64,000 bases of DNA from Diabrotica undecimpunctata. Taxonomy: Eukaryota > Arthropoda > Insecta > Coleoptera > Chrysomelidae. Each line of letters starts with the position of its first letter. Position 1 is the first letter of the stretch. This document shows positions 1 through 64,000 of this stretch, in pieces. The notes beneath the pieces are model-generated. The model was not told the DNA's origin. It did not search any database and was given only the letters and a program-made list of their open reading frames with translations. Both the position numbers and the translations under genes were made by a program. The stretch spans positions 117,344,049-117,408,048 of the forward strand of contig NC_092808.1 of assembly GCF_040954645.1 (NCBI RefSeq), read 5' to 3'.

Positions 1-162
1 AGACTTTTGAACTTTTGAAAAGTATTGTTTGTCGGAAATATCCGCATAGTTCCGTAGTGATCTTTCTAAAAAAAAAAGAACATTTAAAAAGTACGTGTGT
101 GCCTGACCAAAGATGCTGCTCTAGCACAACTTGCAGTAAAACAGTTGCGTGAGCAAATAGAA

Positions 163-1035
163 GGATGCAGTTTCTCAAATCATCGAAGAAACTTTTAGAA
201 AAAATGATAATAAATTCGAAAATATTTCTACAAGATTCGACGAGAAATTTGAAAATGTTTCGCAAATGATTGAAGAAACTTCACAAATTATTAAAGAAAC
301 AGCTAGACAAAATGACGAGAAATTCAAAGAAGTTTCTAGAACGTTCGATAAGATACAGAAAAATGTAAACGGCGTAGAAGACAAGAGAAGATCAAACAGC
401 TAGAGAGCATGGTAACTAATACAAAACTGCTACCACCAGTTAATGCAGTAGTTTTAGACCTAGTAGTGAAAGAAGAATCATCTAAAGACGAGACGACACA
501 TCATATGAGATTCAAATTGCCACTATTTAATGGAAAGTCTGCTTGGTCCATATACCATAGACCATTTGAAGCTATTGCGACAGTCAATCATTGGACAGAA
601 CAAGAAAAAGCTGTTTCCTTGACTGCTGCTTTACGAGGTGATGCTGCGGATATCCTAAGATCAATTCCTAAGGGTAAAGAAAAATGTTACCACATCTTGT
701 TCATTCGACTAGACAAATGTTACGGATATTCAACGATTAAGTGAGAATTTGCAAGAATTTGAAGCAGATGTTGCTCGAATAGCGCGGTTGGCTTATCCGG
801 AGGTACCAGACAACATTTTGGAAGAAATTGCTGTAGATACCTTCGTCAATGGGTTGAGAGACAGTGAACTACAGAAAGCTTTACGACTAGGAAGACCGAA
901 AATTCTAGTTGAAGCACTCGCTATTGCCTTGGAACATAAAATAGTTAGTCAAACTTTACAGAGCCATCGAGTAAGAACCATTGTTCTTACTCGAATTGTG
1001 GTGACGTAGGTCACATTCGCCGTAATTGCAAGAAA
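163..1035 (+). pseudogene. gag: Gag of element A, broken
   Basis: From about base 163 one frame reads a heptad-like coiled coil (repeated EKFENVS, EETSQII, EKFKEVS units) like the coiled coil of the intact Gag at 61.1-61.4 kb. A stop just before ATG 409 breaks it. The Gag core follows (LPLFNGKSAWSIYHRPFE, then LTAALRGDAADILRSIP). A stop at 742-744 and a frame change lead to QEFEADVARIARLAYPEV and FVNGLRDSELQKALRLGR. The zinc knuckle at about 978-1,030 keeps NCGDVGHIRRNC, but its first cysteine is displaced: CSYSNC replaces the usual C-x2-C. Its role would have been capsid assembly and RNA binding. Confidence 0.85.
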
Positions 1036-2503
1036 ATGATACAAGTCAGAAAACTAGGACGGCTCGATACCAAGGGGCATCTGCGTACCACGATAAACAC
1101 AGCCCCCATAGTAACTGTTAACATTACGTCCATTGGTGGAATTCATAGTTTGTACATCGAGGATCGTATCAATAATAAATGTATATCGTTTTTGGTAGAT
1201 GCAGGTGCAACACGAACTATTGCACATCCAGAAGCAGTACGAGGCCATCTTAAATTATCGCCTGCAACAGCAAAGCTTAGAACAGCAACTGGTGAGATAA
1301 TTAATTCATATGGCGAGGATAATATGTCAGTATCCATTGGCCAGACCACAGTGAGACACATAGTATTAATTGCAGAGATCTCCGACGAGTTCATATTAAG
1401 AATGGACTTATTAAGAAAGAAAAGTTGGGGCTGTATTGAATGTCAAAAATGGAGTTCTCCAGATCAGTGGTAAAGAGTTGCCGTTTCATGAAGACAAAGA
1501 ATATGTTATCAGCTTACTAACTACTTGTGACGTAACAATACCCGGTAATAGTAAGAAAATTCTGATGACCAGACCTGATGGTTACTGTCGAGAGGGAAAA
1601 TTAAGGATGGTCGAAGATGTGGACAATGCCGAGTTCCTAACGGCAAAAGCTTTGGTGAGAGTTGGCGAGATGTCGTTCCTGTAAGAGTTATGCATTTAAA
1701 AGGAACTGCTATTAAGTTAAGTAAAAGAACTTTGATCGGACAGGGTGTAAATGACTTCCATTTGCGAAAAGAGATGAAGCCGAAGACATCATCAAAGATA
1801 TCAACAAACAAGGGGTAATTGAACCATCAAACAGTCCATGGACATCACCAGTAGTGCTAGTAAAGAAGAAAGATGGTTATACGCGTTTTTGTGTTTACTA
1901 CCGACAGCTCAATGCGGTAACTAAAAAAGATAATTATTCTTTGCCCAGAATAGATGATACTTTTGATAAAACTGCATTCTCGATAGGATCAGGGCTTTGG
2001 AAGTTCACGGTTATGCCCTTTGGTTTATGTAATGCCCCTGCCACATTTAAAAGATTGATGGAGGCAGTTTTAAGAGGTCTAACATGGAAAACATGCCTGG
2101 TTTATTTAAATGATGTAATTGTGGTTGGAAGATCCTTCGATGAACATGCCAATAATCTGACAGAAGGCTTTCAACGATTGCGGGCAGCAAATTTGAAGTA
2201 AGGTCCGAAGAAATGTCACATGTTTTGACGAAAACTTGGGACATATTGTAGTAAGTAATGGTGTAACAGCTGATCCTGAAAAACTTGCAGCAATTAAGGA
2301 TTGGCCCGTACCAAGAGATAAACACGAAATTAAAAGTTTCCTTGCTCTATGTACATATTACAGACGTTTTGTCAAAGGATTTTCCAACATCTCCAAGCCA
2401 TTAACAAAGTTGACAGAAGAAGGCAAAGAATATACATGGAGCGAAGAGTGTCAAAGAGCTTTAGAACACTTACAAATGGCTCTGATTACTGCACCGATTG
2501 GCT
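1036..2503 (+). pseudogene. pol: Protease and reverse transcriptase of element A, broken
   Basis: The protease motif FLVDAGATRTIAHPEAV (about 1,189-1,239) carries DAG where intact copies have DTG. The linker and RT follow across several frames: SNSPWTSPVVLVKKKDG, FCVYYRQLNAV, then MPFGLCNAPATFKRLM and GLTWKTCLVYLNDVIV. Compared with the intact Gypsy copy at 63.3-63.6 kb, about 25 residues are missing between DDTFD and KTAFSIG, including the segment with the first catalytic aspartate (LDLKSGYW). The catalytic YLDD is YLND. The RT thumb and connection (CTYYRRFVKGFSNISKPLT) end at LITAPI, about 2,503, where the R2-like insertion starts. This RT could not be active. Confidence 0.88.
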
Positions 2504-5500
2504 CTGCAATTGTGATTTTGCTTGGCCCGTCGTTCGCCAGACGTAATTGGCGTAAGTGTGTGCAACCGGAGTTATCCAAACCTCCCGTAAGCGGCCTTCA
2601 GTTTTATTTGCGTTTGGGTGAACGTCGTGTTTCATCCTTACCACATAAAATCATCCTAGTACAGACCTCCTCGTTGGTAGAGCTGGGAATCCATATTCGT
2701 TGGATCAGAAATACTAGCACTTTTTAGAGCAAGCACCCTAATTCGGCGAATAGTGATTGCTAATTGTATAGGGTGTATCCGATTGGTAGTGTGCGCCATA
2801 TTCGAGCTTTTGTCGGTCCCTTTAGGATCCTTAAGTCAGCGCACCAGGGCAGTTACTAACCAGTCGGATTTTTCGAACTCCTTTAAGACTGTACACCCTT
2901 CCAGTTTCCTGGAAGCCTTAGTTTTTAGAGTAATATTAGTATCTTAACGTAGATCCCAAATTATCTGTGGTGGTCATCTGCGTTGTGGTACTAACTTCGC
3001 CACGCAGGCAGGTATGGATACTCACATACGAAGGCTACGCTGCCGAGGACCCAGACGAGATGATGACAACATCTGCGGCATTTGTGAGCGCGCATTTAAG
3101 TCCTGAACTGGAGTGCGTCAACACATGAGCCGCGCTCATCCTGATGCGTACAACAGGGAGCTCGAGCGGAAGTACGAGAATCCCGGTAGGCTGGTAAGAT
3201 TCACCGACGAGGATCTCACCCGGATGGGGCAAGAGGAATTCCGGTACGAGGGCCGGTTCATTCTGAAGTATTTGATGAAAATCTTTCCTGATAATACTAA
3301 AGAAAAGATCGGGCTCGGGCTAAGCCAGAATACAAGGAGTTCCTCGAAAGTCTTAAGGAGGAAGAGCGACGTAGGAATCGGTCTCCGAGTATATCACCGC
3401 AGAGTTTGTCACTGCGAGTGCCGGGAAGCGAAAACAGCAACCAAAACCACTCAAGAATTCGAATTACTTTCATCAAGATCGCCTACAGATGACGAACCAA
3501 TTTCAGATCAGAAGGAACCGCCACTGATCAGCCATGCTGTAACAGAAGCGGAAATCCTCGGGGCCTTACAAACCATCAAATCTCAAGCAGCAGGTCCTGA
3601 TTTCATTAAGATCCGAGAGCTGCGTAAGGTACCTGTTCAGAAATTGGTTCTAGTCTATAATACCATGCTCCAGTTTGGTGTTACTCCTGAGGTATTGAAG
3701 GATTGCAGGACCGCTTTAATACCGAAGGGTGGCGATCCACTGGAGGTAGGTAATTGGCATCCGATAACCACATCATCAGTAATGATCAGGGTGTTGCATC
3801 GTCTGCTAGGGAAGAGGCTTGCGGTGCTAGATTTCCACGAGCTTCAGAGAGGCTTTCGGCAGGTAGATGGCGTTCTATTGAACAACCTAACGCTTCAGAC
3901 GGCAATCAAAGAACGAAGAAGAGGCCTTCGTCCATACAATATTATATCCATTGATCTACGCAAAGCTTTCGACACGGTCTCACAACGATCTATAGAACGG
4001 GCAATGAATCGTTCGGGTTAGATGCTACATTTAAGCGGTATGTGGTGGACTCGTACCTGAATTGTCGTACGAGGGTCGCTGCCGGGAACAAGTACACATC
4101 GAACATCAAGATGAGTAGAGGCGTCAAACGGGGAGATCCCTTGTCGTCCTACCTCTTCAACATGGTGGTCGATGAGCTGGTTGGATACCTTGGCCGAAGG
4201 TATAATGCTCTAGGACAGACCAGGGTAGCCTTCAACGAGCTGCAGACACAGCTCGATCGTATTAATCGAGCGGGGCTTAAACCAGCACAAAAGCTGCTGG
4301 TACTAAAACCGTACTTGCTACCGAAGTATATCGACATTAGCAGAGTCCAACCATCAGCATGAAGACGTTGAAGGGCTTTAACAGGTCTGTGCGTATAGCC
4401 GTTCGGAAGTTTCTGTCCCTCAATCGTACGTGCGCCGATGCTTACATCCACGCTCCCACAAAAGAGGGTGGCCTGGGCGTCATGGTTATGGCCATGCACG
4501 TCCCGGCTATCATGAGAAGGAGACTGACTAAACTTATCAGCTCAGCGACTGTACGACGTCGTTAGCCCTCAATCTACCATACATGTCACGTCTCTGGGAG
4601 AAAATACTTAAATGGACCAGAACATTTTCGGGCAATTCAGCATCGATCGCAAGTGGATTGAGCCAAAAACTTGAGGACAGCTATTACGGAAACGGACTTC
4701 GCCAGGGCTTTTCACATTCAGAAAGCTCAGCCTGGATAAGCAATCCACTGCCCTACTGGTCGGGGAGAGATTTTATCAAGGCAATCCATCTGCGAGGAAA
4801 TCTTCTACCAAAGAGAGGCATCCCTTCAAATCCACCACATGAAAGGAGGTGCCAAAAGGGATCCAAACGTAACGAGAGCCTTAGTCAAATTTTGTAAAAG
4901 TGCCTCGCAGCAGATTGGCACTGAATCAAGAGACATGATCAGCTCGTTACGTACCTACGAAGAGCAGTGAAAAAGAAAGGGTGGATTTGCGAGGTTGAGC
5001 CGCGAATTAGATACGCCGATGGGACTCTGAAGATACATGACCTGGTCGCGCAACAGGATGGGCGGGTAATTGTCGTGGACGTTGCCATCAGCTGGAAGGG
5101 TCCTGAACCCCTAAGTACAGCCGCCGCCAATAAAACGGCGCTGTACACAGAGCCTCGGTTCCTTCAGACCATGCAGACCCGATATAAAGGGAAAACCATT
5201 TGCATGGCACCTTTAATCGTTGGAGCTCGAGGAACATGGTGTCAGTCGAATTCTCGTATCATGGGAATTTTAAACCTTTCTAGGTTTGACGTCCGCAATT
5301 TTATCACAAAGTCAATTCAAGGTAGTATCCATATTCATAGTCATTTTATGAGGTCCTAAAATAAATGACTTATGAGAATTTCACTTCGAGTATATATTCC
5401 GGCTTCTTTCCTATCGTGGGGTCTACGTTCGTCTAGTTAGGGTTTTATCTATTGACTAGCGTAGATGTTTGTGTCATCCTTTTATGTTATGTGAATGACC

Positions 5501-5670
5501 CATTTTACTACTTTTATCTTTACTATTTTTTAACTTTTTTATATTTTGGAACGGGGAGGAACAGACCAGCAGGTCGGGTCGGTTTTCAGATGGCAGGGGT
5601 TTGGTTGCTTGATGATCGTAGCCACTCAGCCGGCATCGCCCGGCCTGCAAACTAAAAGAGGTTATGGGTC
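2504..5670 (+). mobile_element. R2-superclade non-LTR retrotransposon inserted in Gypsy pol
   Basis: About 3.2 kb separate the Gypsy RT (…LITAPI) from its RNase H (PRQAGKFVFDTDASN). This block has higher GC than its surroundings and carries a single-ORF LINE of the R2/R4/Hero/NeSL type: C2H2 zinc finger, RT, then restriction-like endonuclease. About 560 bases of 5' leader precede the zinc finger, and about 310 bases of 3' UTR follow the last ORF. The exact ends cannot be fixed because no target-site duplication is obvious. The boundaries given are where Gypsy similarity stops and restarts. R2 proper targets 28S rDNA; this copy sits in a transposon. Confidence 0.75.
3066..5359 (+). pseudogene. 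R2-like ORF: zinc finger, reverse transcriptase, restriction-like endonuclease
   Basis: In order: a C2H2 finger (CGICERAFKS, a stop, then TGVRQHMSRAH, about 3,069-3,145), which in R2 proteins contacts target DNA; RT (ISIDLRKAFDTVSQ at about 3,945-3,990; GVKRGDPLSSYLFNMVVDEL at about 4,116-4,180); the thumb (KEGGLGVMVMAMHVPAIMRRR, about 4,464-4,525); and an R2-type endonuclease (GWICEVEPRIRYADG, KIHDLVAQQDGRVIVVDVAI, about 4,979-5,090), where the catalytic PDLV is changed to HDLV. The segment that should hold YADD is deleted after VGYLGRRYNALGQ. Stops at about 3,104, 4,019 and 4,360 and further frame changes break the reading frame. The family is known for target-primed reverse transcription; this copy is inactive. 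Confidence 0.82.
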
Positions 5671-6060
5671 CACTCTGATACCTAGACAGGCAGGAAAATT
5701 TGTGTTTGATACCGATGCCAGCAACATTGCAATAGGAGCTGTTCTCTCTCAAATCCAAAATAGACAGGAAAAAGTCATCGCTTACTTTAGCAAAGTCTTG
5801 TCGAAACCAGAAAGAAACTATTGCGTTACCAGGAAAGAATTGCTAGGCGTAGTGAAGCCAGCATTTCCATAAATAATGGTATGGCAGAAATTTTCTTCTT
5901 CGTACGCATCTCGCCGCTCTAAAATGGCTCCTACAGTTCCGTAATCCAGAGGACCAGATGGCAAGATGGATAGAACGATTACAAGAATATGATTACGAGA
6001 TCTAATACAAGGCTGGAAGAGTTCACTTAAATTCTGATGCTCTTTCGAGACGGCCGTGTA
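5671..6060 (+). pseudogene. pol: RNase H region of element A pol
   Basis: The Gypsy frame resumes at PRQAGKFVFDTDASNIAIGA and runs through VIAYFSKVLSKPERNYCVTR and KELLGVVK, the typical Ty3/Gypsy RNase H start with its first aspartate (DTDAS). A stop at about 5,871 and a frameshift break it. The rest is readable in pieces (RTHLAALKWLLQFRNPEDQ, MARWIERLQEYDYEI, then LNSDALSRRPC), the usual end of RNase H before integrase. Together with the RT end at 2,503 this defines the R2-like insertion point. Confidence 0.85.
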
Positions 6061-6239
6061 GTGCTTCCAGTAGGCCAGTTGTAATCACTGTCTTAAATTA
6101 GAAGAACGACTTTGCCCTGTGAGACGAACCACCGTCATTAATGATCAATGGCAGCCTCAAGCTACAAGACGCTCAAGCAGATGATCCATGTATAAAAAGA
6201 GTATTGGATTGGATGCGTCGAAGTGAAAGACCTTCTTGG

Positions 6240-7002
6240 CAAAACATTAGTGCATGTAGTCCAGAAGTCAAGTGTTACTGGAGCTAATGGAATTGCCTAG
6301 TGCTAAAATATGATCTTCTGTATAGAACCTTTGAGAACAATAATGGTACAGAATCTAAGCTTCAGTTGATTGTACCTAAAAGTAAAGTGTCAGAAGTATT
6401 GCATCAGTTGCATGACGGTGCATCAGGTGGACACTTTGGTATTACGAAGACTCTGCAAAAGGTTCGAGAACGGTTCTATTGGGTGAACTGTAAAGATGAT
6501 GTAAAAATATGGTGCCGGAAATGTGAACTGTGTGCAACCAGTAATGGCCCAGTTGGTAAAAAGAGGGCACCCATGAAACAGTACAATGTTGGTAGTCCTA
6601 TGGAAAGAGTAGCAATCGACATTGCAGGTCCACTTCCTGAGATGAATGATGGAAATAAATATATCCTGGTAACCATGGATTATTTTACGAAATGGACTAT
6701 GGCCTATGCAATGCCAAATCAAGAAATCAAGGGCGAAACTTCGAGTCAACCCTTTTCCAAAACCTAGGTAAATTGATTGGTGTCAATAAGACCAGAACAA
6801 CACCCCTGCATTCTCAATCAGATATAATGGTCGAGAGGATGAACCGAACGATGGGTAAACACCTGTCCAAAGTTGTATCAGAACATCAAAGAGATTGGGA
6901 CCAGCACATTCATTTATTCCTAATGGCCTACCGCTCAGCCATGAATGAAACTACAGGTCAGACTCCACCCTGTAGATTTGCTGATCGGCATGCTCAGATC
7001 TA
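6240..7002 (+). pseudogene. pol: Integrase of element A, internally deleted
   Basis: The H2C2 zinc-binding motif is seen in LHDGASGGHFGITKTLQKVR and WCRKCELCATSN (6,405-6,540). The core begins with the first catalytic aspartate in RVAIDIAGPLPEMNDG (about 6,607-6,655) and continues VTMDYFTKW. A deletion then joins NQE to GRNFESTLFQNL, which in other Gypsy integrases follows the second catalytic aspartate, so that residue is lost. The frame change puts MVERMNRTMGKHL, holding the catalytic glutamate, in another frame (about 6,827-6,865). The polypurine stretch AAGAGGGGAGCAG lies just before the LTR. Confidence 0.87.
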
Positions 7003-7014
7003 AGAGGGGAGCAG

Positions 7015-7309
7015 TGTACCGAACTTGCTTATTTCGACGTAGCCCATATAACAGTTGCATCTCGAGACGACGATGATCTGCCTTCGAGAATGTTCCGGAT
7101 GTATCGATCGGGGTGGAATCGAAGCGATAGTGCAAGTGAATAGAGGTGTACTATTCCAGAATATTCTAATACATAATAACCTTTATATATAAGTAGCGCT
7201 TTTATGAGTTAAAATTAGTTATTAGAATACTACCGTACTCTAAACTTATAAATAAATATATTTACATAAGTTAGAACCGCATTTAAAAACGGTACAATAC
7301 AATACAACA
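7015..7309 (+). repeat. 3' LTR of element A (about 295 bp)
   Basis: The purine-rich AAGAGGGGAGCAG at 7,002-7,014 serves as polypurine tract. The next bases TGTACC start the LTR and it appears to end in ...ACAACA at about 7,309, giving the usual TG...CA. It contains CTTTATATATAAG at about 7,180, a TATA-box candidate, and AAATAAA at about 7,251 as a poly(A) signal candidate. The matching 5' LTR is outside the window, so the borders rest on motif logic, not on alignment of two LTRs. Confidence 0.65.
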
Positions 7310-7399
7310 GACTCCTGGTATTACTCTGGTTTGACTCGATAGAACTAGATAGTATAATTGAAGCATTAAATAAAAATCGCATTAATAGCCGTTATTACT

Positions 7400-9545
7400 A
7401 GCCTCCTCAAGAATTTCTCTCTAGTCGTACCTATCTATCGCCTTTCTCGGCCAAGCATGTATCCCCCTATTTCTCATGTCTTCATCGATGTTATCAAGGA
7501 ACCTTATTCTGAGTCTTCTTGTTCTTCTCTGACCAATGGGTCTATCAAGGAGCGTCTTTCTAGTTGGATCATTTTGTTCCTTCCGCATTACATCCCATAT
7601 CCACGCCAGACGTCCTGTCTTAATATGTTTTACGATATCAGGTTCCTGGTGTAATCTATAAAGTTCGAAGTTGTATCGTCTTCTCCACACTCCATTGTCA
7701 TTAACTGCTCCATAGATTCGCCTTAGTACTTTTCTTTCAAAACACCATAACATGTTTTCATTATTTTTTGTTAGAGTCCAGGTCTCTGAACCATATGTTA
7801 TGTACAGTTTTATTTTTGTATTTCTCGATATAATTGTGGATTTAAGGAGGAGATTGAGCCCAAGCATCTGTTGGCCGTGCAAATTCTTCGGTTTATCTCT
7901 GCGGTAGTATTATTTTCAGTGTTAAGGAGCGCTCCCAGGTATACAAATTCGTTCACTGCTTCGATGACGTTGTTTTCTATAACAAGTGGTCGTAGGATAT
8001 GTGGTTGCGTGCTTATTTTCATATAAATCGTTTTGTTGGTGTTTATTATGAAACCCATTTCTGTAGCTGATTCTTTTAATGCTACATACGCCCCTCGTAC
8101 AGCGTTTTCCGTTCTCCCAACAATATTGATATCATCAGCATAATCCAGGATTTGCACTGATTTATTATATATTGAACCAGTGGTTGTGATTTATGACACA
8201 CGTATTACTTTTTCCAGAGCCAGATTGAACAGTATACAGAAGAGAGGGCGAGAAAGCGTCTCCCTGACAGCCCGTTATTTGTTTTAAAAGATTTAGACAG
8301 TTCCCCCTGAATTCGTACTCTACATTCAACTTACAAGCCTGGTATTTTTCTACTATCCGTTCTGCATATGGTGCCATACGGTGACATATTACTGTGGAAA
8401 ATATTTTATACGCTGCATTTAAAAGCGTAAATCCTCTGTGCATATTTCTTTTATAAACTGCTGTAATGCCATTATGGTATCATGGCCACCTTCTTAATAT
8501 AGTTCAGCTGGGAGATTATCTATTCCGGGTGATTTGTTTCTGGCTAGATTTTTAACTACATCTTTAACTTCAAGAATCGTTGGTGGTTCCTCTTCCCTCT
8601 CGTCTGTTCCCTTACCTCATTTCTTTCGTCTTCCAGGTTTTCTTCTTCTTCCTTTATATTAAGTGCCTGGTTAAAGTATTCCACCCATCTATTCAATACA
8701 TCTTTACTTGTTGTTAATAGGTCGCCATTATGACTTCTGCATTGTCTTGTGGTTGCCTTGAATTCTTTTCTGTTGATGTTAACTTTCTTATAGAATGCTC
8801 TGAATTCTTTCTATCTATTCAAGTTTTCTATATATTTAAGTTCCTTATTTAGGTGGTTTCGTTTTGCCTACCTGCCGGCAGAAATTTCTAGTCCCCTACG
8901 CTTAAAGACCTGTTTGGCGGATAAAAGACGATCGGATAAGTTCTGAAAGGTCAACGCCGCTTCGAGAGTAACTGTATTTTATATTTAAGGAGGAAATTTT
9001 GTTGACAACAGTTAGTCTGAAAAATAACATCGCGCCGAATTTTTTAAATATAACGCACGTATTGTAATAAATGTAAATAAATTATATAATTATTAGTGTG
9101 AAATAAATTAGTTATATTGTACAAATAAAGACTTTAAACTTGTAAGTGTTATAAATGTAGAACTTCTGATAATAAATAAAGACAATAAATTAGATTAATA
9201 AACATACAACAGTATCCTCTTTTCTTCTCTTCTCTTTGTCTTATAATTCTCTACACTTGTTCTAGTTCGTCGAATAAGCATCTTTCTGTAGGCTTAATTT
9301 TTTTCTGTTGTGGCATTCTTGCATTCATCGTCAAACCAATGAATTTTACGGGCACAAATTTCTGTTCCTATTTCCTCTTTCGCTGCTGCTTGAATGTCTT
9401 CCTTTATTCTGGTTCAGTAGGAGTCTATATCTGTCTGGGCCTTCTTCATTTACATTTTGATTCCTTAGCCTGGTGGTGATGTTTTTCGAGTACCGTTCTG
9501 CAATTGTCGCATCTCTCAGTTTTTGAATCTGCTGCTAAAAAGAAA
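7400..9545 (-). pseudogene. RTE-like LINE fragment (endonuclease-reverse transcriptase family)
   Basis: Read on the minus strand from about 9,545 down to 7,400. The EN-RT linker lies at 9,220-9,540. RT follows (RGFTLLNAAYKIFSTVICHR; NVEYEFRG; a degraded GLRQGD box; LDYADDINIVGRTENAVRGA at about 8,100-8,155), then the thumb (FVYLGALLNTENNTT) and the typical tail: YGSETWTLTK, RRIYGAVNDNGVWRRRYN, VKHIKTGRLAWIWDVMRKEQ. The frame is broken several times. An LTR block at 8,868-9,211 sits inside the element, so it inserted later. Clade assignment to RTE-like is from sequence style only. Confidence 0.8.
8868..9211 (+). repeat. Gypsy-type LTR block, probably a solo LTR with degraded 5' end
   Basis: This block interrupts the minus-strand LINE and is clearly related to the solo LTR at 34,744-35,183. 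Shared stretches include TTTCTAGT, TAAATTATATAATTAT, GTGTGAAATAAATTAG and ATAAAGACTTTAA, ending in ATTAATAAACATACAACA. The TGTTACG start seen in the other LTRs is missing, and no target-site duplication is visible, so the 5' border is approximate. No internal gag or pol accompanies it. Confidence 0.6.
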
Positions 9546-9584
9546 ATCTATATTAAGACTGTAAGTCAAATATTCATCCAGTTG

Positions 9585-10000
9585 TTACATATGGAAGTTA
9601 AACATGGACTATACAACAGCGGGAAATAAATAAGTTACTAGTATTTAAAAGGAAGGCCCTTAGAATTATATTTGGACCCCAAAGAGATATATTGACAGGA
9701 GAGTGGAGAAGGCGCCGCAATGCTGAATTGGTGACTCTCTATGGTACTGAAGACATCGTCAAACATATAAAAGCTAACCCGATAAGATGGACAGGTCATG
9801 TGGTAATATCAAAGAACGACAGAGTGCTAAAGACAGTGTTTTTTGAGTGACCAGACGGTAGAAGATCAGTAGGCCGTCCCAGAAAAAGGTAGAAGGATGA
9901 TGTTGAAGATCGTAGAAGATGGAGGGCTAGAGTGGATGCGGTGAAGACTCACCCCGAGTTGTAGAGCCAGTCAAGAAGAAGATTTATAGAAATGCGACAA
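9585..10000 (+). pseudogene. LINE C-terminal tail fragment
   Basis: Plus-strand translation reads FKRKALRIIFGPQRDILTGE, WRRRRNAELVTLYGTEDIVK, IKANPIRWTGHV and GRRSVGRPRKR. This is the conserved tail of insect endonuclease-RT LINEs (FERKVLRRIFG…WRRRYN…RWAGHV…GRPRKRW). Stops at about 9,848 and 9,891 interrupt it. Only the 3' end of the element remains, as expected of a 5'-truncated LINE insertion. Confidence 0.7.
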
Positions 10001-10034
10001 ACGTAATGAAGTTACACGAAAATAGTAACGAAAT

Positions 10035-10345
10035 AAAAAATTTAAACAGGTGTCAAACAGGGTGACACACTATTACTAAAGCTTTTTATAACTGCCCTAA
10101 AACGTGATTTTAAAACCCTTGATTGGGATGATAATGGGATAAGTGTCCACGGGGAAAATCATATTAGTCAGTCGCAATATAACCTGAGCTCTGCTGATGA
10201 CATAGTTTTGATATGAGATCACCTAGGGCGAAATCAACACCATGTTAAAAGAACCGGAAAGATCTTGCAAAGAAATTAATTTAAAAATAAATATCCCCAA
10301 AACAAAACACATGACAAACCTCGTGACTAGTATCAATTAAAATAT
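10035..10345 (+). pseudogene. LINE reverse transcriptase fragment
   Basis: Reads TGVKQGDTLLLKLFITALKR, DFKTLDWDDNGISVHGEN, then a degraded active-site box where YADD is replaced by SADD (SSADDIVLI, about 10,192-10,218). The pattern GV+QGDT..KLF..AL is the one seen in the minus-strand LINE at 44.3-45.8 kb, so the two belong to related families. Both sides are truncated. Confidence 0.65.
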
Positions 10346-11396
10346 TCAGAAAAACGAAGTAGAACTTGTTGCCTGCAGTGAACTTAAAACGGGCTGATCT
10401 TCGGGCTACTACTTCATAGATCAGAGATCTATCTATCTAGTCGCAAGCCCCCATCTCTTGCCGTACTGCTCATCCATGGGTCGATCAGATACCAACGTAT
10501 TATGTGTAAGTAGTAGAGTCTTTTAGAATTTTAAAGTAACAAGTTAGACTTTTTGTTTTTCTGGCCAGAAGGGTCAATACCTGGACCATAGACCACTAGA
10601 TAATTTCACATTGAAGTGAATTTAAGTTCGGTTGTCTGACCCGCTTGGATATCTGACCAACAATAAAATCGGACAGGCTTAAATAAAAAAAACTCTGAAC
10701 TATGATATTCAAAAATTCGTAAACCTGATATTAATAAAATCAAAATAATGGAGAAAATTCTTTATTTATTTCATAATATCACCTTCCATTGTATGTATAA
10801 ACACTTTAATTAATGTATCTAGAATATTTCGAAATTTTTTTCTTAAAAACTCTTTCCACTTTTAGGATTAAAAACACCCAGACAAGTTTTTGGAGTTAAT
10901 GTAGGTGGCAACGTTGGGATAAAGTTGATCTTGGCGTTAGGCGCATGACGAACAAAGGGTTATTTGGGGTCATTGGGGAAATCGATAAATTTGGTCACAT
11001 TTTTAGTTTTCCAGACGTTGCCGTAGGTTAGACCAAACTTTCTTTAAACAAACTATTTCAATGATTGTTAGAGAATGTTATATTAAAAATATACAAACGC
11101 TTTTTTTTCTATCACAAAAGTCTTCAGTTGCAGATTTTAGTTATTTTTACTTTTACTTATTTTATTTTTAAATGGATGTGATGAATTTATTATATTTTGT
11201 CCATAGAGGAGAATAAATCTAGGGTGCTCGGTAAAAGAAGTATAAGTCAATTTAGTTAACTTTTCAGGAGAAGCAAAAAACGATAAATAATTTTGTTCTG
11301 AAGCTAATTAATTGTCATATCTCCTAAATCGTAGTACACAGAATTGTTATACATATTTACCTATTTTACTTTGTAAATACTAATCTTGAACAAAGT

Positions 11397-11400
<4 letters not shown>
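10346..11400. other. Intergenic stretch, no gene recognised
   Basis: No open frame or known protein motif was found. The more GC-rich part at 10,380-10,680 could be an old short interspersed element, but no A/B box or tail was identified. The rest is AT-rich. Confidence 0.5.

Positions 11401-11486
<86 letters not shown>
11401..11486. repeat. (TA)n microsatellite
   Basis: An 86-base uninterrupted AT/TA tract. No LINE tail was recognised next to it, unlike the tracts at 18.1 and 30.8 kb. Confidence 0.97.
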
Positions 11487-11490
<4 letters not shown>

Positions 11491-11625
11491 TAAATGGAAA
11501 TTACAAAAAAAATGTGACTTATATTATTTGGACCACACATACCAGATGACTTATACTATTTTGTTTAGTCCTAAAAAGCTGTTGTTTATTAAAAAATAAA
11601 TAAATGAAACATATTTATGCAATAT

Positions 11626-13372
11626 TTATTCAGATGAATCTTCATCATCTGGAATCCCATCAGCAGCATCAGTTGTCTTTAAATTTTTATAAAATTCGCG
11701 AAATACTGGACTTATTAGAGGAAGAAGATCCAAAATATCCTTTTTATTGTGCGTTGATATAGAAAGAGCGCTTTTATACAAATTGCTGGGTACCAACCTA
11801 GCATTAGTTTGTCCTCTACGTAAAGAACTTAGCGTCAGAAATGCCTCTTTTTCATCATGGGATGTTTTATAAAGAATCATTTCTTTTTTTCTTGTATAAC
11901 GAAACCAGTTCACATCAAACCAATTGAAAGGATTTCCTCTTGTATCTTTTTATGCATTTTTTCGATCAATCCATCAACAATATCGCACTCCATATGACTG
12001 TGTCAACTCACCATGAATTTATAGTAAATAACTTCTAAATTAATGTTATTTTGCATTGCTACTAAAAACATCATAGCAGCATGTGAATTTTTGTTCTGAC
12101 CACCGCATGTATCCAAGTATAAGACTACTTTGGAAACATGTGGTGGTAGTGATAATAATTCTTTATAAATACATGTAGCTGTATTGTTACTTCCCCTTTC
12201 CCCTTCGCCTTCGTGCCACATGTAACATGCTACTCTTCCTTCTCCATTCTAATGAATAGTTAGGTTATGTCCATAACTGTCTTTAGTAGAAGGTAACAGA
12301 AGAATTTACGTATGCAGTTGGGAGACAATGCTGCAAGTAAAAAGTGAGGCATCTAAAAGTACTATCACATTTTGCTTTTTCTGTATCGTTGCTCTTCATA
12401 ACATATGCATTGTCTGCAGCAATGTGATGAATACTTATCTCGTCTTTTATTTTAGTTTTATCAACTTGAACTTCAGTAACTTTGAGTTTATTACTCAGCT
12501 TCAGTACATTTCATTTATGGCACGTATCTACTTTAGGTTTTTTAAATGAAATGTTCATTTTATGGAACTCTCTTTCATAGATAGGTCTAGGGCAGGTGAA
12601 TAATTTTCTTCACAGCATAATTTGTACATTTTCTGAAGATTAGAATAGTTTCTTTATTATGCTTGTTAGCAGAAGGATCACGACCTCGCTGGTCATCAGT
12701 TATTCTTCCTGAAGTATTTGAATCCCTATTTGTAAGAGCCAGTGTAATAAACATATTTGTCTTATCAAATGTGTTCATAAAACATTGTTTACAAACTTGA
12801 ATTCTAGCGCCATTCACCTTTAAATGAAAAACATGAGTCACTTTTCGAACTTTTTCTTTATATGGATCTAAAGTCCTTTTTCTTGTAGTTTTAGGCAGTT
12901 CAGAGTCTATAAGGCCAACAATATATGCAACACGTTTGTTGCGATCATCCATAGACCAATATTCATCGAATAGCTTTTTTTGTATATCTTCTGAAATTTT
13001 GCTATTGCATTTATTTCTACAGGCTTCAAGTTTTTTCATGCAGCGTGAAGTTTTACCTTATTTTTTGCTGTTACATAAGCTTTTCTAAAGTTTCGATTTC
13101 TTTTACGTTCCATTCTTTTTTTTTTTTTCGTGAATAAACTCCTTCAATCTTAAAATCAATACTGGTTTACCTGATTTTGATCTCCTCTCTGTATTTTCAG
13201 ACCTAGAATTTGGAACAGATTTTATTTTTTCTTCAACAGCATTGCTAGAGTCACTACTATCCGGCATATAGTTTTTATCCTCGTCACTATAATCATCTAC
13301 ATGTCGACATATACTATTAGAGCCAAGAATAGTTCCACAAACTTGAAGTATAGAAACAGTATAAGTTGACAT
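11626..13372 (-). pseudogene. Broken D-x-CGGQNKN family gene (DUF7869-like), copy 1
   Basis: Read on the minus strand. The N-terminus is acidic (DDYSDEDKNYMPDSSDSSN). A basic segment (KRNRNFRKAYVTAKNK) and a Cys-rich part (KKLEACRNKCNSKIS; VCKQCFMNTFDKTN) follow. The core reads SKVVLYLDTCGGQNKNSHAA (about 12,085-12,145) then HSHMECD just past a stop at about 12,003. The C-terminal part is NWFRYTRKKEMILYKTSHD to the stop at 11,626. A frame change lies in the T-run near 13,121, and further stops near 13,040, 12,250 and 12,003. This protein family is widespread in insects and usually annotated as uncharacterised. The D-x-CGGQN…HS[HY]-x3-D pattern suggests an RNase-H-fold transposase-like domain, which is inference. 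Related to the gene at 52.4-54.3 kb but well diverged. Confidence 0.72.
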
Positions 13373-13572
13373 AAACTGTTTTTACCAAATTAAAAGTTCA
13401 TTTAACTAGTTGTACTAAAAAGACCAAATCATTTTATTTAATTTATATTTGCATATTGACTTGTTCTATTGATACCAAGGTAAAGGTATAGTCCTTTATG
13501 GTCTTATTCGGCAAAAATAATATTTTGACCATTTTTGATTTATACTCTTTTTACCGAGCACCCTAGAAATGT

Positions 13573-14337
13573 AGAGGATGATATTAAAGGAAATTTTTTA
13601 TTCTTATTATAGCAGCGTTAACAACTATGGACATCACATGACTTTAATTAATTTTATGTTTTTTTTTTGTATAAAAAAAAGTATGGCATTTGACATCATC
13701 AACAGGATGTATAGGGTATCCAGAAACTCTCTTGACAAACGAAGACCGAAGATTCCTCAAATAATTTTAAGACAATTTAACCCAATTCACCTAGTCCGAA
13801 AATGCTTCCTAAGGGAGCTAGAGCTCTTTGAAAATGGCGCCTTGTAATTAGTTTTTTTTAATAACTCCAGAACGCTTCTAGTTAGAAAAACGAAAACTGG
13901 TACGATTATTTATCATCTAGAGTTGAATCGATTCCATTAATTGAAAATTTCTAGTATTGGTCATAGGCGTTCGTTTTGGGTAGGTCAACGGCTATTTTAA
14001 CGCATAACTTTTTTGTCTTTAACTTGTGATAGTTGATTATTAAATTTTCAGGTATTCTAGTACTAAAAGCTACTCTTACTTTGAGTCGGTAGGATACACC
14101 ATTTTCTAGAAAAATCGATTTGAAAAATTTTCGATTTTCGTCACGAAAGATAAATTAATAGGTACCTTAATTAATTTTATAAAATTATCTTTTGTTTCAA
14201 TGAATGCGGCATACAATTCGTAAAAAAAGTTTAAGAAAAGAAGCAAAAAATCAAACTGAAACACAATTTTATTTAAAGGGTTTTAAAAACAAACTATTTA
14301 TTATGATGGAACGAAACTAACACAAAAGAACAAGTAT
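13573..14337. other. Non-coding, in part the 3' flank of the Tc1/mariner relic
   Basis: From about 13,714 (GGGTATCCAGAAACTCTC) the sequence appears to be the untranslated end of the mariner-like element that follows. The open frame at 13,578-13,847 has no protein similarity that I recognise and is probably chance. Confidence 0.45.
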
Positions 14338-15110
14338 CAAAAGTAGATAGTTACAAAAGATGCTCGATATTGATGACCATTACTCTTTATGCATAAATTT
14401 GCATTTTTGCTTAGAGAACACCAAATTCTTGCAAAAATTCCAAAGTTATTTCTAAATTCGTTGCAAGCATCTTGTATCCTTAGCTAGAGTTGTGCACGAT
14501 TTTGTATCGGAATGGAATAAACAAATGCTTTTATAATATCCCCAAACACAATAATCGCAAGGATTAAAATCCGGCGACCTTGCAACTGGACCGCCTCGTC
14601 CAATCCAGTGGTTTTCGTAGTTATTATCAAGAAAGTCTCGTACATTCCTGCTAAAGTAGGCCGGACAGCAGTCATGTAAAAACCATAAGTTTTGTCCAAT
14701 ATTTAGAGGCAGATCATCTAACAACTCAGATAAAACATTTTGCAGGAAATGTAAGTAATAAGCACCATTTAAACGAGTAGACAATTCCACAAGCCCAACT
14801 ATCCAGACGTTTATGCTAAACCTATTATGATGCTTAAATTCTTGAACAGCATGGGGATTGTCACCAACGTACGAATAATATTGTGCATTACGCATATTAA
14901 AAATTCCATTTTTTGTGAATGTAGCTTTGTCGCAAAACAAAATGTTTTGTAACAGTCTAGCGAATTCTACACGAGCAGGAAAATCTCTTTGTAGCAGTGC
15001 TTGTAGCTTTGTAAACGAAAAGGATATAAATTTTCGTTGTGCAAGATATTTCCTACGGAAGATTTTGAAATTATGGGATACATGGCAGATAGTCTTCGAA
15101 CGCTAATTTC
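14338..15110 (-). pseudogene. Tc1/mariner-superfamily transposase relic
   Basis: The minus strand reads FARLLQNILFCDKATFTKNG with a first Asp in FCDKA (normally TDEA), then RFSINVWIVG, LPLNIGQNLWFLHDCCPAYF with the second Asp, and WIGRGGPVARSPDFNPCDYC with the third. The usual WPP before RSPD is missing, so the spacing between the last two acidic residues is 33 here and would be 36 with it. The N-terminal DNA-binding domain is absent. The C-terminus continues in another frame (NANLCIKSNGHQYRASFVT) to about 14,338. The element is truncated and inactive. Confidence 0.8.
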
Positions 15111-15184
15111 TGGATTTTTCTTAATTTAATATAATTAAAATAATATTAAATTTGGTTATGTTGCAGCTTGGATATTCACAGATA

Positions 15185-16834
15185 GGGGTGGGCGGGGTAA
15201 TGGCGTCACCTTAAGACATCATCATTTTTTGTGACTTAATTTTGAGATGAAAGAAATAATGTGCTATACTACACAAATAATAAACTATGCTACCGATCTA
15301 AGAACTAAGTTTTTAACTTAAATTAGTTTTCAGAAATTTTTCATTCGCCTTGATTAAGCGACAATAAACGCAACACTTTTTTGTGTAACGTGACCGCATT
15401 GCCCCAGGCCTAGGGGGTAATGGCGCCACCTACTGAACTGAAATGATAAAAAATAAGACTTCTCTATAAAACATGTTCTAAGCAAATATCTTTATTGAAA
15501 TTTTATTTGGAAACATAAAAAAATAACAGTATAATGAATGATAAATGAAAACATAACCTAAAAACAACCTACTATTCTATTCACAGAAGTCACAAACATA
15601 ATTTTTGGAACTGTCTTTTCCACTGCATTTAGAATGAGCCCATTTCGAGCAAAGTGTACAGCGATGCCAAAGTTCAGTGTCTCCAAATTCTCCACAAATT
15701 AAACATTTCTCCTCATCGGCAAACACAGTGGGTAGGGAGATATCATCGTTTGAAACATCATCACAAAGTTTGTCATCATCACAATCTTCTGACGATGTTT
15801 CATCAAAATCGAATTTTGGTCTGATAGTTTTCTTCATTTTTTTTGTTTTTTTATTCTTAGAAAGCTCGTCTTCAGATATAAACGTCCTTCTGTTTTGTTT
15901 CAATTTTTTTGATTTTTTTCCAATTTCACTGCTTTCGCTTTTTGCTTCAACTCTCTTTTTTCTTTAGCATCTTGCAGGATATCTTTCATTGGTGTCGAAG
16001 TCAGGATAATAGAATGTTGCTTTCTATCCTGACCTTTTTGTTTGGGATCGGTCCTGTTAGTTGACATTGGTGAAATGTCGAGAATGCTTTTTGAAAAATC
16101 TACTTTTCCTGACGATGTCCCCGGTTGATTACGATTAATAATCTCGATAGCAGTAGCAATAGCAGGACTTTCAGGAGGATTTTCGTTAATAGGTGCCTCA
16201 TTAATAGAGGTATCATTGAGTTTTTCAGAATTTTCCTCCTTGTCCTCAACAATTATTTGCTCTATGACTGAATGAGCAGGAGCAAAATCTTCTTCACTGA
16301 ATGTATCTGGTTGAAACGGAAAAATTCCACATGCTTTGAATCCTGTCACTGCCTTTTCAAGGGTAGCAATCCTCAAGTAAGCTTTGCTGAATATCAGAGC
16401 AATATCGTATGGAGTGATTTTTTGATGAAAATTTGTTTTCATAAAATTATCACACTCCTTATTGAACGCATTCTTAAGAGGCCCGTAGAAAGATACATCT
16501 AAGGGCTAAAGTCTGTGCTAGGAATGGAGTGGAAGCGACACAACGTGAATGTGGTTTGAACGGCAAAAGTCATAACATGGCAAAGAAATATGGGTTCCAT
16601 GATTATCCATTAACAGAAGGACAGGGTCCTCTTCACTTGACTTAGTGGTTCTTCAGCCAATTTAAAACTAAATCTTCGTTGGACCACCCATTGTGTGAAC
16701 ATTTATAAATGGCTACAGGAGCTCCTCCTCGCTGCAACAAAGGTGACATCCGTTTCCTTGGATAAATAAACATTGGGGGCGTATATATTCCTGAAGCGCT
16801 CGTAAACCAACTCCCAACTCGTAACTCTTCCTCT
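15185..16834 (-). mobile_element. Truncated pogo-type DNA transposon with PHD tail, copy 1
   Basis: The left end (TA then GGGGTGGGCGGGGTAATG) matches the left end of copy 2 at 38,221 and the two stay near-identical through the 3' region. A subterminal block GGGTAATGGCGCCA at about 15,416 is also shared. Similarity to copy 2 stops at about 16,834, inside the catalytic domain, with an internal deletion just before. The helix-turn-helix and most of the catalytic domain are therefore lost. Confidence 0.85.
15577..16833 (-). pseudogene. pogo/Tigger-like transposase C-terminal half with PHD finger
   Basis: The remaining catalytic end ([20 protein letters not shown]) and C-terminal helix region (LEKAVTGFKACGIFPFQPD) are followed by a long acidic, Ser/Thr-rich linker, a lysine-rich stretch, and a PHD-type zinc finger: CLICGEFGDTELWHRC, TLCSKWAHSKCSG, YVCDFCE (15,577-15,710). 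All Cys/His ligands of a C4HC3 PHD finger are present. A frameshift near 15,903 separates linker and PHD parts. PHD fingers bind histone tails, so a chromatin-reading role is plausible for the full protein. Here only the C-terminal half survives. Confidence 0.82.
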
Positions 16835-16864
16835 GTTATATAAGATAGGAAAAAAATATTTTGA

Positions 16865-17465
16865 AAAAATCGTTGGAATGCTGAAAATTAAAATTTGGTT
16901 TCATTATTTTACTAATTATATCTTCTGGTGTATCTATAAAATAATCATTTAATTTGTTTGATATTATGTCTGGATCTGTAATCCTAGTATCTTCTATTTT
17001 TAGACAGATATTTTTGTGATTTTTTTGTTTTCCATTAAGTTCATTTATAACAGAACATGTGGTTTTGTTTTTGTCAGAGGATTCAGAGATTTTGTTAAAA
17101 TAAAACTGACCCTTTGTGGTCTCAACAAGAACTTTGTACCTACTGATATTTTCTTTGTCTATATAGAGTTTTTAGCTCATGATATGTCGTAATCAAAAAT
17201 ACAAGATTTTACTTCTTGTGTGACTCATGTTTTTTTTTGGTTTTGGTAATGTTTGGTTTTTCTAATAGGACAACTAATATTGAAAAGAGAACTGTAATTT
17301 ATCATGAAAGGCATTATATTTACTCTCAACATCAGTTGCATGATAAACATCGTGCCATGTTTCTTTACTCAAGAGGTTGTTGAATGCATTTATAGCGCCT
17401 TCATGTGTTACTCTGAAAGTATTCCGAACTGATATCGATGTCATAGTTAGTTAGATTAATAAATT
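16865..17465 (-). pseudogene. LINE fragment (EN-RT linker region)
   Basis: The minus strand reads, with frame breaks, FRVTHEGAINAFNNLLSK, TWHDVYHATDVESKYNAFHD, TTKGQFYFNKISESSDKNKT and ISNKLNDYFIDTPEDIISKI. This arrangement, N.L++YF before the RT, is typical of the linker between endonuclease and RT in CR1/Jockey-like LINEs. No catalytic motif is present. It abuts the truncated pogo copy. Confidence 0.6.
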
Positions 17466-17773
17466 TTAACCTCAAAAGGAATATATTGTGATCCGATTCT
17501 GTATTTACATTTACAGTACCTATACAATCATCAGAATTTGTTCAATACTCAGGTCTTCGATTTTAGTGTTACACGTAGTCAGGGACGCCGCGAAGTGTAC
17601 AATAGTAGAGTCATAGGCTCGGCAGGTGCATTCTGCAGTCAAATTTCACAAGACTACTTTGTATTTGTCGAAGAATCACCATCGGAAAACCGACCGGTGG
17701 ACTGGCGCAGTTTCTGTGAGAAATACAGGAATAAATTGAACATCAAATACGAGTATCCATTTCCATTCCATCA

Positions 17774-17807
17774 GATAATCCATTTCTGTCGTCATAATGG
17801 ATTATCT
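17774..17807. repeat. Short perfect inverted repeat
   Basis: AGATAATCCAT and ATGGATTATCT face each other across about 13 bases, forming a perfect 11-bp stem. It lies at the 5' truncation point of the LINE tail starting at 17,797, so it could be a scar of insertion. Function unknown. Confidence 0.7.
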
Positions 17808-18129
17808 GAGACGAAGCTGCGGTAGATCGAAACTGGAGAGAGTTAGAAACGAACAAATAAGAAACGAAATGAAAATGGAGAGAAATATCAATGATGACAT
17901 AGAAAGAAAACAATTAATCTGGTTCGGACATGTTAAAAGAATGCCAGAGTACAGATGGCCTAGGAGAGTACTGGAATGGATCCCTCCTGAAAGAAGAAAG
18001 AGAGGACGACCACGAAGAAGTTGGCGCAACGATATTGATGAAGCAATGGCGGCAAGAGACTTAGAAGAGGCAACTGCATATGACAGAAAAAGATGGAAAT
18101 TGGGGGCGGAGAAGCGGCGACAGCCGTAA
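17797..18129 (+). pseudogene. LINE C-terminal tail, 5'-truncated, intact to its stop
   Basis: The frame reads RKQLIWFGHVKRMPEYRWPR, RVLEWIPPERRKRGRPRRSW and RNDIDEAMAARDLEEATAYD, ending RKRWKLGAEKRRQP and a stop. This is the conserved C-terminus of insect RTE/Jockey-like LINE ORF2 (W.GHV.R……GRP+.+W). The stop is followed within 13 bases by a (TA)n tract, apparently the simple-repeat tail of the element. Confidence 0.78.
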
Positions 18130-18138
18130 TAAATCCGT

Positions 18139-18141
<3 letters not shown>

Positions 18142-18214
<73 letters not shown>
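18142..18214. repeat. (TA)n tract at a LINE 3' end
   Basis: A pure TA tract directly after the LINE tail, then imperfect to about 18,237. The position suggests it grew from the LINE's own simple-repeat 3' tail. Confidence 0.95.
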
Positions 18215-18222
<8 letters not shown>

Positions 18223-18237
18223 TAGTATATATATAAT

Positions 18238-18699
18238 ACGAGTATCCAACTCGTAAATTGTTTTGTGACAGTAGTGGCCAAGTAGCACTGCTGATTGGTT
18301 TCGGACTTAAGTTTTTTTCAAATCTTACTTATGAGTTTTGACACTAATTACTGGTACTTTTACTTAATTAACTCGTTAAATATTTGAAAATATTAATATA
18401 TTTTCGAACTAGACACACGTCTGAACACTACGGTGTCACGACCACTACCAAAATTACTAAGAATGTAATTAATAAAAATAACACAAAAAGTCCCTCTTCA
18501 AAATGATATTGGTAGAAGTCTTTAGGATTCAAAATCACATTGGTAGAAGTCTTTATGATAGATAGTGGGTTTGTCAGACATCGTCTTTTTTCCACTTTGC
18601 TCCGCATTATTGGGTAAAGTGAAATAATCGGGGGGGGGGGGGAGTAATGTAAAATGTAGCTAGCATATATAACAAGTCTTTATAATGAAAATGTAATTA
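18238..18699. other. Non-coding with short direct repeats and a poly-G run
   Basis: ATTGGTAGAAGTCTTTA occurs at about 18,508 and 18,540 and again at 18,742 at the start of the inverted-repeat arm. A 13-base G run lies at about 18,631. No gene seen. Confidence 0.6.
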
Positions 18700-19960
18700 A
18701 GAAAAATAACACAAAAGGTTCCTCTTCATAATAACTAATAACATTGGTAGAAGTCTTTAGGATTTACTGTATCCGAGATACAATTTTTCAAAATTTGCCA
18801 TTCACATCATTTTTGATTATTTTTTCAAAAATTGTTCTATAACCCTTTTCTACTCAATTTTAGATAGGTATATGCAATCGTAGGTACATTAAGTGAAAAG
18901 AAAAAATAATTACCTTAAAAATGGTCTACTGTAGAAGGCTCTAGGACTAATTTTAAGCAAGATACGCTTCTTCAAAGTGTTCTCCTTTTAGCGATTTTTG
19001 CCATTTACGGTAAAATCCAAAAATTGCGTACGAAATCTTTACTCTTCATCTTTAAAAGCCATTTTAATTTTCGTCGATAGCATACTCTGATCAAAAGCTA
19101 TCGAATTTTTACCGTCGAGTTGATACAAATTTTATTTAAAAAAACTTATTTCGCATACTTATCACATTTAAAATCGCTGGTCGTTGTTTCTGAGAGAACG
19201 GTTCATTCTACAGAAAAAGTGATAGTAAACAGTTTTATTCAACATTATCTCAGCTACATTGTTTGTTTGAAATATTTTTTTTCTACGGCGTACAGATTCG
19301 TGGAAAATCGACGTTTCCCACTACGAGTGGCGGTTTTAGAAGGAAGCACGGGGGTAGGAATCGCAAACTTTGTTTCATCTTTTTTGGAGTTCAAAATTGA
19401 CATTCTCTGCAAAATTCAGCTTGTTTGTATGGTTTTTAGATATTCAGTGGCATTTTCGTCTCTGAATAGTGCGACTGGATTATTCTTTCCTTCTACATTT
19501 AGGTATATACAAATCGTTGTAAGCGGCACAATTTAACGAACCATGTCTTGGTTACTGTTGGTCCTAGAATATAATACAATAGACTATTTTAAAGTACAGA
19601 AAATAAGCTTTCTTTTGTTATTTAGTAATGCATATACCTACATATAGAAGAAAAAAAGAAGAAATTGAAAATAAACTTAAAAGTTTTTCGTTAAAAGTAA
19701 AAAACTTTGAAGAACCGCATCTTGCTTAAAATTAGTTCCAGACTCTCCTACTGTAGACCGTTGTCAAGGTGATTGATTTTTATTTCAATTAAATTTACCA
19801 CTACATATACTTAAAACTGAGTAGACAAAAGTTATAGAACAATGTTTGCGAAAAATAGAGAAAATTTAAAAATCGTTTCTGGGATACTGTAAATTCTAAA
19901 TACTTTCACCAAACGTCATTTTAAATAGGAAGGATAAAAGTTTTTTTATGTAAACTATCT
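18700..19960. repeat. Long inverted repeat, about 260-300 bp arms around a 0.66 kb spacer
   Basis: The left arm (about 18,700-19,000) and right arm (about 19,665-19,960) are reverse complements with roughly 75-85% identity by eye. Matching pieces include ACTAATTTTAAGCAAGAT (left, 18,949-18,966), found inverted on the right at about 19,722, and ATTGTTCTATAAC (left, about 18,830), inverted at about 19,833. The spacer has no recognisable protein; a 138-codon frame at 19,120 has no familiar motif. It could be a foldback or long-TIR non-autonomous DNA element. A transcript would form a long hairpin. Confidence 0.75.
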
Positions 19961-20136
19961 AAACTTATCTAAAATAATAACGCTATTTCTTTTTAATTTA
20001 GGTAGTACATAATTGCTGCTCAAACCACTTTTCAAACAAAATACTGTCCATATCTTGATGATAATGTAAGCGACAATCACTTACAATGACTTGTACACTC
20101 TTAGCAGAGAGTAATAAAGCACCTTCTACCCATCCT

Positions 20137-20928
20137 CCCAAACAGAACAGTACGTTTTGAGTACGTACAATTTTGGTACTGTACGTACATGATGTAAAAT
20201 GTACATTTTAAGTACGTACACTGGGGTACATACCAGTACGTACAGAAGAGTACGTACTATGACGTCTTAAGTATGTACCATGAGAAAGAAGAGCTAAAGC
20301 ATATTTATTATGTTAGGTTATGTTAACCTAACCTAATTTATTTGGTTAGGAATTTTCCACCTCGAGTACAGTTTTGATGTGATAATTCATAACAAGACAG
20401 TTTCATTTAGATTTGTTTTACTTATTTTTGGCGTTGGTGCTTATAGTGTGGTTTCCTGTTATCTTATTCAGTCGAGTGTTTTTTAACTTATATAGTCATA
20501 CTGAAAAATGTATTTTGTGGGTGAGGAAGTGATAAATAAATTATTAAATCAAAAATAAGTAGATTTAAAACAAAACCATGTGGTAAACTTTAAGATTCAT
20601 AAGTTTTGCTTATTTTTTGTACTTCAAATATGAATAATAAAGATATATTCACCTATATTTACTTTTATTTACATAAATCATCATAAGTGTGTATAGTATG
20701 TACATAATATGTATATATAGTATGGACTAGGTACATACCTTCAATATGTACTAGGTACGTACCTTCAGTACGTAGTACGTACTAGGTATGTACCATAAAT
20801 TGGAAAATGTACGTCTTATGTACGTATTAAGTACGTACTTCGTACAGCAAAGTACGTACATTGTTCATACTTTATGTCCCATCGGTACGTACTTGGTTTG
20901 TCTTATGTACGGACTTGTGCTTACTGGG
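20137..20928. mobile_element. Non-autonomous DNA element (MITE) rich in GTACGTAC palindromes
   Basis: It splits a transposase exon. The ends are CCCAAACAGAACAGTACG on the left and, in reverse complement, CCCAGTAAGCACAAGTCCG on the right. Both subterminal regions (20,150-20,275 and 20,700-20,910) are packed with GTACGTAC and variants. A 2-bp direct repeat CT flanks it (20,135-20,136 and 20,929-20,930), and removing the element plus one CT restores the codons around …ESGWVE. It holds no ORF. Superfamily unassigned; a 2-bp duplication would suit EnSpm/CACTA-like elements. Confidence 0.78.
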
Positions 20929-21564
20929 CTGATTCTTCCCCACAATGTAAAATACAAATTCTCTTTCCTCTAGAGGGACGAACATTGGTGACGCAATTTT
21001 TACTACCATCGGTCCAACATTTTTCAAATATATCATGGGTGTCGAACCAAGTGTCATCCAAATAATACAAGTTCTTTCCTTCACTCCTAAAAGACCTTAG
21101 ACTCTCCAAATAATTGAACCTCCACTTTATTAAACGGCTGGATTCCATAATTGCCTGACGTTTATTTACTGTTTTGAACATAAAACCATTAGATTTTAAA
21201 AACCTTCAAAAGGTAGTTTTATGACACTCGGGGATTATTTCTTTGTTTCTTAATTCACTCAAAAGTTTATTTAAAGCTAGTAAGTTATTCACTGAATACA
21301 TACGATATATTGTTTCCCGTATAGCTGATAAATGAAAATTCGGTGATACTCGATGGGCACCAGAATCCTTTCTTTTTTGCGCAACACTGGACCGTCTTTT
21401 ATAAGTTCGTACACAGTGGATCATGGCACTTGTGTCAAAAAAACCGTCTTTTTGATCGCTTCTGATTTAACCATCGTCGAAAGAAGACCTAAGAAAAAAT
21501 ATGTAATGTAACTTTTTAAGGAATTCTGTTTTTTATTAATTAATTAATCGGTAAATATGATTAA

Positions 21565-22349
21565 ACTTCCTAATACCGGATGGGACGAATTCTCTCCCCA
21601 GGTCTAACGTTTTTATTAATATCTGTAATTAAGTTTAATCAATCGCTTTGGCGGTTTAGGATATTAGTAGTTGATGTATTAAGAGCACAAAGAAGTAGTA
21701 AAACCCAAAATACCGCGAACAGAAAATTAAATATTCTCGTCGGATTTCACGAAAATGTATGCTGGGAGAGAATTCGCCCCACGTGGTATCGAGTATTTTC
21801 ACGTTCTACAAAACTGATTTTATCAGTTTAGACGAAAGTTTTGGAATATGTTTATTAATAACTGTACTAATTACTTGCCATGATATGCAGTCGCATTCTT
21901 TACATATTAGCAGTTGATTTTAATGTGTTTTCTTTATCTTTGAAATTTCATTCTTGCTATTACACAGTGGGAACTTTTATATAATTCCCCTATTCGCATA
22001 TTTTTGTCTAGATTTTTCGACGAATCACTTTCTAGTTGGGATTGTCTCTCTAAGAATTTGTAAAGTGCAAGTCCTAAGTGCAAGTAAAGCCCTAAGTACG
22101 TCTGATATCTGATAACTGCTAAAAGTACCTGTTTATTTGGTGAATTTCTGAATGTGACTCTCTTCTGTCTTTGATTTTAGTTTGTTGAATTGGTACTAAA
22201 CAAAGTATACAGACAATAAAGAGTTAAAAAAGTGGTAAGAATAATGAGATACATAGAATCCTTGCGCTTAAAAGTAAACCAAACCACTGGCGCGAGAAGT
22301 CGCCTCACCTGGTACTGGTCGTTTTAAAATTCACCCGATATTAGGAAGG
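21565..22349. mobile_element. TTAA-flanked MITE inside the transposase intron (piggyBac-type)
   Basis: TTAA is present on both sides (21,561-21,564 and 22,350-22,353). The ends are inverted repeats: ACTTCCTAATACCGGATGGG on the left and CCTTCCTAATATCGGGTGAA in reverse complement on the right. A second inverted pair lies inside (GACGAATTCTCTCCC at about 21,584 and GGGAGAGAATTCGCC at about 21,763). TTAA duplication is the piggyBac hallmark. No transposase is encoded. It accounts for most of the 892-base intron. Confidence 0.78.
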
Positions 22350-22774
22350 TTAACTAAAGAGTATTTTTAACGAGTACTTACCGTTGTAAACGTTAAGCAC
22401 GATTTGCTTTGCATCTGGTGTGAGATGAATATAACCAGAACGTTTTTCAGGTTCAGACTCGTCTTCACTTCCTGAAATAGTGACTGGAATGTACAGGACA
22501 TCGTCACTAATCATTTCTATATCACTCATATTTATAGCTATTACACTGACTTCTGTTCTAAATGATCGACAAAAGAAAAATAAAGTTCTTTTCAAATAAA
22601 CTTTCTTTTCACAGAAGCCCATTTAGTAATCATTTGATATTAAGTAAACGTTATCCTTTTACCTGAATAAAATTCCAAGAAATTTTCTAATCACTTATAA
22701 ACACTGGCTTTACGTACCTAGAACCCCCCCCCCTTCCCCAACAAAACTTTCATCTCTTGTCCGATATCAATCAA

Positions 22775-23215
22775 AGACAACATAACAAATGGACAACACG
22801 GAGTTTATGAAATTCCTTGTGCAGACTGTCCCCGATCTAAAATAGGATTTATGAACATTCCATTTCAGTTCGAAATTCCAATTCAACTTCAGCTCTAGGT
22901 CAACACCATCTTCATACAGGTCACAAAATTGATTTTGAAAGCTCTAGAACCATAGCCCCATCCGCTTCTATAAACCAAGAATTATCAGAGAAGCTATAAA
23001 AATTGAAAAAAATGCCAAATTGTCTCAATAAAAGAGATGACGGCATACGGTGACCTTCAACATGGAGACCTCTCATAAAGAAAATATCGTCTGCTCCACC
23101 CGAAAATCAAAATCCTACTGTCAGAAATGTTTGCGCCAACCTCCATCTAAACCACGTCACAATTGACGAACCGTCCTCTGTTCTCAGTAGCAGGAATGCA
23201 TTGGTTAGTGATCAG
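22775..23215 (+). pseudogene. Penelope-like element GIY-YIG endonuclease relic
   Basis: The plus frame reads IKDNITNGQHGVYEIPCADC, then PRSKIGFM, where the usual YIG is KIG. After a frameshift it continues LGQHHLHTGHKIDFESSRTI and APSASINQELSEKL. The GVY…C-x2-C…IG…H…H..DF pattern is the endonuclease at the C-terminus of Penelope-like retroelements, which cuts target DNA. The RT part is missing. Confidence 0.75.
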
Positions 23216-24541
23216 TGTGGTAGTGTCTAGGGGCTCGGGAGACTGAGACCTCGGAAGCCTCAAAGGAGGCATCAAAGAGGATGTCGAATGCTCGGTGCAA
23301 TGATAATCGACGCGGTTCAACCCGGAAGACTGTCGAGTTTAAAATCAATTCTTGTAATATTAATCTTAGCTCTGGGTTCAATTGTACTAACCGCGGAAAT
23401 CTTTCGGAACATTAGGCATAATCTAAAAAAAATCAATAAAATATTTCCTTTTTCTCATTTCTTTCACTTTTGCGGAAACTTAAACAAAACCGTTACTTAA
23501 CTGTATGAATGGGGTTAACTTTTTATGTTAATTAATAAACAAAATAAACTACACTTACCATAAAATTTCAAACTCCAATATAAAATTAGTTGTGAAAATG
23601 ACTGTTTGTGTAATATAAATATCCTAAATGCAAGACAGGACAAAAAAAACAACAGACAGTCACAAGTAGTAAACAAACCACAGCGTCACAGATTGTACTT
23701 AAAATCTGAAAAACCCAAGCGTCTTTTGTGTACCTATTTCTTTTCGATGTACTGAGTCTAGAGCGTTCATAAAAATAAGATGTGTCTTTAATTAATAATA
23801 ACAGAATCCCACAAGAAAATTTGTTCAAAAATGTTCAGTTATTTCTTTAGATCTCAGTTTAGATCAATGTATTACCTGCAATAAGCGAGAAAGAAAGGAA
23901 ATGCAAGAGAAAGGAAAAAATTACTTGACTCGTGTCTTTACTTATTATATTTATTAATCCTTACAAAACTAATTTCACATTCTAAAAATTTATAATATAC
24001 TTAACAAAATAGTGGAGAACATGTTCAAATTGGGACATTTCGCATTTACCACCAAATATATGAATACAAGTTCTATAACATCAATATGTATAGATCTATA
24101 ACATTTATATTTATAGATATATATAGATACACCAATATAGCTCTATGTGCACTTAAAAGCCAATAGAAAAATACATCTCAACTGTAGTAGATAAAATATT
24201 AAGAGGGGGTTTACTTTCAGTCTGAGTAGTACAGGGCTGCCACATTTTGGCAATTCGTGTAAATTCTGAATCTAAATAATAAAATGCAGAAATAGTATGA
24301 TATATATTGTCTGTCAAATAATATTAGGTAGTGGTAGGTGGAGATAGACTAAACTTTTTTATAAAAATAGCATGAATCAAATTAATTAATCAGTCTTTAA
24401 TTTGTATTTACTAGTATAGTTTGCTGATATAATGTCCTGTGCTAAACTCAATAATAATAAGAAATTTATATATTTTTTTTATTTCTAATTTTTAACTTAT
24501 ACAAATATCTAAAAGCTTTCAATGATATGGTCATAACAATA
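23216..24541. other. Non-coding; first part probably Penelope-like 3' flank
   Basis: 23,216-23,450 is GC-richer (CTCGGTGCAATGATAATCG) and likely the 3' flank of the Penelope-like relic. The rest is AT-rich without recognisable coding. Short frames at 23,288-23,500 and 23,586-23,828 show no familiar motif. Confidence 0.45.
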
Positions 24542-24543
24542 TA

Positions 24544-24859
24544 TCGTCGTCAACCAAGCAACACCACGTAACTCATTTTCTGTAACTTTACAGGAGAGCA
24601 TTAACAAAACAAATTACTTTTGTGGACATTGAGTCCAGCAAACCAGCTATCATTAGTTTTGGTATGGAAACTGAATGAGATATGTAGTGTTTGGTTAGAA
24701 ATTTAATGTGGTGTTGCTTTATTGATTGCAGTAAAATCTTTTGAGATTTTTTCAAATCTAAAGTCTTTCATAAATTCTATGTGAGATTTCGCATCAAATG
24801 AAACAAAAAGCCAATTTATCAAAAAATTGAGTTATGTGGTGTTGCTTGGTGGACGACGA
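24544..24859. mobile_element. TA-flanked MITE with 37-bp terminal inverted repeats
   Basis: The left end TCGTCGTCAACCAAGCAACA and the right end (reverse complement) TCGTCGTCCACCAAGCAACA continue as CCAC[GA]TAACTCA on both sides, with one or two mismatches over about 37 bases. TA lies immediately outside each end (24,542-24,543; 24,860-24,861). The 316-bp length, no ORF and TA duplication fit a Tc1/mariner-derived MITE. Part of the TIR (TGTGGTGTTGCTTTATTG) recurs inside at about 24,707. Confidence 0.85.
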
Positions 24860-25021
24860 TATGTCAAAATAAGAGAGACTGACTTAACAACAAACGAATA
24901 TATCCTACAATATTTAAAGAAAACGGAATTTTGAAAACTATTTCCTAGGTGGATGCAGAAACATAAAATAAAATATTTTTTGCAAATCTTGCAAAAATTA
25001 CATTACAAGATTTTCGGTTCA

Positions 25022-25235
25022 GAGGCTCCGACCTAAGACCTCAGAAGACCGTAAAATACTTGGGAATCATACTAGACGACAAAATGTCATTCAGACACCA
25101 CATACAAGAAGCATGTCGGAAGGCGGAAGAGAGGACCTCTTTAGTTGGTAGGCGGTCAACTACAGTAAGGCGTAGTCGTCCAAATCCAACACACCTAGGA
25201 CACCTTCCCAGAAGTCTTTTGAAGATTCTCACCTC
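25022..25235 (+). pseudogene. LINE reverse transcriptase fragment (R1/I/Jockey type)
   Basis: Reads VKYLGIILDDKMSFRHHIQE and ACRKAEERTSLVGR. The pattern KYLG..LD..+.F..HI is the RT-thumb motif of I/R1/Jockey LINEs, also present in the intact element at 58.4 kb. Truncated on both sides. Confidence 0.75.
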
Positions 25236-25279
25236 AAAAAAAATACATTGCAAGAGAATAGTTTCAAAACCATATTAAA

Positions 25280-27109
25280 AAATTAATATAGAATATAACA
25301 AATGTCGAGTTATTAATTACTGCTAAGTGTTAGTTAGCGTTATCTGGTATTTAGACAGACTTGTGTCCACCAATGTTTGATTATCACGCTTTACCCAATG
25401 CCGTTAAAATGACACCTGGTGAAAATGGGAAAATCTGTGTGACAATGCTTTACCATAACTGTCCTTTTTGTAAATAATATAACAGTTTGATATTTTGTAC
25501 CTGATAATTCAATCTTATGAATTAAAAAACTGGAACAGCCTGGTCCCATTCGAGAATTATTATACCCTATAAAAAAGAAGAGGTAGTAAGTAGTTGGTTA
25601 TATAGTACTTAGCTGTTTAGACGGTAATATTATTTTGGAAAAATGACTAAAGCAAAATGTTTTGCTAAAATTATATCTAACTTTTCACTAATCCTATATA
25701 GTGTTGTTCAGATACTAGGTTTTGGTGTCTTGAACATAGTATATTTTTTTGCAGTGACTATGTCAGTCTTTGCTTATTAGTTAGAAACTTTCATGTTAAC
25801 ATAAAAACTAGTTAGGGATTTGTGATCTCTATTAAAAAAAATTATCTAAAAATAATCTATCCATCTAATTTGAAAATCATATAAACACTGAAGAGTGTAT
25901 GCCCTCAAATGCTCCTGAACTGAGCAAATGATAGTCATGGATAACCAAAGTCTAACAAAAGGAAATCTGAATCAAAAATATGGCAACAAACTATTTGGCA
26001 GTTACTACTAAATCAAAATCTAGTTAAAGTTGTATCTAAAGTTGCAAAACGATTTAAACTATACAGAGAAATAAATTTCTCAATTTCTAACTAACATTGG
26101 AAATATAAGACTGGTATTTTTGGAATAAAACAACAAATATTGGTTTTGATTTTATGCATATTATTGTATGTTGGAACAAAATCCCAGTTTGCTGTTTCTT
26201 TAAATTAGATTCAGCTAATCTAAAGAGATATGTATTGAATGTTCAAATAGTTTCTCCACCTACCAAAGATTTTTTGATCTATTGAAGATTGAGGGAACCT
26301 TGTTAAACAACTTTAAAGGCCACTTATCATTTATACACATCATATACATATATCTAATTTAACATTTAAGATCTATATTTTTTATATAAATATCTACAAC
26401 ATGTAAATATCTGGACAATAAATTTCAGTGTTTAAGTTTCTTAAGGCAAATCACTACATAAGAAGTCACCATACTAACACAAACAGACAAATAAAACAAT
26501 CAAATTTCCTTAAATATTTGTAAAATTTAAATATATTTTTAGTATCCCTGTCAGTCCCTTGGAACTTCTATGTGGACACCACTTTTATAATTTAATAAGC
26601 CCCATCAGTAAGATTACTTAATTTTTTAATTTATTTAATTTTTTAAAGAACATTTTACTGCAAAATTGTATTACTAATTGCTTGACAACCAATTTGAAGC
26701 TTTATAAAAGAGAATAACTCTGGCAACAGATCATAAGTCTAGAACCATTTGCAGACGAAATATTTTAATTGAATTTATATTTTGCTAAAGTAGGTTCTTT
26801 CTAAAGATTTCTACCAATTGTTTTACAATATCTTACACAATAAAAGTATATGTTGTTGCATTAAAGGTAATTAAGTATAGTCCACAAATTTTGCAAATTC
26901 TTTAAATGCTTTAAAAACTTCTTTAAGTTTCGATGGTTTGCAACAAAAATGCCACTATATAATTTGTTTAAAAACTGACATATAAGAATAGAATGAGGCG
27001 ATCAACACAATACAGTATTTTATGCACAATTCAATTTGCAGGAACTTTGGAAATATCTATTACATTACTATAGAAGAATAAAAGGCCCATATTTTAAAAA
27101 AATAAAAAC

Positions 27110-27190
<81 letters not shown>

Positions 27191-28163
27191 TAAAAATGTA
27201 TTGATAAGGTCTTGTAGGAGCTACAATTATTTAAAATTTGTATCTTCAGGTCTGACAAAGACAGGCTAAGATAACATATAAAGAATTATAAAATATATCT
27301 AGAAATTGGTTCCCATTCCAAATAGCCAATACAACAAATTCACATTAGATAATACAACACCCCCACATTGATATGTACATTAGAATTAAAAACTATTAGT
27401 TCACAAAGCACCACAAGATCTAATATAATGTATGTGGCAACCCAAATAAAGTATGTTAATCCTAAAAGGCATGCGCAGCTACAGCTACACATCATAGGGT
27501 GTAACATTAACTAAACAATGTTATTATATGTACTTACATTAACCAACAGTTTGTATGGAATGTTAAATGATCCAATTTGATTTATTCTATACATAATTTG
27601 TCTTAAGATGTCAAATTCTCTGGCCAAGGAGTAATTAGAATGAGAACAGTACCATAACCATTGCATTGCATTGCTTTCAATACTTCCATTAGTTCAAATT
27701 TATATATTCTCAATTACAGATTGTCTATGATTGAGACTGCATAATTTACAAAGGTTATGAAAAGACTCTAAAATAATTCAGATAGAGAAAAAGGTAAGAA
27801 AAAACTCTTAACACCCTGGCTATGCTGAAATATTCTATCTAATTAATTAGGAAAATTTCTATGGAGTCAGGATAAACACTGAAAATTATTGGAAATACCT
27901 GCCTCACAATACAAGTGACTCAGTGTTGATTGAAAAATTTTGTACATGGATAATTTACAATTTTAACCAGCCAAAGCAGTTGCAAAAAATATTAATAAAC
28001 CACTTACTTTAAGTAGTTATCAAGCACTGTTTAGTTAATATAAGCACAGGTTTACTAACAGTAACAGTAATTTACCCTACAACACCAAAATTCCACTTTC
28101 CTGAGGATGATCATTTCTAAGCTTGACAGTGATAAAATAGCTAAAATGCCCCTTTCAGTAAAA
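25280..28163. other. Long non-coding AT-rich stretch, in part likely 3' UTR of the G gamma gene
   Basis: No ORF or transposon motif was recognised, which contrasts with the rest of the window. It contains a (TA)n tract at 27,117-27,189. On the minus strand an AATAAA lies at 27,586-27,581, about 580 bases past the G gamma stop, one possible poly(A) signal among several. Confidence 0.5.
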
Positions 28164-28376
28164 TTACAGCAGCGTACAAGGCGTCTTCTCCCTAAATGGA
28201 TTAACCCGTTGACTGGAAAATCCTACTAAAAGGCAGTCATCTTGCTCATGTTCGGTTATATATTTTATAATGTCCTTTACGGCCATAGAGACGGGCATTC
28301 TCTTTACAGCAGCTTCTCTGCGAAGTTGTTCGGTAACAGAACGTTGTTGTTGAAGATTTGAGACAACCATGTCCAT
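28164..28376 (-). CDS. Ggamma1: Guanine nucleotide-binding protein subunit gamma-1
   Basis: A complete 70-residue protein. It starts MDMVVSNLQQQRSVTEQLRR with the coiled-coil helix that pairs with G beta, continues IKYITEHEQDDCLLVGFSSQ, and ends RVNPFREKTPCTLL. The final CTLL is a CaaX box ending in Leu, which in this family directs geranylgeranylation and membrane attachment. NPF-REK is a hallmark of G gamma. Length and layout match insect G gamma-1 proteins. The protein forms the obligate G-beta-gamma dimer that works downstream of G-protein-coupled receptors. The whole coding region lies in one exon. A 37-base 5' leader joins ATG to a splice acceptor (AG at 28,415-28,414), so a non-coding first exon is upstream. 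No damage is seen. This is the only convincing host gene in the window. Confidence 0.96.
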   Translation of the reverse strand: MDMVVSNLQQQRSVTEQLRREAAVKRMPVSMAVKDIIKYITEHEQDDCLLVGFSSQRVNPFREKTPCTLL

Positions 28377-28413
28377 TAACGCTGTATCTGACAGGCCTAT
28401 GGTGAATGATTTA
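28377..28413 (-). other. Ggamma1: 5' UTR part of the G gamma coding exon
   Basis: On the minus strand CCTATTTACTGTTTTCAG is a strong pyrimidine-rich acceptor immediately before this short leader. No upstream in-frame ATG lies in it. Confidence 0.7.
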
Positions 28414-28580
28414 CTGAAAACAGTAAATAGGAAATAGGGTGCGGCTCAACCGCTACCTAATTTTTAACTTTTTGGTTTGTTTGGCACTTTGTTGCGTTGG
28501 CGAAAAGTTGCTTGTCTAAATGTAGAACAAAATACCAATAAATAAAACGAAATTACTTTGAATATAGGGTACAAACTTAC
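28414..28580 (-). other. Ggamma1: Predicted 167-bp 5' UTR intron of the G gamma gene
   Basis: The donor GCTGTAAAAG/GTAAGTTTGT (GT at 28,580-28,579) and the acceptor TTTACTGTTTTCAG (AG at 28,415-28,414) are both near consensus on the minus strand. Upstream, about 28,581-28,700 would be a non-coding first exon; its start is not defined. Confidence 0.65.
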
Positions 28581-28700
28581 CTTTTACAGCTTGTTGCTCA
28601 ATTTTTAATATGACAAATGACAAAACATCCGTCAAATTTAAAACTTTTGTCAAAGCCGAAGACTGTGGAGAAGTCAGTAACATTTATTATGTGATTCTGT

Positions 28701-29700
28701 GATTTTTAATAAATTTCACATAAACGGAGAACACTGGATATCCTTAATGTACTGAAATGATTTTTAAATATTTAAAGGTAAAAAGCAAATGAGTGCCTAT
28801 TTTAAATTAGATATGTAAGCATTCCTCATAACAAAAATAAATCTTTATTTTATATTGAACGTTGTAACTATAAATGATAGTGCTATAGTGTTCACGAATT
28901 TCACGATATAAAATAAGAATATCTTTAGTAACAATATGAGTGGTGAGATATAATGTGTTCTACTATATGTATTACTTCAGAAAAAAATGTTTTTATTATT
29001 TCATAACGAAATTATTCAATTATTCTATTATTCAAGTAATGCTCTCAATTATAAAACCCTTAAAAATATTAATCTGTGCCGTCAATAATGTGTCGTGTAA
29101 GTTCGGAAATAAACCTTGTTGAAAACATAACAAACTTCACACCCGTAACTCAACAGGATAATTTTATTATTATGGTGAAAAATGTTCTTTAACAGAGTCG
29201 GTTTAAGAAATTTAACAACATAAAGATTTAATAGGACTTCATCAAAAAATAGTGTCAGCCATTTTTTTCGAACAGACATTTTGTAAACAAACAGGATAGG
29301 TTAGTAATATAAATAATATAGATAAAAAATACAAAAAATACCAAAGAAAGTCTAGTTATTGAAAAAAATAAAGTGCCACAATTAGCAAATCATTTTTTTA
29401 ATCGATTATGATACCTGTACCACAGAATAAATAACCATCAGAATGCCCACTCTCAGATGCCGCCTTTGAAGTGTGTCAGCACGCGATCGCCATATTTTAA
29501 ACGGAAACATAGACTCGGATTGAGAAATTTGTGACAAGCTACGACAGAACTGTAATTTAAATTTTTAGAGATTAATAATTTAGTAAATTTGAAATAATTT
29601 AATCTATTCTTTAACTAAAAGTACGAATAAAATATTGCATATTATGTCTATGGTTGCCGTAAATAAATTAAACCGAGTTAATTTTTCTATCCGCAGTATC
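28701..29700. other. Non-coding region upstream of the G gamma gene
   Basis: No ORF or repeat recognised. It probably contains the promoter of the minus-strand G gamma gene, but I see no definite core element. Short frames at 28,940-29,122 and 29,082-29,279 look like chance. Confidence 0.4.
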
Positions 29701-30790
29701 TGGGAAGATACTTCGAGAAAAGATATAGCAAGCGATAAAAGGCAAAATCGGGGAGGATCAGGCAGGATTCACGGCAGGAAGATCATGCGCAGAACACATA
29801 TACACACTGGAACAACTGTTGGAAAAGAAAAAAGCAAAAAATAGAGACGTTTGGCATTTGTGGACCTGAGAAAGGCGTATGACTCTGTACCAAGGTCAGA
29901 ACTATGGGAGGTAATGTACAAATTAGAAATACAGACGGAACTCATAGAAGCTACAAAAGCTCTGTATAAAGAAATTAAAGTGTCCATTAAAATGGGAACA
30001 TGAATCATAGGAGACTTCACCACAACAAAAAGGGCTCCTGCAGGGTTGTTCCACATCTCCAACTCTATTCAAAATATACTTAGAGAAAGCCTTGACTACA
30101 TGGAAAAGAAAATGTGAAGGCATGGGAGTACCGGTACGGAACGAATACCTATATACGTTAAGCTTTGCAGACGATCAAGTAGTGATTGCACAAGACCAAG
30201 ACGACCTCAGCTACATGATGAAGAAACTACAAGAAGAATATACCAAAGCTGGCCTAGATATTAACCTCGCGAAAACAGAGTACCTATCTACAAGTGAAGA
30301 AGACATAGAAGTCTACAGATTGATGACAACGTAACAATCAAATGAAAGGATAAATTCAAATACTTGCGGTTTATAATCACGAAAAAGGTAACAAAAGAGG
30401 AAGAAATTACACAAAGATTAGGACAAACAAGAACAGCAATCCGACAACTTAACTCAGTATGGTGGGATAGACACCTAAATATGAAGACAAAAACACAGAT
30501 TTATAAAACATTAGTGCGAAGTATTATGACATATGGGGCTGAAAATTGGATCATAAACAAGAGAAACAGCAGTAAGATAGTAGCAACAGAGATGGAATGC
30601 CTGCGAAGATGCTGCAGAGTAACAAGAATGGATAGGAGAAGTAATGACGAAATAAAGCAAAGAACATCAATAGAAATAGAACGAAGTAGACGACGCCATG
30701 AGTAAGAGAGGCCTAAACGATGGAGAATGGAACAACAGAGAGAGATGGAAACGGTTGAGCGAGGGAAGGCAGTGAATATTGTAGAATCCC
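29700..30790 (+). pseudogene. 5'-truncated LINE (RTE-like), RT to 3' end, frames broken
   Basis: RT motifs in order: SGRIHGRK (a frame-shifted QAGFTAGRSC box), RLAFVDLRKAYDSVPRSELW (about 29,852-29,912), a degraded box near 30,030, YTLSFADDQVVIAQDQDDLS with the FADD active site (about 30,154-30,213), then the tail KTQIYKTLVRSIMTYGAENW and RRCCRVTRMDRRSNDEIKQR. Stops at about 29,842, 30,001, 30,332 and 30,703. It runs into a (TA)n tract at 30,797 like the LINE tail at 18.1 kb. Confidence 0.82.
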
Positions 30791-30793
30791 TGA

Positions 30794-30796
<3 letters not shown>

Positions 30797-30868
<72 letters not shown>
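30797..30868. repeat. (TA)n tract at a LINE 3' end
   Basis: Pure TA tract immediately downstream of the LINE tail. Long open frames reading alternating Tyr/Ile through this tract are artefacts. Confidence 0.95.
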
Positions 30869-30875
<7 letters not shown>

Positions 30876-30879
30876 TTTT

Positions 30880-31663
30880 TCTATGCACACCAGATAAAAT
30901 GTCACTGAACAGCGCTGGTTCCGTTAAAAACATGGCTGATTTCGTCTGCGCGAACGAGATGCGCGTACTTATTTTGACAAGCAGAGTAGACATTCTGATT
31001 GTTTATTATTCTGTGCCTGTACGAAAGCTGTTTTGTTATGGAATATGTAAGGGTAATACACGCTCTAAATCATTTACAAACAATAAATATACATATAATA
31101 TTTTATAAATTTTCTCAAGCCTGTATTTCTTTATGAGCAATGTTATTTATTTATTATATAAAAATATTTATTTAATAAATATTTCTTTCTGTACGAAAAA
31201 CAAGTGGCTGATGAAAAGTGCTATTCATGAGATAATCCAATTCGAAAACAAACCAGGTAGTGGGCTGTAAGTGGGTGTGATATAATGCTGAATTCTGCTG
31301 GATAACAAGCGAATATACTATAGTTTATTTTTATGAACGAGAGAGTAATTAGTATAATTTTAACTGGTAGCTCCGACCACTCCATGGGCGTGCTCAAGAT
31401 TAATTGAAAAATTACTTTGAATAATTGTAAAAAATAAATGAATTATTTCAGTGTTATAAAGTGTTATGTGTATGTAAACAAAAGTGACCTCTTTTATCAC
31501 ACACTATATTAGAACTGACTGGCCTACATTAAAAAGGGTTTTAAAAAATTCACATTTTTTTTTAATTTTTAAAAATTACAAAAGAGAAAAAGAGTTTTTA
31601 AAACCGTCTAAGGTATGTTAAATAGATGAATAAAAATATTAATATAAAACTTACAGCTACTTG
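30880..31663. other. Non-coding AT-rich stretch
   Basis: No coding signal. The last part may be the 3' flank of the Sailor-like element that follows; no terminal inverted repeat could be defined. Confidence 0.4.
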
Positions 31664-32944
31664 TTACAAATCCAAATCAGATTCAGAAGATGAACTTTCA
31701 GAACCAAGATTTATAATAACTGGCTCGATCATTTTATCAGTAATATTGTCCAGCTTCCACATTTTTTCCTCTTCTTTAATAGTGTGATTTACTGCCTTTT
31801 CCCAGTTTTCAGGTTTTACATTATTTACGGCCTCCAAAAACAACTGTTTAACATCATGAATTTTAAAAGTGGTATTTTTTCTTGAAACTTCACTCTTTAT
31901 CTGTGCCCATACCAGTTCAATCGGGTTTAATTCACAATGATATGGTGGGGATCTAAGTACTGTCATTCCACGATTTTTGGCAATTTCATCAATTTCGTAT
32001 TTTTTAAATTTTTCTTTATGAAGGGCACACAACGAATAAAGTTCCTTTCTTATAGATCCGGGATGGTACGTAATATTTTTTGAACTCAGCCAATTCTGCA
32101 AGTCTTTTTTTAACCACTTGGTTGTGGGCAGTCCTTCTATAAGTCTGGAGTGATAACTTGCATTATCCATTACTATTACACAGTTCTTAGGAAGAAGATC
32201 TATCATTTGTTATCTATCATGTGTAACAAAACCGTCTGAACTGCCAATGTGTACTATTATCAGCCTGCGTCCCTTTCCTGATGGTGGGTTTAAACCAGTA
32301 GATAAGTTATTTACAAAAGCGTGCCTTTGACTTGTAACAGTTTCATCCTGCCAAAATTTATTTGGTGTATGACCCTCGTTGATCCATGTTTCATCAAGAT
32401 AAAATATTTTTCTTTTTTGGTTTCTCATTTCCTTTATGGTTCTTAGAAAATGTCTTCTCCATATGACAATATCGCTTCTTTCTAATTAAATAGACTTTCT
32501 GGGATTCTTTTTCTCCGCTGGGAAATAGCGGAAGCCTATTTCTTTTAAAAGTTTCCATAACGTACTTCGACTCATTTCTGAGTAATCCTTATCATCTCGA
32601 ACTGAGACAAGAACTTTATCCAATGTTGGAAATTCTTGTCTAAAGAAGAATTCATGCACTTTCCGTCGAAGTCCTTCTTTAAAATGATATTCTATTTGAA
32701 ATTTTGGTTTCCCTGGAGCATTACGTGGCATTTGAAAACTACCACATTTCTCTTCTTTAATAACTCTGTAAATCGTAGATTTCCCAACACCAAGTGTACT
32801 GCTAACTAACTCAACGGTCTCATCAACACTTTCACATAAACGTTTGTCTGTAAATGATTTAAAACAATTAAATATTAATGTTTTTTCATTAACTGTTAGA
32901 GGACCAATTTTTCGGCGTTTACACGGCACTTCCAAATTTTCCAT
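31664..32944 (-). pseudogene. DD82E (Sailor-like) IS630/Tc1-superfamily transposase, nearly full length
   Basis: The minus strand starts MENLEVPCKRRKIGPLTVNE, then a helix-turn-helix (LGVGKSTIYRVIKEEKCG) and a second DNA-binding part (LSVRDDKDYSEMSRSTLWKL region). A stop follows at about 32,483. The catalytic domain has first Asp in KIFYLDETWINEGHT, second Asp in CVIVMDNASYHS (at 32,167-32,165) and Glu in YHCELNPIELVWAQIK. I count exactly 82 residues between the second Asp and the Glu, the DD82E spacing reported for the Sailor family of IS630/Tc1/mariner. A second stop at about 32,207 coincides with a deletion: the stretch between SSDGFV and the LLPKN segment is shorter than in the relative at 20-22 kb. 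The C-terminus is acidic (GSESSSSESDLDL). Two stops and a deletion make it inactive. Confidence 0.85.
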
Positions 32945-33187
32945 AACACTAGTATACACAATAAACTGCACCTTGCAACTGAAGTACCTACTTTTAGTGA
33001 ACTGTTAAGAATTTTGAATACGCCACTTGGACCTTCCTATATACAAAATGGAAAAACCCACTATCACATTTTCTGTGGAATAAGTTTAGAAGGTAATTAT
33101 CTAGTCAATTAGTGTCGTAGATTCCTGGAATTAAAGAATTAAATGTTTGATTGTTGAAACCCTTACTTCGTGGAATGCACTCATTTC

Positions 33188-33215
33188 AGATAAAATAAAA
33201 CGTTTTATTTTATCT
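33188..33215. repeat. Perfect 28-bp palindrome 1
   Basis: AGATAAAATAAAAC followed directly by its exact reverse complement, no spacer. Function unknown. Confidence 0.9.
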
Positions 33216-33260
33216 AAAGAATTAAACTTTATTTTGCAAATAGGTAGGTACTTATTAAAC

Positions 33261-33288
33261 TTTTATTGGTTATATATAACCAATAAAA
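33261..33288. repeat. Perfect 28-bp palindrome 2
   Basis: TTTTATTGGTTATA followed directly by its exact reverse complement, 45 bases after the first palindrome. Function unknown. Confidence 0.9.
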
Positions 33289-34739
33289 TAAACATCTTAC
33301 ATTTCTTGCAAATTCATTAGTACCTGTTAACCTCCATCACTCCGACACTGGCAACCTTATTTAGGGATTAGTAAGCCTCACAACTATTGTATTCTATTCT
33401 GCTCCAACCTTTATACCTGGTGGTCATACTCAATTTAAAATTGTTTTCCTACATACTTCTGTAAACTTGTTGACAAATATCTGTTTTTCATTGAGTCACC
33501 CGTATCAACAGTTTAGGGATTTGCATACATAATTTATTGTTTTATTACTCTCTCATACATAAAAATACACTATATTTGTTTTCAGCGGCTGCGGCTCATT
33601 GAGTTAATAATTACATCGAGGGACCTACGACTGATGTCTGAATAAAAGATAAAATAGCTAAAATTTAAACTAATTTGTATTTAGTTGCAAGATTAAGGCC
33701 AATATATGCTATTACCTTTAAAAAACCTAACGCTTATATTAAAAAGTCTGTACAAGTGAGTCTGTACGGAGTGTATTTCAATAACTGATTTGATTCAATA
33801 ATTGATTCAATTCGATAATTGATTCGATTCGACATATGATTCGATCCAATATTCGATTTGATAAGTCGGTACAGTTGTTACAGTTTTAAGTGTCGATTTT
33901 ATTTTTTTCTCACCTCAGCACAACGAATCCAACAGTGACACCAATCTATGAATCTAGTATGCAAAACAATCAAGGAGACTTCTTCAGACGCGATAGATAA
34001 ACTGGAGCAAAAAGGACAATAATGAACAGAGTAGAGTCAGAACGAATTCTTAGCGGTGAAGCACAAAACGAAATAGGGCGAAGTAAGAAAAAATTTCTTA
34101 GCGGCGAAGTACAAAATGGAACTGAGAGAAAGTTTTAGTTTGTATTGGGTTTTATGCTCAGTTTTATGCTTTTTACAGTATCACCCTTTTTGCAATGTTC
34201 TGCGCGAACCAACCGTCATCCCTTTCGTATCCCCTCCAACTACTTGCGCATAGCGAATAATCACCAAAATCAATTCAGAAATATAGTAAACAAAAAGTAA
34301 GACAATTAATACCCTAGGTAAACACTAACACACATTGTCTTGTAATTGAAGGATATGACCATCTTAGACTGCAGATTTCAAAGGAGTCGTATGCATATAC
34401 CCTGGTGTACCTTTCCATTGCGACCTGAAAAATATTATGTATATACACTACATACATGTTTTAGTTCAAAGATCTACTCTCTAAGAAAGTAGATTTGTTA
34501 ATCAGGCTCTAAAAAGACCTGTTCTATAGGTATTTATAGCGTTAGTGCAGAATTATATGCAGTTGCAGATAATGTATCGTATCATCTGCATTTTATTAGA
34601 AGGCGCATGTTGCTCTGTTCACTGGGTGACCAGTCTCCAATCAGAACACCTGTCATTACTTCAAGTTTAAATGTTTTAAGTTCTAAGAGTATGTTTTAGT
34701 AGCGAGTAGAATCAAATCAAACTGTTGAGACGTGTTATA
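33289..34739. other. Non-coding region with short degenerate repeats
   Basis: 33,777-33,875 is a degenerate array of ATTGATTC/GATTCGATT units. At about 34,049 and 34,096 the phrase TTCTTAGCGG[TC]GAAG[CT]ACAAAA is repeated with about 47-bp spacing. No gene recognised. Confidence 0.55.
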
Positions 34740-34743
34740 GTAC

Positions 34744-35183
34744 TGTTACGATAAATATGATGCATGACCTGAGCTGTAAACATATTGTTTCTAACATTTG
34801 TTTTTCTAGTGGGTTCCCTTACGATAAAAACCTGTCTGGGTCGATGGCAATCGATAACATGCAGGAAGGTCAAAATCCGTTCGAGAAAGGTCAACACAGG
34901 TCGCCGAGGGGATTCCAGAACAACGGATATTTTATATAAATAGAGGACCTTTTTCATTTTAAAGTTAGTCTGAATAATAATATCGAGTTTGGAAATGTAA
35001 CGCGCGTATTGTCGGGGATATAAATTGTAATAAATGTTGTAAATAAATTATATAATTATAGTGTGAAATAAATTAGTGTATTAGTGTAATAAATTTGTAT
35101 AAATAAAGACTTTAATAAACTAAGTGTTATAACATTTTTTATAATAAATAAAGTTAATAAATTAGACTAATAAACTCAGTTCA
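34744..35183 (+). repeat. Solo LTR of a Ty3/Gypsy family, with 4-bp target-site duplication
   Basis: It begins TGTTACGATAAATATGA and ends AATAAACTCAGTTCA (TG...CA), flanked on both sides by GTAC (34,740-34,743 and 35,184-35,187). Inside are TATTTTATATAAATAG (TATA candidate, about 34,927) and several AATAAA. The start TGTTACG and the A-rich 3' half resemble the 5' LTR at 60,517-60,900 and the block at 8,868-9,211. A lone LTR with intact duplication is the normal result of recombination between the two LTRs of an inserted element. Confidence 0.88.
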
Positions 35184-35211
35184 GTACATTATAATGTATT
35201 TAGCGTGCCAT

Positions 35212-35215
<4 letters not shown>

Positions 35216-35260
<45 letters not shown>
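35216..35260. repeat. (TA)n microsatellite
   Basis: Pure TA tract about 30 bases after the solo LTR. Confidence 0.95.
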
Positions 35261-35263
<3 letters not shown>

Positions 35264-35599
35264 CAGATCATACTTTATATTTACTTGCTTTATATACACA
35301 AAAGTTTATTATTTTAAAAATTTAATGACTGAGTCAAGATGGCAATTGATTGGATTGGATTTGATCGCATGCGACGGACTAAGTCACCAGTTTTGTATTA
35401 ACATTTTTCTTATCGTTTGCTGGAATATTTTTCCAGTAGGCTGCACTAAGTTTTCTTTCCCATTTTGGACATCTTCTACTATGCGGCAATATATTATATC
35501 GGCGAATTATTGTGAAGCGATAAAAGAATAACCAGCTACTTCTTCAGTCACAGCAGCAGTAATTTCTTTGCTAGCAAATATTTTATGCTACGGAAAGCA

Positions 35600-35603
<4 letters not shown>

Positions 35604-35683
<80 letters not shown>
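35604..35683. repeat. (TA)n microsatellite
   Basis: Pure TA tract in non-coding DNA; no adjacent LINE tail recognised. Confidence 0.95.
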
Positions 35684-35686
<3 letters not shown>

Positions 35687-35689
35687 ATA

Positions 35690-36255
35690 ATATGTTATTT
35701 CATTTTATCTGTAAGCAGATAATATAGTCTTTGAACCGAGTAATATGACCATTTGAAGTTCCGGTCGGATCACCTTCAGATACTTACATAAATTTTATAA
35801 TCGTTTGAGATATTATATAAAGTACATTATGTATTAATATTTTGTTCATCATCTTCTATGACGCTACAACTCTTCATGAGTCTTTGTCGCGTTTGCTACT
35901 CCTGCATATTATTATTTCTCAGTTGTACATAATTTTCTTTGAACATAGTTATAATTAATTTGCTTTTTTTATTATTTCTTACATGATGAATATTTCTTAA
36001 AATTACGTTCACTAAAATAAATCCGACAACCTTGCACGAACGCAACAAGTTGATAGTATTATCTCTTATTAGTTGTTATTATCTGCATGAATCCATCATT
36101 GTCTTACACTTGTGTCATCATGATTAACAGGACCGGCTTTACATGTATTTTCGGCTATATACCGGTCGCCACCTTTATACCCAGATACCTATATCACAGA
36201 ATACTCCATCCCAACGAGTATTCTGTGCCTAGATGTATATTCAAACAAAAACGAA
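35690..36255. other. Non-coding, with one 12-bp hairpin
   Basis: CACAGAATACTC (36,195-36,206) and GAGTATTCTGTG (36,216-36,227) form a perfect 12-bp stem with a 9-base loop. Nothing else recognised. Confidence 0.5.
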
Positions 36256-38165
36256 TACGAAATTGCTAAAATGTGGCAAGGTCAAGTTGGAGAATTTATA
36301 GAAAGTTATGGGCTCGTGATTAGAAACAAAAGAGGCGATCGATTAGTTCAATTTTGCCAGTGCGAAGATTTAGTAATTACCAACATCTTTTACAAGCTAC
36401 CTCTGCGCAGACTATATATGTGATCTCCTCAGCATACAAATTGTGAGAAACCAGATAAAAGACATACTAATGAAAAGAAGACACCATAACGCCATTAAAT
36501 GTACGAAAACGTACCCTGTGGCGAGATGTTTTTTAGGCGATAAGCCTGTAGGCGTTATTATTGACACTAGACTTAAAAAGATAAAAAATACGTATTTTAA
36601 AAGTATTCGACTTAAGTAGACTTAACAAATATGGAAAAAAATATCTTAACCACAATCTCAGTAATATAAAGATCAAATAAGCAACAAAAACGAAACGTTT
36701 AACGGTATGAATACAAGCATAATAGCAGTAAGTAACAAATACCTATCTGAAAATAATAAAAAAACAAAGTTTTGACGACATAAGAGTACAAGAGATATTA
36801 AATTAAAAATAAAAAACGCCTAAGAAACGTGGATTAAAGAACAATGTGAAGAAATTGAAAATTATGACAGAAATTATGACATCTTCAATACGCACAAAAA
36901 AGAGGTAAGTAAGGGGAAAGGGGACCCAAAAAAGATAGATTGGTGTATGTAAGGACAGAGATGGAAAAATATTCAAAGATCTAAAACACAAATTAAAAAT
37001 GTGGGCCGAATATGAGCATACATATACACGAATTATTAACGCAATTAAAAATACTAAAAATAGAAAAATCAGTGAACCTGACGAAATCATGAATGATAAA
37101 TTCATAACTACTGTTTTACACTTGTTTAGCAATATATACCACACTAAAGACTATGATTCTCAAGAATGGACAGAATGGAAAGAAGAAAGAAAAAACTAAC
37201 ACAAGAGAATGTTCCGATCTCTAAATAATATCGTTAATGAACCACTTGCTGAAGATATTTCTTAAAGTCATAACCGAATTTTGTCGGAAGTTAAAATATG
37301 ATATCAGCGATACACATATGGGATTCGGAAAAAGATTAGGCATTAAGGAAGCTCTGTTTGCTCTAAATGTACTGACACAACGATGTCTGAATGTTAATCA
37401 AGAGGTACACGCTTGTTTCTAAGACAGTTTCTAAGACAAGACAAGAATTTCAACCAAATAGCAAATATAAGAATATAAGGTGAAATATCAGATAAAAATA
37501 CGTGTGGAACGGGGAGTGAGATAGGGATGTATATTGTCTCCATTAGGTACTGTTTAAAGTCTATGGTGAACATATTTGTCAGGAAGTTCTATCAAATTCA
37601 AGTGAATAATCGTCAACGGGTAAGTTATAAATAATATTCGCAATGAAGACGACACTGTGCTGTTCACAAGAACACCACAAGATCTTCAACTTTTACTAGA
37701 ATGAATATGAATAAGATATTTAATATTTACGGTATACACATCAATGTTAAGAAAACTACAATAGTAAGAATCACTATCACCTTACAAACGGTATAATAAG
37801 TAATACTTCAATCGAAAAAGTCAAAAATTGCGAATACCTTGGAGCAATGGTAAATAAAACAAATAACCAAACATTTAAATTTGAAGAGGTATCAAAATTG
37901 CGAGGTGCATTTTTATAAAAATTAAGAAATTGTTTAATAACCATGATATAAATCTCCCTCCCCGAATAAGACTGTTAAGGTGTTAATTCCTTACTGTATG
38001 GTGTATAAATTTGGACTACCAAATATAACGATATAAAAAAATTACGAGTTTCAAGATGTGGTGCTATGGGTTAATATTGACAATAAGCTGGAGATTTGAC
38101 AAAATTACCTAAGAAACTATACACTTCCATACCCTTAGAAATTTAAGGGAGTGGTTTGGCTGCAA
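36256..38165 (+). pseudogene. Strongly decayed LINE with endonuclease, linker and RT pieces
   Basis: An endonuclease fragment reads GEFIESYGLVIRNKRGDRLV, QFCQCEDLVITNIFYKLPLR and RLYM (about 36,289-36,411). The linker reads YTRIINAIKNTKNRKISEPD with VLHLFSNIYHTKDYDS (about 37,024-37,155). RT pieces are LKYDISDTHMGFGKRLGIKE and ALFALNVLTQRCLNVNQEVH (about 37,294-37,410). The remaining 700 bases to 38,165 give weak tail similarity. Many stops. It abuts the pogo-type element. Confidence 0.7.
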
Positions 38166-38220
38166 AACAAACAAGTTGTTTAGATCAGCTGAAAACAAAA
38201 TTAAAATATACTTGATGGTA

Positions 38221-40444
38221 GGGGACGGCGGGGTAATGACGTCACTTTAAGAGATCATCATTTTTTGTGACTTAATTTTGATATGAAATAAATATGTAAC
38301 TATGTTAGCGATCTAAGAACTAAGTTTTTAACTTAAATTAGTTTTCAGAAATTTTTCATTCGCCTTGATTAAGCGACAATAAACGCAACACTTTTTGTGT
38401 AACGTGACGGCATTGCCCCAGGCCTAGGGGATAATGGCGCCATCTACTGAATTGAAATGATGGATAAGGCGTCTCTATAAAACATGTTCTAAGCAAATAT
38501 CTTTATTGAAATTTTATTTGGAAACATAAAAAAATAACAGTATAATGAATGATAAATGAAAGCATAACCTAAAAAAACCTACTATTCTATTCACAAAAGT
38601 CACAAACATAATTTTTGGCACTGTCTTTTCCACTGCATTGAGAATGATCCTATTTCGAGCAAAGTGTACAGCGATACCACAGTTCAGTGTTTTCCAACCA
38701 ACATTTCTCCTCATCGGCAAACACAGTGGGTAGGGAGATATCATCGTTTGAAACATCATCACAAAGTTTGTCGTCATCACAATCTTCTGACGATGTTTCA
38801 TCAAAATCGAATTTTGGTCTGATAGTTTTCTTCATTTTCTTTGTTTTTTTATTCTTATAAAGCTCGTCTTCAGATATAAACGTCCTTCTGTTTTGTTTAA
38901 ATTTTTTTCCAATATTTTTGTTATTTTCGCAATCTGTAAAATTTCTTTTCTCTGCTTTCGCTTTTTGCTTCAACTCCCTTTTTTCTTTAGCATCTTGCAG
39001 GATATCTTTTATTGGTGTCGAAGTCAGGATAATAGAATGTTGCTTTCTATCCTGATCTTTTTGTTTAGGATCGGTCCTGTTAGTTGGCATTGGTGAAATG
39101 TCGAGAATGCTTTTTGAAAAATCTATTTTTCCTGACGATGTCCCCGGTTGACTACGATTAATAATCTCGATAGCAGTAGCAGGACTTTCAGGAGGATTTT
39201 CATTAATAGATGCCTCATTAGTAGAGGTATCATTGAGTTTTTTAGAATTTTCCTCCTTGTCCTCAACAATTATTTGCTCTCTATCGGAGCAATATCGTAT
39301 GGAGTGATTTTTTGATAAACATTTGTTTTCATAAAATTATCACGCCCCTTATTGAAAGCATTCTTAAGAGGTCCGTAGAAAGATACATCTAAGGGCTGAA
39401 GTCTGTGTGAGGAATGGGGTGGAAGCGACACAACGTGAATGTGGTTTGAACGGCAAAAGTCGTAATATGGCAAAGAAATATGGATTCCATGATTATCCAT
39501 TAACAGAAGGAGAGGGTCCTCTTCACTTGACTTAGTGGTTCTCTGGAAATGTTTCAGGCAATCTAAAAATAAATCTTCGTTGGACCACCCATTGTGTGAA
39601 CATCTATAAATGGCTCCAGGAGGTCCTCCTCGCTGCAACAAAGGTGACATCCGTTTCCTTGGATAAATAAACATTGGGGGCGTATACATTTCTGAAACGC
39701 TCATGGCACACACTACAGTGATATTCTTGCCACGCTCCCAACTCGTAACTCTTCCCACTTGGTTCTGTCCTCTTGGTGCAAGAATTTTTCCCGGTTTTTG
39801 TACTGTGGAAATTCCAGTTTCGTCCATATTATGGATACGGTTCGGTGGAAAGTTATACTTAGTCATTACAGTGTCAAAATTTTTGTAAATCAAACCAACT
39901 TCGTCTTTATTAAATGCTTTGATCCTGTTCAAGCTAGTGGCTTCCGGTTTTCTTAAACTAATTTTATGCCTGCTGATAAACCCATTTAACCAATCTATCC
40001 CGGCCAACTTGATCTCTTTGCTAAAGTTGTGTTTGATTTGATGTTTTTCAGCCAATTCGAAAGCCAGTCGCCTCAGTTTATTTGTAGTGATGCCATAAAA
40101 TAGTTTTGATATGCTAACCACATGCTCTGATAAGTTTTGTTCTTGCTCTACAGAAAAAACGCATTTCGGACCCAATCTCGGCTTACTACCATCGTTTGCC
40201 TTTAGCCTATCCCTTAATGTTGTTCGGGGTATGCCAAACATTGTAGCTGCTTTTTTTTTGCGAGACACCATTTTGGCGAACTGCTTCAATAGCATTTTTG
40301 AGGTTTTCCTCCTTCCACATAGTCTTTTCTGTTGTTTTTTTACGTGATCGTACCATCTAAAAATCACAAAAAAAATGCGTTGTTAACCTTTTATTTCAAT
40401 GAGAAAATACGGGGCAGTACCGTCATGGTGGCATTACCCCGAAG
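38221..40444 (-). mobile_element. pogo-type DNA transposon with PHD tail, copy 2 (near full length)
   Basis: The left end follows TA (38,219-38,220) with GGGGACGGCGGGGTAATG. The right end in reverse complement reads CTTCGGGGTAATGCC next to TA (40,445-40,446). The shared core GGGGTAATG is the clearest part of the terminal repeat. The left 600 bases are nearly identical to copy 1 at 15,185. TA flanks are the pogo/Tc1-superfamily target duplication. About 2.2 kb, one minus-strand transposase gene. Confidence 0.8.
38600..40356 (-). pseudogene. pogo/Tigger (jerky-like) transposase with C-terminal PHD finger
   Basis: ATG 40,356 begins [20 protein letters not shown], but an A-run at about 40,252-40,260 shifts the frame, after which coding is open to 39,270. 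A psq-type helix-turn-helix ([20 protein letters not shown]) is followed by a CENP-B-like second DNA-binding part ([20 protein letters not shown]) and the DDE_1 catalytic core: [50 protein letters not shown]. The last two Asp are 35 residues apart (DD35D). Relative to copy 1, about 115 bases are deleted after ITPYDIA (about 39,290). The acidic linker, Lys-rich region and PHD finger follow in broken frames. The PHD has lost its first Cys pair (CLIC to CWLE). The catalytic triad is intact. Confidence 0.86.
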
Positions 40445-40449
40445 TAAAG

Positions 40450-40795
40450 TGACGGAATTACTCATCGAGAACAACATGGTGGATATATCAGTACATACTA
40501 CAAATAATAACCAAACATTTAGCAATGTCACCAAAAAGTATCTAAGGTATCATATTAATTAAGGACATATTCAACAAACCAGTTAAGAAACTTATTATCA
40601 CACTTACCTCGAGTTATAAATACGGCAGAAGTAAGTAGAAATATGAAACCAATATTATCCCTATCCAATCTCCGATAGAAGAAGAAGTAGATGGAGCTGA
40701 AGCTCCACTGTATGGTGTAGATATGTAATGATGTATTCTCATTAGGGCCTCTTGGATGAGAGTTGTTAGACACATTACTGAATGATATAAACGAC
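40450..40795. other. Unassigned stretch, possibly decayed Penelope-like RT
   Basis: It lies directly upstream of a Penelope-like RT fragment on the same strand and could belong to it, but no motif is clear. Confidence 0.3.
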
Positions 40796-41370
40796 AATAA
40801 AAGAGACAATAACATTTACCATGGAAAAGGAATAGAATAACACATTATCTTTCCTAGATGTTTTAATCTCTAACAACCATACTGGATATGAGACTCAGTT
40901 GTATAGAAAACTAACACAAACCAACAGATATCTAAATTACAAATCAAATCACAATATGAAAATTAAAAAGGAAATCATTAAATCCTTATACGATAGAGCC
41001 AAAATTACTCGTTCTAACAAAAATTCGTTCTTAGAGGAAAAACATTTGTTAACATCTCTTTTATTAAAAAATTATTATCCTTTATCATTTATCAATGGGG
41101 AATTTTGAACAATCGACCGAATAGAACAGAACAGCTTAGAACGAGATCCTACAGCCTACACAAGGAATAATACGAGGAAAATAATACCATACATACAGGG
41201 ATTATCAGAAAAATTTAAAAAGAGAAAATAAATTCAACATTTCCACAACATTCAAAACAACAAACACGTCGAGATCTATTTTATCTAAAACTTAATTTAA
41301 CAATGGACAAGAAAAAACAAAGAATTGTATTTATAAAATACCTTGTGAGGTAGGACAGCAACTGTCAGAG
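40796..41370 (+). pseudogene. Penelope-like element fragment: RT C-terminus, linker and start of GIY-YIG
   Basis: Reads NNTLSFLDVLISNNHTGYET, QLYRKLTQTNRYLNYKSNHN, KKEIIKSLYDRAKITRSNK and IPYIQGLSEKFKKR, then NKFNISTTFKTTNTS and KNCIYKIPCEVGQQL. LxFLDV.…YRKPT.T..YL...SNH is diagnostic of Penelope-like RT. IYKIPC is the GIY-YIG start (normally GIY.I.C..C). Frame breaks at 41,106 and beyond. Separate from the relic at 22.8 kb. Confidence 0.8.
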
Positions 41371-41384
41371 TACAAAATGAGCTC

Positions 41385-42447
<1,063 letters not shown>

Positions 42448-42569
42448 ATCCCTCATGATCAACGATAACGCCGCAACGGAAAAAATACCCAACAGTTAGG
42501 ATGTTATTAGCCAACATGTATTACCTTAAATTAAGCAACCACCCAATTTGCAGAAACAAGTGAAAAAGA

Positions 42570-42895
42570 CACACATTTTAGAGACATCTCAAAGACTATT
42601 TGGTTCAGTCTATGGAAGCTGTATCTGAAGAAGACAGTATAACTTTAAGCTCTATGAAAAATAGATAAAATGGCATATGGCATAATATTCCTCATAAAAG
42701 TGGGTAGGTAGGCTAAAATGGATTTCTCAGATAGACTCTATTATAAATGTCTGTAGGAAATAAACACGACTGAGGTATAAAGATGACTTAACAAGAACAT
42801 GAGGGAGATTGGAGAAGCAAACTGACAACGACTGACGAAACAGATTGAGGAAGGTTGAAGCGCAACTAGGACCACAGCACCTATAGTACCTAACA
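42570..42895 (+). pseudogene. Possible LINE tail relic
   Basis: Weak similarity only: SQRLFGSVYGSC, RQYNFKLYEK and GRLKWIS recall the tail motifs RRIFG.VY…RYNFELY…RLRWAGH, in broken frames. Could be chance. Confidence 0.35.
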
Positions 42896-42899
42896 TTGA

Positions 42900-43950
42900 T
42901 AATGATATATTATTTTTTTAAATGCGTAATTATCCTAAACTAAAACTATTTTAAAATAGCTGGTTTTAAATTTAAAATTTGATAATAAGAACAAGTGACT
43001 TAATTATCGTAAATATAATAAAAAGAAAATTAAAAACTTGTTAAAATTAACTTAAGCATGGTTATCAACTATGTGTGTTCAAAACGGAATTATACTTATA
43101 TTTTATTGGAATAAACAACAGACACCTTGTACTAAATTAGAATTTCCAAGTCTGATGTGAATCCTCCTAAACACTCGGCAACGCTGCTTATCTATACGAT
43201 TGCTTAAATTAAAAATCCAGTTTTGATTGACAAAGCGAATGCATGAACGTGAGTTCGTCTTGTTTTTGTAGTGATTATGTTTTGAAAAATAATGACTAAA
43301 AGGCGTAGTTGTTCACGAAAATAACTCTTTTGTAGTGGCTTCGGTTAATAAGTGAAAAATACAGTGCAAGTGTTATAACAGCAATAAAAGTTGTGCGTTT
43401 ATTGTATAAACAATATGGAGGTATTTGTTTAATTCCAAGAACTGTGTGTTATTTTCTGTTTGGCGAAACGAAGTTTTTACCTAGTAAGTATTTCTATTTA
43501 TATAGCTTATCAAGTTTTCTGTATTTTTCGAGGGGATCGCAAAAGTTTTATATTGAAAGTTTGTTTTTTTTTGTTTTACAGCGAATTGACATTATTCTTA
43601 ATTTTGTTGGATATTAAAGAAGTAGTAAACATTACTGCCGATCTGGTTTATTTAATGGTATTTATGTATATATTAAAATTATGCGTTATATAGCGCTCCA
43701 AGAAATAAATGCACCAAGTAGAAATAAAATTAACATCATTCATATTTTGATTCTTCGCTGCGCCTAAAATAATTTACAATCATTTTTTTGGAGAAATTAA
43801 ATTTACTTAGTTGAAACTTATAGTTTTCATGGTCGGGAAGATGGAAGATCTAAAAACAGGTTTTGTGTTATTCCTACTGATTTAAGAATATTATTGTAGA
43901 ACAGATTCTGTCTCCAGAAAATCAACAGAAAAGTCCTTCAGAAATATACA
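42900..43950. other. Non-coding or unrecognised
   Basis: No transposon motif. At 43,393-43,617 and 43,460-43,693 there are short hydrophobic frames with no recognisable domain. I cannot exclude an untranslated exon of a host gene here. Confidence 0.35.
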
Positions 43951-44276
43951 CACACATACAGTGGCGGATCCAGAAATTTTTGTAGGGGGGTGGGGGCGTC
44001 ATGGGTCTTGAGGGTGATTTTGATATAGGATCTAGATTTTCGCACCTTTACTATTGATATGATTTGTGCCTTGCGCCTCATGTAAGGGAACCATATTCTC
44101 AATAATTATTTTAAGCGATATATTAAACCAATGAGAAGTTATTAAAACCCAAATACCCTACGGGTGCAAAGGATACAACATTGAGGCGTCTTAAACTTAA
44201 ACCAAAAAAAATTTAAACCCACATACTCTATGACAGTAAAATCAAGTGTACAAGACTATTAAACCAAAGGAAAGTT

Positions 44277-45758
44277 CATCATCATCATCAATCAGCCCTG
44301 AGTTGTCTATTGTTGAACATAGACCTCCTCTAGACTTTTCCATCTGCTTCTGTTCTGCGCCTCTGCTATCCAATTGGTCACGATTCTTTTGAGGTCGTCG
44401 GTCCATCGCGTTGGGGGTCTTCCTCGGCTTCGCTTGTCAGCCCGTGGTCTCCACTCAAGCAATTTTTTTGTCCAACTGTCGTCTTTCATTCTTGCAATAT
44501 GTCCTGCCCATCTCCATTTTTGCATTGTAATATGTTCGATAATGTCTTCCACTCCGGTTCGTCTACGAACTTCCTCATTTCTTATTCTATTTCTTAAGCT
44601 TATTCCAAGCATTGATCTCTCCATCTTTCGTTGTGTCCTTCTCAATTTTTCGGCTGATGTTTTTGTGAGAGTTAAGGTTTCTGCTCCGTATGTGAGGACT
44701 GGTAGAACGCACTGGTTAAAAGCTTTTCTTTTTAAATGGATCGGTATATTTGTTTTAAATACGTCTCTCATTTTTCCGAATGCAGCCCAACCCAGACTTA
44801 TTCTTCTGAGTAGCTCGCATGTTTGGTTATCTCGCGTTAACCTTATTTCGTGACCCAAATACACATATTTTTCCACAAGTTCTATGGGCGACTTTTCGAT
44901 TTCTATTAGCTTATTGGGGACGAGATTGGTCATCATTTTTGTTTTTCCATAGTTTATTTTTAAACCGACTTTCTGGGTTACTTGCTGTAGTTGTTGTAGC
45001 ATAACTCTGGCTTCTCCTAAGTTGTCTGTTATGAGAACAATATCATCGGCATATCTGAGATGATTGAATACCCTTTGATTCCCAATCTAGCCGTTTAAAT
45101 GCGTACTCCATAACTGTTATAAATAGTTTTGGCGACAAGGTATCTCCCTGCCGCACCCCTCTGCCAATTTTTATCTTGTCAGTCATGCAATGGAGGTTAA
45201 CGGTTGTTGTCGCATTTTCGTATATATTTCGAATAATATTTGCATACCTGTGATCTATTCTGCATTCTGATAGTGCTTTTAAGATAGCAACTGTTTCGAC
45301 CGTGTCAAATGCTTGGTGGAAGTCGACAAAGATAAGAGCAAGGGGTCTGTTATATTCGATAGACTTTTCAACTAGAGTTTTAAGGCATTGCAAATGGTCG
45401 TTTGTTCCGTGTCCCGCTCGAAATCCTGCCTGTTCTTCTGATTGATAGAAATCGAGTTTTGCTTCTAATCTGTTTGTCAGTATTCGAGTAAAGAGCTTGT
45501 ATAGGTGGTTAAGCAAACTAATTGGCCTATAGTTTTCGAGATCTGATTTATCCCCTTTTTTGTGAAGGAGGATTGTAACCGAATTCTTCCATTTACTTGG
45601 AATGTTTTCACTATGCAGACATAGATTAAAAAATGTTTTGATTCGGGACATCAAAAGTGGACCTCCTAGTTTAATTGTCTCAATGACTACACCATCTTCC
45701 CCTGGAGCTCTATTATTTTTCATATTTTTGAGGGCATGTTGAATTTTCGTATTGAGGG
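44277..45758 (-). mobile_element. 5'-truncated LINE (RTE-like) with 12-bp target-site duplication
   Basis: CAAAGGAAAGTT occurs exactly at 44,265-44,276 and 45,759-45,770. Minus-strand coding covers RT: NNRAPGEDGVVIETIKLGGP, SEEQAGFRAGHGTNDHLQCL, ALIFVDFHQAFDTVETVAIL, GRGVRQGDTLSPKLFITVME. A frameshift at about 45,050 falls just before the YADDIVLI active site. The tail is YGAETLTLTKTSAEKLRRTQ, RKMERSMLGISLRNRIRNEE, MQKWRWAGHIARMKDDSW and GRPPTRWTDD. The 3' end is an ATGATG repeat tail. The insertion appears fairly recent: the duplication is perfect and there is essentially one frame break. Confidence 0.92.
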
Positions 45759-45998
45759 CAAAGGAAAGTTAGTAAAATATAAATACTGAAAAATCGAGGA
45801 CTGTCAATTATTTAAACTAGGTATTTTAAAGACAATTAGTTTAAACCCACCTATCCTATGGCTACAAAATCAAGAACAAACCAAAGATAAATAAGTATAA
45901 ACGAACGTTAAGTAATTTAAATGCAATTACTCAATGTACGTCTACGTGTAAACATTAATGAATGTATTAAACATTACTAATAAACTCTATCTTATCGT

Positions 45999-46855
45999 TG
46001 GATATCCGATATCAATTTGTAAAAACATTCATTTATTCCTTATTGCTATACGGAGTGGAAACATGGACTCTCGGAAATACAAGTATGAGGCGTATAGAAG
46101 CCTTTGAAATGGGTGTTTTTCGAAGGAGGCTGAATATTTTGCGGACAGAGCACGTGACCAACAACGAGGTGCTGAGAAGAATGTAGAAGGACTGAGAGAG
46201 AACTCTTAAATATTGTAAACAACAGAAAAACGAGTTATCTAGGGCATATTTACAGAGGAGAAAAATATAATGTTCTACTACTCATAATGGAAGGGAAAAT
46301 AGAAGGAAAAATAGGTCCAGGAAGAAGAAAATGCTCCTGGCTGAAGAATATAAGAGACCGGACAGGCATGGACACACATTCGATAATAAGAACAGCTTAA
46401 GACAGAGAGCAATTTGCTGTAGTTATTGCCTTCTCCATTACTGAAGGTTGGCTATAACTACAGCAAATTGCTCTCTATCTTGAGCTGTTCTTAGTATCAA
46501 ATGTGTGTCCATGCCTGTCCAGTCTCTTACATTCTTCAACCAGAAGCATTTTCTTCTTCCTGGACCTCTTCTTCCTTCCACTTTCCCTTCCATTATAAGT
46601 CGAAGGAAGTTGTATTTTTCTCCTCTGTAAATATGTCCTAGATAACTCGTTTTTCTGTTTTTTACAATATTTAGGAGTTCTCTCTTAGTACCCATTCTTC
46701 TTAGCACCTCCCTGTTGGTCACGTGCTCTGTCCAAGAGATCTTCAGCATCCTTCGAAAAACCCACATCTCAAAGGCTTCTATACGCCTCATACTTGTAAT
46801 TCCGAGAGTCCATGTTTCCACTCCGTATAGCAATATGGAATAAATAAATTTAGCA
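45999..46855. repeat. Tail-to-tail inverted pair of LINE 3' ends
   Basis: The plus arm (about 45,999-46,435) and minus arm (about 46,444-46,855) both encode the same LINE tail: YGVETWTLG[NI]TSMRRIEAFE, then EHVTN.EVLRRM, then a glycine/arginine-rich end. The arms meet around 46,436 with TTTGCTGTAGTTATTGCC facing its near-complement. Identity is about 85-90% by eye. Both arms are cut at nearly the same LINE position, and the minus arm abuts hAT coding directly (…AIIERFAKF). A transcript would fold into a long hairpin. Confidence 0.85.
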
Positions 46856-47830
46856 AATCGCTCTATGATTGCATCAACATCTGGAGAAATTTCAGGGATG
46901 CACATTGATGGTGCCAAACCAGTTAACCTTTCCTCCGAAGTTCTATTTCTAAGCCAAGTCTTTAGACGCTTAAGCGTAGAGAAACTAAGCTCTGCTGTTG
47001 CTGCACTGACTGTCAGTGTAATTAATACTTATTTGCAGAAATATTCTGATATTTGGATACATATGAATATCGCAGTTTTCTAATACTTCTAAAATAGAAT
47101 CAGGAAGTTTTCCATTATTTTGCATGACTCTCTTCCACTTTTGAATACACAGTGAAAACTCTACTGTGGAATATGCAGTAGATGGTCCAATAATATCCTG
47201 GAAGGTGTAAACAAATTTTTTTAATTCAACTTTATCTTCTGGTGTGTTATCAGTTTTAGGTAAAACAACTCGAAGATTAAATAGATTCATAACTTTCGGT
47301 GAAAGTCGTTCATCTAAATCAGTTAAGATAAGGGGTAAATAAATAGATCTTCGGAAATATTCTTCGCAAGAGCTAGCAGGTTGGTTTTGACGACAGGTTT
47401 GTTTGTTCAGCTATTTCCTTTACTTTATAGTAACGTTTGCCAAAAACAGATTCAGCATTTTTTTTTGAAGAATGCATTTAGTGTCCTCTCCTCCATGGTC
47501 TCAGTAGCCTTCTTCAAATCTAATTTTGGTGACTAAAGAAGACGACTAAGTGATACAGTTGTACCAAAAACGTCACTAAGATAAACTACTGAAATGAGAA
47601 ATTCTGGGCTTCTAATAGTTTGCATTAATGCATCAGCTGCCATTTTACTGTCTTTCCACGTAGAAATTGTTTCAAGAGCGTTGTATATTTTGATGGTTAA
47701 TTCGCCCTAAACTGAAGATGACCTTCATGCCTTTCAACCCAACGAGTTTCACAAATACCTTGGACAGCAGCCCTAAGTTCCTTTATTTGTATTCACTAGC
47801 GTATCAGACAGAGCTAATGCAACAACAATA
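46856..47830 (-). pseudogene. hAT transposase C-terminal part (ZMYM1-like)
   Basis: The minus strand reads, with stops and frame changes, LETISTWKDSKMAADALMQT, SPEFLISVVYLSDVFGTTVS and LSRLL, then KNAESVFGKRYYKVKEIAEQ, LFNLRVVLPKTDNTPEDKVE, and the dimerisation region: LTVSAATAELSFSTLKRLKT, WLRNRTSEERLTGLAPSMCI and DVDAIIERFAKF. The SAA..E.SFS.L+RLK..LR..…ERL.GLA pattern is the hAT C-terminal domain. The N-terminal zinc finger and the catalytic part are missing. Confidence 0.82.
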
Positions 47831-47904
47831 TTCACTTTGATATTTATTATAGAGACATTATAAAATGTAGCACACAGTTTCAACAATTATAATACATATT
47901 CAAA

Positions 47905-49120
47905 TTACAAACAACCAATTCGTAGACAAAACTGAAGATAAGAAATACCTAATACATAATAAAATGTGCTGATTTCGTGCGAAAAGTCATGTCTTGTACA
48001 TTGAATGAGCAATAATGTGTGGTCGATAATTCTAACAGCAGACTTTTCCCTGATATTCGTCGAAGTATTTTCATCTCTATTGTTTCTAATGGTTTTAGAT
48101 GTGTCAGGTCTTTTCTCCGCCGTGTATGTTAATATAGGTCTAATTGCTGCTTTATAGATTCTTGTTTTTGTGTTTTGTCTTAGGTGTTTGTTCTTCCATA
48201 TTATGCCATTAAGAGATCCCACCGCTTTACTTACTTTTAAGCTTTGTTGTCGTACTTCTTCTTCAACATCTGTCTAACTAGTTATATCTATTCCCAGATA
48301 TCTAAACCTTGCTTCCTGCTTTATTATTTTCCCATCAATTTCGATTTTACATCGTAGTGGGTATTTAGATAATGTTATACATTTGTTTTTTTTTCTGCTG
48401 ATATTATCATATTGTATTTCTTGGCTGTTGTATTTAAGATGTGTGTTAATCTTTAGAGCTCGTCTTCTGTCTCGGCGATTAATGCGGCGTCGTCTGCATA
48501 AAATAATATTTGGATTTCTTTGTTCCCCATTCTGTAACCATGATCTTTACGCATGCTATACCCATTCTGTAACCATGACCTTTACTGCTTGTATTATTTC
48601 GTCCATTATTATATTAAGTAAAGAGAAGTGGGCTTAACGAGTCACCCTGTCTGACACCGCTTTGTACTGGTATACACTGTGTTAGTTTTCCATTTATCTT
48701 TGCCTGCATTCGATTATGGAAGTAGATGTTTTCGATGGTTTGTATAATATTGATTGGTATGTTTCTTTTATACAGTAGGTCTAAGACGTCTTCGACTTGA
48801 ATGCGATCGAAAACCTTTGTCAGGTCTATAAAACATAGATATGCTGGTTTATTGTAGGTACTCGATGGCCTTTTCTGCGATTTGTCTTAGTACAAATACG
48901 GCGTCTACGCAGGATCTTCCGGATCTGAATCCTTGTTGTTGATCTGATAAAGTTGTTACTTTATTGATTTTGTTGGTTAGGACTTTTGTGGTAAGCTTAA
49001 GTGCAATGTTCAGTAAATTTATACCTCTATAATTGTTGGGATCTTCTTTATCTTCTTTCTTGAACATTGGTATCATTATGCTGTTTCTCCATGCATGTGG
49101 TTTCTTGAAGTAGTTTCAAG
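47905..49120 (-). pseudogene. LINE fragment (RTE-like), RT to thumb
   Basis: The minus strand reads MIPMFKKEDKEDPNNYRGIN, LLNIALKLTTKVLTNKINKV, QQGFRSGRSCVDAVFVLRQI, then decayed frames covering the conserved RT aspartate (ISMFYRPDKGF in place of LCFIDLTKAF) and tail parts MGSLNGIIWKNKHLRQNTKT and RIYKAAIRPILTYTAEKR. Stops and frameshifts break it. The 5' end meets the ribozyme-bearing repeat at about 49,120-49,186. Confidence 0.78.
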
Positions 49121-49185
49121 GGAAAAACCAGTAACTAAATTTGTACAGACAAAGAGAATCCGGGCTGAGAAATGTGAAAATATTT

Positions 49186-49866
49186 AAAATCGGTAAGATA
49201 GTTTCGAAACAAATTCAGATTTCTGCTTTAATCTGAACCTTCTACAAATGCAAGGTATAACAGACGTTGATATAGATGTTAATAGAGACATGGGGAATCT
49301 AAAATTTGCATTCCACGACATGTCTATCAACTAAGCAGAAATCCTTAACGAATTTGTTTCTTGTACTCATATAGAGTAGATCCGAATAAAATGAAAAAGA
49401 CAGCAAAGATTTGATTTCACGTACAAAGCGTCTATGTATCTGTTGATACGTATTTCGACTTAATAAGTCTCATCAGAACAGTTATTCATAGCCGTTCTCA
49501 ACGTGAAAAATATTCTTCTCTGTCTTTTAAGAAGCAACAATAAAATGGCTTCGTTATGGACGCAATAGCGACATCTGATAGAAAAATCGATAAGATAGTT
49601 TCGAAACAAATTCAGATTTCTGCTTTAATCTGAACCTTCTACAAATGCAAGGTATAACAGACGTTGATAAAGATGTTAATAGAGACATGGGGAATCTAAA
49701 ATTTGCATTCCACGACATGTCTATCAACTAAGCAGAAATCCTTAACGAATTTGTTTCTTGTACTCATACAGAGTAGATCCGAAGTTCTAGTTAAGTCGAA
49801 ATACGTATCAACAGATACATAGACGCTTTGTACGTGAAATCAAATCTTTGCTGTCTTTTTCACGTG
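49186..49866. repeat. 397-bp-period tandem repeat carrying a hammerhead ribozyme, with a partial inverted copy
   Basis: Segment A (49,186-49,386) is repeated almost perfectly as A' (49,583-49,783), an offset of 397 bases. Between them lies B (49,387-49,582), which holds a complete minus-strand hammerhead ribozyme. After A' comes a 71-base inverted copy of part of B (about 49,791-49,862 versus 49,392-49,462), effectively identical. Order A-B-A'-inverted B. Direct plus inverted repetition with a hammerhead is how Penelope-type pseudo-LTRs and retrozyme repeats look. No protein is encoded. It separates two LINE fragments. Confidence 0.85.
49430..49496 (-). ncRNA. Hammerhead self-cleaving ribozyme (type I, minimal stem III)
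   Basis: On the minus strand, core coordinates 49,481 to 49,440. Reading 5' to 3': CTGTT (stem I), CTGATGA (conserved core), GACTT-ATT-AAGTC (stem II with 3-base loop), GAA (core), ATACGTAT (very short self-complementary stem III holding A15.1 and U16.1), C (C17, predicted cleavage after it), AACAG (stem I partner of CTGTT). Further out CTATG and CATAG extend stem I beyond an internal loop, which makes it a type I layout with room for the usual loop-loop contact. Every core base matches the hammerhead consensus. Minimal stem III hammerheads usually act as dimers, and the family is known from Penelope-like elements and metazoan retrozymes. Confidence 0.93.
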
Positions 49867-49874
49867 AAAATATT

Positions 49875-50395
49875 TCTTTATGAATGAGAACTTTATGCAA
49901 ATGAAAAATTAAGCGACGAACCGGAGTACAAAATGGAAGAAAGATATATTGCTAAAGAAACAGAAGTAATAGTAAGAATGAAGACTTTAAAAAACGATTG
50001 CCAGGAACTGATAAAATACTGAACGAACTCTTAAAATATGCTCCAGGAACAAAATTTTAGACAGAACGAAGATACCAATGGACTGTCATACAAGTATGTA
50101 TTATAATTCCAATTCTTAAGAAAGGTTAAAGAACATATCCTGACAACTACAAAGGAATAACTCTCTTAAATGCAACAATGAAGCTATTCAGAAGCCTGCT
50201 CAAGAACAATTTGGAATCACGAATAGACATCTGAAAAGAACAATTTTTTAGAAAGGATACGGCGGACGCAATATTCATTATGAAACAATTGGAAAAACAG
50301 TCGATAGAATACAACAAGCCAGCTTATCTATGCTTTGTGGATCTAACAAAAGCATTTGATGGGGTCAAACTTACTTACATACAATATTGAGGGAA
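49875..50395 (+). pseudogene. LINE reverse transcriptase fragment
   Basis: Reads PDNYKGITLLNATMKLFRSL, LKNNLESRID, KDTADAIFIMKQLEKQSIEY and NKPAYLCFVDLTKAFDGVKL with the first RT aspartate (VDLTKAFD). Several stops and frame changes. Truncated before YADD. Confidence 0.78.
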
Positions 50396-52443
50396 AGGTT
50401 CTCTTTATAGTAAAGTAGCCGCTTCCTTGACCCAACCGTCACAAGTCGGACAAAGCAATCTGCATGTTTCGGTACTTCTTTTAAGGAATAAAAAAGCTGA
50501 AAGATATACGAAGAATTAGGTCTCTAAAACAAAATTCTAAAGTACTGTTACATTCTCATATAAAAGGCTATATCGGCACCTCTCATTCGTTTCGGCGAGG
50601 TGCAAAAGGGAGATTTTTGAATACAGCCATTGGCGTAGCTGCATCATTCAAATGCATTTGGACGCGTTGAATAATATAGCTCTCTATTTTATTTTTCAAT
50701 ACGCGCGAAATTTTTAACAACCACTAATATTTAGAAAATCCGTACGACACTGCTATTTTACAGTATTACAATGTAAAAATGAAGGTGTAAAGTAAACTAT
50801 TCAGTGGCTGCAGCTGTACCAACCTTTCTGTTAACTTCAGTATAGAAAATTTTAATGTCATTTTTTAATTTCATTCTCCTTTTAACGTGTATATTAAGAA
50901 GGCTGTAAGTAGTTAAATAATTTACCTTTTAATCTTAGAATACACAGTCTGCGGTTAATCGGCAGCAACACTCTTAGATATGATTTACTGCAAATCTTTA
51001 CTACGTCTATGATTTACTACAAAGCCGATTCATAAGGTGAGGTTCTTAGTATTGCTGCTATAGAAAATTTTATGTTTTGGCTTTTCCAATCTAGGTTCTT
51101 ATGTATAGAGATTAGATGCCCCATGTTACAATCCTTAAATCGTTCACCTTTTTCTCGTATATTCGTACGCTCAACCCCAATCCTTTATCTTGCTTTATTG
51201 TATTTATCTTCTTGTTAAGATACTCAATTCAGCTCTATATATTTCTGTAATTACTAAAATATAAACTTTCTGTTAAATAGTATTAAATACATACCTACCT
51301 AAATTCTTTTGAAGTTGTTATTGTCACTTAGGTTTCTACCTCTTCAACCGGATGGGTTAGTGAATAATTTTAGCTGACCATGAATATTTTACATGATTTG
51401 TATACTTTGTACAAATTATGTACTATATGTTTTTTTAGAGTGTAAAGGCTGATATGTTGGCTATATTTTCGACTTAAATTTCAAAGATTGAGAAATATTT
51501 TTCCATTTATAATACACCTCAAATCATGAGCGACAAGCTACTTCACAGAAATCTGTTAGGAGGAACAAGTAGATGAATCGAAATGTGGCAAAATTGAAAA
51601 TTCAAGTTTAAATCATAGATTCAGTTGAAATATGTACTCAAATTTTTATTCATATTTTTATACAAATGTCCAATTGTTGTATTAATTAATTAAAAGTGTT
51701 TATGTGTGTACAAAAATGCTAAAGATTTTATACTAAGTATTTTTTTATTTTTTCCGATTTCTACAATTTTCACTCAAAACTGCAGATTAGTTTTCTTTTA
51801 TTAGGCAAGAGTGGAATGAACTATTTACGTAGTATACTCTCTATTACTGGCAAATTTGAAAGGAAATTCCATAATTGGTCTATCATCACTTATCATCATA
51901 CGATTTAACAATTTAATCAAGATGTGTCATTCACTTAAAATTAAAATGGTTTTATAGGCGAGCGGTTTACTCCTAAATCCTATAAAGAGAGAAACGAAAA
52001 TATATCGACTAATTTTTTTTTACATTTCTACCGCACAAACCTTTTTTATTCGATTCTATAATTTTTTCAAGTTGAAATTAATTTTTTTTTTTAATTTTTC
52101 CAAGTGGGCCGGAAATTGTTATTAACAAATGAAGGGTACAGGAGAAAAAGAAGGAATGACACTTTTGTTTAATTTTTCAGGAGAGCGTTTTCAAAGTTAT
52201 ATGACTAATATTAAGTAAGGATATATTTTGTTATATATGGTAATTTTTTTTTTAAATCATACGTTTAGTATGTTTACACTGTAGAAAAACCACATTGTAA
52301 GAAATGCCCAAGAAATACACTTTCGCTGATTAACACTGAATTTAATTTAAGAAAAGCAACAAAAATAAAAGGATAATACAATTTTGCTTAGTCCGTATAA
52401 TAATAATATGTAATATAATAATTGCGTATAATCCAACTTGTCC
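50396..52443. other. Non-coding AT-rich stretch, nothing recognised
   Basis: Two kilobases without coding motifs, terminal repeats or microsatellites that I can identify. The last part probably contains the 3' flank of the minus-strand gene that follows. Confidence 0.5.
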
Positions 52444-54258
52444 TCATTCAACATAATATGATAGTGCTTTGAAATACTCTTCTGTATTCTTTGTGCAAAA
52501 TCTGGATAGGTGCACAACCTCATCAAACTTTGCCTTCGAAATAGGAATCAAACCTACAAACAGAATATGTACTTAGTTCCCAATACTACTACATTAATTT
52601 ATTACTATCTCATATTTTACCTTCATAAATATAGTCTGGTAGTTCAAACGCATTGTCTTGCAAGTTAGAGTGTTTTAATATTGGACGGCGGTTTGCGATT
52701 ACTGCAGACTCAAAAAGACCACTATATGAATTTCGGTAAAAAATAAAACGAGGGTGCGATTTTACAACCTTGGTTTCTCGGAGAGGTCTAGTTTTAAAGG
52801 GGCACTTCTTGGTGTAAGTTTTTTTCAGGTGGTTTGACCATTTCCTAAATAGCAGCTGATCCACCTCTATTACAAAAAGGAGAAGGATTCACTCTGGCTT
52901 GACGAAAAGTCTCCATCCATTTATTTGGCTGCTCTACTTTAACTTTTTGGTTAATTAGGCGCATATTCCCATCTGTTTCAAAATGGGAATGGCCTCTTAT
53001 AGGAAAACATATTTTTATTTCATCAAATCTTTTTTCGTTGTACACTAGGTTGTGGGGAAATCTTAAAACAGTATAATTCTTGTTTTGTCCTCCGCATGAA
53101 TCACAGAAAATGGAAATACGTCGGGCATTTATATCAAGATGATTGTATACGAAATCGTGCAACATTGAGCACACATCATCACTACCTTTTTTTCCTACTG
53201 TTTCAGGATAAGTATAAAATGTACTGGGTCCGGATGATAAAGTGTGGACATTAAAACTGTACAAAGAAATTTGGCGCCTGTAGTAGACGTCATGTTAAGT
53301 GTTGGTAGGTTTTTCTGGAAATCAAAACAAATTGCTTCCTCATTGTCGTTTGTTCTGCTTCTTTTTGTAGCGTCTCGTTTCCTCTTATAGAATGTGTCTG
53401 CTTTCAATTTATGGAGTTTATGTTCATTTTCTAAGCGCCTTATTTCATTCTCCAGCCTAAGAGCACCATTCTTATCTCCTGAAATAATGTTACCCTTTTC
53501 AACTTCTAGGTTCTTTATTTTCACTTGGAACTTATCACATGTACTGCATGTGTCTTTCCTGGGATACCCAAATGACAAATTAAATTCGGTTGAGAAAATT
53601 GTTCTGTAAGTTTCGTAAGACCTTTTTAAATTTGGATATTTTTCAGTATACATTTTATACATTTTATTAATAGGAAGTACTCCTCTGGTAAGTATATTTT
53701 GGAAGATTCTGCCAAGTTGTAATGGCTCGAACTAATGTGGTTCGTTACTGCTTCTCTTTGTTCTTTAGAGAGTTTCTTAGGTCTTGAAGAATGCTTTCTT
53801 CTCTGATCTCTTGAAAAGATGGAGAGAATTTTTTTCTTGGTTATACTATGGATGGCCATAAAAGCGTTAAAGCAAACATGAACTTCTTTTATTATATTCT
53901 CATCATTTATAAACCTTACTCTATAACTATATACGGCATCTTTAAATTTAGCGTTCTCTTCCTTTTGACGTGAACGTCGGTTTTGAATTTGTTGTGTGGT
54001 AATTAGACCACATAAATATGAGTTTTGTTCATCAACGGAAAACATTAAATTAAATTGCTTCAAAATACTGTTCCTACAGCCCTCAGAAACATTTTGAAAA
54101 CGTTGCAATCTTTTACAGTTACAGTCAAGCCCTGGAACATGGCTTTGTAATCTAAGTTTTTTACTTACATCAGTCATGCGGCAAATGATTTCTTTTCTTA
54201 CTTAACTTTAAATTTGCTGAGCAACTTACATCTATTATTTCTTCATCACTTGGCATAG
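52444..54258 (-). pseudogene. D-x-CGGQNKN family gene (DUF7869-like), copy 2, with a short intron
   Basis: The minus strand may start at 54,258 (MPSDEEIID) or at the ATG at 54,177 (MTDVSKKLRLQSHVPGLDCN); the N-terminal splicing is unclear. A Cys-rich start is followed by a basic region (KKILSIFSRDQRRKHSSRPK), YGYPRKDTCSTCDKFQVKIK-type C-x2-C, a coiled-coil stretch, CFDFQKNLPTLNMTSTTGAK, and the core SIFCDSCGGQNKNYTVLRF then CFPIRGHSHFETDGNM. The C-terminus ends with IYE, an intron (52,620 to 52,554, GTAAAATATG…TTTGTAG), and GLIPISKAKFDEVVHLSRFC to a stop at 52,444. Two frameshifts (about 53,645 and 53,268) break the large exon. The gene kept most of its length (roughly 550-600 residues) and its key motifs, so it decayed recently or contains few errors. 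Confidence 0.75.
52554..52620 (-). other. Predicted 67-bp intron in the D-x-CGGQNKN gene
   Basis: Donor at 52,620-52,619 (ATGAAG/GTAAAATATG) and acceptor at 52,555-52,554 (CTGTTTGTAG/GTTTGATTCC). Splicing keeps the frame (…YIYE-G-LIPIS…) and extends the protein by about 36 residues to a stop. Confidence 0.7.
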
Positions 54259-54259
54259 T

Positions 54260-54559
54260 AAAATGATTTTGTACCAGTAACTTGAAGAAGCTAACCTCAA
54301 ATATTACACCTCAAAGCAATACACAAAAACAATGAGTAACAATAAAAACATCTTAACTTGTTTCTGCGTGATTCACAACTGACGTTCCTCTTTTTAACCG
54401 GTAACATATTGACATCCCTGTTTCTTCTCCTGTATAGGTATTTTATTATTCGTGTTATCTCATGACACAACCCAATTTTAACTAGTTTTATTTACGTACA
54501 GTGAAGTACAGAATATAACCTATCTACATTCACGACATAAGCTTTAGTTTGGGAGGCTG
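54260..54559. other. Intergenic, between a decayed gene and an intact LINE
   Basis: No coding signal. The upstream region of the minus-strand gene and the insertion point of the LINE lie here; no target-site duplication could be assigned. Confidence 0.4.
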
Positions 54560-54764
54560 TGTTTTCATTCCTTTCCATCTAATTTTGTGTTAGTGTGTGT
54601 AAGCGTCTATATTCTTTTGGTGTGTGTTTCTAAAAGGTGAGTTGAGCTTGATAACAGCTAAATAAGCTTTATTTTGTTAGTTTGCATAGTTTGTTTATTG
54701 GCTTAATTTTTTTGTTTTTCCCTGATTGCATGCTTATCTCTTCTAGTTGATTGTTTAAAGTAGT

Positions 54765-56180
54765 ATGAGCGTCACAGGGGGGGGCGGCCCCCCCAACACA
54801 GGGCTAGAATGCCAAGATCAGATGGATAGTGGTGATAATTTTATTAATAATGCGACCAGTAATACCAATAACCTTAAAAAAGAGCCAGTTTTTTATTCAC
54901 AAAACGATAATGGGCCTTTTTTGGTATATGTGGAATCCACTGAAAAAGTGGGTTTCAATATTGGTAAATTTAACAATATTAAAATTGCTAGAGACATTTG
55001 CATTCAAAACCTAACTGATATTAAAAAAATTAATAACAAAGGCTTAAATAGAATCTCAGTAGAATTTGTTAACTTTCAAGCTGCAAATAATTTTGTAAAA
55101 AATAAAACTCTTCTTGATAAAGGCTATAAAATATTTATACCATTCAATTTTGTAACTTGTAAGGGATTAGTTAGGCAAATTGATGTCGAATTAGGAGAGA
55201 AAGAACTGTTAGAGTGCTGTAAAACAGACAGCTCAGCAGAAATTCTTCAAGTTAAGAGACTTAATCGTAAAATAGTTAAAAATAATGAAACTACATATGA
55301 ACCTACTGGATCGGTTCTCTTTACATTTAAAGGAGTTTGTCTCCCTAAATCCATAAATGTATATAGATTGGAAAGACCTGTTTCTGTATATATTTCACCA
55401 GTAACTCAGTGTTTTAGATGTTTAAGGTATGGCCATACACGTACAAATTGTAAAGGCAAGGAGAGGTGCTTTACCTGTGCTGAAGAAAAAAAATCGGACG
55501 GGGAGGCTCACTCTTCTTGTGAAATTAAATGTTTTTATTGTAAAAACCCCCATAAATCAACCGATAAAACCTGTCCCGAGTATACAAGACAAAAAAATAT
55601 CAAAGAGCTCATGTCTTTTGAAAATATAACCTTCTATGATGCTAGCGAAATAGTTAAAAAAAATTATTTGACACGTGATGAATTTGTATATCGCCCCTCC
55701 GAATTCCCTATCATTAAAAACTTTAATAGAACTGAAAAAACTCATGATAATAAAGATAACCTGATTCAACCTTCACAAAGACGTACACATCATGTAAGAA
55801 CCGACCCTATCAAAAGATCTTTTCAACAAGTTGTGGCTGAAAACAATAAAAAAAAAAGAATAATTCACAAAGGCTATGATAAAAAGGCTCATAATGAAAA
55901 TTTACTATTTCCCAACTCAAGATCTCAAAATGAAAACAACTCACCAAATTTCTCAAAAAAACTTGAAAACAATATAAATACACAGTTGCCTACTACTAGT
56001 GCAGTTCATACGTATAATTCACAAGAATCTCCTTCATCATATCCAGATGAAGTTAGATGTATTATTAATGCAATCTGGAATACTTCAGAAAATAATAAAA
56101 GAGTAATTAAAAACATACTCTTCAGTCAAAACGTTAATATGAATATAGACCCCGGTTCCCAATCGGACTCAGAGTCCTAA
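54765..56180 (+). CDS. ORF1: I-clade LINE ORF1 protein (Gag-like, zinc knuckles)
   Basis: 471 residues from ATG 54,765. The N-terminus is glycine/proline rich (MSVTGGGGPPNTGLE), encoded by a G8 run facing a C7 run. The middle (residues about 45-210) resembles the RNA-binding module upstream of knuckles in LINE ORF1 proteins (FVTCKGLVRQIDVELGEKEL; VYRLERPVSVYISPV). Three C-rich knuckles follow: CFRCLRYGHTRTNC (about 216-229), CFTCAEEKKSDGEAHSSC (about 235-252) and CFYCKNPHKSTDKTC (about 256-270). The C-terminal 200 residues are polar and low complexity, with a basic stretch (NNKKKRIIHKGYDKK). ORF1 proteins bind the element RNA to form the ribonucleoprotein. It overlaps the ORF2 open frame by 43 bases. 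Confidence 0.92.
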   Translation: MSVTGGGGPPNTGLECQDQMDSGDNFINNATSNTNNLKKEPVFYSQNDNGPFLVYVESTEKVGFNIGKFNNIKIARDICIQNLTDIKKINNKGLNRISVEFVNFQAANNFVKNKTLLDKGYKIFIPFNFVTCKGLVRQIDVELGEKELLECCKTDSSAEILQVKRLNRKIVKNNETTYEPTGSVLFTFKGVCLPKSINVYRLERPVSVYISPVTQCFRCLRYGHTRTNCKGKERCFTCAEEKKSDGEAHSSCEIKCFYCKNPHKSTDKTCPEYTRQKNIKELMSFENITFYDASEIVKKNYLTRDEFVYRPSEFPIIKNFNRTEKTHDNKDNLIQPSQRRTHHVRTDPIKRSFQQVVAENNKKKRIIHKGYDKKAHNENLLFPNSRSQNENNSPNFSKKLENNINTQLPTTSAVHTYNSQESPSSYPDEVRCIINAIWNTSENNKRVIKNILFSQNVNMNIDPGSQSDSES

Positions 56181-59100
56181 ACAACCTTCTTTTCTTTTCA
56201 ACTAGGTCAGATACAATTAAGTTAAAGATAATTTTTTGGAATCTAAGAAGCATAAATTCAAACAGGGGTAATTTAATTAGCTTAATTTACAACGAAAACC
56301 CTGATATTTTTTTAATAAATGAGTCTTGGCTAAAGGCCAATGACAATTTTAGGCTCAATTCATATAACATAGTTAGGCAGGATAGAGATGATGGGTATGG
56401 TGGGATAGTAACGTGCATTAGAAATAATATAATATTTAAGAAAATTAAATCTTTTTCTTCAGAACATATTCAATATATAATAATAGAAATAGGTAATCTA
56501 CAAGTAATTAATTTTTATTGCAACTCACATATGCATATAAATAACAATATTTTAAATGATCTTATTTCCTTTAATCCTAAAAACATTATAATTATGGGAG
56601 ATTTTAACTCTCATCATCCCTTATGGGATAAAGCTACACCCAACAAAGGAGGTAGAATAATTCATGATTTCCTATTTGATAATGATCTTGTGATTATGAA
56701 CGATGGTTCACCAACACTATTTCAATTATCAACGGCAATACCAAGTGCAGTAGATTTGACTATGGTAAGTGGGAATCTAGCTATACAGGCTAATTGGGAA
56801 ACTATTAAAGATTGTGGTAACAGTGACCACTTTCCTGTACGTCTTTTACTTAATGATAATGGCAATTGTGAGGTATTCAACAACATGACTAGTCCTTATA
56901 AAATTAGAAACTTTAAAAAAGCTGACTGGGAAGCGTACCATAATAAAGTTTTGATGTACCTTCAAGATTTAGATTATAACTTAAGTTATGATCAACTAAT
57001 GTATATTATTAACACAGTAGCTGATCAAGTAATTCCGTTTAAACAGGCCGGTATACATATTAAAAGGGGTAATGCCTGGTGGGATAATGATTGTACATCC
57101 TGGGTTAAGGAAAGGAAAAAAGCCATAGCAAATTTTAATAATGTTCCATCTATGGAAAATTATATATTAGCAAAAAAAAACATTGCATTAACTAAAAAAA
57201 AATTAAATAATAAAAAAAAAGAAAAGTTTAGGCTTTTTTGTGAAACTTTAAATAGGAACTCTAGCATGACTTATGTTTGGAACAAGATTAAGAAATTCAA
57301 TAATAATAACTTCAAAACAGGAAGATTTAATCTTACTATTCCAGATAATCTTAAAATATCTATTTTAAATAAAATGTCAATCATAAATATAGATCCAAAT
57401 TTTGTTCTTGACAATGTAGATGAAAATTTAAAGCCCTTTTCCATAAATGAATTAAACCTGGCCTTAAATAAAAAGAAATCATCTGCCCCTGGTATGGATG
57501 ATATATCTTATGAAATGTTTCAATTTTTACCTTTCAAAGCTAAACAAATTCTTATTAATAGTTATAATAAAATTTTAATGGGTGGAGAAATACCAGCCGT
57601 ATGGAAAACATTTAATATTATTAGTTTTTTAAAACCAAATAGGGATCCGACAAATCCAGAAAATTATAGACCAATTGTCCTGTCTTCATGTGGAGCCAAA
57701 ATTCTAGAAATAATGATCAAGAATCGATTAGACTGGCAATTGGAACATAATTTAAAATTTTCAAATAATCAGACTGGATTTCGTAAAGGAAGAGGTATAT
57801 ATGACAACATAACATTCATCACATCTTACATTAACCTTGCATTTCAATCCTCTGAGTCAGTCATCGTAATTTTTTTAGACATAAAAGCTGCATACGATAA
57901 TGTTGACATATATAAACTCTATAGTAAACTCAAAAACTTAGAAGTGCCTATCCGAATGTGTAACGTAATTCTCAATCTTCTGACAGAACGATCACTATAT
58001 TGTAGGGGTAATAACGGCTCCTTCCTGGGTCCTGTACCAACAACCTCGGGTATACCACAGGGCTCCCCTCTGAGTACTATTTTATTCAATATTTACTTAA
58101 GGGATATTTTTGATTTAAATTTGGGAGAAGCATCTATCATAGGGTACGCTGATGATTTGGCAGTTATGATCAGAGGAAAAAGTGTAGCAGCCATGGTAAA
58201 TAATATCAATAATGCTTTAAAGCACATAAATGCACACCTTCGTGAACACAACCTGTCACTTTCCATGGATAAATGTGAGGCAGTATGGTTCACTAGAGGG
58301 AGGAAACATACCATCCCACCGCCCGTACATATTAATAATGCAATCATTGCCTTTAAAAAAGAGGTTAAATATTTGGGTATTATACTGCAAGAAAACATGA
58401 AATGGTCACCACACATTACTAACATTACAAGTAAAGCAAAAAAATCACTAAATGTATTAAGAGCACTGTGTAGGGTATGGTGGGGTGCAGATCCAAACAC
58501 ACTTTTGATCGCCTTCTCTGCTCTAGTCCAATCACATCTTGATTTTGGATCAATGTTTCTTAGACCATGTTCTAAGGCCGCTCTCAGTAAATTGGATGTG
58601 GTGTTTTATGAGGGATTGCGTATATGTATGGGATGTATGCGTTCCACACCCAGGGCTGCTCTTTTAGCAGAAGCATCTATATTAGATCTGGAACATAGAA
58701 GAAAACTACTGGTCCTTAAATTAATTTCAAAATTCTTAGTTGTAACAAATCATCCAACTATTCAATTTATCAACAACTTTCTATTAAAAATAATCCATAG
58801 ACCGGAGTATTGGAATAAAGACAAAATACCATACCTAGTGGAAGCACTTCAACAGTATAGGCCCTATTTAAAGTTAATATATAGAGGTTCAAATTTTCCA
58901 TGTTACGAAATTGATTTTCATATACTCAATAAACCTTTAAAGTCTTTTAACTGTAATTGTAAAAAAGGAGACATTATGTCCAGAATTAATTTTGAGGCCA
59001 AAACTAATAGTCTAAAATCTCAGTATACTTTCATTTTTTCTGATGCGTCAAAGAGGGACAACAGAGTTGGTTTTGGTATATTCATTCCATCCCTAAATTA

Positions 59101-59893
59101 TAAATTTTCGTCACGTCTTCCCAACCATTTAAGTATTTACAAAGCAGAAATAATTGCCATACATGATGCAGTAAAAACTGCCATTAATAAAAAAATTAAA
59201 AATGTGATAATTTTCTCAGATTCACAGGGGGCTATAACAAAACTCTGTAATCCTGCTTTTGCAACAAATTCTGAATATTGGGTTCTTACGACAAAAAGGC
59301 TAATTGCTGCATCTAACATGAATGGTTATAATATCCAATTATCCTGGATACCAGGTCACTCAGGTATACCTGGGAATTCAGAGGCAGATAATTTGGCCAA
59401 AATTGGAACAGATCTTAATATTCCCAGAAAAATGGTATATGACATAAAAGACATTTTAAATTTCTTAAAACAGGATATTTTAAACATTTTTAAAGATAAA
59501 TGGAGAATCTTAGTCTCATCCAGACATCGTGGGTATGCTAGAGTTCAATCAACATTCACCGATAAGACATGGTATGGCAATTTAAATTATAAAGATCGGA
59601 GACACATCACAACTATAATTAGAATGCGTACAGGTCATTGCCTGACTAATGCCCATCTTTTCAAAATTAATATAAAAGATGACCCTGCCTGTGAATGCGG
59701 CATGATAGAAAACCTGAATCACATATTTTTCGAGTGCCCTATTAACTATATTCCTAATTTGGACTTATATAAGTACTTTGTATCAAAAAAGAAAATATCA
59801 CCATTATCCATGACTGACCTTCTATCCTCTCCGGAAGATGAAACTATAGAGATAATCATGCGTTTCATTAACATTAATAAAATCAAACTCTGA
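56138..59893 (+). CDS. ORF2: I-clade LINE ORF2: APE endonuclease, reverse transcriptase, RNase H
   Basis: The frame is open from 56,138 to the stop at 59,893 (about 1,250 codons), but the first ATG is at 56,531, already inside the endonuclease domain. Endonuclease: IIFWNLRSINSNRGN, PDIFLINESWLK with catalytic Glu, IIIMGDFNSHHPLWD, IPSAVDLTM, NSDHFPV with catalytic Asp-His. RT: VIVIFLDIKAAYDNVDIYKL, SGIPQGSPLSTILFNIYLRD and IIGYADDLAVMIRG (active-site YADD at about 58,147). Thumb: VKYLGIILQENMKWSPHI. RNase H: FIFSDASKRD, YKAEIIAIHDA, IFSDSQGAI, SWIPGHSGIPGNSEADNLAK, with all four acidic residues. C-terminal zinc motif CECGMIENLNHIFFECP. The enzyme nicks target DNA and reverse-transcribes the element RNA at the nick. 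How translation starts is unclear. Confidence 0.93.
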   Translation, partial: YEYRPRFPIGLRVLNNLLFFSTRSDTIKLKIIFWNLRSINSNRGNLISLIYNENPDIFLINESWLKANDNFRLNSYNIVRQDRDDGYGGIVTCIRNNIIFKKIKSFSSEHIQYIIIEIGNLQVINFYCNSHMHINNNILNDLISFNPKNIIIMGDFNSHHPLWDKATPNKGGRIIHDFLFDNDLVIMNDGSPTLFQLSTAIPSAVDLTMVSGNLAIQANWETIKDCGNSDHFPVRLLLNDNGNCEVFNNMTSPYKIRNFKKADWEAYHNKVLMYLQDLDYNLSYDQLMYIINTVADQVIPFKQAGIHIKRGNAWWDNDCTSWVKERKKAIANFNNVPSMENYILAKKNIALTKKKLNNKKKEKFRLFCETLNRNSSMTYVWNKIKKFNNNNFKTGRFNLTIPDNLKISILNKMSIINIDPNFVLDNVDENLKPFSINELNLALNKKKSSAPGMDDISYEMFQFLPFKAKQILINSYNKILMGGEIPAVWKTFNIISFLKPNRDPTNPENYRPIVLSSCGAKILEIMIKNRLDWQLEHNLKFSNNQTGFRKGRGIYDNITFITSYINLAFQSSESVIVIFLDIKAAYDNVDIYKLYSKLKNLEVPIRMCNVILNLLTERSLYCRGNNGSFLGPVPTTSGIPQGSPLSTILFNIYLRDIFDLNLGEASIIGYADDLAVMIRGKSVAAMVNNINNALKHINAHLREHNLSLSMDKCEAVWFTRGRKHTIPPPVHINNAIIAFKKEVKYLGIILQENMKWSPHITNITSKAKKSLNVLRALCRVWWGADPNTLLIAFSALVQSHLDFGSMFLRPCSKAALSKLDVVFYEGLRICMGCMRSTPRAALLAEASILDLEHRRKLLVLKLISKFLVVTNHPTIQFINNFLLKIIHRPEYWNKDKIPYLVEALQQYRPYLKLIYRGSNFPCYEIDFHILNKPLKSFNCNCKKGDIMSRINFEAKTNSLKSQYTFIFSDASKRDNRVGFGIFIPSLNYKFSSRLPNHLSIYKAEIIAIHDAVKTAINKKIKNVIIFSDSQGAITKLCNPAFATNSEYWVLTTKRLIAASNMNGYNIQLSWIPGHSGIPGNSEADNLAKIGTDLNIPRKMVYDIKDILNFLKQDILNIFKDKWRILVSSRHRGYARVQSTFTDKTWYGNLNYKDRRHITTIIRMRTGHCLTNAHLFKINIKDDPACECGMIENLNHIFFECPINYIPNLDLYKYFVSKKKISPLSMTDLLSSPEDETIEIIMRFININKIKL

Positions 59894-60166
59894 AGCTCAA
59901 CTATCCAATTTCCCCGATATATCCTATAATCCTGCCTGTTTTAGTGCTTTGGTGTTGGCCTCTTATTCCATTTGTTGTAATATTAATTTGTCCTCCAATA
60001 TTATTGCCGTAGATCAGATCAGATAATAAAATCAAACTCTGAAGCTCAACTATCCAATTTTCCCGATATATCCTATAATCCTGCCTGTTTTAGTGCTTTG
60101 GTGTTGGCCTCTTATTCCATTTGTTGTAATATTAATTTGTCCTCCAATATTATTGCCGTAGATCAG
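59875..60166. repeat. 149-bp tandem duplication of the LINE 3' end
   Basis: 59,875-60,023 (last codons, stop and whole 3' UTR of the LINE) is repeated at 60,024-60,166 with about one mismatch. The junction reads GATCAGATCAGATAATAAAA. The second unit looks like a separate, extremely 5'-truncated copy in tandem, or a duplication during insertion. It carries no complete coding sequence. Confidence 0.93.
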
Positions 60167-60516
60167 AAAGCCGATACAATAATAGCGAAGTTATAAGCTA
60201 TATAGAAACAAGAAAAGCGCCACCACGAGGAAAGCTGTAGTTCAGTGAAGTTTTCAGAGATTCCTGCATGGCCCAGAGCCAGACAAAGTGGGGTCTCACA
60301 CAAATCGGGCTGGCAATTGCCTTGCAGCAAAGCCATCAATACAACAAGACAAGACAAGACATAACCTATCTAATAAATTATTAAAACAAAAAATGAAAAT
60401 TTCCGACATTCCTCCATTTTCCAGTGTACCCTTCAAATAGCTTATAACAAAAAAAAACAATTTCCCGAATCGCTTCGAGTAAAATTTTTTTAGTCGTATC
60501 TCATCGAAGTAAATAC
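60167..60516. other. Short gap between two transposons, with an ankyrin-like frame
   Basis: A 64-codon minus-strand frame (60,163-60,357) contains LLQGNCQPDLCETPLCLALG, which vaguely recalls an ankyrin repeat (G..PD…TPL..A). It has no support beyond this. The rest is non-coding. Confidence 0.3.
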
Positions 60517-60900
60517 TGTTACGTAAAAATATGAGTCATAGTTTTTAACCTTTAAAACATGTTTTTATTCTAATATGTTGTAGAGATTACGAGAGGCCTC
60601 GATTTACCTGAGCGACCTTCCAGAACCAGTGCGAGGGAAATCCAGTTTGCCTTTACCGTTTCGCCATCGAAGGTTTTGGATTTTTCGAGATAACGGCACT
60701 GGTATATAATAACGGAACTTTATTTGGAAGGGACAGTTAATTCGGACGACGCGCTCGCGATAAAATGTTACGTTCGCTTTTTAATAAATTATGTATGTTT
60801 AGTGAAAATAAATAAATATCAGTCATTGTGCTTTTTAATGAATTAAGATAAGAACAAGACATTATAAATTAAAGACTTAACAATTAATAAATTCACAACA
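60517..60900 (+). repeat. 5' LTR of element B (384 bp)
   Basis: Starts TGTTACGTAAAAATATGA, ends AATTCACAACA (TG...CA), and is followed two bases later by the primer site. TATATAA at 60,703-60,709 is a likely promoter TATA box, and AATAAATAAA-type sequence near 60,803 a poly(A) signal. Resembles the solo LTR at 34,744-35,183 at the start and in the A-rich 3' half. Confidence 0.85.
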
Positions 60901-60902
60901 AA

Positions 60903-60920
60903 TGGTGTCAGAGTGAGATC
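60903..60920 (+). promoter_or_regulatory. tRNA primer-binding site
   Basis: TGGTGTCAGAGTGAGATC begins two bases after the LTR, the normal place and TGG start of a Gypsy primer site. Which tRNA pairs with it was not determined. Confidence 0.75.
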
Positions 60921-60976
60921 GAACATAAATTAGACTTATAATAATAATACAAGTGAATATAAAATAAATTGTGAAA

Positions 60977-62227
60977 ATGGCTACGATTTATGAGCTGACA
61001 GTGACTAATTTAAGAAGACATCTCGAAGACAGAGAATTAGCTTCTACCGGAAAAAAGGCTGAGTTAGTCCAACGACTAAAGAACGCTTTGCTAGAAGAAG
61101 GACTAGATCCAGAGACTTATATATTTGAAGATGCTGTCCTCTCGTCGATTTCGAAAGTTTCTTCTGATGTAGCCAAGGTTTCTGGTGATGTAGCCAAAGT
61201 TTCCGGCGACATCGCTTCGTTGGAAGACAAAGTTTCTAACGAGATTTCTTCGCTGGAAAGCAAAGTCTCTGCTAACATCTCTTCGGAAATCTCTAAAGTC
61301 ACTTCTGAGATGTCTGCCCTGGACGATAGAATATCTTCATTAAAAAACCAAGTTGCTGCCGATATGTTAGCCTTCGAAGAAAAGATATGGAAAGAGATGG
61401 AAAAGAAGATGGAGGAAACAGGGACAGCAGAGAGAGGTAACAATCCGATTACAGTGGAGATAAAAGAAGACGAGACGAAATTTAAGTTGGAGACACGGCC
61501 GAAATTTGAAGGAAGTGGAGGTTCTATTCATGTTAAAGTCCCAACTTTCGACGGAAAATCATCATGGAACAACTACATGAAACAGTTCGAATCAGCCGCA
61601 AGAGCAAATGGATGGTCTGAAAAAGAAAAGGCTGTAAACCTGACTATCGCCCTTCGAGGAGATGCCTTAGATGTGCTTCAGACCATAGCCGTAGAGGAGA
61701 CCGATGATTTCGAACAACTGAAGAAGAGGTTAAATATGCGATATGGCCACGAACATTTGGAGCATGTATATCAGTCACAGCTTAAAAATCGTAGACAGAA
61801 GAAAGATGAGGCTCTTCAAGAATATGAGGTAGATATTGCCAGATTAGTACGATATGCTTATCCAACAGCTCCCGAAGACATGATGGAAAAATTGGCCGTT
61901 CAAACGTTTATTGATGGTCTTCGTGATCATGAAATGCAGAGAACACTGCGATTAGCTCGTCACAAGACGCTGGTTGATGTCCTATCCGCCGCCCTCGAAT
62001 ACGAGTCAGCTACGCAGGCCTCTGGCGGGTACAGTAAAGTTAGGACTGTAAAAGAGGAAGGAGATGAAGATAAACTTGACCAGCTCGTTAATATGATGAA
62101 AAGCATGACATACAAGAAAACGAAGACCATCAGATGCTGGAATTGTGGCAAAATAGGACACGTACGAAGCTCCTGTAAGCACCCTAGGTACGACGCAAAT
62201 CAAGAAACTCACCATCAGGAAAACTAG
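60977..62227 (+). CDS. gag: Element B Gag with N-terminal SAP domain and zinc knuckle
   Basis: 416 residues from ATG 60,977 (MATIYELTV); a GTG codon two positions upstream is not needed. Residues about 5-40 (LTVTNLRRHLEDRELASTGK, KAELVQRLKNAL) match the SAP helix-extension-helix motif, a DNA/chromatin-binding domain. A coiled coil follows, built from repeated heptad-like units (VSSDVAKVSGDVAKVSGDIA and similar, about 60-150). The Gag core is VKVPTFDGKSSWNNYMKQFE … VNLTIALRGDALDVLQT … FIDGLRDHEMQRTLRLARHK. The zinc knuckle CWNCGKIGHVRSSC is near the C-terminus. Gag assembles the particle and packages RNA. Gag ends at TAG 62,225-62,227 inside the overlapping pol frame. Confidence 0.95.
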   Translation: MATIYELTVTNLRRHLEDRELASTGKKAELVQRLKNALLEEGLDPETYIFEDAVLSSISKVSSDVAKVSGDVAKVSGDIASLEDKVSNEISSLESKVSANISSEISKVTSEMSALDDRISSLKNQVAADMLAFEEKIWKEMEKKMEETGTAERGNNPITVEIKEDETKFKLETRPKFEGSGGSIHVKVPTFDGKSSWNNYMKQFESAARANGWSEKEKAVNLTIALRGDALDVLQTIAVEETDDFEQLKKRLNMRYGHEHLEHVYQSQLKNRRQKKDEALQEYEVDIARLVRYAYPTAPEDMMEKLAVQTFIDGLRDHEMQRTLRLARHKTLVDVLSAALEYESATQASGGYSKVRTVKEEGDEDKLDQLVNMMKSMTYKKTKTIRCWNCGKIGHVRSSCKHPRYDANQETHHQEN

Positions 62228-64000
62228 AACGGGTCAGCCTTAGGGGGGCAGCTTCGACCCAGAACTTTTCCAAAGACCCTCTCATACTAATAGCTTCTTT
62301 GAAATGTCGTGAAGATAGTGTATATGTAGATGGAGACATAAATGGTAAAAAGCATACGTTGTTGGTGGATACCGGAGCGACCAGAACCATTATACGCCCG
62401 ACAGTTATAAACAGCCGAAAGAAACTGTTACCAACGAGGTTACGACTTCGGACCGCTACAGGTGAAAATGCCAACATTCATGGAGAAATCCAGGTACAAT
62501 TGGGAATTGGGGCAGAAAAGTTTGTCCATACTGTTATAGTTGCTGACATCGAAGAGGATGTTATATTAGGAATGGACGTAATGAATATGCATGGATTCCA
62601 ATTGGATTTTAAGAATAAGGTAATCAAAGTTGGCAACGAGGAGGTATTTCTCCATCCACATAATGACAACACTGTGCAAGCAGCCATTACAGAAGATACA
62701 GTCGTGCCTGCGAGAAGCGAAACGATCATAGTAGCGCGACTACAGGGAATTGTAGACGAAGGGAGACCTGTTATGATGGAGCCTTGGAACCACGACGATG
62801 AGGTTGGCCGTGGAATCATAATTGGAAAGGAATTGGTGACTTCGGCTAAAGAAATTCCTGTGAGACTTATCAATGTCAACGACTACCCAGTGACCATAAA
62901 GAAAGAGACAAAAGTAGGAACTTGTGTACCTGTGACATCCATAATTCGTCAGGCGACAACATCTGATAATTCCAACGACAAATTCGACCAAATGGTTGCA
63001 GTTGCAGGACAGTCTCTAAATCAGATGGAGAAAAGGAAATTAAGGGAATTTCTTCGGCAGTATCGTGATATTTTCGTACCGAAAGGAGGAAAGACGGGAA
63101 GAACTACCGTTGTTAAGCATAAAATTGATACTGGTAATGCTAAGCCAATTCGTCAAACAGCTCGACGATTACCACAGGCGAAGAGAGAGGAAGCTGAAAC
63201 GATTGTTCAGGAAATGAAGAAAGACGGGGTGATAGAACCTTCTACGAGTCCATGGGTCTCTCCGGTGGTCCTGGTTAAGAAGAAAGACGGAACGACGAGG
63301 TTCTGTGTGGATTACCGTTTGCTGAACAACGTTACCAAGAAAGATAGTTATCCTCTGCCTCGGATCGATGACACATTGGACACATTGGCTGGAAGTAAAT
63401 TGTTTTCTACTTTAGATTTGAAGTCTGGATACTGGCAGGTAGAAATGGACCCAGTCGATAAAGAAAAGACAGCCTTCACCACAGGATCTGGATTGTGGCA
63501 ATTCAACGTTATGCCATTTGGACTTTGTAATGCTCCTGCGACATTTGAGAGGCTTATGGAAAATGTGTTGAGAGGGTTATCTTGGAAAACATGCCTGGTT
63601 TATTTAGATGACATAATCGTCTTGGGGGAGACATTCGAAGATCATTTGAGGAATTTAGAAAACGTTTTTAATCGACTTAAAGCTGCCCAATTGATGCTAA
63701 ACCCCAAGAAGTGCCAGCTATTTCAAGGTAAAGTCAATTATCTGGGTCATATAGTCAGTAAAGAAGGAGTGGCCGTGGATAAGGGAAAAATCGATTCCAT
63801 TAAGGAATGGCCAAAACCAACTGACAAACATCAAGTGAGAAGTTTTCTTGGACTATGTACTTACTACCGGAGGTTTATTAAGAAGTTTGCAGATATCGCT
63901 AAGCCATTAACGCGACTTACAGAGGAAGCAAGAGAATACCGCTGGGATATAGACTGCCAAAATGCCTTTGAAACGTTGAAAAAGCATTTAATAACCGCAC
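62188..64000 (+). CDS. pol: Element B Pol: protease and reverse transcriptase, open to window end
   Basis: This frame is -1 relative to gag and open from 62,188, overlapping gag by 40 bases, then uninterrupted to 64,000. Protease: TLLVDTGATRTIIRPTV (about 62,355-62,405) with the catalytic DTG, and ILGMDVM downstream. RT: SPWVSPVVLVKKKDGTTRFC, VDYRLLNNVTKKDSYPLPRI, KLFSTLDLKSGYWQVEMDP, MPFGLCNAPATFERLM, and WKTCLVYLDDIIVLGETFED with YLDD (about 63,600). The connection LCTYYRRFIKKFADIAKPLT runs to LITA at the edge. All catalytic residues seen are intact. Expression as a Gag-Pol fusion by -1 frameshift is usual in this family, but no perfect slippery heptamer is evident (G GAA AAC just before the gag stop is the nearest). 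Confidence 0.95.

Follow-up and report, generated by a model that had tools for sequence, protein, structure and literature searches.

Metazoan non-LTR retrozymes are described as tandem units of a few hundred nucleotides, spread over thousands of copies, in which every complete unit carries a type I hammerhead ribozyme and which show target duplications longer than 4 bp and no reverse transcriptase (RT) of their own (PMC7229834). Which enzyme mobilizes them, and whether the hammerhead-derived circles are the template, are left open both in that study from 2020 and in a review from 2024 (PMC11722881), the Discussion of the former and the latter placing the moving enzyme between LINEs and Penelope-like elements. 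Penelope-like elements, for their part, carry a hammerhead in their terminal repeats and insert into A+T-rich targets with short duplications, with head-to-head inverted ends and two alternative 3' ends, of which one bears a tail (PMC3846280, PMC11167929). In rotifers, their copies are mostly head-to-head, with duplications of 8–10 bp and, at one of the inverted ends, a 31-bp tail that may be absent (PMC3846280). Hammerhead repeats of about 330–350 nt are also found in amphibians (axolotl and newt), with a weak palindromic helix III that is expected to favour dimers, and axolotl ribozymes combining a weak helix III with a palindromic loop indeed perform better as dimers (PMC7229834). The element described here, from the beetle Diabrotica undecimpunctata, shares all of the above features of metazoan retrozymes, the ends, targets and terminal hammerhead of Penelope-like elements, and the weak palindromic helix III of the amphibian repeats, to which its unit may be likened in size, their sequence being different.

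The ribozyme lies on the minus strand at 49430–49496 of the window, that is, of the 64,000 nucleotides analyzed here. Both the sequence itself and a descriptor search confirm the order of the core elements given by the original prediction, and every core base is present. Read along the minus strand, these are an outer helix of stem I (CTATG, 49491–49487, with CATAG, 49436–49432), an inner stem I (CTGTT, 49481–49477, with AACAG, 49444–49440), the CTGATGA box (49476–49470), the stem II hairpin GACTT-ATT-AAGTC (49469–49457), the GAA element (49456–49454), the palindrome ATACGTAT in the place of stem III (49453–49446) and C17 (49445), with cleavage predicted between 49445 and 49444. This is the type I arrangement, with CUGAUGA, GAA and H17 in order, U16.1 preceding the cleavage base and three helices round a core that opens through helix I. 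The claim of a complete, full type I hammerhead thus stands for all core bases and for helices I and II, which are clear, but has to be qualified for helix III, which is present solely as a loop-less palindrome. ATACGTAT could pair either as 2 bp closing a 4-nt loop within one molecule or as 8 bp between two molecules; if all 4 bp formed within one molecule, stem III would be left without a loop, so that a dimeric ribozyme is expected, and by analogy with the axolotl ribozymes of weak helix III and palindromic loop, the ribozyme of the window is likely to act as a dimer.

A descriptor built from all three stems matched a single site in the window (in two parsings) and none on either strand of 200 first-order Markov windows, which rules out a chance motif. 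The Rfam search that had been proposed as a check returned no family at the gathering score in the window, and thus no hammerhead model at threshold; its best sub-threshold match in 48900–50300 was the RAGATH-1 hammerhead, recovered at full length with 21.4 bits against the 56.3 required (E = 1). We treated recognition by a covariance model as an aid to detection rather than as a defining feature of hammerheads. The isolated 81-nt RNA is not predicted to fold unusually stably (z = −0.79), and its minimum-energy fold differs from the hammerhead.

The original prediction overlooked that the ribozyme is part of a separate insertion, which is two-sided and framed by a 12-bp target duplication of its own. 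The insertion spans 49186–49862 (677 bp) and is flanked by GTGAAAATATTT, found by direct sequence and repeat search at 49174–49185 on the left and at 49864–49875 on the right, the base before the latter (49863) being unassigned. Mapping to the unit divides it into a minus-strand arm of 598 nt, or 1.5 units (49186–49783), a junction filler, GTTCTAG (49784–49790), and a plus-strand arm of 72 nt (49791–49862). The minus arm, across which two 201-nt direct repeats are spaced 397 nt apart, faces its flank with what we call end B (unit position 397 at 49186). The plus arm, an exact inverse repetition of a 72-nt stretch of the unit (positions 120–191), faces the other flank with end A; it begins within the stem II hairpin, lacks CTGATGA and thus holds an incomplete ribozyme. 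In the predicted fold, the unit forms two lobes: hairpin 1 (unit positions 55–187; 49396–49528, minus strand), in which the ribozyme sits within a long imperfect stem I (inverted repeat 49395–49439/49484–49528, 73% complementary), and hairpin 2 (positions 197–391; 49192–49386, minus strand).

As excision of a 397-nt monomer needs two ribozymes in the same direction and the window copy holds one complete ribozyme, this locus cannot release a monomer; the circle of about 397 nt that had been anticipated from it cannot be made there, and the locus is a product of the element and probably no source of it. The element is non-coding, the longest frame overlapping 49186–49862 being 57 aa, and no frame with a reverse transcriptase, alone or with GIY-YIG, occurs in the window element, which is why we do not class it as a Penelope-like element.

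With regard to its surroundings, the description of the ribozyme as lying between two dead LINE fragments agrees on the left with RT pieces in broken frames, two of them matching RVT_1; on the right, the two short frames tried were without Pfam match. RT pieces of further retroelements lie at 45043–45723 and 48617–49115, both on the minus strand. On the plus strand, an open 1120-aa frame (56531–59893) with endonuclease, RT and RNase H domains corresponds to a LINE-like second ORF of intact appearance, situated within a few kb of the retrozyme copy; upstream of it lies a 471-aa frame without Pfam match (54765–56180), and a 418-aa frame at 60971–62227 has SAP, retrotransposon gag/PNMA-like and zinc-knuckle matches, as in a gag-like gene. 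Two transposase pieces are found on the minus strand, one with DDE_1 and a Tc5-type DNA-binding domain (39270–40367) and one with DDE_3 (31664–32206). The window as a whole is 65% A+T.

Searching the 1.74-Gb genome with a 781-nt query from the window yielded 1365 candidates, of which the 40 scored ones contain 244 matches; the first 30 of these matches are 92–100% identical to the query, many of them spaced by about 397 nt. A 37-nt core pattern with at most three mismatches occurs at 2341 genome sites (1148 + 1193), its reversed control at none, and a pattern with a looser stem II at 3750 (1901 + 1849; control 0); the exact pattern was absent from the viral contigs searched. With a unit spacing of 397–402 nt, the family consists, as retrozymes do, of dispersed tandem repeats within the range of about 150–450 bp, each with a type I hammerhead. 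Among the first 100 places of the looser pattern (C1, 0.3–47.1 Mb), stem II reads GACTT-ATT-AAGTC in 44, the same with loop TTT in 8, GCTTT-ATT-AAAGC in 40 and other variants in 8, and none of these 100 listed places shows a half-changed stem II. The second form, GCTTT-ATT-AAAGC, has 1046 + 979 sites genome-wide (control 0). The two large subfamilies thus differ at both partners of two adjacent stem II pairs, in support of stem II as part of a functional RNA. Thousands of copies, tandem units of 397–402 nt and this compensated stem II together support well the retrozyme or Penelope context that the original prediction had assigned to the hammerhead. The GCTTT-ATT-AAAGC subfamily is spaced by 400–402 nt and often forms longer arrays (up to 10 units in one listed cluster), examples of which, at C1:30573070-30575499 and C1:71449331-71453003, also read minus-then-plus.

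The core is intact in 142 of the 162 core-spanning units of the mapped loci. Selection on it is undetectable from conservation among copies, the core (0.987) standing no higher than the rest of the unit (0.980 overall; random site sets at least equal in 36% of draws). The 397-nt unit has a predicted folding energy of −104.7 kcal/mol (z = −4.58; none of 100 shuffles as stable), in a structure from which the active core is missing, and the circular fold has the same two hairpins as the linear one. A relative of the ribozyme part, 75% identical, is found at 4056–4258 (plus strand) of locus L036, where it stops at position 198 like an A end; it perhaps belongs to an older family.

We mapped units in 56 loci, namely the 40 scored candidates (of 1365) and 16 taken from the first exact core sites on C1. 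The window-derived query biases the first sample toward arms of at least 1.5 units, especially B arms; in the C1 sample, neighbouring places were merged and L020, already in the first sample, was omitted. Two manual edits were made, the left arm of L011 being added and a stray 30-nt match of L040 dropped. Head-to-head insertion, a behaviour of Penelope-like elements, was found in 39 of the 56 loci (32/40 and 7/16 in the two samples), in all of which the left arm is minus and the right arm plus, the 5' sides being central and the 3' sides turned toward the flanks; the order plus-then-minus was found in none of the 39. The same polarity holds for adjacent exact core sites less than 1600 bp apart (13 minus-plus, 0 plus-minus) and for clusters with both directions, which were minus-then-plus in 14/14 and 16/16 cases in two listings (8 clusters shared, 22 different ones). 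An inversion inside an existing tandem array would be expected to give tail-to-tail arrangements as well, and was rejected given the absence of the plus-then-minus order from the 39 two-sided loci and the listed clusters. The remaining 17 loci are one-sided by BLAST, including 9 of the 16 in the less biased C1 sample, and one of them, L072, carries a short inverted B end. Since the one-sided copies L047 and L065 show a 12–13-nt repeat at their borders, two-sidedness is not obligatory.

The flank-facing 3' ends cluster at two positions of the unit, A (185–205) and B (385–397 and 1–10), windows that were defined post hoc, after inspection of the ends, and that span 44 of 397 positions. They hold 71 of the 78 outer ends of the two-sided loci; the 7 loci (of 39) with one end outside them were left out of the pairing analysis. 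Every one of the 32 loci with both ends classifiable pairs one A with one B (28/28 in the first sample, 4/4 in the second), and same-site pairs, A/A or B/B, do not occur among them; under independent, equal choice of ends, such an outcome would have a chance of 2^−32 (roughly 2 in 10 billion). Two alternative 3' ends are again a Penelope-like behaviour. One-sided loci end at A in 13 of 17 cases and at B in 4. A and B sit directly 3' of predicted hairpins 1 and 2, respectively, and a poly-A tail is absent at both ends of the loci. Of 49 A ends, 12 have the sequence CATTTCA, 15 the templated CATTTTA and 22 neither. CATTTCA looks like CATTT copied twice, and locus L058 carries an AAATG repeat; we interpret both as slippage as synthesis starts. 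The latter repeat, of about 200 nt, lies at the expected A side of L058, between a 12-nt duplication candidate and the unit end, and this microsatellite possibly arose by slippage at start site A. At the right end of L044 and in L059, the unit apparently stops near position 170 instead of at A, a possible third stop or start point.

Exact target duplications of at least 7 bp flank 27 of the 32 A/B loci, none being found in the other 5, and they exceed the 4 bp of the retrozyme description throughout. Their lengths concentrate at 12 bp (thirteen loci) and 13 bp (seven loci), with one each of 7, 8, 9, 10, 11 and 14 bp and one of 26 bp in an AT repeat; 20 of the 27 are thus 12 or 13 bp long, and 24 reach at least 10 bp. 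When flanks were paired across loci as a control (992 pairs), repeats of at least 7 bp arose in 19%, of at least 10 bp in 1.9% and of at least 12 bp in 0.1%. The 24 duplications of 9–16 bp are 89% A+T. An initial search allowing mismatches had scored at least 9 in 24 of 32 two-sided loci and in none of 8 one-sided ones, and searching farther upstream afterwards revealed a 13-nt repeat at the one-sided L047. The inner junctions, for their part, are all distinct (39/39), with extra bases in 26, none in 2 and an overlap of 1–6 nt in 10, that of L011 being unresolved. These different junctions rule out that a ready-made head-to-head element was inherited.

As regards the template, eight sites selected for having two common alleles split the family into subfamilies, and we used them as haplotypes. 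Alleles differ in 18 of 982 comparisons within an arm and in 24 of 518 between opposite arms, as against 39.4% between loci. At the level of loci, 10 of 199 sites differ between arms (33 loci), versus about 39% when permuted, and the arms agree at all shared sites in 24 of 33 loci, the permuted mean being 17% and the maximum 38% (2000 permutations). Full concordance between arms is lacking in 9 of the 33, and L035 mixes two haplotypes within one arm. Moreover, arms longer than one unit run through the ribozyme cleavage point. Arms that cross the cleavage point, together with exactly one A and one B per classifiable insertion, make a single monomer circle the simplest template; homogeneous source arrays could be another route to one haplotype per locus.

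Candidates for the enzyme are present in the same genome, where 73 of the 150 scored among 6686 candidates match the GIY-YIG profile above cut-off. The three Penelope-like copies that were fetched have open frames (605, 514 and 461 aa) in which an RT domain precedes GIY-YIG, the RT match in L055 and L057 being slightly below the Pfam cut-off, and each adjoins a minimal hammerhead. Both L055 and L057 show inverted ends head-to-head, with borders blurred by AT repeats. Of the two ends of L057, one is short and the other about 35 nt longer, like the published tail asymmetry, and both ends of L055 are long. Self-alignment of the Penelope loci mostly yields AT repeats. A sequence kinship between our unit and the local Penelope copies was also sought and rejected, the matches being short (at best 26 nt, E = 4e-5, in L051 and L052).

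On this basis, we regard it as probable that Penelope-type machinery carries out two DNA-primed reverse transcriptions on a single circular monomer RNA. Transcripts of arrays of at least two units would be cut by their hammerheads and the monomer circularized, as may be deduced from the family. The circle would fold as two hairpins, with an RT start site, A or B, directly 3' of each; a Penelope-type RT/endonuclease would cut an A+T-rich target on both strands, with about 12 bp between the cuts, and each DNA 3' end would prime synthesis on that same circle, one using A, the other B. Either polymerase may circle the template more than once before the two cDNAs are joined at a variable point, and the product would consist of two arrays placed head-to-head, with end A on one border, end B on the other and a duplication of 12–13 bp around them. 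The architecture, the preferred ends, their pairing, the duplication, the unique junctions and the nearly single haplotype per locus are read from the sequence, from which the circle, the enzyme and the simultaneous priming of both strands are inferred. In its most specific form, in which one RNA circle with two RT start sites, one at the 3' base of either hairpin, is copied from both cut target ends with one polymerase per site, the process would amount to a two-primer rolling-circle reverse transcription, for which we see roughly even chances. In agreement with our model, cleavage and extension of both target strands are published for the anole Penelope protein, which cuts at A+T-rich sites and initiates internally at two sites; that it shows no strand difference in start site counts against the model (PMC11167929). 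Further points against the model are the one-sided loci, the 7 two-sided loci with an end outside the A and B windows, the 5 A/B loci without a duplication, the mixed or discordant haplotypes (L035; 9 of 33 loci) and the lack of sequence kinship between the unit and the Penelope copies.

The main rival of the circle is a homogeneous linear multimer. With the same element and the same type of enzyme, a multimer transcribed from a homogeneous array could be copied by a dimer whose subunits hold different sites, one A and one B. Tandem arrays that could be read as such multimers exist in the genome (L047, L033), multimeric retrozyme RNAs are known in axolotl (PMC7229834), and the anole protein, predicted to be a dimer, uses unprocessed RNA in vitro and inserts ribozyme mutants equally (PMC11167929). 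However, A and B would each recur many times along a multimer, so that some same-site pairs would be expected where we find none in 32, and an extra rule would be required to couple both ends; we hold this linear template to be unlikely, though worth weighing against the circle.

It is even less plausible that LINE-type machinery made the insertions by target-primed reverse transcription and ordinary twin priming, the route to inverted LINE-1 copies. LINE machinery is at hand in the window (the 1120-aa frame at 56531–59893), and duplications of 12–13 bp are compatible with LINEs. In twin priming, the inverted part is an inner 5' piece with a variable outer end, whereas 71 of our 78 outer ends fall at two sites, and neither end carries a poly-A tail; this reading, which the literature leaves undecided against Penelope (PMC7229834, PMC11722881), strikes us as improbable. 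Foldback DNA transposons, too, resemble loci of this build, in which tandem units are split between inverted halves and the target is duplicated. A foldback-like transposon or an inverted-arm satellite, with the hammerhead as a passenger devoid of RNA function, would fit a core no more conserved among copies than the rest of the unit (36% of random sets), but not junctions that differ in 39 of 39 loci and thus point to a two-sided form newly made at each insertion, nor two compensated stem II pairs between large subfamilies with no half-changed stem among the 100 listed sites, and we consider it the most improbable of these explanations.

Coming back to Penelope-type copying of a circle, we think it likely, the element and this mechanism being judged jointly, that we are dealing with a copy of a retrozyme-like element, non-coding and non-autonomous, whose unit measures 397 nt here and about 400 nt in sister copies. 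Both the ribozyme and the class of retrozymes are kinds already known. Unlike the retrozymes of PMC7229834, the present ones have their tandem arrays paired head-to-head, each locus combining the two different preferred ends; the word "inverted" is absent from the main text of that study, whose available text describes no two-sided insertions for the amphibian repeats either. In schistosomes, one satellite-like element has a possible target duplication, and "head-to-head" is absent from the corresponding text as available (PMC8490949). The differences from Penelope-like elements are of another kind: the window copy has no frame longer than 57 aa, the A/B pairing is strict in 32 loci, the two ends are about 200 nt apart in the unit versus 30–40 nt in Penelope, and the duplications are of 12–13 bp versus 8–10 bp (PMC3846280). 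A search by title and opening of the abstract, mostly outside the subscription literature, found no report of a two-sided retrozyme insertion signature. By this search, the two-sided, two-site insertion signature is new; it links an animal retrozyme to Penelope-style integration and speaks for a circle as template.

Overall, the anatomy of insertions, in which each locus shows both preferred ends once and a single haplotype, provides a genomic test that is applicable to any animal genome bearing retrozymes and that gives a prediction for purified Penelope protein acting on circular RNA. If the two-site reading of a circle were true, circles rather than linear transcripts would be the transposition intermediate of an animal retrozyme, and Penelope machinery would be its mover.
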